Assembly (NCBI GenBank): GCA_024655885.1
Contig: JANLFN010000007.1
Coordinates: forward strand, 1-64,000
Origin: Eubacteriales bacterium
Lineage (GTDB): Bacteria > Bacillota > Clostridia > Acetivibrionales > JANLFN01
Length of the DNA: 64,000 bases
Reading direction: 5' to 3'
The notes beneath the pieces are model-generated. The model made no database searches, was not told the DNA's origin, and saw only the letters and a list, made by a program, of their open reading frames with translations. Both the position numbers and the translations under genes were made by a program. This document shows, in pieces, positions 1 to 64,000 of the stretch (position 1 is the first letter of the stretch; every line of letters starts with the position of its first letter).

Positions 1-4
1 GTGT

Positions 5-44
5 ATAAAAACGCCGAAAACCCTTTAAAATCAAGGGTTTTCGG
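5..44 (-). terminator. Terminator after the Val/Ala tRNA unit
   Basis: A perfect 12-bp stem (14-25 with 33-44, 7-nt loop) is followed on the minus strand by a T-rich run. It lies just 3' of tRNA-Ala and so ends the minus-strand tRNA transcript. Confidence 0.85.
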
Positions 45-52
45 ACAAATTG

Positions 53-128
53 TGGTGGAGCATAGGGGATTCGAACCCCTGACCCCCACGTTGCGAACGT
101 GATGCTCTCCCAGCTGAGCCAATGCCCC
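53..128 (-). tRNA. tRNA-Ala (anticodon CGC)
   Basis: Read on the minus strand, the sequence folds as a cloverleaf. The acceptor stem is GGGGCAT/ATGCTCC, the anticodon loop is TTCGCAA giving CGC, the T arm contains GGTTCGAATCC, and the 3' CCA is encoded. It is cotranscribed with tRNA-Val upstream and followed by a strong terminator. CGC is the rarer alanine isoacceptor, reading GCG. Confidence 0.95.
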
Positions 129-239
129 ACAGGTGTAATGCCGGAAATGCACTTTCCCGGCCTCTGTCCCCGCCTCCAGAACTAAATTCTGTCACGGTTT
201 CTCACAAATAAAAGCCTCCAGGATTCCGCCCGAAGGCCT

Positions 240-314
240 TGGTGGGGAATGTTGGATTCGAACCAACGACTTCTACCGTGTGAAGATAGCACTCTCCCAC
301 TGAGTTAATCCCCC
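240..314 (-). tRNA. tRNA-Val (anticodon CAC)
   Basis: The minus-strand cloverleaf has acceptor stem GGGGGAT/ATTCCCC with one G-T pair, anticodon loop TTCACAC giving CAC, a TTCGAATCC T arm and an encoded CCA. A consensus promoter lies just upstream, and tRNA-Ala follows after about 110 bases on the same strand. Confidence 0.94.
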
Positions 315-324
315 GTATGCTTTT

Positions 325-353
325 ATAATATCCTTGTTTTATTCTGTTGTCAA
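325..353 (-). promoter_or_regulatory. SigA promoter for the tRNA-Val/Ala unit
   Basis: On the minus strand, TTGACA (348-353) and TATTAT (325-330) are separated by exactly 17 bases. Transcription would begin near the 5' end of tRNA-Val. Confidence 0.85.
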
Positions 354-566
354 GAGATTGTAAGCAGTCCTTTATAATATTTTGTCTTACTCTTTATATT
401 TACGAAGATTGAAGCTATAATAAAAATGTAATAAATAGTTTATAATGGAATCTTGTTTTTAAAGTGGCAGGTAAATTTAATAAAAACTTAATAGTTTTGA
501 TACAGGATTTATATATATATATGTTAACATAAAGTATGACAGTTTCTTTCACAGGAAGTGATTGGT

Positions 567-710
567 ATGATCCGAATCCCCTTCGGTATTGTAGAAGAAA
601 AAAATATAGTTAACGGAATTATTTATCTGGAAGGATGGCAATATAAGATCCTGGCCTTTGATAAGAAGACCAAGGATTATATTGTCAGCCTCATGGGCAA
701 ATGTGCGTAA
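567..710 (+). CDS. Small hypothetical protein, 47 aa
   Basis: This short frame starts MIRIPFGIVEE and ends LMGKCA. It has an AGGAAGTG ribosome site 6-8 bases before the ATG, and an upstream TTGATA (497-502) with a weak -10 beyond an AT-repeat. The composition is mixed charged and hydrophobic (GIIYLEGWQYKILAF) with no transmembrane segment. I do not recognise a family. The nearest neighbours are tRNA genes, so context gives no function. A GTG nine bases upstream is an alternative start. The main support is the ribosome site and protein-like codon use; the 47-residue length keeps confidence moderate. Confidence 0.5.
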   Translation: MIRIPFGIVEEKNIVNGIIYLEGWQYKILAFDKKTKDYIVSLMGKCA

Positions 711-1188
711 TTAAAAGCTATAAAACCGTAAGACAAAAATAGCCCTCCGGCGGTTCTTTTTTACAGAAATTTTCTTTCACAATCAACCGCAGCTCTGTTA
801 CGGCCATCGGAAAAAGCACGGCATAGAATGACAGCCAATGTTGATAAATAGTTTAAAAAATTACAAAAAAAATGATATACCGGGAAAGTTATATTAACTA
901 TAATATATTTATGTTTTGTTTTTAGTCATATGAATTTACATTTTCCTGGGAAAGCCTTGAACAAGGCTTATTATTTTTTCCTACGCAGCGGATCATTAGC
1001 GGTTGCATTATGGCCATTGTAAATTTTCAAAAATCGCCAGTTTTCTGGACTTTGGAAGCGTCATCCAGCCTAAAGCCTTGCTTCGAGTATTCGTATATCT
1101 CGGCTACAATGTTGAACAGTGAACAGCATCAATTCAAGGAAGTGCTGCACTCATTTACTGAGAGTAAAAACTTTTTTTTAAAAAGCAT
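711..1188. other. Intergenic, nothing supported
   Basis: This AT-rich spacer lies between the small ORF and the tRNA-Lys promoter. A 60-codon frame at 1010-1192 has no ribosome site and no protein-like composition. A weak CCGGCGG hairpin near 740-760 followed by T could end transcription of the small ORF but is too short to call. Confidence 0.5.
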
Positions 1189-1217
1189 TTGACTTTTAAG
1201 AAAGACCTTGCTATAAT
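1189..1217 (+). promoter_or_regulatory. SigA promoter for tRNA-Lys
   Basis: TTGACT (1189-1194), a 17-base spacer and TATAAT (1212-1217) form a near-perfect vegetative promoter. The predicted start is near 1224, leaving a leader of about 74 nt before the tRNA. Confidence 0.9.
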
Positions 1218-1248
1218 AATCAATGTCGTTCGGCGGTGATTCGATGCT

Positions 1249-1292
1249 CCCTTGAGTGGAAAACCGGATGCTCAAGGGGTGAAAGCCGGTTT
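1249..1292 (+). promoter_or_regulatory. Predicted H-type pseudoknot in the tRNA-Lys leader
   Basis: Stem 1 pairs CCCTTGAG (1249-1256) with CTCAAGGG (1271-1278). Stem 2 pairs AAACCGG inside the loop (1261-1267) with CCGGTTT (1286-1292) beyond the hairpin. Loops of 4, 3 and 7 nt fit a classical H-type pseudoknot. It ends five bases before tRNA-Lys. I do not match it to a known riboswitch class. A processing element for RNase P/RNase Z maturation or an unknown small RNA are possibilities; both are inference. Confidence 0.5.
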
Positions 1293-1297
1293 GACAT

Positions 1298-1373
1298 GCG
1301 CCATTAGCTCAGTTGGTAGAGCACCTGACTCTTAATCAGGGTGTCCCGGGTTCGAGTCCCTGATGGCGCACCA
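1298..1373 (+). tRNA. tRNA-Lys (anticodon CTT)
   Basis: Acceptor stem GCGCCAT/ATGGCGC, D arm AGCTCAGTTGGTAGAGC, anticodon loop CTCTTAA giving CTT, T arm GGGTTCGAGTCCC and an encoded CCA all fit. Its own promoter lies upstream and a terminator follows seven bases after CCA, so it is a monocistronic tRNA gene. Confidence 0.97.
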
Positions 1374-1380
1374 GATTTTA

Positions 1381-1408
1381 AAACCCTTGGATTCCAAGGG
1401 TTTTTTGT
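1381..1408 (+). terminator. Terminator of tRNA-Lys
   Basis: AAACCCTTGG pairs with CCAAGGGTTT around a 3-nt loop and is followed by a run of T (1401-1406), a typical intrinsic terminator. Confidence 0.92.
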
Positions 1409-1505
1409 TTTGTACGGAAAAGCCATATATGCAGAATGAAACATAATAGGCGGTTTCCTCGTGACACGAAGCTTATTCACTCAGGAGAATTTAGAAAAAC
1501 AGCAA

Positions 1506-2288
1506 CTATCTTAAAAAGCAAGCAACAATAACCAATACCCCCAAAATACATCTATAAATGGTAAATATTCCAAACCCTTTGCTTTTCAAATAATCCAGCA
1601 GAAATTTTATACTTAATGCACCTACCACAGCTGCCGTTATCATGGCGGCGAAAAAATGCGCCTTATCTATAGAGGTATTGACCAAATCCTTTGCATGATA
1701 CAATGCATCTCCCAGGATTATCGGAGCTGACATTAAAAATGTAAACCTGGCAATGGATTCCCTGGTCATCCCTAAGAGACGTCCGGCTGACATTGTTATT
1801 CCGGAACGTGATATCCCTGGTATTACTGCAAAAACCTGTGCAATACCTATGATTATGCTACGTTTAATTCCTGTTTCAGTGATATTCACCGTTTTGTTTC
1901 CGTATTTATCCGCCAAATACAGGATAATACCCATGACTATCAGCATAACGCCTATCAAGGCAGCGTTCCTGAAATTCTCCATATGCTTGTCAAGTAAAAC
2001 ACCGAACAAGCCGCCAGGTATCGTCGCCAGTACCAAACTCCAAAACAGCTTTCCATCTTGTGTTTTGGGTTTTGTTAATCCTGCACCGATAATTCTGATC
2101 CAATCTCTTATAAAAAACAATATCACAGCTATGGCAGTACCTAAATGCAAAGCAACATCAAATACAACTCCCGGGTCCTTCCATCCGAACAACCATGGCA
2201 GCAATACTAGGTGTGCGGTGCTGGATATCGGCAGAAACTCTCCTATTCCCTGCACGATTCCATATATTATTGCTTGTAATATACTCAT
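1506..2288 (-). CDS. uppP: Undecaprenyl-diphosphatase UppP (BacA family), 260 aa
   Basis: UppP dephosphorylates undecaprenyl pyrophosphate at the membrane to recycle the lipid carrier for peptidoglycan and wall polymers; extra copies give bacitracin resistance. Visible family motifs are GEFLPISSTAHL (about residues 16-27) with its catalytic glutamate region, and PGISRSGITMSAGRL (about 157-171), within several transmembrane helices. The ATG is preceded by CCAAGGAGAG. At 260 residues it is near the usual 265-275. It is transcribed alone; its upstream region carries two clusters of 11-bp phased heptamers shared with the neighbouring two-component system and ABC operon, so induction by that system is likely. 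Confidence 0.95.
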   Translation of the reverse strand: MSILQAIIYGIVQGIGEFLPISSTAHLVLLPWLFGWKDPGVVFDVALHLGTAIAVILFFIRDWIRIIGAGLTKPKTQDGKLFWSLVLATIPGGLFGVLLDKHMENFRNAALIGVMLIVMGIILYLADKYGNKTVNITETGIKRSIIIGIAQVFAVIPGISRSGITMSAGRLLGMTRESIARFTFLMSAPIILGDALYHAKDLVNTSIDKAHFFAAMITAAVVGALSIKFLLDYLKSKGFGIFTIYRCILGVLVIVACFLR

Positions 2289-2330
2289 ATATTTCTCTCC
2301 TTGGAAAACTATTTATGTACAAGCAAAAAT

Positions 2331-2444
2331 ATTATAAAAATAGACTTAGAAAAGCATTAAAAACAGATTAGAATTTAATTAAAAGAAATATTTAAGTACC
2401 TCTTATTAAAAGCTGCTTACAGCAGGATTAGCATCAGATTAAAA
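2331..2444 (-). promoter_or_regulatory. uppP promoter with two 4-box arrays of 11-bp phased repeats
   Basis: On the plus strand, heptamers of the form ATTARAA start at 2345, 2356, 2367 and 2378, and again at 2405, 2416, 2427 and 2438. Each array has exact 11-bp spacing, and the two arrays are offset by half a turn. A TATAAT -10 (2331-2336 on the minus strand) lies 8 bases from the proximal box and there is no good -35. This is the layout expected for an OmpR-family activator that binds head-to-tail. The same boxes occur at 7324-7374, 9565-9604 and 9618-9646. Confidence 0.75.
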
Positions 2445-2471
2445 CCTGCCGGCTTTTATAATCCGGCAGGT
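2440..2471 (-). terminator. Terminator of the ABC transporter operon
   Basis: ACCTGCCGG (2444-2452) pairs perfectly with CCGGCAGGT (2463-2471) around a 10-nt loop; on the minus strand a TTTTAAT run follows. It lies 38 bases past the permease stop codon and abuts the distal uppP box array. Confidence 0.8.
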
Positions 2472-2508
2472 AAACAATATTTCTCTAATATAAACTGCAA
2501 ACCTTGGT

Positions 2509-5163
2509 TTATAGGTTTCGCAATTCCTCTACGACCGGGCGCTTTGAAATCGACTTTACCATATACGAGGCAATGACCGCAGATAGGACCGCTGCTACAG
2601 CCAACAGGGCAAGATAACCCCATGGCACCGCTAAAAATTCGGGAGGCGGGTCGAATACTCCTGTAAGAACCTTTACAAGCATTTGCGCAATTCCCGTTCC
2701 TAGAAGTATGCCTGAAATGCTCCCTCCAAAGAACATGATCAGCACTTCGCTCCATATAAACGCATCGATTTGTTTTCCGTTTGCGCCGACGGTTTTCAAT
2801 ATGGCAAAGTTACGTTTCCGTTCGGCAAGGCCAAGAGCCAGCACCAATCCGACAGATCCCGCAAGAAGCAGCACCGCAAAAGCCAGTTCGATTGAAGTCA
2901 AACCATGCAGGTCCACTGATGTCAGACTGGAGTTTATAAGCTTCTGTGCCGAACCTATATCGGATACTCGTACATCTGCGGTCCCAAGGGCTTTTGCCAC
3001 CTCTGCCGCAAGTTCCGCAGGATTTCCGGATGTACGCACAAGCATGATTTCGGAGGCGCTGTTTCCGGTCTTTTCCGCAATATAGCCGGCATTTGCCACA
3101 AGAAAAGAGTCTTTCGGGGCTGTCGGAAATTCCCGTACAATACCTACAAATCGGAATGGGACTATATGATACTGATGGTCTCGGGCATCCTGAAGCCTCA
3201 AATTGATGGTATCCCCCATCTGAAGCTGGAAGTCCCTGACCGTCTCTTCAGAAACCAGCACTCCATCTCGGTAGTTTTCAAGAGTTTTAAGAGTTTGTGC
3301 GGCGTTGTGGTTTCCGAAATATGCATCCGATATGGTTGTAGCGTCGCCGATATGCCCGGGGTCAATCCCGTATATGTCCTGCAGGTCGTTGCCGACATAG
3401 GCAAACCTGTGCTGCATCAGCTGTATCCCTGATGTGCCGGGAAGAGACTTCACCTTTCCAATGCGGCTGTCTCCATTTTCAAAGGGCACGATTCCCGTAA
3501 CGGTCACATCCGATCCATTGGTCAGTTCGGCGTCTACTCCGGCCTGCATATTGTAGGTGGTATTGAAAATGGAGGTCGATACTGCAAAGGATACTGCAAG
3601 AGCCACAAGCACAATGCCACCAGTCACAAATCTTTTCTCGCGTGAAAGCGACGCCGAGACAATGACGGAAAGTCTTTTTGCTATCGGCCTTATTATCCCG
3701 GATACTGCATTTTTCCCTTTTCTGAGCACGGCGTCGAATATCCGGAGTGCAAACAGCACTCCGCCCGCCCATAAGCAAAAGGGTGCTATAAAGGCTTCAT
3801 AGTTTACCGATATCGCAGCGACCCCCTCAGGCGCCAGAACTACCTGATAGCCCGTGCTGGCTGTTCGCCAGAACTCAAAGGCTGAAACGGCAAGCAATAT
3901 CAGGTCGAGGTAAATTTGCTGCCAGACTGGCTTTGAATATATCCGCGTATTTTTGAAGGTTAAGGCAGGCCTGCCTCTCAAATCCCTCCAGACAGGATAC
4001 AAAACTGCGGCGGTCGCCAGTACTAATCCTACAAGAGCCGAAAATACCGTCCAGGCAGGCGTCAGGCTTGCTGTTGACATTCCGTTCGGAATCGTCAGGT
4101 TATTTACGGCAATAGAGATTCCAATACCCAGTATACTGCCGCCCAAACCTGCGATAATTCCTTCTACTGATTGAATCCTAATTATCTGTGCCGAAGACGC
4201 TCCATACATTCTAAGAAGCGCCTGCCCCTTTTTCCTGTGTTCCCTTCCGGAGCCTGTGATGAATATTACCAGCAGTGCAGCCAATATGGCGCCGGGAAGT
4301 CCCAGGAAGAGGAACAGGACCTTTGCATAGAGCGCATCCTCTCTCACAGTCGAAAGCTTTGCCGCTATGTTGTCGCCTACTATGCCGCTGCCGGAAATTT
4401 TTGCTTCAAGGTTGTTGGCAAGCCGCTGCACATATATATAAGCTGCATTGGGGTCGGCAGGCAGGCTTCTGTCAATTCTTACATGCAGCTGCATCCTTAC
4501 GGAATCCGGGCGGACCGTTGCCTGGCCGTCAAAAAGCTCGTGCCACTGTTGCTCGGGCATCAGGAGTATATTGTCGGGAGGCGCCTGGGGGGCGGCATTG
4601 GACGGAAGTCCTATACCCTGGAAAAGGGAGTCTGCATTTGGAAGGTCTACGACGCCATCGACCTTCACTGTAACGGGGGACAGCCCCGTACGCATTATAC
4701 TTACGGTATCACCTGGCACAACATGCAGGTTGGCTGCGGTCTGCTGTGCGACGAGCACGCCGTCCGACGCTCCTACAAGTCCGCGTATCTGGCCGGGAAA
4801 CTTCTTCTCGAATGCAGTACTGATTCCCAGAACCTTGCCTGCTCCTGTTGTCTGTATGGTGCCGCCCGTTTCCGCCTGAAAGCCCTGCACATCCGCATAA
4901 CCTACCTTTTCCAGCGCCGTATATGCCGTAGTCTTTGCTATGGCATCCTGCACCTTCTGCACGTCCGTGCCCGGCACCAGCTGTACCTGCCAGTCCGTGG
5001 GATTGTCCCTTACCGTACGTGCTGTCATAGTCGCACCGCTGTAAGCTACAAATGAGCCGATGGATGAAAGCAGCGATACGGTCAGGGCAACGCCGGCAAT
5101 AACTCCCGCCATACGTCCGGACCGTTGTTTGAAAATCCCTTTTATCCATTTACCAATGTTCAT
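2509..5163 (-). CDS. ABC transporter permease, FtsX/MacB type, 884 aa
   Basis: This is the membrane subunit of a type VII (MacB/LolCDE-like) ABC system, which couples ATP hydrolysis to lipid, lipoprotein or peptide handling rather than classical transport. One transmembrane helix near residues 18-40 precedes a large extracytoplasmic domain (about 45-280). A FtsX helix bundle (about 280-410) follows, then a second helix, a second periplasmic-type domain (about 540-740) and a C-terminal FtsX bundle with the LALGLAERKRNFAILKTVGA signature. It is thus an internally duplicated, full-size permease. The ATG at 5163 is chosen because GGAGGTGG precedes it and it overlaps the upstream stop as ATGA; a 13-codon upstream extension would lie inside that gene. 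Confidence 0.9.
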   Translation of the reverse strand: MNIGKWIKGIFKQRSGRMAGVIAGVALTVSLLSSIGSFVAYSGATMTARTVRDNPTDWQVQLVPGTDVQKVQDAIAKTTAYTALEKVGYADVQGFQAETGGTIQTTGAGKVLGISTAFEKKFPGQIRGLVGASDGVLVAQQTAANLHVVPGDTVSIMRTGLSPVTVKVDGVVDLPNADSLFQGIGLPSNAAPQAPPDNILLMPEQQWHELFDGQATVRPDSVRMQLHVRIDRSLPADPNAAYIYVQRLANNLEAKISGSGIVGDNIAAKLSTVREDALYAKVLFLFLGLPGAILAALLVIFITGSGREHRKKGQALLRMYGASSAQIIRIQSVEGIIAGLGGSILGIGISIAVNNLTIPNGMSTASLTPAWTVFSALVGLVLATAAVLYPVWRDLRGRPALTFKNTRIYSKPVWQQIYLDLILLAVSAFEFWRTASTGYQVVLAPEGVAAISVNYEAFIAPFCLWAGGVLFALRIFDAVLRKGKNAVSGIIRPIAKRLSVIVSASLSREKRFVTGGIVLVALAVSFAVSTSIFNTTYNMQAGVDAELTNGSDVTVTGIVPFENGDSRIGKVKSLPGTSGIQLMQHRFAYVGNDLQDIYGIDPGHIGDATTISDAYFGNHNAAQTLKTLENYRDGVLVSEETVRDFQLQMGDTINLRLQDARDHQYHIVPFRFVGIVREFPTAPKDSFLVANAGYIAEKTGNSASEIMLVRTSGNPAELAAEVAKALGTADVRVSDIGSAQKLINSSLTSVDLHGLTSIELAFAVLLLAGSVGLVLALGLAERKRNFAILKTVGANGKQIDAFIWSEVLIMFFGGSISGILLGTGIAQMLVKVLTGVFDPPPEFLAVPWGYLALLAVAAVLSAVIASYMVKSISKRPVVEELRNL

Positions 5164-5849
5164 ACTGCTTCCACCTCCAAAATACCGTATTGCATCTTCC
5201 ATTTTTTATCCATGCGTCTTGCCACATCCCTGTCGTGTGTAGCAATCACGAGGGCAGTATCGGTATCCCGGATATGTTCGAAAAGCACCCCGAGCAAATG
5301 GTCGGCAGTTGTATGGTCAAGCTGTCCTGTAGGCTCATCGGCAAGTATTACCTTCGGCCTTGTGGATAGAGCCCGCGCCACCGCAGCTCTTTGAAGCTGT
5401 CCCCCGGACAGCTCGTCCGGCTGCTTGTTGGCAATATCCATAAGCCCCATGATTCGCAGCAAATCCTCAGCCGTATTCTTCGCCTCTTCATAATCATGGT
5501 CCAGAAGCAGCAGCGGCAGCGCGATATTCTCCAGTACATTCAATGATGACACAAGGCTCCTTGTCTGGGAAACAAACCCCAGCCGGCCCGGTCTGAGCGA
5601 TTCCGGTCCCCCGAGAAGAGGCCATGAAACAGAACCCGTCGTCGGCTTATCCAGTCCCCCCATAATATGAAGCAGGGACGACTTGCCGCTGCCCGAGGGT
5701 CCCACAACGGCTATCCGGTCGTGGGGCAGCACTCTGCACGAAGCCGATTTCAAGGCTTCAACCCTGATACCTCCCTGATTGTACGTGCGGACTGCATTTT
5801 CAACTTTTATAAAACAATCTGGTTTATCCATATAATATTCAGCACTCAT
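5160..5849 (-). CDS. ABC transporter ATP-binding protein (MacB/LolD type)
   Basis: A cytoplasmic ATPase of about 229 residues with Walker A GPSGSGKSS, Q-loop, signature LSGGQLQRAAVARAL, Walker B VILADEPTGQLD and switch histidine (IATHDRD). The family drives FtsX-type permeases. The ATG at 5849 has GGGAGGG six bases upstream; a TTG one codon earlier is also possible. It overlaps the previous ATPase gene by 11 bases and the permease by 4, indicating tight translational coupling. It is the second ATPase in the operon, so the transporter may be a heterodimer of two different ATPases around one duplicated permease. Confidence 0.93.
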   Translation of the reverse strand: MSAEYYMDKPDCFIKVENAVRTYNQGGIRVEALKSASCRVLPHDRIAVVGPSGSGKSSLLHIMGGLDKPTTGSVSWPLLGGPESLRPGRLGFVSQTRSLVSSLNVLENIALPLLLLDHDYEEAKNTAEDLLRIMGLMDIANKQPDELSGGQLQRAAVARALSTRPKVILADEPTGQLDHTTADHLLGVLFEHIRDTDTALVIATHDRDVARRMDKKWKMQYGILEVEAV

Positions 5850-6504
5850 CAACTACCCTCCCGTCACGAAGATATACCACACGGTCGGCATGGGATGCCA
5901 GGCTGCCACTGTGAGTGGCTATCACAGCCGCGCCTCCATCCCTGCAATACTGTTCGAACAGGCGGATGATCTGTCTTTCCGTTTCTGCATCCACTTCGCC
6001 TGTCGGCTCGTCTGCAAGCAGTATTTTCGGATTTGTGGACAGCGCTACCGCTATGGCGGCACGCGCGGCCTCTCCTCCCGAAATTCCGGCAGGATAGGCG
6101 TGAGCCTTGTGGGAGAGCCCTACAGCTTCAATAAGCTGCATTGCCCGTTTTCTGTCTACTTTTCTTGCCAGTTGCATCTTTAATAAAATATTGTCATATA
6201 TTGAAAGTCCGTTGAACAAAGTCCCCGACTGGAGCATAATACCTATATCCGTCGCACGGACCGACGCTCTGTACGCCTCAGGTTTTCTGCTGAGCCTTTT
6301 CCCCAAAATCGCAACATATCCGCCGTCCGGCTCGTCAATTCCCGAAAGGCATGAAAGCAGTGTCGACTTGCCGCTGCCCGACGGTCCCATCACTGCAACA
6401 ATCTCACCCGCTTTCACGCCCATACTTACACCCCTCAAGGCAAGCGTTTCTTCATCTTCCGTATGATAAAACCGGTAAAGGTCAATTGCCTCCAATAACG
6501 TCAT
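5839..6504 (-). CDS. ABC transporter ATP-binding protein (first of pair)
   Basis: An ATPase of 221 residues with Walker A GPSGSGKST, Walker B ILLADEPTGEVD, a divergent signature ISGGEAARAAIAVAL (no Q after the glycines) and switch ATHSGS. The ATG at 6504 is preceded by GGAGGTAATT. That ribosome site contains the stop codon of the lipoprotein gene, so the genes are translationally coupled. Sequence differences from the downstream ATPase suggest an asymmetric pair. It lies within the lipoprotein-ATPase-ATPase-permease operon under the phased-box promoter. Confidence 0.92.
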   Translation of the reverse strand: MTLLEAIDLYRFYHTEDEETLALRGVSMGVKAGEIVAVMGPSGSGKSTLLSCLSGIDEPDGGYVAILGKRLSRKPEAYRASVRATDIGIMLQSGTLFNGLSIYDNILLKMQLARKVDRKRAMQLIEAVGLSHKAHAYPAGISGGEAARAAIAVALSTNPKILLADEPTGEVDAETERQIIRLFEQYCRDGGAAVIATHSGSLASHADRVVYLRDGRVVDEC

Positions 6505-6506
6505 AA

Positions 6507-7238
6507 TTACCTCCACTTAAAATTCTGAGATATATAATTCCATTGGTCGACATTGTCGGCTCCAAGTGGTGCCCAAACCTTTACCACTGCCATTTTCCCG
6601 CCTTTATAGAAGTAGAAATTCTGATTTTCCAAACGTATCTGCTTGTTGGTTACAGGATCCGGGTCTGAGTTTGAATCATAGGAAATAATAAACGCCTGTT
6701 GTCCTGAAAGTTTTGCCGCTTTAATACTTTTTATCTTAACCGCTCTTCCCGTATTCACCAAATCTGCAGCCTGGTTTTTACTTATACTGTCAAGCGTAAC
6801 CGGACCTGTCACATCAATGATATTTACCTGTAGGCCGTCAAATTTGTCTACAAATTTGACATCGCCCCCGTTTTCCGTACGCGCCCATCCTTCCGGTGTC
6901 TGGAGCTCGTAACCGCCTGTGGGAGAAGAATATTTGACAAACACCTGGGTGTCGGGAATGTCCCCGGGGGGGTTCTTTTCAGGTGCAACGGCTTTTTCGC
7001 CTGAAGTATTGACCGTAGTGCCACCTGTAGTATTTGCTGCGGCAACGCCGGCAGCATCCGTTATTGCAGCGGTAGAACCCGGGGCGCTCGCAGTTGCCTG
7101 ATTTGTCGAACTCTGAACCTGCCCTTGTGTCGTTGAGGGCGTATTTTGCCGGACCTGACTGCTTCCCTGACCGCATCCGCTTAGAACTGCCGTGATAATA
7201 ATAAAAATGGCCAGACTGAGACCTGCTTTTTGCAACAT
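6507..7238 (-). CDS. Lipoprotein with PsbP/DcrB-like C-terminal domain, 243 aa
   Basis: The signal peptide is hydrophobic and ends in the lipobox LSGC, so the mature protein should be lipid-anchored outside the membrane. A Ser/Thr/Ala/Gln-rich linker (about residues 25-90) leads to a globular domain (about 100-243). Its run of features (TPEGWA near the start, DSISKNQAADLV, then an FYFYKGGKMAVVKVW strand) resembles the PsbP/DcrB fold. That assignment is tentative. The ATG at 7238 has AGGAGG eight bases upstream; a 15-codon extension lacks a ribosome site. As first gene of the ABC operon it probably works as the extracytoplasmic partner or sensor of the transporter. Confidence 0.8.
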   Translation of the reverse strand: MLQKAGLSLAIFIIITAVLSGCGQGSSQVRQNTPSTTQGQVQSSTNQATASAPGSTAAITDAAGVAAANTTGGTTVNTSGEKAVAPEKNPPGDIPDTQVFVKYSSPTGGYELQTPEGWARTENGGDVKFVDKFDGLQVNIIDVTGPVTLDSISKNQAADLVNTGRAVKIKSIKAAKLSGQQAFIISYDSNSDPDPVTNKQIRLENQNFYFYKGGKMAVVKVWAPLGADNVDQWNYISQNFKWR

Positions 7239-7312
7239 AAAAGCAACCTCCTCGCAAGGAAAATAAATTTCAGGATTCATCAACCTGATATTGCAAATTA
7301 TGATATCACTGA

Positions 7313-7374
7313 ATTATAAACCGGTTAGAAAAGTATTAGAATTGGATTAGAATTAAATTAGAATTGAATCAAAA
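7313..7374 (-). promoter_or_regulatory. ABC operon promoter with five 11-bp phased boxes
   Basis: On the plus strand, boxes GTTAGAA, ATTAGAA, ATTAGAA, ATTAGAA and ATCAAAA start at 7324, 7335, 7346, 7357 and 7368, exactly 11 bp apart. A TATAAT -10 (7313-7318 on the minus strand) lies 5 bases from the first box with no separate -35. The array sits between the kinase stop codon and the lipoprotein start, so the ABC operon has its own response-regulator-type promoter. Confidence 0.8.
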
Positions 7375-7377
7375 ATA

Positions 7378-8760
7378 TTATTTAGCAGGAAATTCAACGG
7401 TTATACTGGTCCCCTCGCCAACAATACTTTCGGCTTTTATCTTTGCATTGTGCGCATCTGCAATCCATTTGACAATAGATAACCCGAGCCCGCTTCCGCC
7501 GGTTTCTTTCGCCCTTGCCTTGTCTACCCGGTAAAAACGGTTGAAGATCCGGTTAATGTCCTCTTGCGGAATACCTATTCCAGTATCCTTTATATTTATC
7601 ATTATTGTATTCTTATTTTTATAAGCCCGTATATCAATGGCCCCATTGGCAGGCGTAAATTTTATACTGTTGTCGATCAAAGCCCGAAGCATTTGCTTAA
7701 GCATTTTCCGATCGGCGAATAATGAAATTTCTTCATCCGCACCGTATTGTATGGAATGTTCCTGAGAAATCAACCTGCTTTCCCTGCCCACCTCATCAAT
7801 CAATTCATTCAAACTGAATTCCGATTTTTGCAGTTTTTGATATCCGCTGTCCCCTCTTGCCAAAAAAAGCAGCTTTTCAATCAATTCGGTCATTCCCGAA
7901 GTTTCGTTTTTTATTGCATTGATGGACTCCTGGAGGACATTTCTGTCTTCCTTTCCCCAGCGATCTATCAGGCCTATATATCCCTGTATGACCGATATAG
8001 GCGTCCTCAGTTCGTGCGAAGCATCGGATACAAATTGGTTCTGTTTTTCGAAAGACAGCTTGAGCCTGTCGATCATTTCATTAAAGGTTCTGGCAAGCCT
8101 GGAAAGTTCGTCGTCGGTTTGACTTACCTCTATCCTGCGATCAAGGTTATTGATGCTTATACTTTGCGCTGCTTTTGTGATCCTGTCGATAGGAAAAAGC
8201 ATTCTCCTGCTTATCAGATAGCCGACAATCAGGGAAATTGCAATTCCGGCCAAATCTGCGCCTGCCATAAAGATAAACAGGATCTTCAGGAACAAATATT
8301 CCTTCTCCATATTTCCTGCAACCTGGATGTATGCCGTGACCTTGCCGTCAGATAAAACCTCTTTGTTCTTAACTATAATATGAAGTCCATTTTCTTTTAT
8401 TTTTCTTATTGAACTGGCTTCCGAGGTAAACTGTATTGCCGACCATTTGAAGTTGTTCAATGAATTTACCACAACGCCTTCAGAATTTGCTATTCTTATA
8501 TTGATTGTAGGGTCGAACTCAACTTCTCTAATCAGTTCAGGGTCATCCAGCGACATTTTTTCACCGGGAGATCCCTTAATACTGTCGGCAATCGTATCGC
8601 ATGTAAAGTTGACCTTTTGTATGGTCTGGTTTATCAAGAATAATTTTATTCCGTAAAGCACCAATGCATTCAACAGTATCAGTACCAGTGAGAATATGGA
8701 TGCATAAAGAATAGTCAGCTTCCATGAAATTTTTGTGAATTTGAACAAGTTAATCCCCAT
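7378..8760 (-). CDS. Sensor histidine kinase (HAMP), 460 aa
   Basis: A membrane sensor kinase. TM1 spans about residues 16-36, an extracytoplasmic loop about 37-160, TM2 about 163-187, then HAMP. The HisKA box is DASHELRTPISV (about 247-258). HATPase motifs are DNSIKFTP (N box), DTGIGIP (G1) and GGSGLGLSIV (G2). The ATG has GGGAGG upstream and overlaps the response regulator stop by 11 bases. The sizeable extracellular loop suggests it senses an external signal directly, unlike the short-loop BceS kinases that rely on their transporter. Context (uppP, ABC transporter, lipid-linked glycosyltransferase) points to envelope or antibiotic stress. Confidence 0.93.
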   Translation of the reverse strand: MGINLFKFTKISWKLTILYASIFSLVLILLNALVLYGIKLFLINQTIQKVNFTCDTIADSIKGSPGEKMSLDDPELIREVEFDPTINIRIANSEGVVVNSLNNFKWSAIQFTSEASSIRKIKENGLHIIVKNKEVLSDGKVTAYIQVAGNMEKEYLFLKILFIFMAGADLAGIAISLIVGYLISRRMLFPIDRITKAAQSISINNLDRRIEVSQTDDELSRLARTFNEMIDRLKLSFEKQNQFVSDASHELRTPISVIQGYIGLIDRWGKEDRNVLQESINAIKNETSGMTELIEKLLFLARGDSGYQKLQKSEFSLNELIDEVGRESRLISQEHSIQYGADEEISLFADRKMLKQMLRALIDNSIKFTPANGAIDIRAYKNKNTIMINIKDTGIGIPQEDINRIFNRFYRVDKARAKETGGSGLGLSIVKWIADAHNAKIKAESIVGEGTSITVEFPAK

Positions 8761-9445
8761 TCTTTTCCTCCCGGAGCATGTATCCGACTCCGCGCACCGT
8801 CTGTATCAATTTGGCATTGTATGGGGTATCCACCTTGCTTCTCAAATATCTGATATATACGTCCACAACATTGGTATCTCCTGCATAATCATAACCCCAT
8901 ACATTTTCAAGTATCTGATCCCGGGTGAGGACAATATCCTTATTCTTAAGCAAATATTCCAAAAGATCGTACTCTTTCTTTGTCAGTTCAATTTCTTCAT
9001 TACCCCGCATTACCTGATGCTTTGACGGGTCCATCCTCAAATCGCCGGCAACAAGATTCTTTTGTGGTTTTTCATGCTGGATGTTTTTCCTTAGTGCAGC
9101 CCTTATCCGCGCTAAAAGCTCTTCGATCACAAATGGTTTTGTAATATAGTCATCGGCCCCGATATCAAGTCCCATTACCTTATCAGTCGTTTCATCCCGT
9201 GCTGTAAGCATAATAACAGGCACCTTTGAAAATTGCCTTATTCTTCTGCAAACCTCCATGCCGTTAATTCCGGGAAGCATAATGTCCAGCAGGACCAGGT
9301 CGGGTTCGTATTCTTCAACTTTTCTAAGGCCGCCTCTGCCGTCATATTCTATCTCGACGCCATAGCCTTCATGCTTCAATTCAAGCTCAAGAAATCGTGC
9401 TATCTGTTTTTCATCTTCAATAATCAAAATTCTTACCGGAAGCAT
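8750..9445 (-). CDS. OmpR-family response regulator, 231 aa
   Basis: The receiver domain (about residues 1-120) has the acidic pair IIEDE, phosphoacceptor aspartate in LVLLDIMLPG, TAR and IGADDYITKPF with the conserved lysine. The C-terminal winged helix (about 132-228) ends with TNVVDVYIRYLRSKVD and TVRGVGYML. The ATG at 9445 has CAGGAGAATATTG upstream; a nine-codon extension has none. It overlaps the kinase gene and shares its promoter. The 11-bp phased boxes at this gene's promoter, the divergent glycosyltransferase, the ABC operon and uppP fit tandem binding by this winged-helix class, so autoregulation is likely. Confidence 0.95.
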   Translation of the reverse strand: MLPVRILIIEDEKQIARFLELELKHEGYGVEIEYDGRGGLRKVEEYEPDLVLLDIMLPGINGMEVCRRIRQFSKVPVIMLTARDETTDKVMGLDIGADDYITKPFVIEELLARIRAALRKNIQHEKPQKNLVAGDLRMDPSKHQVMRGNEEIELTKKEYDLLEYLLKNKDIVLTRDQILENVWGYDYAGDTNVVDVYIRYLRSKVDTPYNAKLIQTVRGVGYMLREEKNGD

Positions 9446-9548
9446 CAATATATTCTCCTGTCGTATTAGCATTCAAGATAATAATCTATTCTACCAAATT
9501 AAATAGACGGTGTACAGGCCGATAAAGCAAATTAAGTCACGTGGATTC

Positions 9549-9604
9549 ATAATAAATGAACCGGATTAGAATAATATTAAAAAGAGATTAAAGGTAGATT
9601 AGAA
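9549..9604 (-). promoter_or_regulatory. Two-component operon promoter with four 11-bp phased boxes
   Basis: Plus-strand boxes ATTAGAA, ATTAAAA, ATTAAAG and ATTAGAA start at 9565, 9576, 9587 and 9598, all 11 bp apart. A possible TATTAT -10 (9549-9554 on the minus strand) lies 10 bases downstream. It drives the response regulator-kinase pair and implies autoregulation. Confidence 0.75.
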
Positions 9605-9617
9605 AACGACTGACGAC

Positions 9618-9657
9618 TTCTAATGTGTTTCTAATGTGACTTTAATCCGCTTATAAT
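9618..9657 (+). promoter_or_regulatory. Divergent glycosyltransferase promoter with three 11-bp phased boxes
   Basis: TTCTAAT, TTCTAAT and TTTAAT elements have their TAAT cores at 9621, 9632 and 9643, 11 bp apart, in the opposite orientation to the array at 9565-9604. TATAAT (9652-9657) follows the last core after 5 bases, the same distance as at the ABC operon promoter. The two arrays therefore face away from each other and serve divergent genes. Confidence 0.75.
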
Positions 9658-9732
9658 TTTAACAAAATACAATCATCATGATATATAAATGTTCAGGCAA
9701 AGCGTTATTTCAGGCAACGGGAGGTCATATAT

Positions 9733-10791
9733 TTGACAGTTTTGATACCTGCATATAAACCCGGCGATAAGCTTGTGAACCTTGTCAGCCAGATTAAGGC
9801 TTCCTCTGTATTTACCATTGTAGTTGTAAATGACGGTAGCGGCAGTGAATATGACCGGATCTTCAATGAGGTTGAAAAGCTCGGTTGCAAGGTTCTAGTA
9901 CATCGCACCAACAGAGGAAAGGGTCGTGCACTTAAAACCGGCTTTGAATATATACTTAAAAAAACAGGTGAGGTTGACGGTGTTGTAACAGCAGATGCAG
10001 ACGGGCAGCACCTTGTGCCGGATATATTGTCGGTTGCTGCTTCGGTTATAGCATATCCGGGCAGTATTGTACTCGGTGAGCGGAAGTTTACTGGTAAAGT
10101 CCCGCTGCGCAGTATTATCGGCAACAAGATAACCCGCCTTGTATTCTCATTAGTCAGCGGGCTGGAGGTGCGCGACACCCAGACCGGTCTTCGCGGCTTT
10201 TCCATGTCTGTATTGTCCTGGCTTGTCACTGTAGAAGGCGAGCGTTTTGAGTATGAAATGAACATGCTTCTCAAGGCAAAAAATTGCAATATTGAATTTA
10301 AAAGGGTAGATATCAGCACTGTCTATCCGGAGGGCAACCATTCCTCACATTTTCATACAGTAAGGGATTCCGTGCTGGTATATCTTCCAATTTTAAAATT
10401 TTGCTTATCCAGCCTGTGCGGTGCAGCAGTGGATTATGCCTCACTGTTTGTAATCGCCAGGTTTACCGGCAGTCTCCTGATAGCCGTGGTAGGAGCCAGA
10501 GTCCTGAGCTCTGCTGCGAATTTCATTTTGAACCGCTTATTTGTATTCAGTCGTGCCGCATCCGGAAGAAAAACCATTCAAACGGCGTTAAAATACTATG
10601 CTCTTGTATGTATAATCCTTGCCTCAAATTATTTCCTGCTGCGTTTTTTTACAGTCTGCGGTATACGGCTGTTCTGGAGCAAAATTTTGACGGAGGCCAT
10701 TCTCTTCCTGTTCAGCTATATTATGCAGCATCTTTTTGTTTTCAAAAGCAAAAGCAATTTGGTGAATCGGAAATCCAACGCCTTATCTTAG
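9733..10791 (+). CDS. Family 2 glycosyltransferase fused to GtrA membrane domain, 352 aa
   Basis: The N-terminal GT-A domain (about residues 1-215) begins LIPAYKPGD, has VVVNDGS, the metal-binding ADADGQH and the acceptor-loop GNKITR. Such enzymes move a sugar from a nucleotide donor to undecaprenyl phosphate. The C-terminal part (about 225-345) has four helices typical of GtrA, thought to flip the lipid-linked sugar. The two steps are usually separate genes, so the fusion is notable. The TTG start at 9733 follows GGGAGGTCATATAT; no in-frame ATG fits. It is transcribed divergently from the two-component pair under matching regulatory boxes. It consumes undecaprenyl phosphate, which UppP regenerates. 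Confidence 0.9.
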   Translation: MTVLIPAYKPGDKLVNLVSQIKASSVFTIVVVNDGSGSEYDRIFNEVEKLGCKVLVHRTNRGKGRALKTGFEYILKKTGEVDGVVTADADGQHLVPDILSVAASVIAYPGSIVLGERKFTGKVPLRSIIGNKITRLVFSLVSGLEVRDTQTGLRGFSMSVLSWLVTVEGERFEYEMNMLLKAKNCNIEFKRVDISTVYPEGNHSSHFHTVRDSVLVYLPILKFCLSSLCGAAVDYASLFVIARFTGSLLIAVVGARVLSSAANFILNRLFVFSRAASGRKTIQTALKYYALVCIILASNYFLLRFFTVCGIRLFWSKILTEAILFLFSYIMQHLFVFKSKSNLVNRKSNALS

Positions 10792-10859
10792 TTTCCACTT
10801 TCCTTATAATTATATTACATCGCTTTTTCCACTATAAACGTCAAAGGAAACATGACCTG

Positions 10860-10982
10860 TCATACTGGAATTAAGTGCGAAGGGTCTATATCTGCTCTAT
10901 GTGCCAATTCTTCTTGGCTTAAGCCTCTCTCATTTCTTATAGTTCTTATCCTGTCTCCTACAATTTTCGCTATGTCACTCAT
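10860..10982 (-). pseudogene. Truncated XRE-family regulator (40 aa HTH stub)
   Basis: The minus strand encodes MSDIAKIVGDRIRTIRNERG and then LSQEELAHRADIDPSHLI before a premature stop. This matches the first three helices of SinR/XRE repressors, but helix 4 onward and any C-terminal domain are missing. A GGGGGTGG ribosome site precedes the ATG. The frame does not resume in the following bases. It faces a strong promoter with an inverted repeat (11072-11107) that looks like its own operator. It may be a decayed gene or a tiny DNA-binding remnant that is still expressed. Confidence 0.7.
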
Positions 10983-11071
10983 TTTGCCACCCCCACCATT
11001 AAAAAGAATATATTATGCTTGTTGCAGCACAGACAAGAGCATATTAGTCATAATATATATTTTTTTGTCTA

Positions 11072-11107
11072 ATATGTCTTGACATATATCTAAAGTTTTC
11101 CTATACT
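11072..11107 (+). promoter_or_regulatory. Promoter with palindromic operator over the -35
   Basis: TTGACA (11079-11084), a 17-base spacer and TATACT (11102-11107) form a good vegetative promoter. The -35 lies inside the perfect inverted repeat ATATGTC-TT-GACATAT (11072-11087), a typical XRE repressor site. It is divergent from the truncated XRE gene and drives the short ORFs at 11164 and 11277. Confidence 0.7.
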
Positions 11108-11163
11108 TTTATTACATGAATTTAATTACTCTTTTAGAAAAATAAGGTAAACACTAGAAAGGA

Positions 11164-11220
11164 ATGGGTATCTGGGAAAAAAGCTTGAAAAAGAGCAAAG
11201 AAAAAATCGGAGCATTGTAA
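11164..11220 (+). CDS. Possible 18-aa leader peptide
   Basis: An ATG with GAAAGGA just upstream opens an 18-codon frame, MGIWEKSLKKSKEKIGAL. The product would be a lysine-rich amphipathic peptide. It is the first frame after the operator-controlled promoter and lies 56 bases before the small membrane protein. There is no family evidence; a chance frame is quite possible. Confidence 0.25.
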   Translation: MGIWEKSLKKSKEKIGAL

Positions 11221-11276
11221 TTTATTACATGAACAGGGGAAAGCCAATAAGAGGAATATTTCAAGGTGGTGATTTT

Positions 11277-11423
11277 TTGAATCTATTGGAGTACTATTAC
11301 AAAACCGAAGATAAATTAGGCCCTGCTGTAAGTTATATATTACTTGGAATATTGGCTTTGCTGCTTATAGGTATTACTATTTATAATCGTAGACAAGATA
11401 AGAAAAAAAGAGGTAGATTTTAG
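11277..11423 (+). CDS. Small single-pass membrane protein, 48 aa
   Basis: The TTG at 11277 is chosen because AAGGTGGTGA precedes it; an in-frame ATG at 11229 has no ribosome site and would add 16 residues. The product begins LNLLEYYYKTED, has one transmembrane helix (YILLGILALLLIGITIY, about residues 20-36) and ends in a strongly basic tail (RRQDKKKRGRF). Size and shape resemble type I toxin or small regulatory membrane peptides, but I cannot assign a family. It is expressed from the operator-bearing promoter opposite the truncated XRE gene, so it may be part of a small repressor-controlled unit. Confidence 0.5.
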   Translation: MNLLEYYYKTEDKLGPAVSYILLGILALLLIGITIYNRRQDKKKRGRF

Positions 11424-11443
11424 TCTATCCTTCGTTTCGTAAA

Positions 11444-12499
11444 TTATATCTCCCATGTATTTTCTATAAATACATTTAATTTTTTAGAAAGGTCTATTTC
11501 ATAGTATTCTTGAAGCTTTTTGCTCTCTTCGTCATAAATGATTCTCACCAGAGGTCTGGTAGGCATATCCTTATTAACCTTGACAACAAGGCCCCGGGCT
11601 TTTGTATTCAAAATGACCCCTGTACCCACAGGGTATAGCGTTACAAACCTTACAAAGGTATCGACGATCCGCTGGTCAAAATGGTGTGTCCCTAAGGACG
11701 TAATATACTCGATCACCTCATGGGGCTGCAGCTTTTTCCTGTATACCCTGTCGGAGGTCAGCGCGTCGTAAACATCCGCAACAGCCACTATTCTCGCAAA
11801 CTGATGGATGTTGTCGCCCTTCAGCTGAAGAGGATAACCGCTTCCGTCATACCTCTCGTGATGCCCAAAAGCAATAAAGGCGGAGACCATATGAATCTTG
11901 CCGCTTTTTTTTAATATTTCATAGCCATAGATGGTGTGTTTTTTTATCTCTTCAAATTCATCAATCGTGAGCTGTGAAGGCTTTTTTAATATCTCTTCGG
12001 GAATCCGCAGTTTACCGATATCATGCAGCAGGGCACCGACGCCAAGCTCCTTCAGCCTGTCCATATTGAAACCCAAACCGATCCCTATAATGAGGGACAA
12101 TATGCATACATTAACAGAGTGTTCAAAGGTGTAGTCATCAACAGATTTTATATCTGAAAGGATTAGCAGAATATCGTCATTGTTCAGGAGATCATTGATA
12201 ATTCTATTTACTGTTTCCTGTATTCTCGTTGTATTTGCAAGAGCATAGTTGTTCATCAGATTTTTCACAAGTACCGTTGCCTCTGTTCGTGTCTCCTGGC
12301 AAATTACATCCTGCCCATCTATTTCTCGAGATATTTCATCCTCGATGTACAACTCGGTGATATTATTGTCTCTAAGCTTATCTATATATTTTTTCTTAAG
12401 TTCTTCACCGGATGTAAGCAAGATCCGTCCGTCGGGAGTAAATATGGCTTTTGCAACTTTTGCACCCGGCACGATATTATCTATATGTACTTTTCGCAT
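11444..12499 (-). CDS. HD-GYP domain protein, 351 aa
   Basis: A probable cyclic-di-GMP phosphodiesterase, cytoplasmic. The N-terminal part (about residues 1-110, starting MRKVHIDNIVPGAKVAK) resembles the small beta-rich domain often found before HD-GYP. The HD-GYP core (about 115-300) shows HSVNVC, HDIGK (metal-binding HD), HHERYDGSGYP (the GYP motif) and DVYDALTSDR. A short C-terminal beta segment (about 300-345) resembles a PilZ-like or accessory fold, which I cannot confirm. GGAGGACGTTAG precedes the ATG. It stands alone, convergent with the small membrane protein. It is one of three HD-GYP proteins in this window. Confidence 0.9.
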   Translation of the reverse strand: MRKVHIDNIVPGAKVAKAIFTPDGRILLTSGEELKKKYIDKLRDNNITELYIEDEISREIDGQDVICQETRTEATVLVKNLMNNYALANTTRIQETVNRIINDLLNNDDILLILSDIKSVDDYTFEHSVNVCILSLIIGIGLGFNMDRLKELGVGALLHDIGKLRIPEEILKKPSQLTIDEFEEIKKHTIYGYEILKKSGKIHMVSAFIAFGHHERYDGSGYPLQLKGDNIHQFARIVAVADVYDALTSDRVYRKKLQPHEVIEYITSLGTHHFDQRIVDTFVRFVTLYPVGTGVILNTKARGLVVKVNKDMPTRPLVRIIYDEESKKLQEYYEIDLSKKLNVFIENTWEI

Positions 12500-12914
12500 C
12501 TAACGTCCTCCAACGTTGTTGTCATTTGTGTGAAGGTTATGGTGCGGTAACATTCCAAACATAAAATAATGCGAACAGAAACCACATTATAAAAATGTTA
12601 TTTATTTCCTTTATGCTTTTAATTAATTCGACACATATTTTTAAATTCCTGCAATCCTTAATAAAATAAGTGGTTTTACGCATTTCTATTAACAGGATTT
12701 GGATTTCTTTGTGCAAAAAAACATTAGATTGAAAAAATAAAATTTTATGTTTATTTCTGTTACCGCCATAAAATTGATTTCAATAATTATGAAAAATTAT
12801 GAAAGAATAAATTTATCGGTAATGCTTCTGAATATCTTTCAATTGTTGAAATTATAATCTTAGAAATCATTCGACCAGATAAATCGCGGAAATAATTTTA
12901 TAAGGAATCGTTTG

Positions 12915-12985
12915 AATTCCCGCCATATTCACTAAGGGAATTGAAGCGCGAAAATATATAAACGCAAAATTATTTTCGCGTTCAA
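12915..12985. repeat. Overlapping inverted repeats in an AT-rich 675-bp spacer
   Basis: The gap 12500-13174 has no supported gene. Two hairpins share it: AATTCCC (12915-12921) with GGGAATT (12936-12942), and a 15-bp imperfect repeat (12941-12956 with 12971-12985, one bulged G) around TTGAA-CGCGAAAATA. Neither has a T-run on either strand, so they are not standard terminators. They could be operators or mRNA 3' structures; function is unknown. Confidence 0.5.
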
Positions 12986-13174
12986 TATAGATAAAAGTTT
13001 TGCAGGCTCGGGCATGATTTACAGGACGGTTGCAGCATTTACGGCATTTTAATTTTCAAAAGCCAGCGGTTTTCTGTTTTTCGAAAACGCTCCTCACCTA
13101 AAGCGGAAATGGGTTCTTATTTAAAAGCCAGGAAAGGAAACAGCCCTGCCGCTCGTTCCCTTTTCTTCGGTAAA

Positions 13175-14917
13175 TCAATGGTTCAGCAGCCCTTTTACCA
13201 CCCCAAGCACATCATCCCTTAAAGCCGCCATTTTTAGCTCCGCCCTTTCCATATCCACGGCGGATGTCCCAAAATAGATTTTTATCTTGGGTTCGGTACC
13301 GGAAGGCCTTATACAAAACCAGGAGCCATCCTGCATTTCATAATACAATACATCCGACTTGGGCAGAGTCAGTACCTCCGTTTTTTTTGTCCGCAAATCC
13401 CAGCGCTGGCTCCTTTCATAATCTCTTATGGCCGCAACTTCAGAAGTGTTGAACCTTTCGGGCTTCTTTTCCCTTAAGCGGTCCATGGTTTTTTTAATTT
13501 TGGCCAATCCTTCTATTCCATCAAGGCCAAAGGAAGAAACGCTTTCAACGAAGTACCCGTACTTCTTATAAATTTCCTGCAGCCCGTCGTAAAGCGACAT
13601 ACCCCTGGTCTTGTAATACGCGGCCATTTCAGCAATAAGCATGCATGCTACCACCCCATCCTTGTCCCGTGCAAATGTACCGGCAAGGTACCCCAGGCTT
13701 TCTTCAAACCCAAACAAAAACTTCTTGTCCCCGTATTCGTCCAGAAGCTTTATTTGCTCTCCTATAAACTTAAATCCCGTTAAAACCTCCACAAGCTCCA
13801 CAGCATAGCTCTCAGCAATCTTCCTTGCAAGCTCTGTGGTAACAATGGTTTTTACAACAAATCCGTTTTGAGGAAGCTGCATTTTAGACTTTTTCTGTGA
13901 AAGAATGTACTCCAGTAAGAGGCAGCCAATCTGATTTCCCGACAGTATAATATAGTCTCCAGCAGAATTTCTCACCGCCACTCCTACCCTGTCGCAGTCA
14001 GGGTCGGTTGCAATAATCAGGTCCACGTTTTCCTTCTCCGCCAGGTCCATTGCAAGCGAAAACGCGCTTTTTTCCTCAGGATTCGGTGATTTTACCGTAG
14101 AAAATTCGGGGTCAGGAAGCTCTTGCTCCCGGACAACAAGAACATTCTTAAACCCAATCTCGTCTAAAATTCTTCTCACCGGCTTATTTCCTGTGCCGTG
14201 CAAAGGAGTAAACACCAGCTTAAATGAATCCCCGACCGCCCCGGCAAAATCGGGGTTGATACTCAAGGTCTTCAATCTTGATATGTATTCATCGTCTATC
14301 TCCTTGCCTATCACCTTCAGCATGCCTTTTTTTACCGCTTCATTTTTATCCATCAGCTTTACACGGGTTATATCGGTCAGCCGGTTCATTTCTTCCAGTA
14401 CGGCGTTTGAACCCTCCAGGGACAGTTGGGCGCCGTCCTCGCCATAAACCTTATAGCCGTTATATTCCTTGGGGTTATGGCTGGCCGTTATAACAATACC
14501 TGCCTTAGCCCCCAGATGCCTTACTGCAAATGAAAGCTCGGGAGTTGGCCTTAACTCATCAAACAAATATGCTTTAATGCCGTTTCCCGCAAACACCCGG
14601 GCAGCTTCCAGCGCAAATTCCGCCGACTTGTTGCGTGAGTCGTAGGCAATCACGATCCCTTTGCTCTTAGCTTCTTCTCCCTGCTTGCCGATATAATTGG
14701 CAACCCCCTGGGACGCTCTTCGGACGGTATATCGATTCATCCTGTTTGTTCCGGCCCCGATAATGCCTCTTAAGCCGCCTGTTCCAAACTCCAGGTCTTT
14801 ATAAAACCTTTCCTCTATCTCCTTCTCTCTGTCTTTGATTTTATCCAGCTCTTCCCTGGTTTCCTTATCGAAGTATTCGTTTTGCATCCAGAATTTAAAG
14901 TTTGAAAGGTAGTCCAT
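13175..14917 (-). CDS. pgcA: Phosphoglucomutase/phosphomannomutase, 580 aa
   Basis: A cytoplasmic alpha-D-phosphohexomutase interconverting glucose-1-P and glucose-6-P (or mannose phosphates). It feeds UDP-glucose, wall polymers and glycogen. The four signature loops are visible: the phosphoserine loop TASHNPKEYNG (about residues 144-154), the metal loop DPDCDRVG, the sugar-binding GFEESLGY and the phosphate-binding RPSGTEPK near the C-terminus. The length matches Bacillus PgcA (about 580). The ATG at 14917 is preceded by GTGGAGGAATTCT; a seven-codon upstream extension is unsupported. It is transcribed alone. Confidence 0.93.
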   Translation of the reverse strand: MDYLSNFKFWMQNEYFDKETREELDKIKDREKEIEERFYKDLEFGTGGLRGIIGAGTNRMNRYTVRRASQGVANYIGKQGEEAKSKGIVIAYDSRNKSAEFALEAARVFAGNGIKAYLFDELRPTPELSFAVRHLGAKAGIVITASHNPKEYNGYKVYGEDGAQLSLEGSNAVLEEMNRLTDITRVKLMDKNEAVKKGMLKVIGKEIDDEYISRLKTLSINPDFAGAVGDSFKLVFTPLHGTGNKPVRRILDEIGFKNVLVVREQELPDPEFSTVKSPNPEEKSAFSLAMDLAEKENVDLIIATDPDCDRVGVAVRNSAGDYIILSGNQIGCLLLEYILSQKKSKMQLPQNGFVVKTIVTTELARKIAESYAVELVEVLTGFKFIGEQIKLLDEYGDKKFLFGFEESLGYLAGTFARDKDGVVACMLIAEMAAYYKTRGMSLYDGLQEIYKKYGYFVESVSSFGLDGIEGLAKIKKTMDRLREKKPERFNTSEVAAIRDYERSQRWDLRTKKTEVLTLPKSDVLYYEMQDGSWFCIRPSGTEPKIKIYFGTSAVDMERAELKMAALRDDVLGVVKGLLNH

Positions 14918-15069
14918 AGAATTCCTCCACGTAAACAATCATACAAAAATAGTATAACACTAATTTTTTTAAACACACAAATGATATTTTACCAAAATAA
15001 AAAGAAATAAAACACAAATGTTCTATTTCTTTTTTAACCTATGTTTACCTTGTACCATCCAAATTACGC

Positions 15070-16548
15070 TCACAGTATGATGCAGATCAACCCTCCGCTG
15101 CCCTCATTGATAATTTTCTGCAGGGTTTCCTGCAGCTTGAGCTGGGCATCTTCAGGCATCCTGTACAGCTTGTTATGGAGTCCTTCACTCACAAGCTCGT
15201 GCAGCGATTTTCCAAACATGTTGGATTCCCATATCTTGCGTTTGTCATTTTCAAATTCTTTTAACAGATAGTTGATCAGCTCTTCCGACTGTTTTTCTGT
15301 TCCCACCAGGGGGGCTATCTCCGTTTCAATATCCGCCCTGATCATATGAATGGACGGGGCGCTGGCACGCAGCTTAATGCCGAATTTATTGCCCTGCTTG
15401 ATAATCTCTGGCTCCTCCAGCGACATTTCTTCAAGCTGTGGGGATACGATGCCGTACCCTTTTACCTTGACCTCGTGCAAGGCATATTCCACTCTTTCAT
15501 ATTCCTTCTTCACCCTGGACAATTCCTTCATGATGCCGATGAGCTTATGCTCGCTTTCAATATCCAGACCCGTCATCTCGCTGAGTGTCTGGTAAAACAA
15601 CCCGTCTGCCGTACTCACTTCAACAAGTATGGTCCCATCCCCCAGGTTAATCCTGTCTACATTGGCCTTCTTAATAAAATCATATTCTCCAAACTTTCCT
15701 ATGGAGTCTTTAACTTCTCTGATTTTTCCAACGCCCTTGAATACTTCCCTGATGGCGTTTAACATTTCGACTCTAAGCCAGTAGTCTTCATCCAAGGCTT
15801 CAATCCACCTTGGAATATTAATTCCGATTTCGCAAATCGGAAATTCCAGCAGAATTCTTTCCATGATGTTGTTCACATCTTCAATCCTCATTTGAGCACA
15901 GTTCATATTGATTACAGGTACTTCATATTTCCCTTCAAGCTCTTCCTTTAACCGTAAAGTGTCATCGTCGTATGGCCTTGTGGAGTTTAATACAATGACA
16001 AAGGGCTTGTTAATCTCCTTTAATTCACTAATAACCCTCTTCTCTGCGTCTACATATTCCTCCCGGCTAATATCCGTTATACTTCCATCCGTTATTATCA
16101 CCAGGCCTATGGTGGAATGTTCATTGATAACCTTTTTCGTGCCGATTTCCGCTGCCTCTTCAAAGGGGATCTGGTAGTCAAACCACGGTGTTGTCACCAT
16201 CCTTGGAGCATTGTTTTCCATATGGCCGATGGCACCCTTTACCAGGTATCCCACACAGTCAATCAACCGGACTTTAAGCTGCACGTTTTCATCTAACACA
16301 ATTTCCACTGCCTCATTAGGCACAAACTTTGGCTCAGTGGTCATTATTGTACGCCCTGCGGCACTTTGCGGCAGCTCATCCTTGGCTCTTTCTCTCTGGT
16401 ATGTATTTTCTATATTGGGTATGACCAGTAAATCCATAAACCTCTTTATAAAAGTAGATTTTCCTGTCCTTACCGGACCCACAACGCCTATATAAATGTC
16501 CCCCTGGGTCCTTTCCGCTATTTGCTGGTAAATGTCGTATTTATCCAC
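15070..16548 (-). CDS. spoIVA: Stage IV sporulation protein A (SpoIVA), 492 aa
   Basis: SpoIVA is the ATPase that polymerises on the outer forespore membrane and forms the basement layer of the spore coat. The Walker A-like motif GPVRTGKST, the conserved ELPQSAAGRTIMTTEPKFVP stretch, and the C-terminal INEGSGGLICIIL anchor tail are diagnostic. The GTG at 16548 is chosen because the GGGGGG ribosome site sits six bases upstream; a TTG two codons earlier abuts it. From that start the protein aligns end to end with the 492-residue Bacillus homologue. Family knowledge predicts mother-cell sigma-E control, but I could not identify a convincing sigma-E promoter. Confidence 0.97.
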   Translation of the reverse strand: MDKYDIYQQIAERTQGDIYIGVVGPVRTGKSTFIKRFMDLLVIPNIENTYQRERAKDELPQSAAGRTIMTTEPKFVPNEAVEIVLDENVQLKVRLIDCVGYLVKGAIGHMENNAPRMVTTPWFDYQIPFEEAAEIGTKKVINEHSTIGLVIITDGSITDISREEYVDAEKRVISELKEINKPFVIVLNSTRPYDDDTLRLKEELEGKYEVPVINMNCAQMRIEDVNNIMERILLEFPICEIGINIPRWIEALDEDYWLRVEMLNAIREVFKGVGKIREVKDSIGKFGEYDFIKKANVDRINLGDGTILVEVSTADGLFYQTLSEMTGLDIESEHKLIGIMKELSRVKKEYERVEYALHEVKVKGYGIVSPQLEEMSLEEPEIIKQGNKFGIKLRASAPSIHMIRADIETEIAPLVGTEKQSEELINYLLKEFENDKRKIWESNMFGKSLHELVSEGLHNKLYRMPEDAQLKLQETLQKIINEGSGGLICIIL

Positions 16549-16715
16549 CCGCAACCCCCCTTATATTTATTAAAACAGCCCTACAAAGCCAATGTTCAAC
16601 CATACAATAAATACCCTGAATGCACATATGTCACCTTTACCTTGTACTTATAATAAATATATGTCTTTATTCCACCAATATTACAAAAAGAATTTTGTTT
16701 TCTCTTGAAAAATGG

Positions 16716-16750
16716 CAAAAAAATAAAGGGACCCTTGCCTGCCCCTTTGT
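16716..16750 (-). terminator. Terminator of the der-plsY-gpsA operon
   Basis: On the minus strand AAAGGG pairs with CCCTTT across a 12-nt loop and is followed by ATTTTTTT. It starts ten bases after the gpsA stop codon. The plus strand also ends in a T-run, so it may work both ways. Confidence 0.7.
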
Positions 16751-16759
16751 TTTTTTGTA

Positions 16760-17782
16760 TTACAGCCACTCATCACAGCCTGCCTTATCATTTTCACTTT
16801 TCCTGTCCCTCATCATTAAATCAACAACGGCCTGTTTTGCGTTTTTACCCTTGAACAGGACATTGTACGCTTCGGTGGTAATAGGCATGGAGATATTTTT
16901 TCGTTTTGCCAGTTCAAATGCCGCTCTGGTCGTAACCACACCTTCCACTACCATTTTCACCTCATCCAATGCCTCCTCCAGTGTCTTCCCCTGGCCTATC
17001 AGTATGCCGGCGCGCCGGTTTCTGCTGTGCATACTGGTACAGGTCACTATCAAATCTCCTATTCCTGAAAGGCCGGCAAAGGTATACTGGTTGGCTCCTA
17101 GGGAAACCCCAAGCCTGGAAATTTCCGCTATCCCTCTGGTCATAAGGGCGGCTTTGGTATTGTCCCCAAACCCCAAACCGTCCGACACTCCTGCACACAG
17201 GGCTATAATATTCTTTAAAGCCCCTCCGAGCTCGACTCCTACAATGTCATAATTGGTATACACCCTGAATTGGGGAGACATGAAAACATTTTGGACAAAC
17301 CTCGCCGCATCGGTATTTGCAGATGCAGCAACAACCGCAGTAGGTATATTCCTCGCTACTTCCTCGGCATGGCTGGGGCCTGAAAGCACCACGGTCTCCG
17401 CCTGTGGGATTTCCTGGCCGATAACCTGGGACAATCTTAAGCCTGTCCCTTCCTCAAGGCCTTTGGAGCAGCAAACAACGATATCGCCCTTTTTTAGATA
17501 CTTTCCCAGGGTTCTGGCATTTTCCCGGATTGTCTGGGAAGGTGTTACAAGGATTATGGTTGTGGAGCCTGCGAGCGCCTTCTCAAGGTCACTGGTGCAA
17601 ACAATACTTTCAGGGATGGACACTCCCGGGAGTTTTTGCGTGTGCTCCCGCACCTGGTTTATCATTTGGACTTCATCTTCAAAGCAGGACCACATCTTAA
17701 CAGAATGGCCGTTGCCGCATAGCAGTATTGACAGGGCGGTACCCCAACTGCCGGCGCCTATTATGGAAATGTTCGTCTTCAT
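16760..17782 (-). CDS. gpsA: Glycerol-3-phosphate dehydrogenase [NAD(P)+] GpsA, 340 aa
   Basis: A cytoplasmic enzyme reducing dihydroxyacetone phosphate to sn-glycerol-3-phosphate, the entry step of phospholipid synthesis. The N-terminal Rossmann motif is IIGAGSWGTAL (about residues 7-17). LSGPSHAEEV, the catalytic-lysine region GGALKNIIALCAGVSDG and the C-terminal FAGLSGIGDLIVTC are all typical. GGGGGATTTGA precedes the ATG. The product feeds PlsY, encoded immediately upstream in the same direction (168-base gap). The der-plsY-gpsA-spoIVA order is common in Clostridia. Confidence 0.96.
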   Translation of the reverse strand: MKTNISIIGAGSWGTALSILLCGNGHSVKMWSCFEDEVQMINQVREHTQKLPGVSIPESIVCTSDLEKALAGSTTIILVTPSQTIRENARTLGKYLKKGDIVVCCSKGLEEGTGLRLSQVIGQEIPQAETVVLSGPSHAEEVARNIPTAVVAASANTDAARFVQNVFMSPQFRVYTNYDIVGVELGGALKNIIALCAGVSDGLGFGDNTKAALMTRGIAEISRLGVSLGANQYTFAGLSGIGDLIVTCTSMHSRNRRAGILIGQGKTLEEALDEVKMVVEGVVTTRAAFELAKRKNISMPITTEAYNVLFKGKNAKQAVVDLMMRDRKSENDKAGCDEWL

Positions 17783-17950
17783 TCAAATCCCCCACGATCT
17801 CTAATTGCCCAGCCATTTGTTTACGCAAGGCTTAAATATTTTTATTTATTATGTAAATTCCGGAATCCTTTTTTCGTAACCTCTGAGTTGCTTAGCTCTC
17901 AACAATTCCGTCATACCTGTTCCTAATCCTTTCCTCAGCTTCTCAACCTC

Positions 17951-18580
17951 TCAGTTGCTTCTCTTTCCACCCAGTTTTGACTCAGAACCTGCAAAAATTC
18001 TTTCAATATTGGAGCGATGCCTGATTATGGCTAAAAAGCTTATCACAAGCGCAAAGATGATGAATGCCGGGCTTTTGTGGAATACCGGGATGGCTGCAAC
18101 TACAGGAAACAGCGCGGATGCCAGCACCGACCCCAGTGAAACATATCTGGTAGCCGCCACGGTGATGAGAAAAACTCCAAAGAGCATAAGCCCTATTTTC
18201 CAGTCCATCATCAGCACTACAGAAAAGGATGTCAATATGCCCTTTCCGCCTTTAAATCCGAAATACACAGGCCAGTTGTGGCCGATCACCGCGGATACGC
18301 CCCCCAGCATCACACCAAGTTTTCCCATTCCCTCCACATTGCCGATGATGTAAAGCCCTGCCAGGCAGGCTATGACCCCTTTGAGCACGTCGCCGATGAT
18401 AACAAAGAAGGCCGCGGTTTTGCCCAGGTTTCTCAGTGTATTTGTAGTACCGGCATTACCGCTTCCCATGGTTCTGATATCGACCCCATAAAATTTGCCC
18501 ACGATCAGGGAAGAATTGGCACTTCCCAGCAAATAGCCCACAGCCGCCACTAAGACAGCCTTTATTGCTAAAGTCAACAA
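17951..18580 (-). CDS. plsY: Acyl-phosphate:glycerol-3-phosphate acyltransferase PlsY, 209 aa
   Basis: PlsY is an integral membrane enzyme that moves the acyl group from acyl-phosphate to glycerol-3-phosphate, making lysophosphatidic acid. Motifs visible are [12 protein letters not shown] (glycerol-phosphate binding), [15 protein letters not shown] and about six transmembrane helices. The C-terminal tail is basic. The TTG at 18580 has AAGGAGA seven bases upstream; the next codon is also TTG and overlaps the der stop. Coupled to der and upstream of gpsA, which makes its substrate. Confidence 0.95.
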
Positions 18581-19908
18581 ATAGATCTCTCCTTATCTCT
18601 TTCTCTATGAATAAACCGGATGGGAGTACCCTCAAAACCAAAATTTTTCCTGAGCTGGTTTTCAAGATACCTTTCGTAGGAATAATGCATAAGCTCCATG
18701 TCATTTATAAATAGTACAAATGTAGGCGGTTTTATTCCCGATTGGGTCATGTAGTAAATTTTCAGCCTTTTTCCCTTATCTGAAGGCGGCTGCACCATAG
18801 CAACGGCTTCATTCACAAGGTCGTTCAGCATTCCCGTGGATACCCGGAAAGAAGCCTGGTTGGATACATACTTTATAAGTTCATAGAGTTTGTTCACCCT
18901 TTGCCCGGTGAGAGCGGAAATAAAAAGGACCGGAGCATAGGTCATAAATCCCAGCTTTTCTAAAACGGCCTTCCTGTATTCTTCCAGCGTGCCTGTGCTT
19001 TTTTCCACAAGATCCCACTTATTGACCACGATGATGGAAGCTTTTCCCTGGTCATGAGCATACCCGGCAATTTTAGTATCCTGTTCGGTAACGCCGTCTG
19101 CGGCATCAATGAGGAGCAGGCACACATCGGCTCTTTCAATGGCGGTCCATGATCGGATGGTGCTGTATCTTTCAATATTTTCGGTAATCCTGCTCTTTCT
19201 CCGTATTCCGGCGGTATCAATAAACAGGTACTTATCTTCCCCATTTTCTACAAAAGTATCGATGGCATCCCTGGTAGTCCCGGGGATATCACTGACAATG
19301 ACCCGTTCCTCACCCAGTATTTTGTTTATAAGTGAGGATTTTCCCACATTGGGCTTGCCCACAACGGCAATCTTGATAACATCTTCATCATACTCATCCT
19401 CATCCTTTTGAGGAAAGTACTTGTAGATTTCATCCAGTAAATCTCCCATTCCCAGTCCGTGTATGGAGGATATGGGCATCAGATCTCCCAACCCGAGATT
19501 ATAGAATTCATAGACCTCCGGGGGAGTTTCACCCACCCTGTCCACCTTGTTCACGGCCACAACCACAGGCTTATTCGTTTTCCGCAGCATGGCGGCCACT
19601 TCCTTGTCCGACGCGGTCACTCCATCCTTTGCATCAACCATAAACACAATTACATCCGCGGTTTCAACGGCAATTTCCGCCTGCCTTTTCATCTGCTGCA
19701 GGATCTTATCTTCGGCATAAGGCTCAATGCCGCCTGTATCTATAAGCGTAAACTTTCTATTTCTCCATTCCACCTCCGTATAGATCCTGTCACGGGTTAC
19801 ACCGGGGGTATCTTCAACAATCGAAATCCTTCTTCCTGCAATATAATTAAAAAATGTAGATTTTCCTACATTTGGCCTGCCAACAACAGCTACAACCGGT
19901 TTCGCCAA
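18574..19908 (-). CDS. der: Ribosome biogenesis GTPase Der (EngA), 444 aa
   Basis: Der is a double-GTPase factor for 50S subunit assembly. Two tandem G domains are visible: G1 GRPNVGKST with NKVD, and G1' GKPNVGKSS with NKWD, followed by a C-terminal KH-like domain (about residues 350-444). The ORF could extend to a GTG at 19917, but GGAGGTG then abuts it. The TTG at 19908 is correctly spaced and gives the canonical [13 protein letters not shown] start. The stop overlaps plsY. Upstream on the same strand is the DUF512 gene, 42 bases away. Confidence 0.96.
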
Positions 19909-19950
19909 ACACTTCACCTCCGATTTTTGCGGTTTACCATTTAAAGACTG

Positions 19951-21273
19951 TTACGGGGCACCTAGTACTTTATCTACAAAATCCTTTCCGTTATTTTCCA
20001 CCACGGTTATTTTAACATCCAGTCCCCCTTCCAGCATGGCCACAGTGAAATCATCCAGCAGCAGTTCTTCCCCCGCTTTCAGCATGCTTCTGCAAATCAA
20101 CAGCTCTGTGCCCAGGTCCACACCCGACAACTGGGACATGATGTCTCTCCCTGTCAAAAGGCCCGTTACCGTGATATTTTCCCCAAAAAAGTCGTTTTTT
20201 ATTTTATATACGGATATGGTCAACCCCCGGTACTTCTTCTCCACTGCTTCACACATTTCCTTGATATATCTATACGCCAGAACTCCCGTGGCAATGCTTA
20301 TATGCCTTTCTTGGGCCAGCCGGCCGCCGGGGAGGCTTTTCAAACTTTCATTGAACTCATCCCGCAAAGAGGCTATCAGCCCTACGCCGTTTTCTATCTG
20401 GGGAAAGTCCTCATATACCTCATAATCAGGTATCTCAATCCCGGCCATTATGTAAAACTCGTCCGCAATATAGACAATTCTCGATTTTAAGGTTTGAAAC
20501 ATCTTCCTTTGCCATCCCTCCACCTGTTTTACAACCTCAGCGGAGGATTCCTTATCATAAGGGGCCAATTCGCAAAGGCCCTCCCTGTATTTTGTTATCC
20601 CTACAGGTACTACGGATATACTCTTCATACCGGGGTAAAGCTTTACCAAGTCGGAAAGGGTACGGTCAAGCTCCCTGCCGTCATTTACATTTCTGCACAG
20701 TACAATTTGGCAGTTAACCGTTATACCGCCGTCTACAAGCTTTTTAATTCTATCCATGACATTTCCGGCATGCCTGTTTTTCAGCATATATTTTCTCAGC
20801 CCGGGGTTGGTCGTATGCACCGATATATTGATTGGCGCCATTCTATACCGGATAATCCGGTCTATATCCTCATCCGAAACATTAGTCAAAGTGATATAGC
20901 TGCCTGTAAGAAAGGACAGCCTGGAGTCGTCGTCCTTAAAGTATAAAGTTTTCCTCAACCCCTTGGGAAGCTGGTCGATAAAACAGAAGATACACTTGTT
21001 GCGGCAGCTTTTTGTTTCATCAATCATGGAATTTCGAAATTCTATTCCCAGATCTTCATATTCATCTTTTTCTATATCGACTTCCCATATCTCGCCAGAA
21101 GGCTTTTGAACTTTAACAACAATATTTTCACCGGTTATAAGAAACCTATAGTCAAAAATGTCCCTTATTCCCGCACCATTGATAGATAACAAGACATCTC
21201 CCTGTTCAATTCCAGCCTCTTGGGCAATGCTCCCGGCCGACACGCTATAAACACTTACTGTATTACGGCTCAC
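19951..21273 (-). CDS. DUF512 family protein with PDZ and radical-SAM-like cysteines, 440 aa
   Basis: Members sit next to der in many Clostridia; their biochemical role is not established. An N-terminal PDZ-like domain (about residues 1-65, SVSAGSIAQEAGIEQGDVLL) precedes a radical-SAM-like core with the CRNKCIFCF cluster motif (CX3CX2C, near residue 90) and the DUF512 C-terminal half. GTG at 21273 is chosen because GGGAGG lies six bases upstream. The longer frame to 21357 starts in sequence with no ribosome site. Its distance to der (42 bases) suggests one operon with ribosome-assembly and lipid genes. Confidence 0.88.
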   Translation of the reverse strand: MSRNTVSVYSVSAGSIAQEAGIEQGDVLLSINGAGIRDIFDYRFLITGENIVVKVQKPSGEIWEVDIEKDEYEDLGIEFRNSMIDETKSCRNKCIFCFIDQLPKGLRKTLYFKDDDSRLSFLTGSYITLTNVSDEDIDRIIRYRMAPINISVHTTNPGLRKYMLKNRHAGNVMDRIKKLVDGGITVNCQIVLCRNVNDGRELDRTLSDLVKLYPGMKSISVVPVGITKYREGLCELAPYDKESSAEVVKQVEGWQRKMFQTLKSRIVYIADEFYIMAGIEIPDYEVYEDFPQIENGVGLIASLRDEFNESLKSLPGGRLAQERHISIATGVLAYRYIKEMCEAVEKKYRGLTISVYKIKNDFFGENITVTGLLTGRDIMSQLSGVDLGTELLICRSMLKAGEELLLDDFTVAMLEGGLDVKITVVENNGKDFVDKVLGAP

Positions 21274-21410
21274 AAAAAACCTCCCTGGATGCCGTCTAAG
21301 GTCTTTTTTATATAAATACTCGATCTTCCAGAAGAGTATACTCTTTAATATTAGCATATATAAAGGCTTATAACAAATATAAGTTTAAACCTTTTATATA
21401 GGCACACACA

Positions 21411-21442
21411 AAAAGCAGCAGTACATGCGCTGCTGCTTTTTA
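21411..21442 (-). terminator. Terminator after rpmF
   Basis: AAAAGCAGCAG (21411-21421) pairs with CTGCTGCTTTT (21430-21440), and on the minus strand the stem ends in a T-run. It lies 18 bases beyond the rpmF stop and separates it from the DUF512 gene. Confidence 0.88.
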
Positions 21443-21458
21443 TTATTCATCAAACTCT

Positions 21459-21641
21459 CTATTTGGACTCAACCTTGATAACTGGTTTGCCATTATAATA
21501 ACCGCATTCCTTACAAACTCTATGTGGTAACTTTAAAGCGTGGCATTGTGGACATTTAATCAGATTCGGGACCGATAATTTCCACTGGGACCTTCTTTTC
21601 CCCGTTCTTGCCTTTGACCATTTGCGTTTTGGATTTGCCAT
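21459..21641 (-). CDS. rpmF: 50S ribosomal protein L32, 60 aa
   Basis: The N-terminus MANPKRKWSKARTGKRRS is the L32 signature. A CPQCHALKLPHRVCKECGYY segment supplies four cysteines, so this is the zinc-binding form of L32. Length is typical. GGGGAGGTGTAATAC precedes the ATG. It follows the DUF177 gene by 41 bases on the same strand, the standard yceD-rpmF pairing. Confidence 0.97.
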   Translation of the reverse strand: MANPKRKWSKARTGKRRSQWKLSVPNLIKCPQCHALKLPHRVCKECGYYNGKPVIKVESK

Positions 21642-21682
21642 GTATTACACCTCCCCATCCCTATGCAGCCGCTTTGAAATAT

Positions 21683-22180
21683 TCAATTATTTAAAAGGTT
21701 TTTTAAAATTTCCATTTGCAGGTTCATCGGGTTATCTTTACAGCCGCACTCACTTACATTCAAATCCGTCCCACACATAGGACATAGCCCTTTGCAGCTC
21801 TCACTGCAAACCTTTTTCATGGGCAGATTTAAAATGATGTTGTCTATAAAAGCCTTATCAATCACGATATAGCTGCCTTCATAAGTATACGCGTCTGCAT
21901 CCTGGTTTTTCTCAGCACTTATGTAATCTTCCGTTACATCGACGTCCACGCTGCAGGTTACATCTTTAAGGCATCTGTAGCACTTGGCAGTGTACCTGGT
22001 ATAGAGCCTCCCGCGCAGTTTCAGCACTCCGCCTATATTGACAAGGTTGCCTTTAAAAACGACAGGCTCGCCAAATACAGTGCCCGGGTCGATAGAATTT
22101 AGTTCTTCCATCTTCTCATTAAATTCTATATTTAATGAGGCTCCTTCCTTTTTCAAAATATCGGATATGTTCACCTTCAT
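21683..22180 (-). CDS. DUF177/YceD family protein, 165 aa
   Basis: YceD proteins are linked to rRNA processing and 23S accumulation and are nearly always encoded before rpmF, as here. The central CYRCLKDV and C-terminal CKGLCPMCGTDL with SECGC supply cysteines in paired motifs, suggesting a bound zinc. The N-terminus MKVNISDILKKEGASLNIEF is typical. The gene is probably the first of a two-gene operon. Confidence 0.9.
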   Translation of the reverse strand: MKVNISDILKKEGASLNIEFNEKMEELNSIDPGTVFGEPVVFKGNLVNIGGVLKLRGRLYTRYTAKCYRCLKDVTCSVDVDVTEDYISAEKNQDADAYTYEGSYIVIDKAFIDNIILNLPMKKVCSESCKGLCPMCGTDLNVSECGCKDNPMNLQMEILKNLLNN

Positions 22181-22349
22181 ACGGCCACCTCATAAAACCG
22201 ACAAATGATATTATACTAACTAATACATACTTTGTCAATAATTCGATATAAATTAATGCTGTAAATGGTTATTCCCACTTAGGGCATAAAATATTCCTTC
22301 CTAATTTCGCAAAATACATTTTACGCTATGCCTTTATCCCATACATTAC

Positions 22350-22381
22350 AAAAAGCCAGCCAAGAATCAGCCGGCTTTTTA
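22350..22381 (-). terminator. Terminator of pta-ackA
   Basis: AAAAAGCCAGC pairs with GCCGGCTTTTT with one mismatch across a short loop. The minus strand ends in TTTTTG; the stem begins 14 bases after the ackA stop. Confidence 0.88.
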
Positions 22382-22394
22382 TTTCGCCTGAATC

Positions 22395-23591
22395 TCATCG
22401 TTTTATTAACTTCAACGTTTCCCTGGCTATGGCCAACTCCTCATTTGTAGGAATTACCAGTGTCCTCACCTTTGCACCTTCAGCGCTGATATCTATTTCC
22501 CTTCCCCTTTCCTTATTTTTTTCCGGGTCAATGGAAATACCGAGATAATCCATTCCTTCCAAAATGGTCTTTCTCGCCAAACTGCTGTTTTCTCCCACGC
22601 CGGCCGTAAAAACTACCGCGTCAACCCCATTCATTATGGCAGCGTATTCACCGATATATTTTTTGACTTTATAGCAGAACATCTCAATGGCCAATTTAGC
22701 CCTGTCATTTCCTTCGTCGGCTGCCTCTTCCAAATCCCTGAAATCGCTGCTCACCCCAGATATGCCCAGCAAACCGGATTTTTTGTTCAGAAAGTTTTCC
22801 ATATCCCTTACGGACATTCCCTCTTTTCCCATTAAGAAAGTTGCTACAGCAGGGTCGATGGTCCCGCTTCTGGTACCCATGACCAGACCTGCCAGCGGAG
22901 TGAACCCCATGGAGGTATCTATGGATTTTCCGTATTCCACTGCACATACGCTACCCCCATTACCAAGGTGGCACGTAATCAGCTTTAATTCTTCTATGGG
23001 ACGGTTCAGCATGTCAGCGGCTCTGTGGGCTACATAGTTGTGGGAAGTTCCATGGAAGCCGTACTTTCTAACTCCATACTTCTCGTAGATCTCGTAAGGC
23101 AAGGCATACAGGTATGCACGCCTGGGCATGGTCTGGTGGAAAGCCGTGTCAAAAACACCTACCATAGGAGTTTTTGGCATAACCGCTTTACATGCTTCTA
23201 TACCAACCAGATTGGGAGGGTTATGCAGGGGAGCCAACTGGATGCATTCCTCAATCGCCTTTATTACAGCATCGTCGATAATGACTGAGCTGTGGAACTT
23301 CTCGCCGCCGTGCACAATACGGTGTCCAATGGCTCCAATTTCGCTCATATCGGATATAACGCCGATTTTTGGATCTACCAGCGCTTTGATTACCTCTTTA
23401 ATCGCAACCGTATGGTTGGGCAAATTCTTTTCAATAACTACGGCATCGCTTCCGACTTTGGTGTGTTTAAGAAAGGAATTGTCTATTCCTATCCTTTCAC
23501 ATAAACCCTTTGCCAGAACACTCTCGTTTGTCATATCAATCAGTTGATATTTTAAAGAAGAACTGCCGGTATTGATAACTAAAATTTTCAT
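22395..23591 (-). CDS. ackA: Acetate kinase, 398 aa
   Basis: AckA converts acetyl phosphate and ADP to acetate and ATP, the energy-yielding end of acetogenic fermentation. It opens with the family signature [13 protein letters not shown]. The catalytic arginine and histidine regions ([20 protein letters not shown]), HLGNGGS and [10 protein letters not shown] are all intact. Length is standard. It lies 44 bases downstream of pta and shares its operator-bearing promoter. Confidence 0.97.
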
Positions 23592-23635
23592 ACTTGTTCC
23601 ACCCCTAAATTTACAATTTGAAAAGAAAGGACGCC

Positions 23636-24655
<1,020 letters not shown>

Positions 24656-24789
24656 TTATGAAAAGTACTATATTTAAAAATCGTCAGCAGCAAGCATTCG
24701 CGGGAATGCATCCTAATCACGATTTTTATTACCCGGTCCTGTGGTCCTGTACTTATTATTTCACAAATAAAACAACTCACAACATTTTT

Positions 24790-24818
24790 ATTATATACAA
24801 TATGTGCATTGTATACAA
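24790..24818 (-). promoter_or_regulatory. pta-ackA promoter with paired TTGTATACAA operator
   Basis: On the minus strand, TTGTAT (24813-24818) and TATAAT (24790-24795) are separated by 17 bases. Inside lie a perfect palindrome TTGTATACAA (24809-24818) and a near copy TTATATACAA (24791-24800), centred 18 bp apart. The inner edges also form an 8-bp inverted repeat, TATACAAT/ATTGTATA. The pattern suits a dimeric repressor (GntR-like by motif shape), not identified. The rest of the 330-base gap is AT-rich with no gene. Confidence 0.7.
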
Positions 24819-24965
24819 GTTCTCTTATATTAATATTTTGCTTTTTTTGTTAAAATTTTATTCTCTTTTTTGTAATTTATGGAAATGGGACACTCCTCTC
24901 TGAACAAGGGGTATTCCTTTTGCGTTAAGGGATGTTCTCTCTGGATCGGGCAAGGGTATCGGCTC

Positions 24966-26399
24966 TCAAGCCTTATCCATGGCCTCCTTCAACAGCTTAT
25001 TGATAAGCTGAGGGTCGGCCTTTCCCTTCGTTTCCCGCATGGCCTGGCCCACAAGAAAGCCCAGGGCTTTTTCCTTCCCCTTTCTGTAATCCGCCACCGA
25101 CTGAGGATTATTATCCAATACCTTCCGAACCACCGCCGTCAATGCGCCTTCATCGCTGACCACCTCAAGCCCTTCCTCTTTTACGATGGTCTCCGGACCC
25201 TTGCCCGAAAGGAACATTTTCTCAAAGACTTTTTTGGCTATGGTTCCGCTAATTGTGCCTTTTTCGATCAACCCCACCAGCCGGGCAAGGTATCCGGCCG
25301 GGAAAGGAATGTTTTCCACTTCCATGCCCTTTTCCTTTAAAATCCTCATTAAATCTCCCATAATCCAGTTGCTGACCGCCTTGGCATTACTGCTCTGCTT
25401 TACCGCATCATCAAAAAAATCCGACAACACTTTGGATGACGTAAGAATTTCCGCATCATATTCAGGAAGTCCAAACTCACGGACATATCTTTTTTTCCTT
25501 GCATCCGGCAGTTCGGGCAAGGACGCTCTTATGCCCTCCACCCACTCTTTATCGAGGACAATGGGCACCAGGTCCGGTTCGGGGAAGTACCTGTAATCAT
25601 GGGCTTCTTCTTTACTTCTCATGGAAACGCTCAGGCCTCTTTCATCGTCCCAACGCCTGGTCTCCTGAACTACCGTGCCTCCCGACTCAATCTCCCTGAT
25701 TTGCCTTTGCGCTTCCGCCTCCACAGCCCTGACAATAGACCTGAAGGAATTCAGGTTTTTCATCTCGGTCCTTGTCCCTAGCTCCTTTTGTCCTACAGGC
25801 CTCACCGAAAGATTCACATCGGCTCTTAAAGACCCTTCCTGCATTTTGCAGTCGGACACGCCAATAAACTGAAGGATTGACCTTAACTTTTCCATATAGG
25901 CTCTGGCTTCCTCGGCAGACCTTAAGTCAGGCTCTCCCACAATCTCTATCAGAGGCACGCCGCACCGGTTATAGTCCACTAGCGTCCCGGTATCCCACTC
26001 ATCATGCATAAGCTTTCCCGCATCTTCCTCAATATGAATCCTGGTAATACCTACCCTTTTTGTCTTTCCGTCCGTCTCTATGTCAATATAGCCGTTTTTG
26101 CAAAGGGGAAAGTCATACTGTGAAATCTGGTATGCTTTTGGCAGGTCAGGGTAAAAATAGTTTTTCCTGTCCTGTTTGCTGTAATCCGCTATGGTGCAGT
26201 TTGTGGCAAGGCCTGCCCTCACCGCATATTCCACTACTTTTTTATTTAATACCGGCAGGACGCCGGGCATACCGGTGCATATAGGACAGCAATGGGTATT
26301 TTCCTCACCGCCGAATTCCGTTGTACACGAACAATATATTTTGGATTTAGTTGAAAGCTCTGCATGCACTTCCAAGCCTATGACTATTTCGTATTCCAT
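24966..26399 (-). CDS. gatB: Asp-tRNA(Asn)/Glu-tRNA(Gln) amidotransferase subunit B, 477 aa
   Basis: GatB binds the misacylated tRNA and activates it by phosphorylation. The N-terminal cradle domain begins [18 protein letters not shown]; zinc-ligand cysteines occur in YCSCTTEF and THCCPIC. The C-terminal helical YqeY-like domain covers about residues 330-477. GAGGTGAAAGAG precedes the ATG. It follows gatA by 11 bases, completing gatC-gatA-gatB. Confidence 0.97.
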
Positions 26400-26410
26400 T
26401 CTCTTTCACC

Positions 26411-27871
26411 TCATATTCGCGGTCTATTTTTATGAAAATCGGTATTCTGTTCAAATGTATATGCCACTCTCAGCAGGGTGCTTTCGTCAAAGGCCTTGCC
26501 GATAAGCTGCAGCCCTATGGGGAGGTTGTTGCCGTCCATGCCGCAGGGGATTACCAGTCCCGGCAGTCCCGCAATGTTGACCGAAACGGTATAGATATCC
26601 TCCAGGTACATTTCAAGGGGATTGTCCGCCTTTTCACCGATTTTGAATGCGGTGGTGGGTGCCGTAGGCCCCACCACAAGGTCGTATTTTGAAAAAGCCT
26701 GGTCAAAGCCCTGCTTTATCAGGGTCCTCACCTGAAGCGCCTTTTTGTAGTAAGCGTCATAATAGCCTGAGCTGAGTGCATAAGTCCCCAGCATGATCCT
26801 TCTTTTGACCTCCGCGCCAAAGCCCTCGCTCCTTGTCTGCTTATACAGATCCAGCAGGTCTGTAAACTTTTCCGCCCTGTAGCCGTACTTTATGCCGTCA
26901 TACCTTGCCAGGTTGGAACTGGCTTCCGCAGAGGATATGAGATAATAGGCCGGTATGGCATATTCGGTGATGGGAAGGGAGAACTCCTCGCATTCCGCTC
27001 CCAGCCTCCTCAAAGTCTCAACCGCTTCCAGCACCGCTTTTTTTACTTCTCCATGGATGCCTTCCCCTATATATTCTTTTGGTATCCCGATCTTTATGCC
27101 CTTTATGTCGTTGACCAACGACCTGGTATAATCCGGATAATTCATGTCGGCAGAGGTGGAATCCAGGGGGTCATAGCCGGCAATGGCATTCATTGCCAGA
27201 GCGCAGTCGGTCACATCCTTTGCCAGAGGACCTATCTGGTCCAGGGAAGAAGCAAAGGCAACCAGCCCGAAACGGGACACTGCACCGTATGTGGGCTTCA
27301 GACCTACAACTCCGCAGAAGGATGCAGGCTGTCTTATAGACCCTCCTGTGTCCGACCCCAGTGCAAATACGGCTTCACAAGCAGCAACCGCCGCAGCGGA
27401 CCCTCCACTCGAGCCCCCTGGTACCCTTTCCAGATCCCACGGATTTTTTGTCCTTTTAAAATAGGAATTTTCGGTAGAACTCCCCATGGCGAACTCATCC
27501 ATATTCGTTTTGCCCAGTAAAATCACATCTTCCGCATTCAGCTTTTTTACAACGGTGGAATCATAGGGGGGAATGAAGTTGCTCAACATCCTGGAGGCGC
27601 AGGTGGTCAACACCCCTTCGGTGCACATGTTGTCTTTAATGGCCATGGGAATCCCCGCAAGGGGAGAATTGGCCTCTCCCCTGTAAATTTTTCCTTCCAC
27701 CTCCCTGGCCTTCTCTATTGCCCTGTCTCTGCATACCGTTATGTAGCTCCCAACTTTTGCATCCACTTTCTCTATTCTATCCAATAAAGACCGGGTAATT
27801 TCTACAGCACCGACTTTTTTCTCCCTGAGTAAATCGCTTAATTCATGGGCGGTTAATTCATAAAGCTCCAC
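26411..27871 (-). CDS. gatA: Amidotransferase subunit A (glutaminase), 486 aa
   Basis: GatA releases ammonia from glutamine for amidation of Glu-tRNA(Gln) or Asp-tRNA(Asn). The amidase-signature Ser-cisSer-Lys triad region is intact: AIKDN supplies the lysine and [13 protein letters not shown] with [12 protein letters not shown] supply the serines. GTG at 27871 is the start, preceded by AAGGAGGAAAAGGC. It is separated from gatC by a 143-base gap with repeats, unusually wide for this operon. Confidence 0.97.
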
Positions 27872-27913
27872 GCCTTTTCCTCCTTGTCTTATAAATTCAT
27901 TCAGCTTTAATGT

Positions 27914-28009
27914 TTAAGGTTTAGGGTTTAGGGTTTAAACTTCTGTAAATGCTGCTTATTGTTTGAGCCTGTCAAACGCTTTTTATAAACTTTAACCCTA
28001 AACGTAAAC
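27914..28009. repeat. Telomere-like GTTTAGG repeat and inverted partner
   Basis: Between gatC and gatA, GGTTTAGGGTTTAGGGTTTA (27919-27938) holds about 2.5 copies of TTTAGGG. An inverted partner, TTAACCCTAAAC (27993-28004), lies about 55 bases on. In the mRNA the two could pair as a large hairpin. No terminator T-run is present. Its role is unknown. Confidence 0.6.
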
Positions 28010-28014
28010 TGCTT

Positions 28015-28302
28015 TTATTCCACAACCTTCGGTACTTTGAAACATCCGTTGTCCCGGGAAGGTGCGTTGGAAAGTATTTTCTCCCTATCAAAGGACTCCT
28101 TCACAACATCTTCCCTGAAAATGTTGCTTATGGGCTTCACATGGGAGGTGGGCGGAACATTGGTGGTATCCAGCTGGTTCAGCTTGTCCACATAGCCAAT
28201 GATATTCGCCATTTCCGAAGTAAGCTTTTGTTTCTCGCTTTCCGTGAGATTCAATCTCGCCAGGTCCGCCACATGCTCTATGATTTCAAAAGTTATTTTC
28301 AT
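28015..28302 (-). CDS. gatC: Amidotransferase subunit C, 95 aa
   Basis: GatC stabilises the GatA-GatB complex. The sequence HVADLARLNLTESE near the N-terminus and the C-terminal LSNAPSRDNGCFKVPKVVE stretch are family hallmarks. The ATG at 28302 has TAGGAGG eight bases upstream. A six-codon upstream extension overlaps that site and is rejected. It is the first gene of gatCAB. Confidence 0.95.
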   Translation of the reverse strand: MKITFEIIEHVADLARLNLTESEKQKLTSEMANIIGYVDKLNQLDTTNVPPTSHVKPISNIFREDVVKESFDREKILSNAPSRDNGCFKVPKVVE

Positions 28303-28443
28303 GGTTTTTCCTCCTATCAATTATGATCATTATATAAAATGCATCAAGTTCAAGTCAACGGTTTATCGGTTAATATTGCCGAATTCTATAGACCCGGGAT
28401 TACCCCTTTCAGTATTGCCGGAAAACTTGAACCTCTTGTCCGC

Positions 28444-29487
28444 CTATTGGCTCAGGGAGTCCAGAATTTCCTTCACCTGCTTGTTTTCCGGATCCAACTC
28501 CAGCGACTTCTCCAGCTCTTCCCTCGCGGCGTCATTTTCCCCAAGGCCTTTATAATTCAACCCCAATAGATAATGCCCCACTTTCGGGTATAGATTGACC
28601 ATATCTTTTGAGTATTCCAGCGCTTGATCAAACTTGCCCTGATTGATCAGGGAAGCGGAGAGGATATAGGTAGCCCTTACAGTAATATTCCTGTCTTGAA
28701 CATTCAACTTTAAAGCCTCTGCTGCAAACTCTCCGGACTTTTCATACTGTTTTTCGTCAAAACTTTTTTCCGCCTGTTCAACGAGTTTATAGCCCACATT
28801 TTTAGGAGCCACATTTCCTGCGAAGATACCCCCTGCAAACACGGCAGCGGCCAAAATCCACCCGAGCACCTTCCTGCCCGTAACCAGCCTCTCCCCCTCA
28901 AGCCCCGTGAGCACCGAGCAAATGAGGCCCCCGGCCAGTCCTCCGATATGGGCATAGTTGTCAATATTTTTCTGGCTCAGGCCGTATAGGATGTTAAAGA
29001 GGATTATCCCAACAATGTTGATATAATAGGCACTGGAAAAGGTTTTTCTAAATCTCAGCCCAATATACAAAAGCGTGCCCATCAGTCCGAAGATGGCCCC
29101 TGAAGCTCCCACCGAAACCGAAGGGGAAAATATGAAGCTGGCAATATTGCCGAGGACGCCTGAAGCCAGGTATAGGAATATGTACCTTTTGACGCCAAAT
29201 ATGCTTTCCACCTCAGGTCCCACCGCATACAGAGAATAGGAATTGACCAGCAGGTGCACAATCCCCCCGTGAAGGAAAATGGGCGTAACCAGCCTCCAGT
29301 ACTGGCCCTCCATAATGAGCGGGTTGTATTTCGCCCCGAAAATCAGGTTCACATCCGATGAACCCAGGTTGTTCCTGAAGCCGTAATAGGCCGTTACCAG
29401 CCACATGAGTATGTTGATTCCTATAAAAGCGTAGGTGGCAAAGGGTTTAGATCTTTTTTGAGCCGTTTCATATTCATATATTTCCAT
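28444..29487 (-). CDS. Rhomboid family intramembrane protease with C-terminal TPR, 347 aa
   Basis: Six to seven transmembrane helices (about residues 18-225) carry the rhomboid serine in GASGAIFGLMG and the histidine in AHIGGLAGG, the intramembrane catalytic dyad. HGGIVHLLVNSYSLY matches the family's HxxxxHxxxN-like motif region. A soluble C-terminal segment (about 235-347) has helical pairs typical of tetratricopeptide repeats, as in Bacillus GluP. AGGGGTGCTTT precedes the ATG. A membrane-protein cleavage role is inferred; the substrate is unknown. Confidence 0.9.
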   Translation of the reverse strand: MEIYEYETAQKRSKPFATYAFIGINILMWLVTAYYGFRNNLGSSDVNLIFGAKYNPLIMEGQYWRLVTPIFLHGGIVHLLVNSYSLYAVGPEVESIFGVKRYIFLYLASGVLGNIASFIFSPSVSVGASGAIFGLMGTLLYIGLRFRKTFSSAYYINIVGIILFNILYGLSQKNIDNYAHIGGLAGGLICSVLTGLEGERLVTGRKVLGWILAAAVFAGGIFAGNVAPKNVGYKLVEQAEKSFDEKQYEKSGEFAAEALKLNVQDRNITVRATYILSASLINQGKFDQALEYSKDMVNLYPKVGHYLLGLNYKGLGENDAAREELEKSLELDPENKQVKEILDSLSQ

Positions 29488-29620
29488 AAAGCACCCCTAA
29501 ACAAGTTTTATTGCTTCCAATTTTTAAGAAAAACTCTCACATTTTAGATTATAATACCACAACTTCTGCTTAATGTCTCATAATTTAATCACTGCTGTGT
29601 ATATTTAATGTATAATATAA

Positions 29621-29646
29621 GTATAATGCGCATTAGCGCATTATAC
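29621..29646. promoter_or_regulatory. Perfect 11-bp inverted repeat before the TIGR02206 gene
   Basis: GTATAATGCGC (29621-29631) and GCGCATTATAC (29636-29646) form perfect arms with a 4-nt ATTA loop. It lies 25 bases before the start codon and contains a possible -10 (TATAAT, 29622-29627). No T-run follows, so an operator is more likely than a terminator. Confidence 0.55.
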
Positions 29647-29670
29647 TTAGAAACAGGTGAGGATTTATCT

Positions 29671-30429
29671 ATGAATAGTTTTTTTTCCGCTGATTTTTCG
29701 GGGGAGCCTTTTGTGATGTTTTCAACCCTTCACATCATCACGCTGCTGGTATTGGCCCTTTTAAACGCCATACTCCTGACTTCCCTCAAAAGAATCAATA
29801 GCCGCCGGGTCAACAATTATTCGCGCCGTATTCTGGCCGGGATACTGATGGCCTTTGAGCTGCTGTATGAGGCGTGGAGCCTGCTGGCCGGAGTTTGGTC
29901 CCCCAAATACCATCTGCCGCTCCAGCTCTGCGACCTGAGCCTGATTCTTTCTTCGGTCATGCTTCTAAACAGGAGCTATTTCATTTATGAAGTAACGTTT
30001 TTCCTCGGGCTGGGAGGCGCCGCCCAGGCCCTTCTCACCCCCGGCCTGGCACCTTACTCCTTTCCCCATATGATGTACTTCATCTTTTTTACCACACACG
30101 GAGGCATTGTCACTGCCGTCCTGTACATGACCCTGATTGAGGGATACAGGCCCCAATTAAATTCCATGATCAAGGCATTTGTGTTTTGCAATATTTATAT
30201 GGCCTTTATAGCTGTTGTCAACTCCATAACCGGAGGGAACTACCTTTTTATTTGCGCCAAGCCGGGAACCGCGTCGCTCCTTGATTTCTTGAGTCCTTGG
30301 CCCTGGTATGTGGCGGAGCTTGAGGCGCTGGGAGTGATCATATTCTTTATTCTATATCTTCCTTTTTTATTAAAGGATATGGCAGGCAGCCGGAGCACCG
30401 CATTTCCTTATAAATCCGTTGGAAAGTAA
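29671..30429 (+). CDS. TIGR02206 family membrane protein (YwaF-like), 252 aa
   Basis: A conserved membrane protein of unknown function. Six to seven hydrophobic helices are visible, with the family-typical polar stretch LPLQLCDLSLILS and HGGIVTAVLYM. The ATG at 29671 is preceded by AGGTGAGG; the frame opens earlier at 29608, but that part lacks a ribosome site and runs through the inverted repeat. Transcribed divergently from the rhomboid gene. The following SPFH gene is 137 bases away, so cotranscription is uncertain. Confidence 0.8.
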   Translation: MNSFFSADFSGEPFVMFSTLHIITLLVLALLNAILLTSLKRINSRRVNNYSRRILAGILMAFELLYEAWSLLAGVWSPKYHLPLQLCDLSLILSSVMLLNRSYFIYEVTFFLGLGGAAQALLTPGLAPYSFPHMMYFIFFTTHGGIVTAVLYMTLIEGYRPQLNSMIKAFVFCNIYMAFIAVVNSITGGNYLFICAKPGTASLLDFLSPWPWYVAELEALGVIIFFILYLPFLLKDMAGSRSTAFPYKSVGK

Positions 30430-30566
30430 TCCCTGCCGGTATTGACCGGCCTGGAATGAGAAAAGATATTTTATATACCCTATGCTTGTTTTTTAAGGCT
30501 GTAAAAACCGGACATCGTGTTTTGCTTTAGCATATTAAAAATCATTTTTGTTAAGGAGGTATAGGT

Positions 30567-31505
30567 ATGGTGTTCATTTCAACAATTTTTTGGTTCATCA
30601 TAGTAATTGAGGCCCTTTGGTGGATCCTCTGGATAGGACTTGCCTTTTCCAAGAAGATTTACGCCAATGCCGTTTTTATGACGGCGAGCGTTATTGTCTG
30701 GGGAATCCTGGCCATAAGCTGCGTTAACGGCCTGATTGTATCCGGAGGATTTTTGGTGGTCCTCCTGTTTTTGGTCATAATCCCTTTTCTTCTTCTTCCG
30801 GGCATGGTATCCATTATTACCGAATATCAAAGAGGCGTCCTTTTCCGTTTTGGGAGGCTCATAGGGGTGCTGGGCCCGGGTCTTAACATCATATTTCCCT
30901 TCGGGATAGACAGGGTAATAAAAATAGACCTGAGGACCTTCACCATTGACGTGAATAAGCAGGAGGTCATCACAAAGGATAACATCCCGGTTATGGTGGA
31001 CGCTGTGGTATATTTCAATGTTTTCGAGCCCATCCTTGCGGTGACGAAAGTGGCCAACTACACCCAGAGCACAACCCTGCTGGGGCAGACCATACTTCGT
31101 TCGGTCCTGGGGCAGCATGAGCTTGATGAGATTCTGTCCCAGCGGGCCCAGCTCAATGAGCTGTTGAGAAGCCTGCTGGACCAGGATACCGACCCGTGGG
31201 GCATCAAGGTGACAGCCGTTGAGATAAAAAGCATCGAAATCCCGGATACTATGAAGCGCGCTATGGCCAGGCAGGCGGAAGCAGAGCGTGAGCGCAGGTC
31301 CAAGATAATCACGGCCGACGGTGAATTCCAGGCATCCCAGAAACTGAAGGAGGCGGCCGCAGTAATATCCCAGGAGCCTTCCGCCATCCAGCTTCGCTAC
31401 CTTCAGACACTGACCGAAATTGCCGCGGAGAAAAGCTCCACCATCCTATTCCCTTTTCCCATAGAATTTCTCAAAGCTTTTAACGATCCTAGAAAAGGCC
31501 AATAG
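30567..31505 (+). CDS. SPFH/Band 7 (slipin/stomatin-like) membrane protein, 312 aa
   Basis: Prokaryotic slipins form membrane-associated oligomers and often scaffold proteases or lipid domains. Three hydrophobic segments (about residues 1-75) anchor it, then the Band 7 domain (about 80-240, EYQRGVLFRFGRLIGVLGPGL) and a helical C-terminal region with REAEAER-like heptads. AAGGAGGTATAGGT precedes the ATG. Slipins usually neighbour an NfeD protease-like gene; none is seen here. Confidence 0.9.
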   Translation: MVFISTIFWFIIVIEALWWILWIGLAFSKKIYANAVFMTASVIVWGILAISCVNGLIVSGGFLVVLLFLVIIPFLLLPGMVSIITEYQRGVLFRFGRLIGVLGPGLNIIFPFGIDRVIKIDLRTFTIDVNKQEVITKDNIPVMVDAVVYFNVFEPILAVTKVANYTQSTTLLGQTILRSVLGQHELDEILSQRAQLNELLRSLLDQDTDPWGIKVTAVEIKSIEIPDTMKRAMARQAEAERERRSKIITADGEFQASQKLKEAAAVISQEPSAIQLRYLQTLTEIAAEKSSTILFPFPIEFLKAFNDPRKGQ

Positions 31506-31520
31506 CGCCTGTGGGCCATT

Positions 31521-31566
31521 CAGGCAAGGTATGCCCCTCTGCAGGGTTTACCTTGCCTGTCTTTCT
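31521..31566 (+). terminator. Terminator of the SPFH gene
   Basis: CAGGCAAGGT (31521-31530) pairs with ACCTTGCCTG (31550-31559), and TCTTTCT follows. A second plus-strand hairpin with T-run (GTTGCC/GGCAGC, about 31604-31637) lies further down, before the ligA stop. Confidence 0.75.
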
Positions 31567-31641
31567 CTAATTTCAAGTTAATTTTCATATAATCCATGTA
31601 CCGGTTGCCGCACTTTTAATGGCAGCGGTCTTTTTCCTATT

Positions 31642-33699
<2,058 letters not shown>

Positions 33700-33736
33700 T
33701 TAACCCCAGCCTTGCCTTTATCTTTGCTCTCATCCT

Positions 33737-34438
33737 CTATCTTTTCCCCTTCCCGGACGCCGGGGCCTTTAACAGGGTTGCATTCACTGCCAGCAGGGCA
33801 ATGGCAAGCCATATCATTCCCCATACCGCCGCGGGTATATGGGTCAGCTTGGCAAGCTGCATCGCATCCGTCAGCGGCTGTTGGTTCCATCCTCCGATAA
33901 GGTGGAACTGGAGGTTCAACTGGAGAAGTATGGTATCCACAAAAGTGTCGTAAATGGCATAAGCGGCACTGGATATGCCTATAATATCAATAACCCAGTC
34001 ATTGACTTTTTCATTATGAAGCATGTACACAACAAGCACAAAACCGGCAAATATTATGGAATAGAGCAGGGTGAAGGAAAAGCCGGAAAACCTTATAGAT
34101 ACGGCAAGGAATAAAATGGCCAGCACACCCAGGATATAATTTTTAAGCGCGGTCCTCTTCAAGTAAAGGATTAAAAGCGCAAAAAGGATACTCCCCAGGT
34201 ATCCGCCGTTGGCAATCATAAAAGTGGAAAACCAGCCTTTGGGCTGAACAAGGGTATATCCGCTTTCATTAAAATTCACACGAAAAGACTGTATTCCATA
34301 GCCAAAAAGGAAGGCCATAAGTGCGTGCCCCAATTCATGCAGGTATACGGTAAATATCTTCAACGGTTTAATGGCCACGGTGTTCCACAAAACCATTACT
34401 GCAGCCAGAATAAACAAGTACCTTCCCAAACGTTTCAT
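33737..34438 (-). CDS. M50-like membrane metalloprotease family protein, 233 aa
   Basis: Seven or so hydrophobic helices. Residues around 33-42 contain YLHELGHALMA, the HExxH zinc motif of M50 site-2-type proteases. A later NxxPxxD-type motif is not obvious, so catalytic status is uncertain. Such small M50B proteins are common in Firmicutes with unknown substrates. The ATG at 34438 has GTGGGGG upstream. It lies between gpr and ligA on the minus strand. Confidence 0.75.
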   Translation of the reverse strand: MKRLGRYLFILAAVMVLWNTVAIKPLKIFTVYLHELGHALMAFLFGYGIQSFRVNFNESGYTLVQPKGWFSTFMIANGGYLGSILFALLILYLKRTALKNYILGVLAILFLAVSIRFSGFSFTLLYSIIFAGFVLVVYMLHNEKVNDWVIDIIGISSAAYAIYDTFVDTILLQLNLQFHLIGGWNQQPLTDAMQLAKLTHIPAAVWGMIWLAIALLAVNATLLKAPASGKGKR

Positions 34439-34583
34439 TTGTACCCCCACATAAAATATTAATCAAATTATACAGTCTAAAAGACAAAAAGAAAAGAGTT
34501 TTCCCGGCCGGTTTATGGTGGTTTTTGAATATTTTTCAACCTGGAAGCCCTTTTATTTGCGGAACCGGATTCTTACTCGGTTA

Positions 34584-35588
34584 TCAGTGCACGTACCTGT
34601 TGACATCCTCCAGTGTAATTCCCTGATGGAGGGCAATGTTCAGGCCGTTGGCTATTACTTTGGATATTCTTTCAATAATGTCGTCTATTTCTTTGGGAGT
34701 AACAATCAAGTTCCCAATATAAGGCTGCAACACCTCTTGAATTAATTGGTACTTTTCGTTTCTGTCTATGTTGTTCAGCATGTTGTAGAATTCGCTTCCC
34801 TGTTTGGCCTGCTTGATCATGCTGTCTATAACAAGGTCGATGGTGTCGTTTGCCATGGTGGCCGCGTCCACAACCGTCGGAACCCCTATGGCAATCACAG
34901 GGATACCCAGGGTGTCCCTGGACAGCTCCATCCTTTTGTTTCCTACCCCGGAACCGGGTGCGATCCCTGTATCCGCAATCTGTATGGTGGTGCTGACTCG
35001 ATCCATTTTTCTTGAGGCCAGGGCATCAATAGCAATCACCACATCGGGCTTGACTTTTTCTATAATTCCCTTTATGATTTCTCCCGTCTCAATCCCGGTA
35101 ATGCCCAGCACTCCGGGAGCCACCGCACAGACAGGCCTCACTCCTTTGTCCACCTGCTCCGGCATGTATTCCAAAAGATGCCTTGTAATCATGATGCTGG
35201 AAATAACCCTTGGTCCGAGGGCGTCCGGAGTGACATTCCAGTTTCCCAATCCCACCACCAGAATGGTGGACTTCTCATTCAATTTAAGAATACTCCCCAG
35301 CTCTTTTGCAAAAGCCTTGCACGTGTTTTCATACAGAACCTGGTCATTCTCCTTAAGGCCGGGAACTTCAAGGGTAATATAGTTTCCCATGGGCTTCCCC
35401 ACCGAGGCTTCCCCCGTGGGTGACACCACCCGGACCCTTGTTATTTTTATGTCTTCATCCCCTGCGTTCTCTACCTCCACCCCCGGAGTTTCTCCCTGTT
35501 CCTGCATCTTTTCCTTCAGTGCCTGCTGCTTGAAAAGCTCATTGGCTTCCAGTACAAGGTCGGTTCTAACACTTCTGTTTGCCTGCAT
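34584..35588 (-). CDS. gpr: Germination protease GPR, 334 aa
   Basis: GPR degrades small acid-soluble spore proteins at germination. It is made as an inactive zymogen in the forespore. The N-terminal propeptide (NRSVRTDLVLEANELF) and the GIETGEIIKGIIEKVKPD and IAIDALASRKMDRV segments are characteristic. Length is near the family norm. It is transcribed alone, opposite rpsT. The SASP at 41549 carries the YEIAS sequence that GPR cleaves. Confidence 0.96.
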   Translation of the reverse strand: MQANRSVRTDLVLEANELFKQQALKEKMQEQGETPGVEVENAGDEDIKITRVRVVSPTGEASVGKPMGNYITLEVPGLKENDQVLYENTCKAFAKELGSILKLNEKSTILVVGLGNWNVTPDALGPRVISSIMITRHLLEYMPEQVDKGVRPVCAVAPGVLGITGIETGEIIKGIIEKVKPDVVIAIDALASRKMDRVSTTIQIADTGIAPGSGVGNKRMELSRDTLGIPVIAIGVPTVVDAATMANDTIDLVIDSMIKQAKQGSEFYNMLNNIDRNEKYQLIQEVLQPYIGNLIVTPKEIDDIIERISKVIANGLNIALHQGITLEDVNRYVH

Positions 35589-35655
35589 CCGCTCAACCCT
35601 TTCGTTATCTTGCTCTCAAGTATAGTTTGTCTCATAAATAATTTTCAATACCAGC

Positions 35656-35684
35656 TTGCATTTTAATTTTTTTCATGGTAGAAT
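35656..35684 (+). promoter_or_regulatory. SigA promoter of rpsT
   Basis: TTGCAT (35656-35661), 17 bases, TAGAAT (35679-35684). A short leader leads to the rpsT ribosome site. Confidence 0.75.
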
Positions 35685-35719
35685 ATTCGGTGTTGATTAA
35701 CTCGCAGGAGGTGAAGAGT

Positions 35720-35986
35720 TTGCCAAATATAAAATCGGCTATAAAAAGAGCAAATATAACCAAGGTCAGAACCTTGAGGAATACCAGCCGGAAAACGGCC
35801 TTGAAAACAGCCATTAAAAAGTCAAAGGAAGCCATTGCGGCTAAAAGCGATTCGGCTGTGGAATTGTTCAAAAGCGCCACCAAGGCTATCGATAAAGCAG
35901 CAGCAAAGAATCTGATCCACAAAAACACCGCTGCGAGAAAGAAATCTAAGCTGGCAAAAGCGTTAAACGCTTCGGTTAAAGCTTAA
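35720..35986 (+). CDS. rpsT: 30S ribosomal protein S20, 88 aa
   Basis: Primary 16S rRNA-binding protein. The helical, lysine-rich sequence starts PNIKSAIKRANITKV and ends KALNASVKA, the S20 pattern. The TTG at 35720 is preceded by CAGGAGGTGAAGAGT; the frame extends upstream to 35675 but without a site. Strong own promoter; bidirectional terminator downstream. Confidence 0.97.
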   Translation: MPNIKSAIKRANITKVRTLRNTSRKTALKTAIKKSKEAIAAKSDSAVELFKSATKAIDKAAAKNLIHKNTAARKKSKLAKALNASVKA

Positions 35987-36057
35987 ATGCGACAAATAAA
36001 ATCCTTTTTAAAATTAAGTGGAGATAGATTAAAGAGAAGGCACAGCTATCGACCTTA

Positions 36058-36087
36058 GAAAAAAACGTACTGCAGTACGTTTTTTTA
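36058..36087. terminator. Bidirectional terminator between rpsT and holA
   Basis: AAAAACGTAC-TGCA-GTACGTTTTT is a perfect palindrome with T-runs on both strands. It separates the convergent rpsT and comEC-holA units; the holA stop overlaps its edge. Confidence 0.92.
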
Positions 36088-37104
36088 TTTGCACGAATAC
36101 TTTCCAATCAGTATTTCAGCAGCCAGCCTGTCATTTAATTTGCCGGTTTTTACGGCGATATCCATCTCAAGGCTTTCCCGGACAGCCTCCCTTAGGTCCT
36201 GTGCCGCAAAGTTGCCGGCCTGCTTTAGAATTTTGCCTGCCGCATAGGGGGTGATCCCCAGCCGTGAGGCCGCTTCGGCCGTGCTCATCCCCTCCTCCGC
36301 CAACAGTTTCATCTCTAAAATGTGACAGAACTGTCTTCCAATCATAATAAGTATTTTAGGAAGGGGCTCCTTTAATGTGATCATTTCATCCAGCATCCTT
36401 AAAGCCTTTGCCCCGTTTCTCTCGGCAATGGCGTCGGTCAGATCGAATATCCTGCTCTTAACCGATTTTGTGCATACCTCTTCCAGATCATCCATAGACA
36501 CTTTTTCCCGGTTGCCCATGTACAGCAGCACCTTGTTGATTTCGTTCAGTATTTCGTACATACCCGGTTCACAGATATCTACCAGGTGTGAAGCCACAGG
36601 GGTATCAATATATTTCCCGTAGGACCTGAATACCTTCACAACCCATTTTACAAGCTCTGCCGGCTTTTGGAGCCCAAATTCCACCATAAGCCCATAGGTC
36701 TTGATGGTTTCCACCAGCTTTAGCCTTTTATCGATTTCTTCTTCCACAAAAATCAAGCAGGCATGTTCCGGTATAGCCTTGATGTAGCCGCTGAAATCGT
36801 TGCTTTGAAACTTGCTGCCGTCCTCGTCGGTCTTCTTTTTGGGCTTGAACAGGCCTGAATTTTTTACAATCACAACCTTCCTTTCGGAAAACACCGGCAC
36901 AGTTTCACAGGCATCCATTATACCTTTGACATCGGCTTTCCCTTCAAAAGTAATGCGGTTCAACGCCTTCAGCTCATCCTTCAGCAGCACCCTCTCAATG
37001 GCGTCCACATAATACTTTTTCAGGTATTCCTCCTGCCCGTAAAAAAGGTACAGGCTTTTGATTTTATTACTTTTAATATCCTTCTTCAAAGCATCCAGGC
37101 TCAT
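36085..37104 (-). CDS. holA: DNA polymerase III subunit delta, 339 aa
   Basis: HolA opens the sliding clamp in the clamp loader. The start MSLDALKKDIKSNKIKSLYLFYGQEEYLKK, the central DLTDAIAERNGAKAL lid and the C-terminal collar are typical. AAGGAAATTCAT precedes the ATG; comEC ends ten bases upstream. In Firmicutes holA next to comEC and rpsT is a standard arrangement. Confidence 0.93.
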   Translation of the reverse strand: MSLDALKKDIKSNKIKSLYLFYGQEEYLKKYYVDAIERVLLKDELKALNRITFEGKADVKGIMDACETVPVFSERKVVIVKNSGLFKPKKKTDEDGSKFQSNDFSGYIKAIPEHACLIFVEEEIDKRLKLVETIKTYGLMVEFGLQKPAELVKWVVKVFRSYGKYIDTPVASHLVDICEPGMYEILNEINKVLLYMGNREKVSMDDLEEVCTKSVKSRIFDLTDAIAERNGAKALRMLDEMITLKEPLPKILIMIGRQFCHILEMKLLAEEGMSTAEAASRLGITPYAAGKILKQAGNFAAQDLREAVRESLEMDIAVKTGKLNDRLAAEILIGKYSCK

Positions 37105-37114
37105 ATGAATTTCC

Positions 37115-39460
37115 TTACTGTAGAGTTTTTCTGATCTTTATTTTTCTTCCGTCCGACACAACCATTATCGCGCCGTCCTTATCCGTTCTGAACAGTTTTA
37201 CGTTTTTACGCTTCAACTCCTCCAGAACCTTTTCGGAGGGATGGCCGAAGGTGTTCCTCCCTACGCTTATGACCGCGGCGGCCGGTTTGACCGCGTCTAA
37301 AAAAGCGGGAGTTGTGGAAGTGGATGAGCCGTGATGGGCGACTTTCAACACATCCGCCCCTACATCCACCCCGTTTTTTAAAAGCAGGTTCTCCTCTTCT
37401 TCCTCAATATCACCGGTAAAAAGGATGCGGATCTCCTTATAATGTAATTTTAACACGATGGAGCTGTTATTTAAAGACGGATCATATTGATTTATTTCTT
37501 CCGACGGGTACAGCACATCAAAATAGGTTTCATTATCCAGTTTGATGGTGTCCCCCCTTTTGCAGCCGGCTACGTTCATCCCCCTTTCAGCGGATATGCG
37601 AAGCAAAGTCTTGAATTCCTTTTTTTCCTCAATATCGGGCATAACAAAATTTTCAACCCTAAAATCCCTCAGCACAGGAATAAGCCCCTGGATATGGTCG
37701 CTGTGCCCGTGGGTGGCCACAACCAGGTCAAGCTTTGCCACCCTGTGGTCCAGCAGGAAAGGTATAACCACCGACTCCCCAATATTGGCCGACGAATCTG
37801 TGTTGTCGCTGCTGCCCCCTCCGTCGATGAGCACCGTTCTCCCCGAACCAGTCCTTATCAAGGCGGAATCCCCTTCACCCACATCGATAAAATATACTTC
37901 CAGGCCTTTAGGGATGAGCATGTACAAGCAAAATGCCGTTAAAACCGCCCCTCCCGCTACGGCATAATACGCGGGCTTCAGTTTTATACCCTTTAACGGC
38001 TTATACCAGAGCAAAAAAAGAATTAAACCATAGTACAGGACCAAGACGATCCCTGGCGGCGTTACGGTTTTGACAACAGCAAATGGGAAGGATGCCGAAA
38101 CTTTAGACACAAGCAGTACAAAGGAAAGAAAGGGGGTGTTCACATATCCGAGCAGCCGGGAAAAAAGGAGGCCTGCCTGCCCGAGTACCGCCATGCCGGC
38201 ACCAAGGATTGTGATGAATTGTACTACAGGGACCACCAAAATATTGGATGCCAGGGAGATAATGGATACTTTATTGAAATAGAAGGCTGTTATGGGCATC
38301 ACTCCCGCCTGTACCGCCAGTGTGACAGCCAATATATCCACGACAAAAGCCGGCAAGAATTTAAAGCTCAGCCACCGCTTGATGTTCTTATAAAACAGGA
38401 CTATGGAGAGTGTGGCCGCAAAAGACAATTGAAACCCTATATCAAAAAGCGTATACGGGTTATACAAAAGGAGCAGCACCGATGCAAAGGAAAGACTTGT
38501 GACCACTTCGGCCTCTCTTCGCATCATCTGGCCGCATAAGACCACAATGGCCATGATAGCCGCACGCATGACCGAAGGTGAAAATCCCGTGACCGTCACA
38601 AATATCAGAAGAATCAGTATGATGACTGCGTTGGCAGCTTTTTGCCTCATCCGCAGTTTTTTAAACAAAAACACCAGGGGCATCATAATAAAGGCTATGT
38701 TGGCACCGGACACAGCCATGATATGGGATAGGCCCGCGTCGCTGAAGGCTTCCTGCACTTCCTTCGTGAGGCCTTCCTTATAGCCTATCAACATCCCGTT
38801 CAGCAGCCCGGCCTGCTGCGGGGGAAGGCTTTGATTGATGGTGTCGACAATCCTGTGCCTCAGCTCCAGGCCCAGTCTGACGGGAAAAGTGCCCCCAATC
38901 TCCCTGCCGGGGATAATACGGTCCCCCGCCGCAAAAATAACGGCAGTCACGCCCTGTCCGGCCAAATACCTGCGGTAGTCGAACGCGCCTGGGTTTTTCG
39001 GGCCCTGGGGAATATTCAGCTGTCCTGATATTTGTATTTCACGCCCGTATCCATAGAGGTCTTGTTCCTTGAGAGTGGTCAGCAGGACCTTGCCTCTTAC
39101 TTTTACAGCCCGGTCCTTCATAATAATTTCCCGGGTGACGATAACGTAATTGACCTTAGCTTCCCTTATATCCGGGTCTGATGCGACATACCCCCTGACC
39201 ATCACCTGGCTCCCGGAAAACTCCCTGTACCTGTTTATATTTGCATCCTCTGCAATGCGGTATTCAAAAGCTCCCACCGCATAAAACAGGAAGATCCCGA
39301 TAACCACGTACCGGTTCTCCGGAATCTTGTAAGCCATCAAGGCAGACAAAAAGGCCAAACCAAAAACAGGCAGGATAATCATTGGATACGAATTTAAAAC
39401 AACCGACGACAATATTCCCAGTATCTGTGCAAGGGCAAAAAGGATTAACGGTTTTCTCAT
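37115..39460 (-). CDS. comEC: ComEC/Rec2 DNA uptake channel with MBL domain, 781 aa
   Basis: ComEC carries transforming DNA across the membrane. Order: N-terminal helices, DUF4131-like OB fold (about residues 60-170), competence domain of multiple helices (about 210-500, AVSGANIAFIMMPLV) and C-terminal metallo-beta-lactamase nuclease (about 525-780) with THGHSDHIQGL and VAHHGS metal motifs. GGAGGACC precedes the ATG. Full length. No other competence genes lie nearby. Confidence 0.95.
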   Translation of the reverse strand: MRKPLILFALAQILGILSSVVLNSYPMIILPVFGLAFLSALMAYKIPENRYVVIGIFLFYAVGAFEYRIAEDANINRYREFSGSQVMVRGYVASDPDIREAKVNYVIVTREIIMKDRAVKVRGKVLLTTLKEQDLYGYGREIQISGQLNIPQGPKNPGAFDYRRYLAGQGVTAVIFAAGDRIIPGREIGGTFPVRLGLELRHRIVDTINQSLPPQQAGLLNGMLIGYKEGLTKEVQEAFSDAGLSHIMAVSGANIAFIMMPLVFLFKKLRMRQKAANAVIILILLIFVTVTGFSPSVMRAAIMAIVVLCGQMMRREAEVVTSLSFASVLLLLYNPYTLFDIGFQLSFAATLSIVLFYKNIKRWLSFKFLPAFVVDILAVTLAVQAGVMPITAFYFNKVSIISLASNILVVPVVQFITILGAGMAVLGQAGLLFSRLLGYVNTPFLSFVLLVSKVSASFPFAVVKTVTPPGIVLVLYYGLILFLLWYKPLKGIKLKPAYYAVAGGAVLTAFCLYMLIPKGLEVYFIDVGEGDSALIRTGSGRTVLIDGGGSSDNTDSSANIGESVVIPFLLDHRVAKLDLVVATHGHSDHIQGLIPVLRDFRVENFVMPDIEEKKEFKTLLRISAERGMNVAGCKRGDTIKLDNETYFDVLYPSEEINQYDPSLNNSSIVLKLHYKEIRILFTGDIEEEEENLLLKNGVDVGADVLKVAHHGSSTSTTPAFLDAVKPAAAVISVGRNTFGHPSEKVLEELKRKNVKLFRTDKDGAIMVVSDGRKIKIRKTLQ

Positions 39461-39474
39461 GGTCCTCCAACGGA

Positions 39475-39508
39475 AGAAAAACGCCCCCTCAACAAATGAA
39501 GGAGCGTC
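39475..39508 (-). terminator. Terminator of the NlpC/P60 gene
   Basis: On the minus strand ACGCTCC pairs with GGGGCGT (one wobble) and TTTTTC follows, 15 bases beyond the stop. Confidence 0.75.
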
Positions 39509-39522
39509 TTGGCACCTGCCTC

Positions 39523-40461
39523 TTATTTAATAAATCTTCTCGCTGTCATAAAAGTCTGTGAGTAATACCCGCTGTTGATTTCACTAATGGTCACCTTGTG
39601 CACCGAACGGCTGGACGAAGCATGTATAAACTTACCGCCGCCAATGTATATACCCACATGGCTTATGGAGTTCATCCCTCCGTTTGTATCAAAAAACACC
39701 AGGTCACCCGGCTTCAGATCACTTTTGTTCACTTTTGTCCCCTGCTTGGCCTGGTCTGCCGCCACACGGTTAAGGCTGATACCGAAGTTCTTATACACGT
39801 ACCCTACAAAGCCGGAACAGTCAAATCCCTTGGGTGTTGTGCCGCCCCACACATACTTTACTCCGATATACTTTTTGGCGAAATTGACAATCTTTTCCCC
39901 CTTCGTGGTCGCGTTTCCCTCATCTTTGGCAGCGGCGGCCAGTTCTTCTGCCGAAACCTGTTCTTCATCCCCCCTGGAAACACTGCTGTCCTTAACACTG
40001 ATAAGGTCTTTGTTAATCCATCCCTCGGTGCCGTTTGCCGTCGTAATCCTGTACCAGTCTCCCGTACGTGAACGGATGCTGACCTTGGCCCCTTTGCTGA
40101 GCTGCAGGACTACATCGGAAGATGTGCTGGACTGGCTTCTTACATTGGCGCAGTTCACAATTACAGTGCCTGTCCCAATAACAGAGTTTTTAACAGACAG
40201 GTACTCTCCGCTGACCCAGCCGGTAATACCGCTGTGCTTCACCTGATACCAGTCGTTTGATTTCTTGAGAACCGTTACCTGGCTTCCCTTTTCTAATTGA
40301 TCCAGCACTTTGGAAGAGGTATTGGGCGATTGGCGCAAGTTTACAACCTTACCTGTGATAACGCCTGTCTGAGATCCCTCGGCATAAGCCAGTGTGGAAA
40401 ATAGGGTAATGAATAAAACGCACACCACGGTACTTACAAGTACCTTTTTCAAATTAGACAT
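39523..40461 (-). CDS. Secreted NlpC/P60 peptidoglycan endopeptidase with two SH3 domains, 312 aa
   Basis: A signal peptide (residues 1-28, cleavage after AYA) leads to two SH3b domains (about 31-90 and 97-157; NLRQSPNTSS, NVRSQSSTSS) and a linker. The NlpC/P60 domain (about 185-312) has catalytic Cys215 in GFDCSGF, His268 in SISHVG and His280. It should cut D-Glu/meso-Dap stem bonds outside the cell. AGGAGGACAAC precedes the ATG. A c-di-AMP riboswitch occupies the leader, as is typical of ydaO-controlled wall hydrolases. Confidence 0.95.
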   Translation of the reverse strand: MSNLKKVLVSTVVCVLFITLFSTLAYAEGSQTGVITGKVVNLRQSPNTSSKVLDQLEKGSQVTVLKKSNDWYQVKHSGITGWVSGEYLSVKNSVIGTGTVIVNCANVRSQSSTSSDVVLQLSKGAKVSIRSRTGDWYRITTANGTEGWINKDLISVKDSSVSRGDEEQVSAEELAAAAKDEGNATTKGEKIVNFAKKYIGVKYVWGGTTPKGFDCSGFVGYVYKNFGISLNRVAADQAKQGTKVNKSDLKPGDLVFFDTNGGMNSISHVGIYIGGGKFIHASSSRSVHKVTISEINSGYYSQTFMTARRFIK

Positions 40462-40475
40462 GTTGTCCTCCTATT

Positions 40476-40657
40476 AATAGCTTCCGAAGTTAGCTGTCGG
40501 GTTCGGGTAATAGGACCACCCCTACCATACTGGAAATGGGGGAATGGGATTTGGACGCTGCCATTGATGTCGACATCCACTTCCCTCCTCTGTTCCAGTA
40601 CGGATTAGCCCCATATTTTTTGGTTCCTCCGTACCTTTTTTAAAAGGATTCAGCTTT
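40476..40657 (-). promoter_or_regulatory. c-di-AMP riboswitch (ydaO/yuaA class)
   Basis: The minus strand shows the conserved ydaO core: CTGAATCC near the 5' end, GGAGGAACCA, a GGGGCTAATCC block, and at the 3' end CCCGAACCCGACAGCTAA. AGCT arms at both ends can form P1. The family represses at high c-di-AMP, mostly controlling wall and osmolyte genes. Here the SD site AGGAGG lies only ten bases past P1, with no room for a terminator, so control may be translational. A 28-codon frame inside is part of the aptamer. Confidence 0.85.
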
Positions 40658-40680
40658 TTTGTATTTTCTTGTCTAGAGAT

Positions 40681-40709
40681 ATTATACATGTCCAATTATG
40701 GCTTGTCAA
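40681..40709 (-). promoter_or_regulatory. SigA promoter of the riboswitch-NlpC transcript
   Basis: TTGACA (40704-40709) and TATAAT (40681-40686) on the minus strand, spaced by 17 bases, a perfect consensus. Transcription would start about 15 nt before the aptamer. Confidence 0.92.
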
Positions 40710-40742
40710 ACCTATTCAGTTATTTTTTACACTTTTTTGACT

Positions 40743-41270
40743 TTATATTCGTTTACGCATGATAATTACATTTTGATCCTGATTGTCCAGTCTTATATGA
40801 TTGGGAATCCTTTTCAGCTCTTTAAAGCCGTGCTTAAGCCAAAATGCCATACCCCGGGGATTATTTTCGATAACGGCCACATAGGCATTTCGAATCCCTC
40901 TGGCTGCTTTAACATGGCTTAACAGCAGATTTACCGCCTCACTGCCGTATCCTTGATCCTGGTACTGTGTGTCAATAACAATTGAACTGATCCATACGGA
41001 ATACCTCTTGTTTTCATGCCTGATGCTTCCTTTCAAAATCCCTATCAGGTCTCCCCGGGCTTTCGTGTAAATGCCCACAAAAAATTCATTGCTGCAAATG
41101 GCGACTTCCGAGTATTTTTGAGTCAGTTTTTCCAATGTTATGGGCTTGTCAATTCCCGTGGCAAATTTATATTCATCAATTTTGTTGTACCATTCCAGTA
41201 TTTGAGGCAAATACTCCAGTTGAACATCCCTGAAAAGTATCACGTCATTTTGTATGTTGAGCGATAGCAT
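40743..41270 (-). CDS. GNAT family N-acetyltransferase, 175 aa
   Basis: An acetyl-CoA-dependent acyltransferase with the GNAT core: VWISSIVIDTQYQDQGYGSEAVNLLL (motif A, Q-x-x-G-x-G type) and VIENNPRGMAFWLKHGFKEL (motif B). It resembles RimJ/RimL-like enzymes; the substrate cannot be told. ATG at 41270 follows AGGGGAAGACGT; the six-codon extension is unsupported. Single gene. Confidence 0.85.
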   Translation of the reverse strand: MLSLNIQNDVILFRDVQLEYLPQILEWYNKIDEYKFATGIDKPITLEKLTQKYSEVAICSNEFFVGIYTKARGDLIGILKGSIRHENKRYSVWISSIVIDTQYQDQGYGSEAVNLLLSHVKAARGIRNAYVAVIENNPRGMAFWLKHGFKELKRIPNHIRLDNQDQNVIIMRKRI

Positions 41271-41548
41271 ACGTCTTCCCCTGCCCACTGCTTCAAACCC
41301 ATACCGGCCGCAGCTCTCTCAAATCTAGTTCTATAAGAAATATTCGTCACATTTTCTTAAAATCCTTTATTTCTGTGAATATTTCATTCCTAAAAACATT
41401 CCATAAAATTCATGCAATAAATTTAAAATTTTTTATCAAAATATTATTGAAGGCTTTAAAAATAAGATCATTATCTTTAAGGCCAAAAGAAGCCTATAGG
41501 AAATAGCAACGGTCCAGGGCTAAAACTAAATCGGGAGGTGAAATCACA

Positions 41549-41749
41549 ATGGCAAGAAATAATCAGAAGGTAGTACCGAACGCAGCATCAGCTCTTGATA
41601 AGATGAAGTATGAAATTGCTTCTCAGGTAGGTGTCAACTTAAAGCAGGGCTACAACGGCGACATCGCGGCACGTGACGCCGGCAGAGTAGGTGGGAATAT
41701 AACCAAGAAGCTTATACAGATGGCTGAATCACAGATAGCTGGAAAGTAA
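41549..41749 (+). CDS. Alpha/beta-type small acid-soluble spore protein, 66 aa
   Basis: SASPs coat and protect spore DNA. The sequence contains YEIASQVGV, the GPR cleavage region, and the conserved C-terminal GGNITKKLIQMAE. GGGAGGTGAAATCACA precedes the ATG. Forespore sigma-G expression is expected; I see no unambiguous sigma-G promoter in the 278-base upstream gap, only a weak TGAATA near 41376. Confidence 0.96.
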   Translation: MARNNQKVVPNAASALDKMKYEIASQVGVNLKQGYNGDIAARDAGRVGGNITKKLIQMAESQIAGK

Positions 41750-41766
41750 TGCGGTTTTAAAATATA

Positions 41767-41797
41767 AAAGGTCATGCAGCCCATGCATGACCTTTTT
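41767..41797 (+). terminator. Terminator of the SASP gene
   Basis: GGTCATGCA-GCCCA-TGCATGACC followed by TTTTTAT; a strong intrinsic terminator. Confidence 0.93.
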
Positions 41798-41908
41798 ATA
41801 TTTTACGACATCCATAGTAGATTATATGGTAAAATTAAAACAGTTTGTCCTACCGGCTATCCCATGGTCAGAGTACAAACTAAAAACATAAGCGGCGGTG
41901 ATTATTCC

Positions 41909-42595
41909 GTGAGATACGGATTAATAAAAAAAGCCAATTTTATAAGCAGGCCCAACAGATTTACGGCCCATGTGCTGCTTGACGGACGCGAGGAAATGGT
42001 CCACGTCAGGAACACCGGCCGATGCAGGGAAATTCTTAAGGAGGGAACTCCCGTGATTCTTGAAGCATCCAAAAACCCCCTGCGAAAAACGGGATATTCC
42101 CTCATATCCGCTTATAAGGGGGACAGGCTGATCAACATAGATTCACAGGTCCCCAATGCGGTTGTGCAGGAAGCTTTAAAAGCTTCTCAGATCAACGAGT
42201 TTGGAAGCCTTCAAGCCGTTTTGAGGGAAGTGACTTATGGGAATTCCAGGTTCGACCTATATTTTGAGGATAAAGAGAAAAAAGGGTTTATTGAAGTCAA
42301 AGGGGTTACCCTTGAAGTAGACGGAACTGCCATGTTTCCCGATGCCCCCACCGAAAGAGGAGCCAAACATGTCATGGAAATGGTGAAAGCAGTGGAAGGC
42401 GGCTTTTTGGGGTATATCCTTTTTTTGATACAGATGGACGGTGTCCACTGCTTTACTCCTAACAGGAAAATGGACGGCAGGTTCGCATCGGCGCTGTGCT
42501 ATGCGGAGGAAAGGGGAGTGAAAATTCTTGCCTATGATTCTCATGTCACAGAAAATGAAATTACCATAGGCAGTCCCGTTAAAGTTATTCTCTAA
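41909..42595 (+). CDS. sfsA: SfsA family protein, 228 aa
   Basis: SfsA proteins have an N-terminal OB fold and a nuclease-like C-terminal domain; in E. coli the gene affects maltose gene expression, but the biochemical role is unsettled. FISRPNRFTAHVLLDG, HVRNTGRCREIL and FIEVKGVTLEVDG...FPDAPTERGAKH are family motifs; the D-(x)-E-V-K pattern is intact. The GTG at 41909, seven bases after GGCGGTGA, gives the normal length of about 230; upstream ATGs at 41774 and 41864 would add unsupported residues. The stop overlaps the convergent amine oxidase gene by four bases. Confidence 0.88.
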   Translation: MRYGLIKKANFISRPNRFTAHVLLDGREEMVHVRNTGRCREILKEGTPVILEASKNPLRKTGYSLISAYKGDRLINIDSQVPNAVVQEALKASQINEFGSLQAVLREVTYGNSRFDLYFEDKEKKGFIEVKGVTLEVDGTAMFPDAPTERGAKHVMEMVKAVEGGFLGYILFLIQMDGVHCFTPNRKMDGRFASALCYAEERGVKILAYDSHVTENEITIGSPVKVIL

Positions 42596-44370
42596 TTACT
42601 GCTATTCGCTTTCCTGCAGGTCAGCGCAACCGCATTCGCAGCTTCCATGCCCGATTTCAGCGCCCCTTGCATCCACCTGTGTTTTGCAGAGATGTGTTCT
42701 CCCGCAAAGAAAACCCTGTTGTTGTATTCCGGCTGGGCTATGGCATAGGAAAAAATCCTTTTCTGTTCAGGCGTAAAGAAGCACAATGCGCCCCTGAACC
42801 AGGTCTCGGTATTCCAATTCACCGTTTTGAAATCCAGCACAAGCGTGTCAAGATAACCTTTAGGGAGGCAGTGGACTTTTTCCAGCTCCCTCTTAATTTC
42901 ATTGAGCCTTACCCCCTCAGGCAGATTTGCCAGGCGGGTGGTGTCCAAATTAAAATTGTATGAGGCGATGAGCACTCCGCGTTCTTTTGAAAGTCCGGCG
43001 CTTTTATCTTCAGGTATATGCAGGGAGTGATAGGGCATGCTCCCGGGGATGCACCGGATGTTTCCCGAGCAGTGAGCGGCATGGTCCGAAGGGTACCATA
43101 TGCTTGTCAGGGGCAGGTCGGTGTATGATCCGCCTCCGATGATCTGCTCCTCCGGTCTCCCCTCCTCCCAGAAGCGATTCCTGAAAAGAATGCAGGTTTT
43201 TTGCGCAGGAATGTAGTTTACCTCTTTGATGGCCTGCATTTTCGTATGGCTGAACAGGGGATTTACCGCTATGTTCCTGAGAGTGGAGAAGGGAATGGCG
43301 CAGATTACATAGTCGAACTGCTCATAGAGGGCTCCCCTCTGGTGACTATTTCTGTATTCAATCCCAACCTTTTCCTGGTCGCTGTTGAAAGAAATACCGG
43401 TGACCCGGCTGCCTCCCTTCCAGGCAACCTTCCCCAAAAGCTGCCCGGGTATGTCCGGATAGCTGTCTTTGTGGCTTTGTTCCATAAAGGATTTGTAAAA
43501 AGCCATCGGAAGTTTTACCAGGCCGCCCGGAATTTCATACAGGAAGGAAAGGTCGGCAGAATAGCTTTCCTGTATATAGTCTATATAGCTTGAATACAAA
43601 TTTTCTCCGGGCAGAGGGGTCAGGTCTGAGACGAGGTTGATGGCATCCTGACTCAAACGTGAACTTTCAAGCATTTGCCTGCTGTTTCTGCTGTCCCAGT
43701 ATAGAATTTCCGGATGGTAATAAGGCCTTACCTGAAGTATTTCACTTCTCACCCAGGGATCAGCCTCCAGCAGGTGCCTGTCAAGGCCCCGGTACACCAG
43801 ATCCTGCCATTTTGTCCTTTTTTCCCATTCATTCAAATCAAATTCCGGATAAATATACCTCTGTACATTTCTGCCCTCAGGGTCGTTCCGTACGCTGACA
43901 TCCCTCAAATGAATGACGGCATTGCTGTTTACCTGTATAAAAGTCCGGGTAGGCAGTTTGAACAGGTTGATATAATGCCATACGGTTTCATGGGTAACCG
44001 GGATGCGCATGGGTCCAAACTCCCCGTACAGTTTTCTTTCCCTATCAAAATAATATGTATAGACCCTTCCTCCAATGCGGTCCTCCAATGCTTCAAAGAT
44101 TGTAATATCAAACCCCAGTTTTCTCAATTCATAGGCTGCAGACAGGCCCGCCAGCCCCCCACCCACAATTCCCACCTGGATTCCCCTGAAAGAACCGGGA
44201 GCCGCGATGGAGGTAATATCCGGGGGAGGCAGCATGAGATTAGTTACAAAATCGAAATCCTCCGGACGTCCCCTCAACCACAGTGCATACTGTCCCAAAA
44301 AACGCCTTTCACTATCGGTAGGATTATCCGGCTGCACCGGCATCCCGGTGGACATACTGTTTACGTTCAT
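42592..44370 (-). CDS. Flavin-containing monoamine/amino-acid oxidase family protein, 592 aa
   Basis: An FAD enzyme of the amine oxidase superfamily. The Rossmann motif GIVGGGLAGLSAAYELRK (about residues 65-82), EALEDRIGGR, GEFGPMRIP and the C-terminal FAD motif FFAGEHISAKHRWMQGALKSG are present. L-amino acid oxidases of the bacterial and snake-venom type have a similar layout. Signal sequence not evident. ATG at 44370 has AAGGAG ten bases upstream; a GTG two codons earlier is an alternative. An oxygen-using oxidase in a likely anaerobe is odd; another acceptor or a spore role is possible but not shown. Confidence 0.8.
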   Translation of the reverse strand: MNVNSMSTGMPVQPDNPTDSERRFLGQYALWLRGRPEDFDFVTNLMLPPPDITSIAAPGSFRGIQVGIVGGGLAGLSAAYELRKLGFDITIFEALEDRIGGRVYTYYFDRERKLYGEFGPMRIPVTHETVWHYINLFKLPTRTFIQVNSNAVIHLRDVSVRNDPEGRNVQRYIYPEFDLNEWEKRTKWQDLVYRGLDRHLLEADPWVRSEILQVRPYYHPEILYWDSRNSRQMLESSRLSQDAINLVSDLTPLPGENLYSSYIDYIQESYSADLSFLYEIPGGLVKLPMAFYKSFMEQSHKDSYPDIPGQLLGKVAWKGGSRVTGISFNSDQEKVGIEYRNSHQRGALYEQFDYVICAIPFSTLRNIAVNPLFSHTKMQAIKEVNYIPAQKTCILFRNRFWEEGRPEEQIIGGGSYTDLPLTSIWYPSDHAAHCSGNIRCIPGSMPYHSLHIPEDKSAGLSKERGVLIASYNFNLDTTRLANLPEGVRLNEIKRELEKVHCLPKGYLDTLVLDFKTVNWNTETWFRGALCFFTPEQKRIFSYAIAQPEYNNRVFFAGEHISAKHRWMQGALKSGMEAANAVALTCRKANSSN

Positions 44371-44546
44371 AATCACTCTACTCCTTCAAATTTTAGCCGG
44401 CTTAAAATAATCAGCCATACTAAATCATATGAAGAAGCATGGGGTTATGTCATATACAAAAATGATTTTGTGCAGAAAGGATTGTTCCTGTCTGGCACAA
44501 AATCATCCCGGGATTTTTAAAAAGGCCGCATTGGTTAAAACCGTTC

Positions 44547-44723
44547 CTAATACCGGAAAAGCATGGTATAAAGAGGAAGCGCCAGGGCCGATAAAGCCAG
44601 GAGAAATATCATAACCGCCCCAAGCCTGTTCTTTTTTTTCCATGTCCATACACCGTAGCTTACCGTGTAAACAAACACCCAGACCAGGATGATAAAAGCG
44701 ACCAGCATGTCCACTGTGATCAC
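44547..44723 (-). CDS. Two-helix membrane protein of the germinant-receptor operon, 58 aa
   Basis: Two transmembrane helices (MLVAFIILVWVFVYTVSYGV at about 6-25 and GAVMIFLLALSALALPLYTM at about 35-54) flank a WTWKKKNR linker. The GTG overlaps the gerC stop as GTGA, and a GGGAGGTG site precedes it. Small two-helix 'D subunits' are encoded within or beside many Bacillus germinant-receptor operons (for example GerUD and GerVD) and modulate germination. Position, size and topology match; sequence homology is not proven. A longer frame on the same strand (44503-44763) is a shadow. Confidence 0.65.
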   Translation of the reverse strand: MITVDMLVAFIILVWVFVYTVSYGVWTWKKKNRLGAVMIFLLALSALALPLYTMLFRY

Positions 44724-46033
44724 GGCGACTGCACCTCCCCCTCAGAACCCTGGATGGGTGCATTCCGTATCGTAAGGCCTGTCCTCCTCACCTTCACATC
44801 CACTGCCACCTCAAAGGTGGAATTCTTATACCTGTCCAGCCACTGAAAGTTCTTCCATTGATCCCATGTGAGAAACCTGGATTTGTACTGGTTGCCGAAG
44901 CCGAAAATATCGCTGTGGAATTCGGCGGAGGTCCGGTTTAGAAGCCTTTTAATGCCCTCCTCCAGGTATTTTTCGGCGGATCGTTCGAAAATATCATTGT
45001 ATTCGCTTTCGTAGTTAATTCCGCTCTGTATCGACATATAGTCCGCCTCCAGCTTTATCTCCACTTTTATATTGGGCTTCCCGTCCACAAGCTTTATCTT
45101 GTATGTCGGCCTCCTGCTCTGTTTTAAGTTGACCACTATATAAAAGTCTTTTTTTATTGGGTCGGGAAAGGTTACGTAAGCATGCCCGTATTTTCCGGTG
45201 ACCATGAGGTAGTGGGTCGATTCCTCCCCGTCCAGTTCTCCTACCATCTTAGGGCCGTTAAAAACAGCCAGCCCCATGGCCTCTCCCTTTATGTCGCCCA
45301 CCTTTGGAAGGTTTCCCGCAAGGTAATCGCCTTCAAAAGGTACGGGCCTGTTTTTTTGGGGGGCCGACGATTCCCCTACGCTGAATTCCTTTGTCGAATT
45401 CTTGGTGTTGACGCCCACTAACGCCGCTACGGCCTGTGCTCCCGTGGACTCCTCTTTGATGAAGAAATCGTGGAGCTGTGTCTGGTCAATAAATCCGGTA
45501 TACTTATACCCGGAAAATTTCAGTTCGTAATACTTGGACGGGTCCGCCTCCTGCCTCGGTTTGATGGATTTCAAGTAGTCCTCCGCAGACCCCCGGGATA
45601 CGGCCACCACCATATTGGGCCTGAACTCCTTTCCTCGCGTTATGGCACGGGTGAGCATGACCATCCTGCCGTCTTTCGCAAGGTCCTCCGAAAAAACCAT
45701 TACCTTGGCATGGGAGAGGTTCACCTGCTTGCCCACAGAATTGTTGACCATGTTAAGTCCCGAGTATACTGAAGGACATTCCAGTGTCATGGAGCCAATG
45801 GATTTGCTCTCCCCCTCTCCTCCACCACCTCCCCCCCCGCCGCTTACTCCTGAGCTTCCCATGGCCAGGGGGATGGCATACTGGAGGGTCATCCTCAGCT
45901 TATTCGTTTCACCCTTGTCCAGACCTATGGCAATGACATAGGTCTGGTCATCAATCTCCTTCCCGTCGTAGCAGCCTGACAGCAGAGTGCAGGTTGCAGC
46001 CAGCATAAGCAGAAAAGCTGCGGTTCTTTTCAT
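44720..46033 (-). CDS. Germinant receptor lipoprotein GerC family, 437 aa
   Basis: The C subunit of a Ger(x) nutrient receptor in the spore inner membrane. Lipobox LLSGC (residues 17-21) follows a hydrophobic signal; domains 1-3 of Ger(x)C follow, with YVIAIGLDKGE and VDVKVRRTGL near the ends. A polyglycine insertion (VSGGGGGGGGEGES, about residues 63-76) is unusual and is encoded partly by a run of eight G on the coding strand (45831-45838). The ATG overlaps the stop of the B subunit gene. The operon order is A, B, C, then the small two-helix protein. Confidence 0.93.
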   Translation of the reverse strand: MKRTAAFLLMLAATCTLLSGCYDGKEIDDQTYVIAIGLDKGETNKLRMTLQYAIPLAMGSSGVSGGGGGGGGEGESKSIGSMTLECPSVYSGLNMVNNSVGKQVNLSHAKVMVFSEDLAKDGRMVMLTRAITRGKEFRPNMVVAVSRGSAEDYLKSIKPRQEADPSKYYELKFSGYKYTGFIDQTQLHDFFIKEESTGAQAVAALVGVNTKNSTKEFSVGESSAPQKNRPVPFEGDYLAGNLPKVGDIKGEAMGLAVFNGPKMVGELDGEESTHYLMVTGKYGHAYVTFPDPIKKDFYIVVNLKQSRRPTYKIKLVDGKPNIKVEIKLEADYMSIQSGINYESEYNDIFERSAEKYLEEGIKRLLNRTSAEFHSDIFGFGNQYKSRFLTWDQWKNFQWLDRYKNSTFEVAVDVKVRRTGLTIRNAPIQGSEGEVQSP

Positions 46034-47142
46034 TTCCTGTCACCCTCCTTCCTGTGGTTTCTTTTTTTCATTGCTCCCGCCACCAGCAGGAGAAGAAGGG
46101 TCATGCCGAAGGTAACTGCCCAGGCTGCACTTCGAAAATAAACGGTTTCCATGGCAATGGCCGACATCAGGTTTTTGGGCCAAAGGCTGATGGCAAAGAC
46201 GATGATTGCCATGGGAATGATAAGGGGCCTATAGTATTCGAGCCTGAAGGTCTTTGAAAAGACGTACACAATCAGGAAAAAGCCCATGCTTAAATACAAA
46301 AGGGCTGCTATCGCCCAGATCATTACAAAAATGGACTCCACCCTCTGGAAAAACCTTCCATAGTTGATAAGCCTGGCAAGCTGAAATATGGGAAGAAAGC
46401 CCTCTATGGCTGAGGGGTACGGAAATACCAACAAAAACGTAAGGGCGGAGGTAATCAAAACACCGGATGAGATTCCGATGGCCAGAGAGCCTGCCGATTT
46501 AAAATTTTTACCCGTTTTTATAAAAGGAAAGAGCAGGAACAGGGCTATCAGTCCCGAAAAGGACGATATTCTGAAAAATCCGCTGCCGAATATGGCATAC
46601 GCCCCATTTCCCAGGATGGGCATGATGTTGGATATATTGTAATATGGGGCTACTCCTCCGATAATGATTAAATACCCTGCCAGTATTATGGGCACAATAA
46701 AGGCATGAAACCTTACAATAGCCTCAATTCCTGCATAGGCCCCCGCAATCATGCCGCTGAGGAAAAAAAGTATTACAAAGCTGATGGGAGACGCGGGAAG
46801 GGATATTACCTTCATATCTTCTGCGAATTCTCTGAGAATAATCGAAATAATAAAGGTTATGTGTATTAAAATAATGATTCCCACTATAATCCGGCCGGCA
46901 CTCCCTCCGATATATTCACCCAAATCCAGCAAATCCTTGCCTTCGAACCTGGAATACAGCCTGGATATCAGCAAAAAAAGCAAAAAAGCCAGCACCGATA
47001 TGTAAGCCGCAAGAATCCACCCTGCGGTTCCTCCTCTTTCGGCCATGGTGCGCGGAAAATTCAAAAACACCTGGACGTTTAGCGCGTTTATAAGCAGGGC
47101 CGCTGTTTCCCATTTTCCGAATACTATTTTACTTTCCTGCAT
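46030..47142 (-). CDS. Germinant receptor subunit GerB family, 370 aa
   Basis: The B subunit is an amino-acid-permease-like membrane protein with about ten helices, the likely germinant-binding subunit. WETAALLINALNVQVFLNFPRTMAERGGTAGW at the N-terminus is typical of the spore germination permease family. Two adjacent ATG codons start the gene; the second (47142) is six bases after GGAGG. It overlaps gerA by 14 bases and gerC by 4. Confidence 0.92.
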   Translation of the reverse strand: MQESKIVFGKWETAALLINALNVQVFLNFPRTMAERGGTAGWILAAYISVLAFLLFLLISRLYSRFEGKDLLDLGEYIGGSAGRIIVGIIILIHITFIISIILREFAEDMKVISLPASPISFVILFFLSGMIAGAYAGIEAIVRFHAFIVPIILAGYLIIIGGVAPYYNISNIMPILGNGAYAIFGSGFFRISSFSGLIALFLLFPFIKTGKNFKSAGSLAIGISSGVLITSALTFLLVFPYPSAIEGFLPIFQLARLINYGRFFQRVESIFVMIWAIAALLYLSMGFFLIVYVFSKTFRLEYYRPLIIPMAIIVFAISLWPKNLMSAIAMETVYFRSAAWAVTFGMTLLLLLVAGAMKKRNHRKEGDRK

Positions 47143-48889
47143 CATCGTCCTCCTCTTTCTGGTCCTCTCCCTCCTGGCTTTTCCATCCCCTGCTGATATG
47201 CGGCTGCTTCCTGGCGTCTTTCACATTCATGTAGTCCGCCCTCTTTTCCTGCTTCCAGAAGGGCGGCCTTGCAAATTGATCCGCTATCCCCCCGGCCGTC
47301 TTGGATGCAAATGGAGCCATATAAGGCACTCCGAAGGATTTCTCGCTCACAAACCATATTCCCTGTAAAAAAAGTCCTGTGGTTATGCCCAGGAAACCCG
47401 CTATTGCACCCAACAGGATATAGGCATATCTCAAAACTCTAAAGCCCAGTGCCAGAGCGAAGTTGGGTATAGCAAAAGAGCCTATGCCCGTCACCGCAAC
47501 GATGATAATCAATATGGGACTCACAATATTTGCGGCAACGGCTGCCTGCCCCAGTATCAGCGCACCGATAATGCCCAGGGTAGGGCCGATGGGACCGGGG
47601 ATCCGGATGCCTGCTTCGCGGATCAGTTCAAAGGAGATTTCCATGATGAGTATTTCCACAACAGACGGGAAAGGAACCCTTTCCCTGGATGCCTCTATAG
47701 CAAATAAAAGGCTGGTGGGAATCATTTCCTGGTGGTAGTTGGTAATGGCCACGTACAGCCCAGGAAGCAGCAACGAAAGAAAAACTCCCATGATTCTCAC
47801 AAACCTCAGCAGATTCGCATAAGGGAACCGGACATAGCTGTCTTCGGGAGAATGCAGCAGTTCATTATTGGTAACAGGCATGCATAGGGCAAAGGGACTT
47901 CCGTGCATCACAACCACCACCTTCCCTTCCGCCAGCATGGAAGCGGCCTTGTCCGGCCGTTCGGTAACCATGATCTGGGGGACAGGCAAAAAAGAACTGT
48001 CCTCAATCAACTGCTCCAGCTCTCCCGAGTCAAACAGGTAGTCTACTTTAATACTTTTTAGCCTTCTTCTCACTTCCTTGACCAGCGAATCATTGGTTAT
48101 ATCCTTGATGTACATCATGGAACAGGGCGTCCTACTTCTTCGTCCGATGGTCAGGCTTTCTGCGATCAAATCCTCATCATTCAGTATTTTTCTTATGAGC
48201 GCCGTGTTCGCCCTGAGAAGTTCGGTAAAGCCCTCCTGGGGTCCCCTGATTGTCTGTTCCGTATTGGGCCGCTCAACAGCCCTGTGTTCCCACCCTTTGA
48301 CATCAGCGACAAAAGCGCTGTCGACGCCGTCTATAAAGATGCCGCAGCCGCCGAAATTCACTCCCTGGACCACTTGTTCAATGGCCTTGAATTCTTTCAA
48401 CTGATTGTGAGGCAAAATATGACTTCTTATATAATCCGCGATGCTCTTTTCATCGCTTTTGATATCCAGATTGGACAAAAGCATTAGAGGCTGGAGGATA
48501 TCGTCATTGATTACCTTCCTGTCCGTCATCCCGTCGAAAAACACCATGAACGCGGGAATAACCTTGTTTTTGACCACCAGGTCGAACTCTCTTAAAACAG
48601 CATCCCCGTTTGTTGGAATGCTGTAAATATCCTTAATCCTCTCCATGTTTTCAGAAAGCGCTTTGCTGATATCCGGCTTCGGGCCCTTATTTTCCTCATT
48701 TTCCCCGGACTTTTTGTTGAGCTGCAGGCCTTCGTTTTTCTTCTTCCGGGGCTCAACTTTTTTATCCTGTTCTTTCTGCCCTCCCTCCGCCATCTCCTCC
48801 TCTGTTTCCTTTAATATAAAACGCTCCTTCGTTTTAGGTTCCTCAAATGTAAAAAGCCGCGCAAGTGTTTTCCTGAAATTCGCCAACAA
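47129..48889 (-). CDS. Germinant receptor subunit GerA family, 586 aa
   Basis: The A subunit of the nutrient receptor. A long charged N-terminal extension (about residues 1-75; many E/K) precedes the soluble domain and four to five C-terminal helices with GPIGPTLGIIGALILGQAAV, a family hallmark. The C-terminal tail is charged. Start: TTG at 48889, six bases after AAGGAG; the TTG two codons earlier abuts the site. First gene of the operon gerA-gerB-gerC-small protein. A forespore sigma-G promoter is expected but not identified. Confidence 0.93.
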   Translation of the reverse strand: MLANFRKTLARLFTFEEPKTKERFILKETEEEMAEGGQKEQDKKVEPRKKKNEGLQLNKKSGENEENKGPKPDISKALSENMERIKDIYSIPTNGDAVLREFDLVVKNKVIPAFMVFFDGMTDRKVINDDILQPLMLLSNLDIKSDEKSIADYIRSHILPHNQLKEFKAIEQVVQGVNFGGCGIFIDGVDSAFVADVKGWEHRAVERPNTEQTIRGPQEGFTELLRANTALIRKILNDEDLIAESLTIGRRSRTPCSMMYIKDITNDSLVKEVRRRLKSIKVDYLFDSGELEQLIEDSSFLPVPQIMVTERPDKAASMLAEGKVVVVMHGSPFALCMPVTNNELLHSPEDSYVRFPYANLLRFVRIMGVFLSLLLPGLYVAITNYHQEMIPTSLLFAIEASRERVPFPSVVEILIMEISFELIREAGIRIPGPIGPTLGIIGALILGQAAVAANIVSPILIIIVAVTGIGSFAIPNFALALGFRVLRYAYILLGAIAGFLGITTGLFLQGIWFVSEKSFGVPYMAPFASKTAGGIADQFARPPFWKQEKRADYMNVKDARKQPHISRGWKSQEGEDQKEEDDDAGK

Positions 48890-49073
48890 TTTCAACTCCT
48901 TCGGTCAACCTTTCATTTCGCCAAAAAAACTTCAATTTCTATGCAGTTCCTCCTCCGGTCTCATTTTCTTCATTTTCAGCTTATAATATTTTCTTCCTTG
49001 CGGCGGGTTTTATGCATAAACGGTATTGTACGGCTTTCTCTTCCAAGCGGAATAGAAATTATTTCCATAAATA

Positions 49074-49110
49074 ATAAAAAAACAGGCGGATGCTCAACAT
49101 ACCCGCCTGC
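49074..49110 (-). terminator. Terminator of uraA
   Basis: CAGGCGG pairs with CCGCCTG on the minus strand across a 13-nt loop and a run of seven T follows, 25 bases past the uraA stop. Confidence 0.85.
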
Positions 49111-49135
49111 CGTGCTTTCATTTCCCCTGTTGGTC

Positions 49136-50467
49136 CTACTGGTTCTGCTCAGCCTCATTGGTCAGTTTCAATTTTTCAAGAATGTAGAAAGCCAAGCTCA
49201 GCAAAATGCCTACGATAGTCGCCAGCGCCATTCCTTTCAACTGCACGGTCCCCCCTAACGTGACGGCCACCCCGCTGACACCCACGATGAACACCACCGC
49301 CGTCAATATCAGGTTCTTTGGAATACTGTAGTCCACCTTTGACTCTACCAGGATCCGGATGCCCGATGCGGCAATAACCCCGTACATCAGAATTGTAACC
49401 CCTCCCATAACCGGGCCGGGTATACTCGATATTATACCTGACAGTTTGCCGACAAAGGCCAGTATGATGGAAATAACCGCTGCCCCGCCGATAACCCAGA
49501 CACTGTAAACTTTTGTGATTGCCATGACGCCCATGTTTTCGCCATAAGTGGTGGTGGGTACCGAACCGGCAAATCCGGAAATCATGGTGGACAAACCATC
49601 CCCCAGCATGGACCTGTGCAGACCCGGATCTTTCACAAGATCCCTGTCCACGATTTTGCTGGTGACAAGCAAATGTCCGATGTGCTCAGATATTACAACG
49701 AGTGCCGCAGGAGCAATCACCAGCATGGCATCCAAGTTGAATACAGGGAGTACCGGATGAGGCAATGCGATTAAAGCGCTGCTTGTAACTGTAGAATAAT
49801 CCACTCTACCCATAAAAGCTGCCAGCACATAACCCGCAACAACGGCAAACAATACGGGAATAACTGAAAGGAAGCCTCTAAATACAAGTGTTCCAAAAAT
49901 TAAAACCCCTAAAGTGAAGAGGGATATAATAATGGCCTGCGTGTCGAAATGCCCATTGGCATCCGGCAGCAAGCCCGCATTGGCTACCGCGGTAGAAGCC
50001 AATTCCAAGCCGATGAGAGCCACAATCGGTCCCATGGTAGCAGGAGGTAAAACCACATCCAGCCATTTGGTGCCGGTAACGCCGATAATCAACGCCGTAG
50101 CCGTAAATATCAAGCCTGCCAGTATAAAACCCCCCAGTGCTTTTGAAAAATTGGTTTTAACATCACCCGGACTTGCTATAACCGCAAAGGTAGGTGCCAG
50201 AAAAGCAAAACTGGAGCCGAGGTAAGCCGGCGCTTTTCCTTTGCACAGGAATAAATAAATTAAAGTACCTATCCCATTCATGAGGAGAACCAGCGCAGGG
50301 TCTATTACCTGCATATGCGGATCCCCTGAAACCCTTTGCGCTGTTTGATTGAACAGGATGGGCACCAAAACCGACGCTCCGAACATTGCAAATAAATGCT
50401 GCAGGCTCAGAGGCAGTCCCTGGAGTATGGGTACTTTTTCTTCCACTTGAATAACTTTTTTCTGCAT
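49136..50467 (-). CDS. uraA: Uracil/xanthine permease family (UraA-like), 443 aa
   Basis: An NCS2-family nucleobase:proton symporter with about 14 helices. LPLSLQHLFAMFGASVLVPILF and the substrate-loop segment SEHIGHLLVTSKIVDRDL, with GSVPTTTYGENMGVMA, mark the uracil clade. The final hydrophilic tail is short. In Bacilli uraA/pyrP is often PyrR-controlled; no PyrR hairpin was recognised in the 290-base upstream gap, which is AT-rich and otherwise empty. Confidence 0.92.
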   Translation of the reverse strand: MQKKVIQVEEKVPILQGLPLSLQHLFAMFGASVLVPILFNQTAQRVSGDPHMQVIDPALVLLMNGIGTLIYLFLCKGKAPAYLGSSFAFLAPTFAVIASPGDVKTNFSKALGGFILAGLIFTATALIIGVTGTKWLDVVLPPATMGPIVALIGLELASTAVANAGLLPDANGHFDTQAIIISLFTLGVLIFGTLVFRGFLSVIPVLFAVVAGYVLAAFMGRVDYSTVTSSALIALPHPVLPVFNLDAMLVIAPAALVVISEHIGHLLVTSKIVDRDLVKDPGLHRSMLGDGLSTMISGFAGSVPTTTYGENMGVMAITKVYSVWVIGGAAVISIILAFVGKLSGIISSIPGPVMGGVTILMYGVIAASGIRILVESKVDYSIPKNLILTAVVFIVGVSGVAVTLGGTVQLKGMALATIVGILLSLAFYILEKLKLTNEAEQNQ

Positions 50468-50739
50468 TTTTCTACCTCCTGTTAAATTTTATTTAAAACC
50501 AAACTCTTTTCATAAAATACCAGGCATAAGGTGTTGTTTAAATAAAACCCTCTAAGGCGGATTGAATAAAACATGGAATAATACTTAACTTTAGCAGTGT
50601 TTGTAAAAAGTTCAAGAATATTATCGCCCGGCCTCAAAGGAAAGTCAACAAAAATTTACAAATAGAACAGGAATATATAAAATTTATGTCATATTTAGCA
50701 GTTATCAAATAAACAATATATATAATTTTATAACATTTA

Positions 50740-50768
50740 TTGACAAAAACTGCAAAGGATGCTATAAT
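50740..50768 (+). promoter_or_regulatory. SigA promoter of the c-di-GMP riboswitch transcript
   Basis: TTGACA (50740-50745), 17 bases, TATAAT (50763-50768), a perfect consensus. A leader of about 125 nt precedes the aptamer and holds no recognised element. Confidence 0.92.
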
Positions 50769-50896
50769 GGGCTTTGGATTTGATAAGCAGAGAGTTAATG
50801 CATATTTGGCGAAAAGCTATTTTAAAATGGTTGTGTCACTACCGGTGTTTTTAGCATAACAAAATTAAAGAATTAAAGTTTGGATAGGATACTTTG

Positions 50897-50977
50897 AAAA
50901 AGGCAAACTTATCGAAAGGTAAGGACGCAAAGCCGCGAGTCTAAAGTGGAAGCACCATGACAGTCGGGTTGCCAAGG
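50897..50977 (+). promoter_or_regulatory. c-di-GMP-I (GEMM) riboswitch
   Basis: The aptamer shows the conserved GEMM blocks: GGCAAACTTATCGAAAGGTAA with the GAAA tetraloop, GGACGCAAAGCC, then a variable arm and AGTCGGGTTGCC closing on GGCAA. It heads the transcript of an HD-GYP gene, whose family degrades c-di-GMP. Such feedback use is known for the class. The 3' arm TTGCCA (50969-50974) could instead pair with TGGCGA (51003-51008) inside the following terminator. Confidence 0.9.
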
Positions 50978-50998
50978 CATTTTTATGTGATTGACCAA

Positions 50999-51028
50999 GC
51001 CATGGCGAGTTGTACCGCTGTGGTTTTT
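50999..51028 (+). terminator. Terminator-like expression platform of the c-di-GMP riboswitch
   Basis: GCCATGGCG (50999-51007) pairs with CGCTGTGGT (51016-51024), three wobble pairs included, followed by TTTT. It lies 22 bases past the aptamer. Overlap with the aptamer's 3' arm partner implies that aptamer folding frees the terminator, i.e. an OFF switch, but this is only a pairing argument. Confidence 0.6.
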
Positions 51029-51081
51029 CACTTTATAGGTAGATAGCCGGATTTTACAGGGCTTTTAATCCAATTGCTTTA

Positions 51082-51133
51082 AATTAATACCATAAATTAA
51101 TACCATAAATTAATACCATAAATTAATACCATG
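51082..51133 (+). repeat. Four 13-bp tandem repeats in the HD-GYP leader
   Basis: AATTAATACCATA is repeated at 51082, 51095 and 51108, and a fourth copy at 51121 ends in G. The units lie between the riboswitch terminator and the HD-GYP start. Exact identity suggests recent slippage or a repeated binding site. Confidence 0.9.
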
Positions 51134-51207
51134 AAGTGGCTAATCCACTTATTTATGCCTATAGGACAGTATTGTGCACCCAAGAAATACACACAGGAGA
51201 CAAGAAC

Positions 51208-51852
51208 ATGGAAATTCTACTTGGCAGTGAACCGTACAAAATCAGTTATTTGCAAAAAATATACGATTTATACATGAAAATAGGATTTGACTCTACTACC
51301 TATAAACACTGTTTAAATGTAGCCCTTTATTCCGTCCAGTTTGGAAAATCCTTAGGTTATTGTCCGAATGAAGCACTGGCATATTATTCCGGATTATTCC
51401 ACGATATCGGAAAGTTGCAGATAGATCACCACATCCTTAATAAGACGTCCGCTCTGAGCAAGAATGAATTTAATATCATGAAGCATCATCCCTCCTATGG
51501 GTACGCAATTTTATTACAGGCCGGCCTTCCCAAGGAAATTTCGGAAGCCGTCCTGCACCATCATGAGCATTACGACGGTACAGGCTATCCTTCAGGCCTT
51601 AAAGGAGATAAAATCCCTTTTCTGGCAAGAATGATATCGGTGTGTGATGTGTTTGATGCCCTTACCTCGGACAGGCCATACAGAAAAGCTTATTCCATCG
51701 ATAAAGCCATGCAGATAATGAACCGGTGTAAAGGCCAATTCGACCCTGAGCTTTTGTACCATTTTACATCAAAAGCGCCAAAAATTCTTCATGTGGATGA
51801 AGTAAAGGCAAAGTCGGAATTAAACGGAAAAATATGTAAAAGGAATGCCTAG
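51208..51852 (+). CDS. HD-GYP domain protein (putative c-di-GMP phosphodiesterase), 214 aa
   Basis: A stand-alone HD-GYP domain without sensor. HCLNVALYSVQ, HDIGKLQIDHH (HD metal site), HHHEHYDGTGYP (GYP) and DVFDALTSDRPYR are intact, so hydrolysis of c-di-GMP to pGpG or GMP is predicted. The ATG at 51208 has AGGAGACAAGAAC; the frame extends to a GTG at 51136 without a site. The c-di-GMP riboswitch upstream implies feedback on second-messenger levels. It ends inside its own terminator and converges on the REC-HD-GYP gene. Confidence 0.92.
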   Translation: MEILLGSEPYKISYLQKIYDLYMKIGFDSTTYKHCLNVALYSVQFGKSLGYCPNEALAYYSGLFHDIGKLQIDHHILNKTSALSKNEFNIMKHHPSYGYAILLQAGLPKEISEAVLHHHEHYDGTGYPSGLKGDKIPFLARMISVCDVFDALTSDRPYRKAYSIDKAMQIMNRCKGQFDPELLYHFTSKAPKILHVDEVKAKSELNGKICKRNA

Positions 51853-51862
51853 GCATTCCTTT
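51837..51862 (+). terminator. Terminator overlapping the HD-GYP stop codon
   Basis: AAAAGGAATGCC-TA-GGCATTCCTTTT is a perfect palindrome whose centre contains the TAG stop. Short T-runs occur on both strands, so it may serve both convergent genes. Confidence 0.75.
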
Positions 51863-51918
51863 TGCGGACACCTTTATATTTGAATATAATATGTAGCGTT
51901 CCTCTAAAGAGCCATAGT

Positions 51919-53430
51919 TTATTCATAAGTGGCAGCCGCTTCATGAACGAATTGGTCACAATTCTCCAGCAGCGAAATAAATCGATCTACAATGAAAGCG
52001 TCAAATTGGGTCCCTGCACCTTCCAGCAGCTGTCTCTTCGTTTCCTCCAAATTTAACTTGGGTCTGTACAGCCGGTCGGACAGCATGGCGTCAAAAGCAT
52101 CGGCAACGGCGATTATCCTGGCCAGCAAGGGTATCTCATTCCCCTTTAACCCCTCGGGGTAACCTTCGCCGTCAATTCTTTCATGATGGGATTTGACGAT
52201 GGGAGCAACTTCTTTAAACATTGAAACAGCTGAGAGGATATGAGCTCCTTTTAGCGGATGCTTTTTTATCTCTTCAAATTCCTTTTCATTCAGCTTATCC
52301 GTTTTTAGCAAAATATCATCCGCAGTTCCAATTTTGCCCACATCGTGGAAGATGCCGCCCACTCTCAGCATTTCCAGCTCCTGCGGGGAAAGTCCCAGTG
52401 TCTCCCCGATTTTAACGGCATAATGTGCAACCCTGTCCGAATGTCCCCTTGTATACATGTCTTTTGCGTCAACCGCCAGCCGGAGAGCTTCTATGGTATC
52501 CATGTACCTTATTTTCAACTCATTATAGGTTATGTTGAGCTCCTCGTTCTTTATATTTACAAGGGAATGCAAAAAAGCATTGTTCAAAGAGGAGGCCGCC
52601 TGATTTGCATATATTTCAAGCAGCTTTATCCCTTCTTCGGTATCGCTGCTTTCCACAAAAATCACACCCATGGACTGGAGGTACTCATTTACCAGGGGAA
52701 GTATAACTCCGTTGTCCAGCCGCACAACTTCCTTTGTTGTCCTTGCATAGCCAATACCCTCCATTAAGTTCGGACTGAGCATTTCCATAAAATCACCGAT
52801 CTCCGTCCTGTATCGGCCTATACCCTTAAATATACTCTTGTCGCCTTCATTGGCGGTTTTTGTAATATTGTCGACAAGAATAAAAGCGTTGTCACTATTC
52901 ACAAGAGGCATGATCTCGGTCAAAATTTCTTCCAGAATATTTCCTACCGGCTGCAGCTGATAAATTTTAGGTACCGCTTGCAGAATGCTGTTCAGGCCGT
53001 CTTTAAATTTTTTTATGGTGTTCAACTGGGAAATGGACTTAATCCCCGATTCAACCAATAGAAGCAGCTGGTCGAACCTGTCGCTTTTCTCACAATACCC
53101 CTGTATGTCCAGTGCCCTTATGGTTTCCAAAGGAGGGGCTAAATCCTTGTGTCCTGTCAGAAGGAGTATGTATAAGTCTCTATTGAATTCCCTTATTTTT
53201 TCCACAACCTTATCCCCATGGATAGGATTCATCAGGTAGTCTAAAATGAGAAGGTCATAATGCTCCTCACGAACTTTTTCAATAGCTTCCAATGGATTTA
53301 CAATACCTGTAAAATTATAACCCATGCGTCTCAAAACAACGGACAGTGAATCAATGATACCTATTTCATCATCTACAACCATTATTTTATAGCCAGAGCT
53401 AGAAGAAGCCGCTATGTTTCTCTTTCTCAT
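51919..53430 (-). CDS. Response regulator with REC, DUF3369-like and HD-GYP domains, 503 aa
   Basis: The receiver (about residues 14-130) has VVDDE, the phosphoacceptor in LLILDYLM and LTGHKD. A DUF3369/GAF-like central region (about 135-305) follows, then a HD-GYP core (about 315-490) with HSDRVAHY, HDVGKIG, HHERIDGEGYP and DAFDAMLSDR. Phosphorylation by the adjacent kinase should control c-di-GMP turnover. The ATG overlaps the kinase stop (ATGA) and has GGGAGG upstream. Two-gene operon; convergent with the riboswitch-controlled HD-GYP gene. Confidence 0.93.
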   Translation of the reverse strand: MRKRNIAASSSSGYKIMVVDDEIGIIDSLSVVLRRMGYNFTGIVNPLEAIEKVREEHYDLLILDYLMNPIHGDKVVEKIREFNRDLYILLLTGHKDLAPPLETIRALDIQGYCEKSDRFDQLLLLVESGIKSISQLNTIKKFKDGLNSILQAVPKIYQLQPVGNILEEILTEIMPLVNSDNAFILVDNITKTANEGDKSIFKGIGRYRTEIGDFMEMLSPNLMEGIGYARTTKEVVRLDNGVILPLVNEYLQSMGVIFVESSDTEEGIKLLEIYANQAASSLNNAFLHSLVNIKNEELNITYNELKIRYMDTIEALRLAVDAKDMYTRGHSDRVAHYAVKIGETLGLSPQELEMLRVGGIFHDVGKIGTADDILLKTDKLNEKEFEEIKKHPLKGAHILSAVSMFKEVAPIVKSHHERIDGEGYPEGLKGNEIPLLARIIAVADAFDAMLSDRLYRPKLNLEETKRQLLEGAGTQFDAFIVDRFISLLENCDQFVHEAAATYE

Positions 53431-55274
53431 CCAATTGCCTCCCGGTCAACATATGTGTCTGTATTTGGTATGGATATATAAAATGCCGTCCCCTTGCCTA
53501 CTTCCGACTCAACCCACATATTACCGCCAAATCTCCCCTTGATGTTTGCATAGGACATATAAAGACCCAAGCCCGTGCCGTTTTTTCCTTTTGTTGTCAC
53601 CATTTCCTTAAACAGCCGCTCTTTTATATCCGGCTGAATTCCTTTACCATAATCTTTTATTGTAAATACAATATTATTATCAAGCTTTTCCAGTATAAAG
53701 TCAATATCCCCTTTTTCGCCTTCATAGGCCTGAATGGCATTGATTACGATATTGTCAAGTATCTGCACCAGATTGTTAATATCCCCTTTGAGTTGAGTGT
53801 TCAAATCAATACGAAAATCCGTTCTTAGTATACAGTGATATTTTTTTAGTTCATGGGCCATCAATACTTCTACCCTTTTGACAAGCTCATCAAGAGTAAA
53901 ACTGTATGTGGAGGATGTGTTCAGTTGAACCGCCTGTCCCTTAACCGTAGTGATCACATCCGACATGTAGGAGCAGTAGGGTTTCATTTTATCCAGCCAG
54001 GACATCATTTCTCCCGCAATTTCATGGTGGTCCTCAGGTGTAACGCTTGTGTCTCCTATGGATTCCTCATATTCCTTTACCAGGTCCTTTAAGGCCTCGA
54101 TTCCCCCTGAGATGGACATGATGGGGGTCTTCAGATTATGGGCGATACCCCCTATCAACTGCCCCAGAGATGCAAGCCTTTCCTGCTCCATGATGATGGA
54201 TTGATTCTCCTTTATGGTCTCCAGGTCTTTCTTGCTCTGTGTAATGTCTTTCAAGAGTATGATTGTCCCGATGTAATTATTTTTTGAAATAATGGGGGTT
54301 ATTTCCACGGCAAAATACCTGTCGAAATTGTGTGCCTTGATCTGTTTTTCAAATACGAAGGATTTCCCCGTTTTCTTTATCTGGTCAATGACGGCGATGA
54401 TTTCGTTTCCGTCAACATTTACCGTGGGATTGGAACTTAAAATATCGGTAATGCTGGTATTTCTTTTGACTTTAAATATAGTCCCGAAGATGTTTAAAAA
54501 GGTCTGGTTATAATCCACCACCGACAACTCTTCATTTACGACAATGAAGCCGTCTGAAATAAGGTCAACGATCTTCTGCAAAGCGATTGGGGCAATACTT
54601 AAAAATTTGAATTTAAATATGGCATACATGTAACATATCACGGCAAATGAAAAGGCTATGGGAGTGGCATATTCCGTAAGAGAAATTATTTTAAACGTGG
54701 CAAATACATTCACCAAAACCGGCACCGTACTTCCTACAAGGATCAGGATGGACTGCCTTGAAAAAAACCCGGAGTTTTTTATGGAGAATATAATTAGGTT
54801 ATACAGCCCCACTCCTATGCAGATATACGAATAAACGGCATGTATGATAAAATATTTCCCCACAACCAGTTCATTGGTATTCAAAGAGTAATTAATATAA
54901 AACAAGTGGTGATAATTGTCGGTCATTAAAACTAAAATAGATATTATGGGGATGACGAACAGCAATATATGCTTTGAGGATAGTGTAACTTTGGTATGGG
55001 CAAATATAATGCCGATAAATAATAAGAACGGAGGTACAAAAACCAGCCCGATATGGGTTATTATGAAAAAAATAAAATATGTATGCTTAAATATGGCCTG
55101 GGTATAGGTATTGGTCAAAATACCCGAGTTCCAGAGAAGCATGGAAAGTATGCAGCATAAAAATGCATAATGTATCTGCGTCCTGCGTTTCATTCTGAAA
55201 ACTAAAACAGCTGTGAACAGTAAAAGCAGTATGGATAGGTGAAGCAATACAAAAGGAAAACTATACTCTATCAT
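53427..55274 (-). CDS. 7TM-type sensor histidine kinase with PAS domain, 615 aa
   Basis: Seven or eight N-terminal helices (about residues 5-230) match the HisK_7TM-type sensor module. A PAS domain (about 235-350), a histidine box GGIAHNLKTPIMSISGG (about 368-384) and a HATPase domain with DNIVINAIQAYEG, DYGKGI and GTGLGLYM follow. The H-box sequence HNLKTP replaces the usual HELRTP, common in this clostridial group. The ATG at 55274 follows GGGGAG by six bases. Partner of the REC-HD-GYP protein downstream; signal unknown. Confidence 0.92.
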   Translation of the reverse strand: MIEYSFPFVLLHLSILLLLFTAVLVFRMKRRTQIHYAFLCCILSMLLWNSGILTNTYTQAIFKHTYFIFFIITHIGLVFVPPFLLFIGIIFAHTKVTLSSKHILLFVIPIISILVLMTDNYHHLFYINYSLNTNELVVGKYFIIHAVYSYICIGVGLYNLIIFSIKNSGFFSRQSILILVGSTVPVLVNVFATFKIISLTEYATPIAFSFAVICYMYAIFKFKFLSIAPIALQKIVDLISDGFIVVNEELSVVDYNQTFLNIFGTIFKVKRNTSITDILSSNPTVNVDGNEIIAVIDQIKKTGKSFVFEKQIKAHNFDRYFAVEITPIISKNNYIGTIILLKDITQSKKDLETIKENQSIIMEQERLASLGQLIGGIAHNLKTPIMSISGGIEALKDLVKEYEESIGDTSVTPEDHHEIAGEMMSWLDKMKPYCSYMSDVITTVKGQAVQLNTSSTYSFTLDELVKRVEVLMAHELKKYHCILRTDFRIDLNTQLKGDINNLVQILDNIVINAIQAYEGEKGDIDFILEKLDNNIVFTIKDYGKGIQPDIKERLFKEMVTTKGKNGTGLGLYMSYANIKGRFGGNMWVESEVGKGTAFYISIPNTDTYVDREAIG

Positions 55275-55407
55275 GAACAACTCCCCTCGGCTCGCTCTTT
55301 AGGTTGAATCTATCCGGTTGCTCCGGCGTCCTAAGGCCGGTGGTTTTCCAACCCGTTTTTGTAAGGTTTGAAATGTATGATTTTTAATATCGGCTTTAAC
55401 GTTAAAG

Positions 55408-58400
55408 CTATTTTAAAAATCCGACCTTTTTCATGTATTCAATTAATTTTAAAATATAGGCCCTATCTATATCCGGCCATTCAAAATCAAGCTTTTTTAA
55501 ATATTCTACCGTATCTTTGGATTGGACAATCACAGCCGGAGCATAGTGAAGCTCTTTTTCACCATTAAAATCCTGGATAACCCCTCTGAGAATTTCCTGC
55601 CTGCTGCTGTCTCTGGATATTTGCTCAATATACTCTTTAAACTGTTCCTTCCCCAGCACTTCCACATGGATGCCCACAGACTCCAGCAGTCGAAACAGGT
55701 CTTTCAGCTTTATCTTGTGATGGTTGAACATGTGGAATATCTTCCCCGGAAGCACGCCGCCCATGATTGATTTTACAATGGCTTTACTGCAGCAGTCAAC
55801 GGGAGTAAATTCAACTTCCTGCTCCAGCATGTCCTCCGAAACAGCACCCATTTGTATCAAAGACTTTATTCTGTTATAAAAAGCATTCTGGTCCACATTC
55901 ACCTGAAAATGTCCATCCCTGTGCCGGCCTGTCAGGTTCCCCACTCTGAACACCATGGCCTTCAAGTTTGAACCCGTCGCCCTGTAAATCAAATTCTCAG
56001 CCAAAAATTTACTTCTTACATACACATTCTCTTTAAAGTTTTGACCGATGTAAAAATCGTTTTCGGTCATCAATACAACCGGCTTTTCTTTTTCTTCCGG
56101 TTTCCCGGGAGAATTTCCCGAAATGCCGACGGTTGAAATGTGGCCCAGAGGAATTCCGTAAGACAGGCAAAACTCCATAACCTCTTTTGTGCCCTTAACA
56201 TTGATCTTTTCATATTCGTGGTAATCCCCATAGTGTTTTACCAGGGCCGCTGTATGTATGACCATGTCGGTTCTTTCTCCCAGTTCGGAGTACAAGTCTT
56301 CCGGCATTCCTAAACGGGGCAGGGTAATATCCCCATTGACCACATGAATTCTTTTTCCTATTTCACCGGAGTATTTGGTGCCAAAATAGAACTCCAGCAT
56401 TTCCATGAGGCGGTTTTGCGCATGCTCATGGTTTCGACCCCGTACCAGGCAGTAAAGATGGGCTTCTGTACTTGATAAAACCTCATCCAATATGTGAATA
56501 CCTAAAAATCCGGTGGCCCCTGTCAGCAAAACATTGTCCAATTTTAACTGTTCAAAGCCTGTTTCCACCCCTGCCGCCTGTTCCAGAACTCCCCCTGTGA
56601 ACAGATCCATATATTCCTCCGGGACCGCCGTATTATTCTCACAACTGCTCAGCTCTCCGCTAATCTTGGAATACAGTTCCCTGATGGTCTGATACTGGTA
56701 AAAATCCTGTGTAGTCAAACCCCAATCATGTGAAAAAGCTTTTATCTGCACCTGGATTATAGCTAAAGAATCTCCTCCCATCTCAAAAAAATTATCGTTG
56801 ATTCCTATTCTATCCACGTGCAGCACTTCAGACCAGATGCGGGCCAGTTCATTTTCAATTCTATTCCGGGGAGCTTCATATCCGGCAGCCGTATCCATAT
56901 TGGAGTCAGGCATGGGAAGAGCCTTCCTGTCGATTTTTCCACTTGGAGTCAACGGCATTTTCTCCAGCCTCATGAAATGGGAAGGGATCATGTAATCCGG
57001 CAGCTTCGATGAAAGAAAGCTTCTGAGGTCGGATACCGCCAGCTCTCTATCCGAAACAAAATAAGCACATAGATATTTATTCTTTAAAGGGCCTTCCTGG
57101 GCTGCCACAACAGCTTCTTTAATCTCCGGGTGGTTTAAAAGATGGCTTTCAACCTCGCCTAATTCTATCCGGAATCCTCTAATCTTAACCTGATGGTCTA
57201 TTCTGCCCACAAATTCTATATTCCCATCCGGCATCCATCTGGCTATATCCCCCGTTTTATACATCCTCTCCCCGGGAAAAAAGGGATCGGGTATGAACTT
57301 CTCCGCTGAAAGGTCAGGCCTGTTTAAATAGCCTCTTCCCACACTGTCGCCCGAAATATACAATTCTCCCCCTATTCCCACAGGGAGCGGCATGCCGTCC
57401 TTACCCAGGATATATATTCTGGTGTTGGATATGGGTTTGCCTATGGGAGGAAGAACGGGAATATCCCCGTCCGGCATCATTGTATATGCCGTAACCACAT
57501 GAGTTTCCGACGGGCCGTAATGGTTGTGCAGGCAAATATTATTTCTTTTCAGGTACTCCTTAAATTGCTCGGTAAGGATCAATTGTTCCCCTGCAACAAT
57601 TATATGCCGGACAGTGGCAGGCAGCCGCTTCAACAGCTCCTCCTCATTGATAACCAGTTTTAAATAGGATGTAGGCAAAAATATGGTGCGGATTTCATTC
57701 TCCTCAATAAACCTGAACAGCTCCATGGCATTTCTTTTTAGCATATCTCCCGCAATATGCAGCTCTCCGCCGGACAGCAGTGTGGAGAATATTTCCTGGT
57801 AGCAGACATCAAAGCTTATGGTGGCAAACTGGAGCACCTTGCAGCGAAACTCCAGGTTGGTTTTTGTAAACTGGTATTTCATCAGGTTAACCATATTCTT
57901 ATGTTCAAGCATAACCCCCTTCGGCTTCCCGGTAGAACCGGAGGTATAAATCACATATAACAGGTCCCCGGGCTTATTGACCGTTTCCGGATTAGTGCAC
58001 GCACCCTTGTATAATTGGCTGTCATCGATATTGACCATTCTTCCTCTATACTTGATTTTTTCCCCCAAATCGCCGCAGGTCAGCAATAATGGGGCATTAC
58101 TGTCTTCAAGCATGTAGGCGATCCTCCCCTGGGGGTAATCGGGATCTATGGGCAAAAAAGCACCTCCGGCTTTAAGTATGCCCAGGACTCCTATCACCAT
58201 TTCCGGTGACCTGTACATGGAAATGGCCACTATACTGTTGGGTTTTACCCCTATTTCTCTTAAAGCTCTTGCCAGCTGATTGGATTTTTCATTCAATTCC
58301 CTGTATGTCAGCTTCCTTCCCTCAAAAACAACGGCAGCGGCATCCGGGGTTCTTTCCGCCTGTTTTTCAAACAGCTGATGAATGGTCCCTTGGACAGGAG

Positions 58401-61400
58401 AATCCCGCCGGGTATCGTTAAAGTGGTAAAAAAGCCGGTGCCTCTCTTCTCCGGTGAGCATGTCCACTTCCCCCAGCAGTTTCTCGGGATTAGAGGCTAT
58501 TATGCCCAGGATATTCGTAAAGTGTGCTATGAGCCTTTCAATGGTTGCCTTCTTAAAAAGTTTTGTACAGTACTCCAGGCTGAAAACAATATCTTCGTCC
58601 CTTTCCACCGCCTCCAGCAGCAGGTCGAACTTCGCTATCCGGTGGATATCCTTATAGGGGGTGAGCTTAAGGTCCCCTATTTTTATCTCCGCCGTATCCA
58701 CATGCTGTAAGACAAACATGGTGTCAAAGAGCGGATTTCTGCTCAAATCCCTCCTGAGCTTCAGTTTTCCTACCAGCTCCTCAAAAGGATAATCCTGGTT
58801 TTCATAGGCCTTCAGTGCCTGGGCTTTTACTTCTTCAAGAAACTCGGAAAATTTTTTTGAGGCTGTGGGATAGTTCCTCATGACCAGCGTATTTACAAAC
58901 ATTCCCATTATGCCCTCCAGGTCCGCGTGCCTTCTGCCCACAATGGGAGCGCCCACCAAAATATCCTCCTGTCCCGAGTATTTATAGAGCAGCACATTAT
59001 ATGCGGCCAGCAAAACCATATACAAAGTTGCCCCCATTTGATTTGCCAGCTTTTTTATACTCCTTGACAGTTCCTTTCCCGCATGGAAATACAGGATGTC
59101 TCCTTCATAACTCTGTATGGAGGGCCTGGGATAATCGGTAGGCAGATCCAATACGGGAATTTCTCCCGACAAAATATTCAGCCAATTCTCTTCCTGTTTT
59201 TTGATATAGTCCGAATGATACAATCCGTTTTGCCATGCGCAGTAATCCTTATACTGTATTCTCAGGGCCGGCAAGGACTCTCCTGCGTATAGCTTGTCCA
59301 GATCATGCAAAAGGATCTCCATGGATGCCCCGTCACATATAATATGGTGCAAATCCAACAACAGGATGTGCCTGTTTTCCGCCAGCTTCACCAGCTTCAC
59401 CCTCAACAGGGGAGCTTTACTTAAATCAAAAGGCCGGATAAACGTTTCAATAATCTCTTTTACAGCAGTTTCATCCGATTCCATAAAATCAATATTAAAA
59501 TCAACCCTGTCGGAGATTTTTTGGACAGGCTTCCCATCCACCATTTTGAAGGATGTCCTAAAAGCTTCATGCCTTTTTATCAGCTCCGCGAAGGCATTTT
59601 CAAATCGGGTCCTGTCCAATTTTCCTTCCAGCACCATAATGCCCGGCATATTATAGGCTATGCTGTCCTCCTCCAGCCGCATTAATACAAAAAGCCTTTT
59701 TTGCGCCGATGACATGGGATAGTATTCCTGTTCTTCTACAGGCTCAATGGGAATATATAGGCTTTTTTGGGCACTCTTAATGTATGTCCCCAATTCCTTT
59801 ATTGTGCGGACCTTGTACAGTTCTTCCAGCGGGACCTGAATGTTAAAATGTTTGTTTAGCTTTGAAACAAGGGATATCAGGCTTAAAGAATCGCCTCCCA
59901 GTTCAAAAAAATCATCCTGTATCCCTACCCTGGTCACCTTTAGCACTTCACACCATATTTCCGCCAGCTCTTTTTCAACCTCATCGGTGGGAGCGATATA
60001 CTCGGACGTGATATAAGTGCTTGTTTCAGGCTCGGGCAGTTCATCCCGGCTGACCTTTCCGTTGGGACTTAAAGGGATCTTATCCATTTGCACAAAAAAT
60101 GACGGAATCATGTATCCGGGCAGTTTTTCCGAGAGGAAAGTCCTTAAGTCGGGCAGCCATAGTTTTGTGTCCGATTCAAAGTATGCACACAAATATTTTT
60201 TCCCTTGACCGTTTTCCCGGTCCATTACTACTGCTTTCTTTATACCTTTGTATTTTAATATCCAGTTTTCTATTTCTCCCAGTTCTACTCTGAAGCCTCT
60301 TATTTTTACCTGGTGGTCTATTCTTCCTAGAAACTCAATATCCCCCTTCGGGAACCACCGCGCCAGGTCACCTGTTTTGTACATTTTTTCTCCGGGAATA
60401 AAAGGGTTTAAAATAAACCTTTCCTCTGTCAGTCCGGGCTTATTCAAGTATCCTCTTCCAAGCCCTTCCCCTGCAATATACAGCTCTCCCGGAACTCCTA
60501 TGGGAACAGGGTTTAGATATTTATCCAATATATAGATACGGGTATTGGCTATGGGTTTGCCGATGTTGATGGTTTTCTCTTCCGTTAAATCTTTAAATGT
60601 AACTCCTACCGTTGTTTCAGTGGGTCCATACCCATTAAATATTCTGGCCTTTGTTATCTCTTTCAACCGCTCCAATAAATTTTTAGTAAAAACTTCCCCC
60701 CCGATGATTATTTCTTTTATATTTTTAAAACAGGCCTCGCAATCCTTGTCCTCAGCTAACAGCTGAATCCTGGACGGTGTTGCATGGATCTTTTCAACGC
60801 CGTGCTTAAGAATTAATTCACTCGTCAATTTGGGCATTTTCCGTTCATCTTCATTGGCAATGACGATTTTCAATCCTCTCATAAGTGAAGGCAGCAGTTC
60901 AAATACAAATATATCAAAGGAAATAGTAGATATTGACAGAACCGTAACCCCCGGAGAAAAATCCATCAAATCGCATACTCCTTTAGTAAAGTTGTTTACA
61001 CATTTATGCTCGATCATGACGGCTTTGGGATCCCCTGTGGAGCCCGAAGTATAGATTACATACGCCAAATCACCGGACCTGTTTATATTCTCCAAGTTAG
61101 AGCTGTTTCCCGTATAGACCAGCGGAGAATCTATTTCTATAATTACAGGCCCCGGCTTGATCCTGTCTTTTAACTGAGCCTGTGTCAATATAAGCTCAAC
61201 ACCGCTGTCCTGGAGCATATAGCTTATCCGGTCGTCAGGATATTCCGGATCTATGGGCAAATAGGCCCCTCCGGCCTTAAGTATTGCCATAATGCCAATG
61301 ACCATTTCAAGTGAACGGCCAATCATGATTCCCACAATACTATCGGGCCTGACACCTCGATCCCTCAGAACCCTTGCCAGCTGGTTGGATTTTTCATTCA

Positions 61401-62868
61401 GTTCTCTATAGCTTAACTGCCTGTCCTCAAAAACAGCCGCCAAAGAATGGGGTGTCCTTTCCACCTGTTCCTCAAACAGTTGCTGTATGGTTTTATCTTT
61501 TGGGTATTCGGTTTCCGTTCTGTTAAATCCCAGCAATATTCTTTGCTTTTCTTCTTCCTCCAGGATTTCAAGCCGGCATATTTTTTTATGCGGGTTTCTT
61601 ATGGCATCCTGCAGCAAAGCCAACATGTGTTTATGAATATATTCCATATCTTTGGCCGAAAATACATCGGGAAGGTAGTCGTAATTCAGTATTAAGTTAC
61701 CGTCATTCTCCCTTTCATCAATATGAATATAAAGGGAATCGGTCTGATGACCGTTAAAATGCCATCTGCCCTCATAATTGCCGATATATGTAGATTTATT
61801 CAGTTTGGCATTCTGATACGATAGAACAATATCATAAAGATGGTCGCTGTTCCTGTGTTTCTCCCTGATATCTTTAAGCAGCAAGTCGTAAGGATATTCA
61901 TAGTGCCTCAAAACAAGCATCCACTCTTTGACTATGGATTGGATAAAACCAGAAAAGTCAAGCTCCTCCTCTATATTAATCCGGATAGGTACCGTGCTAA
62001 TAAACATTCCGGCTATATTTTTCTCTCTTGCATTGCACCTGTTTAAAACCGGCGTACCCAGAACAATCTCCTTCTTTTGTGTAACCCTGCTGATGTATAT
62101 GGAAAGTACGGCAAGAAAAAACGTGAAGATTGAAGTTTTACTTTCGGCACAGTACCGGTGTATTTGCGACGCCAGTTCTACAGGAATTACGAAGGCCTTT
62201 CTCTTTGATCTGGTACTTTTGAAAGGGGCACTTTTACTTTTTAAGCTGGTAATTTCCGGGACATCGGTAAACCTGGAATTCCAGAATTCCCTGTCTCTAA
62301 TAAATTTTTTAGAATTCTTATAGCTTTTTTCCCTCAAAATGAATTCGGTGTACGAAGGCATCTTTTCTGAAGGGATTGCAGTGCCGTTTACAAGGCACCC
62401 GTAGTATTCCATGATCTGATTTACAATCAGCGATATCGTCCATGCATCCGAAATCAAATGATGGGTTTTTATGTAAAAGCCTCCCTCGTTGTGGCTGATT
62501 TTCACGAGAGCAAAATAAAAGAGATCGGATTCTATCAGGTTAAAAGGTTTCCGTGTCTGGTATTCATCCCATTTATACAATTCTCCGATAGTTTTTCCGC
62601 TAAAATCAAAAAAATCAAGCTTTATGTAATTATACTCGGAAATATACTGTTTCGGCTCATCCTCGGTTTCAACCATTCTTAGCCGCATTGAATCATTTTT
62701 TTGTATGGCAGTATTGATCGCTTTTTCAAGCAATGCATAATCAATATTTCCTTTTATCTTGGCTGTGCCTGCAATATTCCCAATGCTGGTATGAGGATGC
62801 AACTTTTCCGTATACCATATTCCTTTTTGCGGATGTGTCAGTGGATAGTACATATCTCTCATACTCAT
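55408..62868 (-). CDS. Dimodular NRPS C-A-T-C-A-T-R with terminal reductase, 2486 aa
   Basis: A nonribosomal peptide synthetase. Domains: C1 (about residues 5-440; HHLISD at 136-141), A1 (460-945; YTSGSTG at 606-612), T1 (phosphopantetheine Ser994 in GGDSL), C2 (1048-1480; HHIICDG at 1174-1180), A2 (1495-1985), T2 (Ser2034), thioester reductase R (about 2110-2486; GATGFLG at 2117-2123, Tyr2283 and Lys2287). Pocket residues read DVQFIAHVVK for A2, a proline-type code, and DIFHIGGVGK for A1, not assigned. The leading C suggests an N-acyl starter or a partner in trans. Reductive release predicts an aldehyde or alcohol. ATG at 62868 has GAGGAGG upstream. No PPTase, MbtH or transporter lies nearby. 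Confidence 0.93.
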   Translation of the reverse strand: MSMRDMYYPLTHPQKGIWYTEKLHPHTSIGNIAGTAKIKGNIDYALLEKAINTAIQKNDSMRLRMVETEDEPKQYISEYNYIKLDFFDFSGKTIGELYKWDEYQTRKPFNLIESDLFYFALVKISHNEGGFYIKTHHLISDAWTISLIVNQIMEYYGCLVNGTAIPSEKMPSYTEFILREKSYKNSKKFIRDREFWNSRFTDVPEITSLKSKSAPFKSTRSKRKAFVIPVELASQIHRYCAESKTSIFTFFLAVLSIYISRVTQKKEIVLGTPVLNRCNAREKNIAGMFISTVPIRINIEEELDFSGFIQSIVKEWMLVLRHYEYPYDLLLKDIREKHRNSDHLYDIVLSYQNAKLNKSTYIGNYEGRWHFNGHQTDSLYIHIDERENDGNLILNYDYLPDVFSAKDMEYIHKHMLALLQDAIRNPHKKICRLEILEEEEKQRILLGFNRTETEYPKDKTIQQLFEEQVERTPHSLAAVFEDRQLSYRELNEKSNQLARVLRDRGVRPDSIVGIMIGRSLEMVIGIMAILKAGGAYLPIDPEYPDDRISYMLQDSGVELILTQAQLKDRIKPGPVIIEIDSPLVYTGNSSNLENINRSGDLAYVIYTSGSTGDPKAVMIEHKCVNNFTKGVCDLMDFSPGVTVLSISTISFDIFVFELLPSLMRGLKIVIANEDERKMPKLTSELILKHGVEKIHATPSRIQLLAEDKDCEACFKNIKEIIIGGEVFTKNLLERLKEITKARIFNGYGPTETTVGVTFKDLTEEKTINIGKPIANTRIYILDKYLNPVPIGVPGELYIAGEGLGRGYLNKPGLTEERFILNPFIPGEKMYKTGDLARWFPKGDIEFLGRIDHQVKIRGFRVELGEIENWILKYKGIKKAVVMDRENGQGKKYLCAYFESDTKLWLPDLRTFLSEKLPGYMIPSFFVQMDKIPLSPNGKVSRDELPEPETSTYITSEYIAPTDEVEKELAEIWCEVLKVTRVGIQDDFFELGGDSLSLISLVSKLNKHFNIQVPLEELYKVRTIKELGTYIKSAQKSLYIPIEPVEEQEYYPMSSAQKRLFVLMRLEEDSIAYNMPGIMVLEGKLDRTRFENAFAELIKRHEAFRTSFKMVDGKPVQKISDRVDFNIDFMESDETAVKEIIETFIRPFDLSKAPLLRVKLVKLAENRHILLLDLHHIICDGASMEILLHDLDKLYAGESLPALRIQYKDYCAWQNGLYHSDYIKKQEENWLNILSGEIPVLDLPTDYPRPSIQSYEGDILYFHAGKELSRSIKKLANQMGATLYMVLLAAYNVLLYKYSGQEDILVGAPIVGRRHADLEGIMGMFVNTLVMRNYPTASKKFSEFLEEVKAQALKAYENQDYPFEELVGKLKLRRDLSRNPLFDTMFVLQHVDTAEIKIGDLKLTPYKDIHRIAKFDLLLEAVERDEDIVFSLEYCTKLFKKATIERLIAHFTNILGIIASNPEKLLGEVDMLTGEERHRLFYHFNDTRRDSPVQGTIHQLFEKQAERTPDAAAVVFEGRKLTYRELNEKSNQLARALREIGVKPNSIVAISMYRSPEMVIGVLGILKAGGAFLPIDPDYPQGRIAYMLEDSNAPLLLTCGDLGEKIKYRGRMVNIDDSQLYKGACTNPETVNKPGDLLYVIYTSGSTGKPKGVMLEHKNMVNLMKYQFTKTNLEFRCKVLQFATISFDVCYQEIFSTLLSGGELHIAGDMLKRNAMELFRFIEENEIRTIFLPTSYLKLVINEEELLKRLPATVRHIIVAGEQLILTEQFKEYLKRNNICLHNHYGPSETHVVTAYTMMPDGDIPVLPPIGKPISNTRIYILGKDGMPLPVGIGGELYISGDSVGRGYLNRPDLSAEKFIPDPFFPGERMYKTGDIARWMPDGNIEFVGRIDHQVKIRGFRIELGEVESHLLNHPEIKEAVVAAQEGPLKNKYLCAYFVSDRELAVSDLRSFLSSKLPDYMIPSHFMRLEKMPLTPSGKIDRKALPMPDSNMDTAAGYEAPRNRIENELARIWSEVLHVDRIGINDNFFEMGGDSLAIIQVQIKAFSHDWGLTTQDFYQYQTIRELYSKISGELSSCENNTAVPEEYMDLFTGGVLEQAAGVETGFEQLKLDNVLLTGATGFLGIHILDEVLSSTEAHLYCLVRGRNHEHAQNRLMEMLEFYFGTKYSGEIGKRIHVVNGDITLPRLGMPEDLYSELGERTDMVIHTAALVKHYGDYHEYEKINVKGTKEVMEFCLSYGIPLGHISTVGISGNSPGKPEEKEKPVVLMTENDFYIGQNFKENVYVRSKFLAENLIYRATGSNLKAMVFRVGNLTGRHRDGHFQVNVDQNAFYNRIKSLIQMGAVSEDMLEQEVEFTPVDCCSKAIVKSIMGGVLPGKIFHMFNHHKIKLKDLFRLLESVGIHVEVLGKEQFKEYIEQISRDSSRQEILRGVIQDFNGEKELHYAPAVIVQSKDTVEYLKKLDFEWPDIDRAYILKLIEYMKKVGFLK

Positions 62869-63207
62869 CTTTTCCTCCTCACGGACCAATGTACCATGTA
62901 TCGTTAATTTTAATTAAATCTTAAAAACTTTATATAAAGATGCCGCTTTACCGATTAAATTTATTTGATCGCCTGCTGCAATAGGTATATTCGTTACAGG
63001 GCCACGAATACTTTTTAGCATGACCAATTTCTAGCCTTCCCAGAATGCTAAAAACGCGCTTCTTTGATGGTTCGTTGCCGTGCCTCGCTTCCGGGGCCCA
63101 ATCCGGCTGCGGGGCACTTGTGAACATATCTACTTGTTTTTACATAATTTTCACACCCACTTAAACAATGAAATTATATCACGATATCACCATAAGCACT
63201 ATACTTT

Positions 63208-63396
63208 TTAAGCTTTTCTGCATTTAGGACGCGCACATCTGCTTAACCGATTTTTTCTTCTTAATATGTCCTCACCCCCAAGTTCAGGCATGGGATTTTT
63301 ATGGAACTCATGGACACCGGTTTTATAAAGGGCGTTTAAATCCTCCTCTTTTAGGACATTGGAACAACCGGAAAATTTAATTTTTAAATGTAATAC
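63208..63396 (-). pseudogene. Unrecognised coding remnant (about 62 codons)
   Basis: An open minus-strand frame reads FSGCSNVLKEEDLNALYKTG and then VHEFHKNPMPELGGEDILRR before a basic tail and stop at 63208. It has protein-like composition but no start codon with a ribosome site. I do not recognise the family. It looks like the 3' end of a lost gene. Confidence 0.35.
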
Positions 63397-63559
63397 CTGT
63401 ATTAAATGTATATAAATATATTATAATTATAACAAAATAACCCCTCGATTTGAAGAAAAAGTAAAAATAACAAAAATTGCAAGCTTTTTACCGCTTGCAG
63501 TTTTAAATATTCGCATCTTCAATTCTTACTTATTCCGCCGCTTTATTCTTCATCTTTGT

Positions 63560-63739
63560 TTACAGCAGCGGGTCCGTGGCCGATGCCGGGTGCCCTTTTT
63601 CTTCCAGGAAAGGAGGAATTTCTTTCGCAGTGGTCCCAGCAGATATTCTTATGTCGTCCCGGGGGCCCAATGCAATGAGAAAAGCCTTAACACGGTTCTT
63701 CTGGCATTCCAGGTGAGCCGCTTTATTCCCGGGAGCCAT
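63560..63739 (-). pseudogene. Unrecognised coding remnant, 59 codons
   Basis: From an ATG at 63739 the frame reads MAPGNKAAHLECQKNRVKAF and continues through IALGPRDDIRISAGTTAKEI to a stop. The same frame is open for ten more codons upstream (GGLAFGG). The GGGGGA before the ATG is too close to be a good ribosome site. It has protein-like composition and GC-rich codons unlike the flanking DNA. Family not recognised; probably a gene fragment. Confidence 0.35.
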
Positions 63740-63762
63740 TCCCCCAAACGCCAGACCGCCCC

Positions 63763-63906
63763 TTAAGTCAATTCACTGCCTTCAAGCGCTTGTGTGTACG
63801 CCCTGGTATGGGTGCTGAAAATATCGCCTGATTCCAGGATTGACAGGGTGAACTCTTTTTCACCATAAGAATGTTTATAATTCAATACTCTGCGCCATCC
63901 TTTCAT
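63763..63906 (-). pseudogene. Crp/Fnr-family regulator fragment, 47 aa
   Basis: The frame contains VLNYKHSYGEKEFTLSIL and ESGDIFSTHTRAYTQALEGS, matching the middle of the cyclic-nucleotide-binding (sensor) domain of Crp/Fnr regulators of the CooA-like type. It lacks the N-terminal strands, the dimerisation helix and the HTH. No ribosome site precedes the ATG. It is a broken remnant. Confidence 0.65.
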
Positions 63907-64000
63907 TAGACGTAGTGAATTTACAGGCCGCCGCATATTTGTATTATTGCTGGAAATGCTAATTCAAGGGCAACTGTAGTAAAGCGATTTTTAACCCATA

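What the first reader, a model, noticed from the sequence alone, without database searches (positions are those of the whole stretch)
55408..62868. NRPS predicted to release an N-capped Xaa-prolinal
The order C-A-T-C-A-T-R with intact HHxxxDG motifs, phosphopantetheine serines and a reductase nucleotide site predicts an aldehyde. The A2 pocket reads DVQFIAHVVK, which matches proline codes (DVQLIAHVVK-like), and its HNHYGPSETHVV region is typical of proline A domains. A leading C domain suggests N-acylation. Peptide prolinals are classical inhibitors of prolyl oligopeptidases; related clostridial NRPS make peptide aldehydes and pyrazinones. The A1 code DIFHIGGVGK has no clear match.
Basis: partly seen in the sequence, partly recalled or inferred. 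Interest (0 to 1): 0.78.

Follow-up and report, generated by a model that had tools for sequence, protein, structure and literature searches.

The report
Peptide-aldehyde synthetase with its own sensor
A clostridial enzyme predicted to make a small fatty-acid-capped, proline-ended peptide aldehyde is the first gene of a conserved three-gene unit with a membrane sensor kinase and a second-messenger-degrading regulator, which suggests that the peptide is a bacterial signal and not only a protease inhibitor.

Summary
One intact ORF (ATG 62868 to 55408, minus strand) encodes C-A-T-C-A-T-R, the only NRPS in the genome. The second A domain is proline-type: its pocket matches the GrsB1/TycB1 proline domains at 145-149 bits, against 34 bits or less for all others. 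The first C domain is a starter (N-acylating) domain: it lies in a 60-member clade made up only of N-terminal C domains (support 0.991). Two details need correcting. C1 reads HHLISDA, not HHxxxDG, which is the usual form in its family. The A1 residue is unresolved.

The next two genes, a 7TM histidine kinase and a REC-DUF3369-HD-GYP response regulator, form an operon with the NRPS. The kinase directly follows short starter-C NRPSs in 26 of 27 loci surveyed across Bacillota, whether the release domain is R, TE or an unknown one. In partial Mantel tests the NRPS specificity codes track the kinase's sensor half, not its kinase half, though in the 7TM group this is not independent of NRPS lineage.

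Best explanation: an N-acyl-Xaa-prolinal made as an autoinducer-like signal, sensed by its own kinase and relayed to c-di-GMP hydrolysis. No paper I could search describes the cassette. Product and sensing are inferred.

The parts
55408..62868 (-). NRPS gene, C-A-T-C-A-T-R, 2,486 aa from ATG 62868
61525..62850 (-). C1: starter-type condensation domain (HHLISDA)
   Evidence: best PDB match RzmA starter C; clade of 60 N-terminal C domains, support 0.991
60010..61476 (-). A1: adenylation domain, code DIFHIGGVGK, substrate unresolved
59764..59994 (-). T1: carrier domain, LGGDSL
58420..59736 (-). C2: ordinary elongation condensation domain, HHIICDG
56902..58392 (-). A2: proline-type adenylation domain, code DVQFIAHVVK
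56662..56892 (-). T2: carrier domain, MGGDSL
55411..56562 (-). R: terminal thioester reductase (NAD_binding_4), GATGFLG, Thr/Tyr/Lys present
53427..55274 (-). Histidine kinase: HisKA_7TM + PAS + HisKA (HNLKTP) + HATPase (GTGLGL)
   Evidence: conserved downstream of short starter-C NRPSs
51919..53430 (-). Response regulator: REC + DUF3369 + HD-GYP (HDVGK, HHERIDGEGYP); start overlaps the kinase stop by 4 nt
51838..51863 (-). Terminator-like perfect hairpin after the regulator gene; none found on this strand between the NRPS, kinase and regulator genes

Best explanation
The NRPS loads an unidentified amino acid on module 1. Its starter C domain N-acylates that residue, probably from an acyl-CoA. 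Module 2 adds L-proline, and the R domain releases the chain by two-electron reduction as an N-acyl-Xaa-prolinal, possibly in equilibrium with a bicyclic hemiaminal. The small lipophilic product then acts as a signal. It reaches the co-encoded 7TM histidine kinase, which phosphorylates the co-encoded REC-DUF3369-HD-GYP regulator, and this changes c-di-GMP hydrolysis. Shown here by sequence: domain order, intact motifs, starter type of C1, proline type of A2, gene order, and conservation of the cassette. Inferred: acyl donor, A1 residue, aldehyde as final form, sensing of the product by the kinase, and direction of the c-di-GMP effect.
For: A2: the pocket segment scores 149 and 145 bits with the GrsB1 and TycB1 proline A domains, the next best being 34. 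The same code is the fourth module of an iturin-like Tyr-Asn-Gln-Pro synthetase in L041. Relatives in two other families also have a Pro-type A2 before the reductase: L112, full C-A-T-C-A-T-R, and the partial L167. C1: best PDB match is the RzmA starter C, and the clade of 60 N-terminal C domains has support 0.991. R: catalytic residues align with solved reductases. Linkage: 26 of 27 short starter-C NRPS loci with downstream sequence are followed directly by this kinase on the same strand, spaced -103 to +113 bp. In a class census, 20 of 29 decidable C1-like domains have the kinase, and seven of the nine without are assembly-line starters ending in a C domain. R-NRPSs whose first C domain is not of this clade (L121, L199) lack it. 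Window genes: 4-nt kinase/regulator overlap and a terminator only after the regulator. Regulator HD-GYP motif intact in 13 of 13. Co-inheritance: Mantel r 0.58 (Cs-kinase) and 0.82 (Cs-HD-GYP), 0 of 2000 permutations. NRPS codes correlate with the sensor half given the kinase core (7TM r 0.31, p<0.0002; other sensor class r 0.23, p 0.047), but not with the core given the sensor.
Against: No product has been seen and no sensing shown. In the 7TM group the code-sensor correlation falls to r 0.095, p 0.11 when NRPS lineage (Cs distance) is the control. L116 has the synthetase without the kinase. Kinases of this family also occur without an NRPS next to them (L149-L151, L159, L160, L162-L164). Published relatives are described as protease inhibitors (PMC8518294). 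A1 is unassigned. The genome has only an AcpS-type PPTase hit, so NRPS activation must rely on it or on an undetected enzyme. An R domain can also reduce by four electrons.
Confidence: 0.55

Rival explanations
1. The product is a secreted N-acyl-Xaa-prolinal protease inhibitor (defence or host interaction). The two-component genes only tune the operon or the cell's state in response to another cue.
For: N-acyl dipeptide aldehydes from clostridial NRPSs are reported as cathepsin and proteasome inhibitors (PMC8518294; PMC12327764).
Against: The regulator has no DNA-binding domain. Linkage holds when the release domain is TE or X, so the product need not be an aldehyde. Product code tracks the sensor half of the kinase. 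No S9 peptidase in the own genome.
Confidence: 0.25
2. The kinase senses the product for self-protection or feedback (an immunity-type sensor), not for cell-cell signalling.
For: Sensor kinases beside antibiotic genes commonly do this (established knowledge). The linkage and co-divergence data fit equally well.
Against: The genes next to the cassette, inspected in L112, L113, L119 and the window, show no shared transporter or detoxification gene. The output is HD-GYP, not a transcription factor.
Confidence: 0.15
3. The R domain reduces by four electrons and the product is an N-acyl-Xaa-prolinol alcohol.
For: Sequence does not separate two- from four-electron R domains with the tools here. The model of MxcG, another reductase NRPS, matches.
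Against: Family products described are aldehydes (PMC8518294).
Confidence: 0.15

Closest known systems
Clostridial N-acyl dipeptide aldehyde NRPSs (N-octanoyl-Met-Phe-H, BGC0001686; ruminopeptin, N-acyl Leu-Glu-H; PMC8518294, PMC12327764)
   Same: Clostridial NRPS; same predicted product class. The shared layout (starter C, two modules, terminal reductase) is recalled, not compared by sequence here
   Different: Second module is proline-type, giving a tertiary-amide prolinal that cannot form the usual pyrazinone; here tied to a kinase and HD-GYP regulator, which the passages read in those papers do not mention
AusA (aureusimine/phevalin synthetase)
   Same: Two modules and an R domain; R domain aligned
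   Different: AusA has no leading C domain (recalled); NCBIfam AusA equivalog score 1694.5, below its cut-off of 2500
Rpf/DSF system (RpfF-RpfC-RpfG) of Xanthomonas
   Same: Works alike on paper: signal synthase, sensor kinase and REC-HD-GYP regulator encoded together (recalled)
   Different: NRPS instead of the RpfF crotonase; simple 7TM-PAS kinase, not a hybrid kinase
Cqs/Lqs alpha-hydroxyketone systems
   Same: Multi-pass membrane sensor kinase encoded beside the synthase of a small lipophilic signal (recalled)
   Different: Synthase is an NRPS, not a CqsA/LqsA-type PLP enzyme
Pyrrolobenzodiazepine synthetases (e.g. tilivalline NpsB)
   Same: Reductive release of a proline-terminated chain (recalled)
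   Different: No starter C; partner is an anthranilate that cyclises; not known to be linked to a kinase (recalled)

Membership tests
N-acyl dipeptide aldehyde NRPS | N-terminal starter C domain | tested here: met
N-acyl dipeptide aldehyde NRPS | C-A-T-C-A-T-R in one protein | tested here: met
N-acyl dipeptide aldehyde NRPS | R domain with nucleotide site and Thr/Tyr/Lys | tested here: met
N-acyl dipeptide aldehyde NRPS | Product is an N-acyl dipeptide aldehyde | not testable with these tools
   needs expression and LC-MS
N-acyl dipeptide aldehyde NRPS | Sequence clustering with the characterised members (BGC0001686, rup) | not tested
Proline-specific A domain (A2) | Pocket code and pocket segment closest to proven Pro domains | tested here: met
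AusA equivalog | NCBIfam NF047350 score above 2500 | tested here: not met
   1694.5 bits
Rpf/DSF system | REC-HD-GYP regulator encoded with the signal synthase | tested here: met
Rpf/DSF system | Crotonase-type synthase and hybrid RpfC kinase | tested here: not met
   NRPS synthase; no REC/Hpt in the kinase
Autoinducer quorum sensing (any) | Kinase output changes with the co-encoded synthase's product | not testable with these tools
   only indirect: code-sensor co-divergence

The most novel reading that the evidence does not exclude
A Bacillota-wide family of signalling cassettes in which a one- or two-module lipo-NRPS writes the signal and a co-transcribed 7TM (or HAMP-type) histidine kinase plus HD-GYP regulator reads it. 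The A-domain code sets a strain's 'word': Pro, Ser, Thr, Gly, His and Asn are predicted in different species.
Probability: 0.5. Interest if true: 0.9.

Novelty: new variant of a known kind. Interest (0 to 1): 0.77.

Why it matters
If the kinase reads the peptide, clostridial N-acyl dipeptide aldehydes, so far studied mainly as protease inhibitors, would first of all be signals made by the bacteria for themselves, with a defined receptor and a c-di-GMP output. It would give anaerobes, possibly including gut producers, a nonribosomal quorum-sensing chemistry whose signal can be partly read from A-domain codes. It would also make testable why gut bacteria make these aldehydes.

Tried and rejected
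Sensor class does not follow module number: an early impression that one-module reductase NRPSs pair with HAMP-type kinases and two-module ones with 7TM kinases failed on more loci (L195, L196, L198, L202, L203, L208, L209). Own-genome prolyl oligopeptidase as target: none found. A1 substrate: no near code with known specificity; the resemblance to hydroxyphenylglycine codes is recalled and weak. AusA membership: below cut-off. Chance adjacency: rejected; with tens of kinases among about 3,000 genes a random neighbour would be a kinase in roughly 1-2% of cases, an estimate of mine. Literature: ten searches found no paper linking NRPS, histidine kinase and HD-GYP in Clostridia, and none holding both 'prolinal' and 'nonribosomal peptide synthetase'; the library is open-access only, and the two primary papers on the gut family (Guo 2017; the ruminopeptin paper) could not be read. 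No structure prediction was run: the allowed inputs would not have given a useful alignment.

Full report
Observation. The stretch holds one intact gene on the minus strand. Pfam finds two condensation, two AMP-binding and two carrier domains and one NAD_binding_4 reductase, in the order C-A-T-C-A-T-R. It is the only NRPS in the 3.44 Mb genome. Carrier serines, A-domain cores and the reductase nucleotide site are intact. One claim is wrong in detail: C1 reads HHLISDA, not HHxxxDG. That is normal for its clade, where 38 of 47 relatives have DA.

Second A domain. The code recomputed from an alignment is DVQFIAHVVK. The pocket segment alone finds GrsB1 (148.6 bits) and TycB1 (145.3 bits) in the PDB, with the third match at 34.4 bits. 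Those two domains load proline (established knowledge). An internal control comes from L041, a Bacillus synthetase whose codes read Tyr, Asn, Gln and DVQFIAHVVK, the Tyr-Asn-Gln-Pro order of iturin-type synthetases (recalled). The first A domain, DIFHIGGVGK, has no near neighbour of known substrate.

First C domain. Its best solved relative is the starter domain of RzmA, which condenses acyl-CoA with the first amino acid (PMC7804268). Among 370 C domains, its best 30 or so foreign matches are all N-terminal, after which scores drop to about 140 bits. In a tree of 398 domains it sits in a clade of 60, all N-terminal, support 0.991. The residue matching RzmA Arg148, which blocks long acyl chains there, is Ile in the window and is not Arg in any relative counted. 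A chain longer than acetyl is therefore plausible but unproven. C2 is an ordinary elongation domain and groups with C2 of L112 and L113.

Reductase. The R domain aligns with an NRPS PCP-R protein (6vtj), MxaA and AusA, with the Thr, Tyr and Lys positions kept. Two- or four-electron reduction cannot be told from this.

Relatives. L112 (another family, 36-64% identity by domain) has the same architecture, the HHxxxDA motif and a Pro-type A2. L167, a partial gene in a third family, has DVQFVAHVVK. NRPSs of clostridia are reported to make N-acyl dipeptide aldehydes such as N-octanoyl-Met-Phe-H, and Ruminococcus makes ruminopeptin (PMC8518294, PMC12327764). With proline last, the amide nitrogen is tertiary; ring closure would have to use the Xaa amide and give a bicyclic hemiaminal (inference).

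Surroundings. Directly behind the NRPS lie a histidine kinase (HisKA_7TM, PAS, HisKA, HATPase) and a response regulator (REC, DUF3369, HD-GYP). Kinase and regulator overlap by 4 nt, and the only minus-strand terminator-like hairpin found is behind the regulator. The same three genes recur in L112, L113 and L119. Over all short starter-C NRPS loci found by NRPS searches and with downstream sequence, 26 of 27 have the kinase next, on the same strand; L116 is the exception. A census with C1 alone in 346 genomes of the class gave 32 places of at least 200 bits: 20 with the kinase (one across a contig break), 3 at contig ends, 9 without. Seven of those nine are assembly-line starters that end in a C domain and carry no release domain. 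Reductase NRPSs whose first C domain is outside the clade (L121, L199) lack the kinase. A phylum-wide kinase search again landed beside starter-C NRPSs in L203-L212 and L214. Release domains vary (R, TE, and an unknown domain X), so what is conserved is a short lipo-NRPS with a sensor, not the aldehyde.

Does the kinase read the product? Indirect tests only. Distances of starter C, kinase core and HD-GYP correlate (Mantel r 0.58 starter C-kinase, 0.68 kinase-HD-GYP, 0.82 starter C-HD-GYP; 0 of 2000 permutations each), so the genes travel together. NRPS codes correlate with the sensor half given the kinase core (7TM class, n 28, r 0.31, p<0.0002; other class, n 15, r 0.23, p 0.047), but not with the core given the sensor. 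The weak point: with NRPS lineage as the control, the 7TM correlation is r 0.095, p 0.11. Both enzymes look functional: HNLKTP and GTGLGL in the window kinase, HDxGK and HHxxxDGxGYP in 13 of 13 regulators, closest solved relative a cyclic-dinucleotide phosphodiesterase.

Reading. The most likely account is a signal synthase with its own sensor and a c-di-GMP output, comparable in logic to Rpf/DSF but with unrelated parts. Protease inhibition, self-protection sensing and release as an alcohol remain open. The NRPS alone is a new member of a known kind; the cassette is, as far as the searchable literature shows, an undescribed variant of autoinducer circuits.

Noticed in passing
L123:8003-9211 (+); also L124, L204, L205, L223, L224, L225, L272: About 400-residue C-terminal domain X ending one-module starter-C NRPSs where a reductase or thioesterase would sit; the L123 copy has no Pfam match. 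Possibly an undescribed NRPS release domain.
   Followed up: partly
window 51136-51852 (+): A second HD-domain protein resembling the regulator's HD-GYP part lies tail-to-tail with the operon.
   Followed up: no
L132 (G000:C10:64794-65147): The genome's only PF01648 hit is an AcpS-like PPTase; no Sfp-type enzyme was found, although an NRPS needs its carrier domains primed.
   Followed up: partly
L195, L196, L198: Starter-C two-module reductase NRPSs of about 3,050 residues, some 560 longer than the window's; L195 and L196 have the regulator upstream. The extra part was not identified.
   Followed up: no
L149, L150, L151: The same kinase-regulator pair without an NRPS, behind an unrelated gene that by eye resembles a PilZ/YcgR-type c-di-GMP receptor (not tested).
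   Followed up: no
L265-L269: Starter-C NRPSs of about 1,500 residues ending in a C domain (Cs-A-T-C), without the kinase.
   Followed up: partly
L120, L202, L131, L128, L129: Cassette NRPSs with textbook codes for Thr (DFWNIGMVHK) and His (DSELTAEVCK), as recalled; good first targets to identify a product.
   Followed up: no
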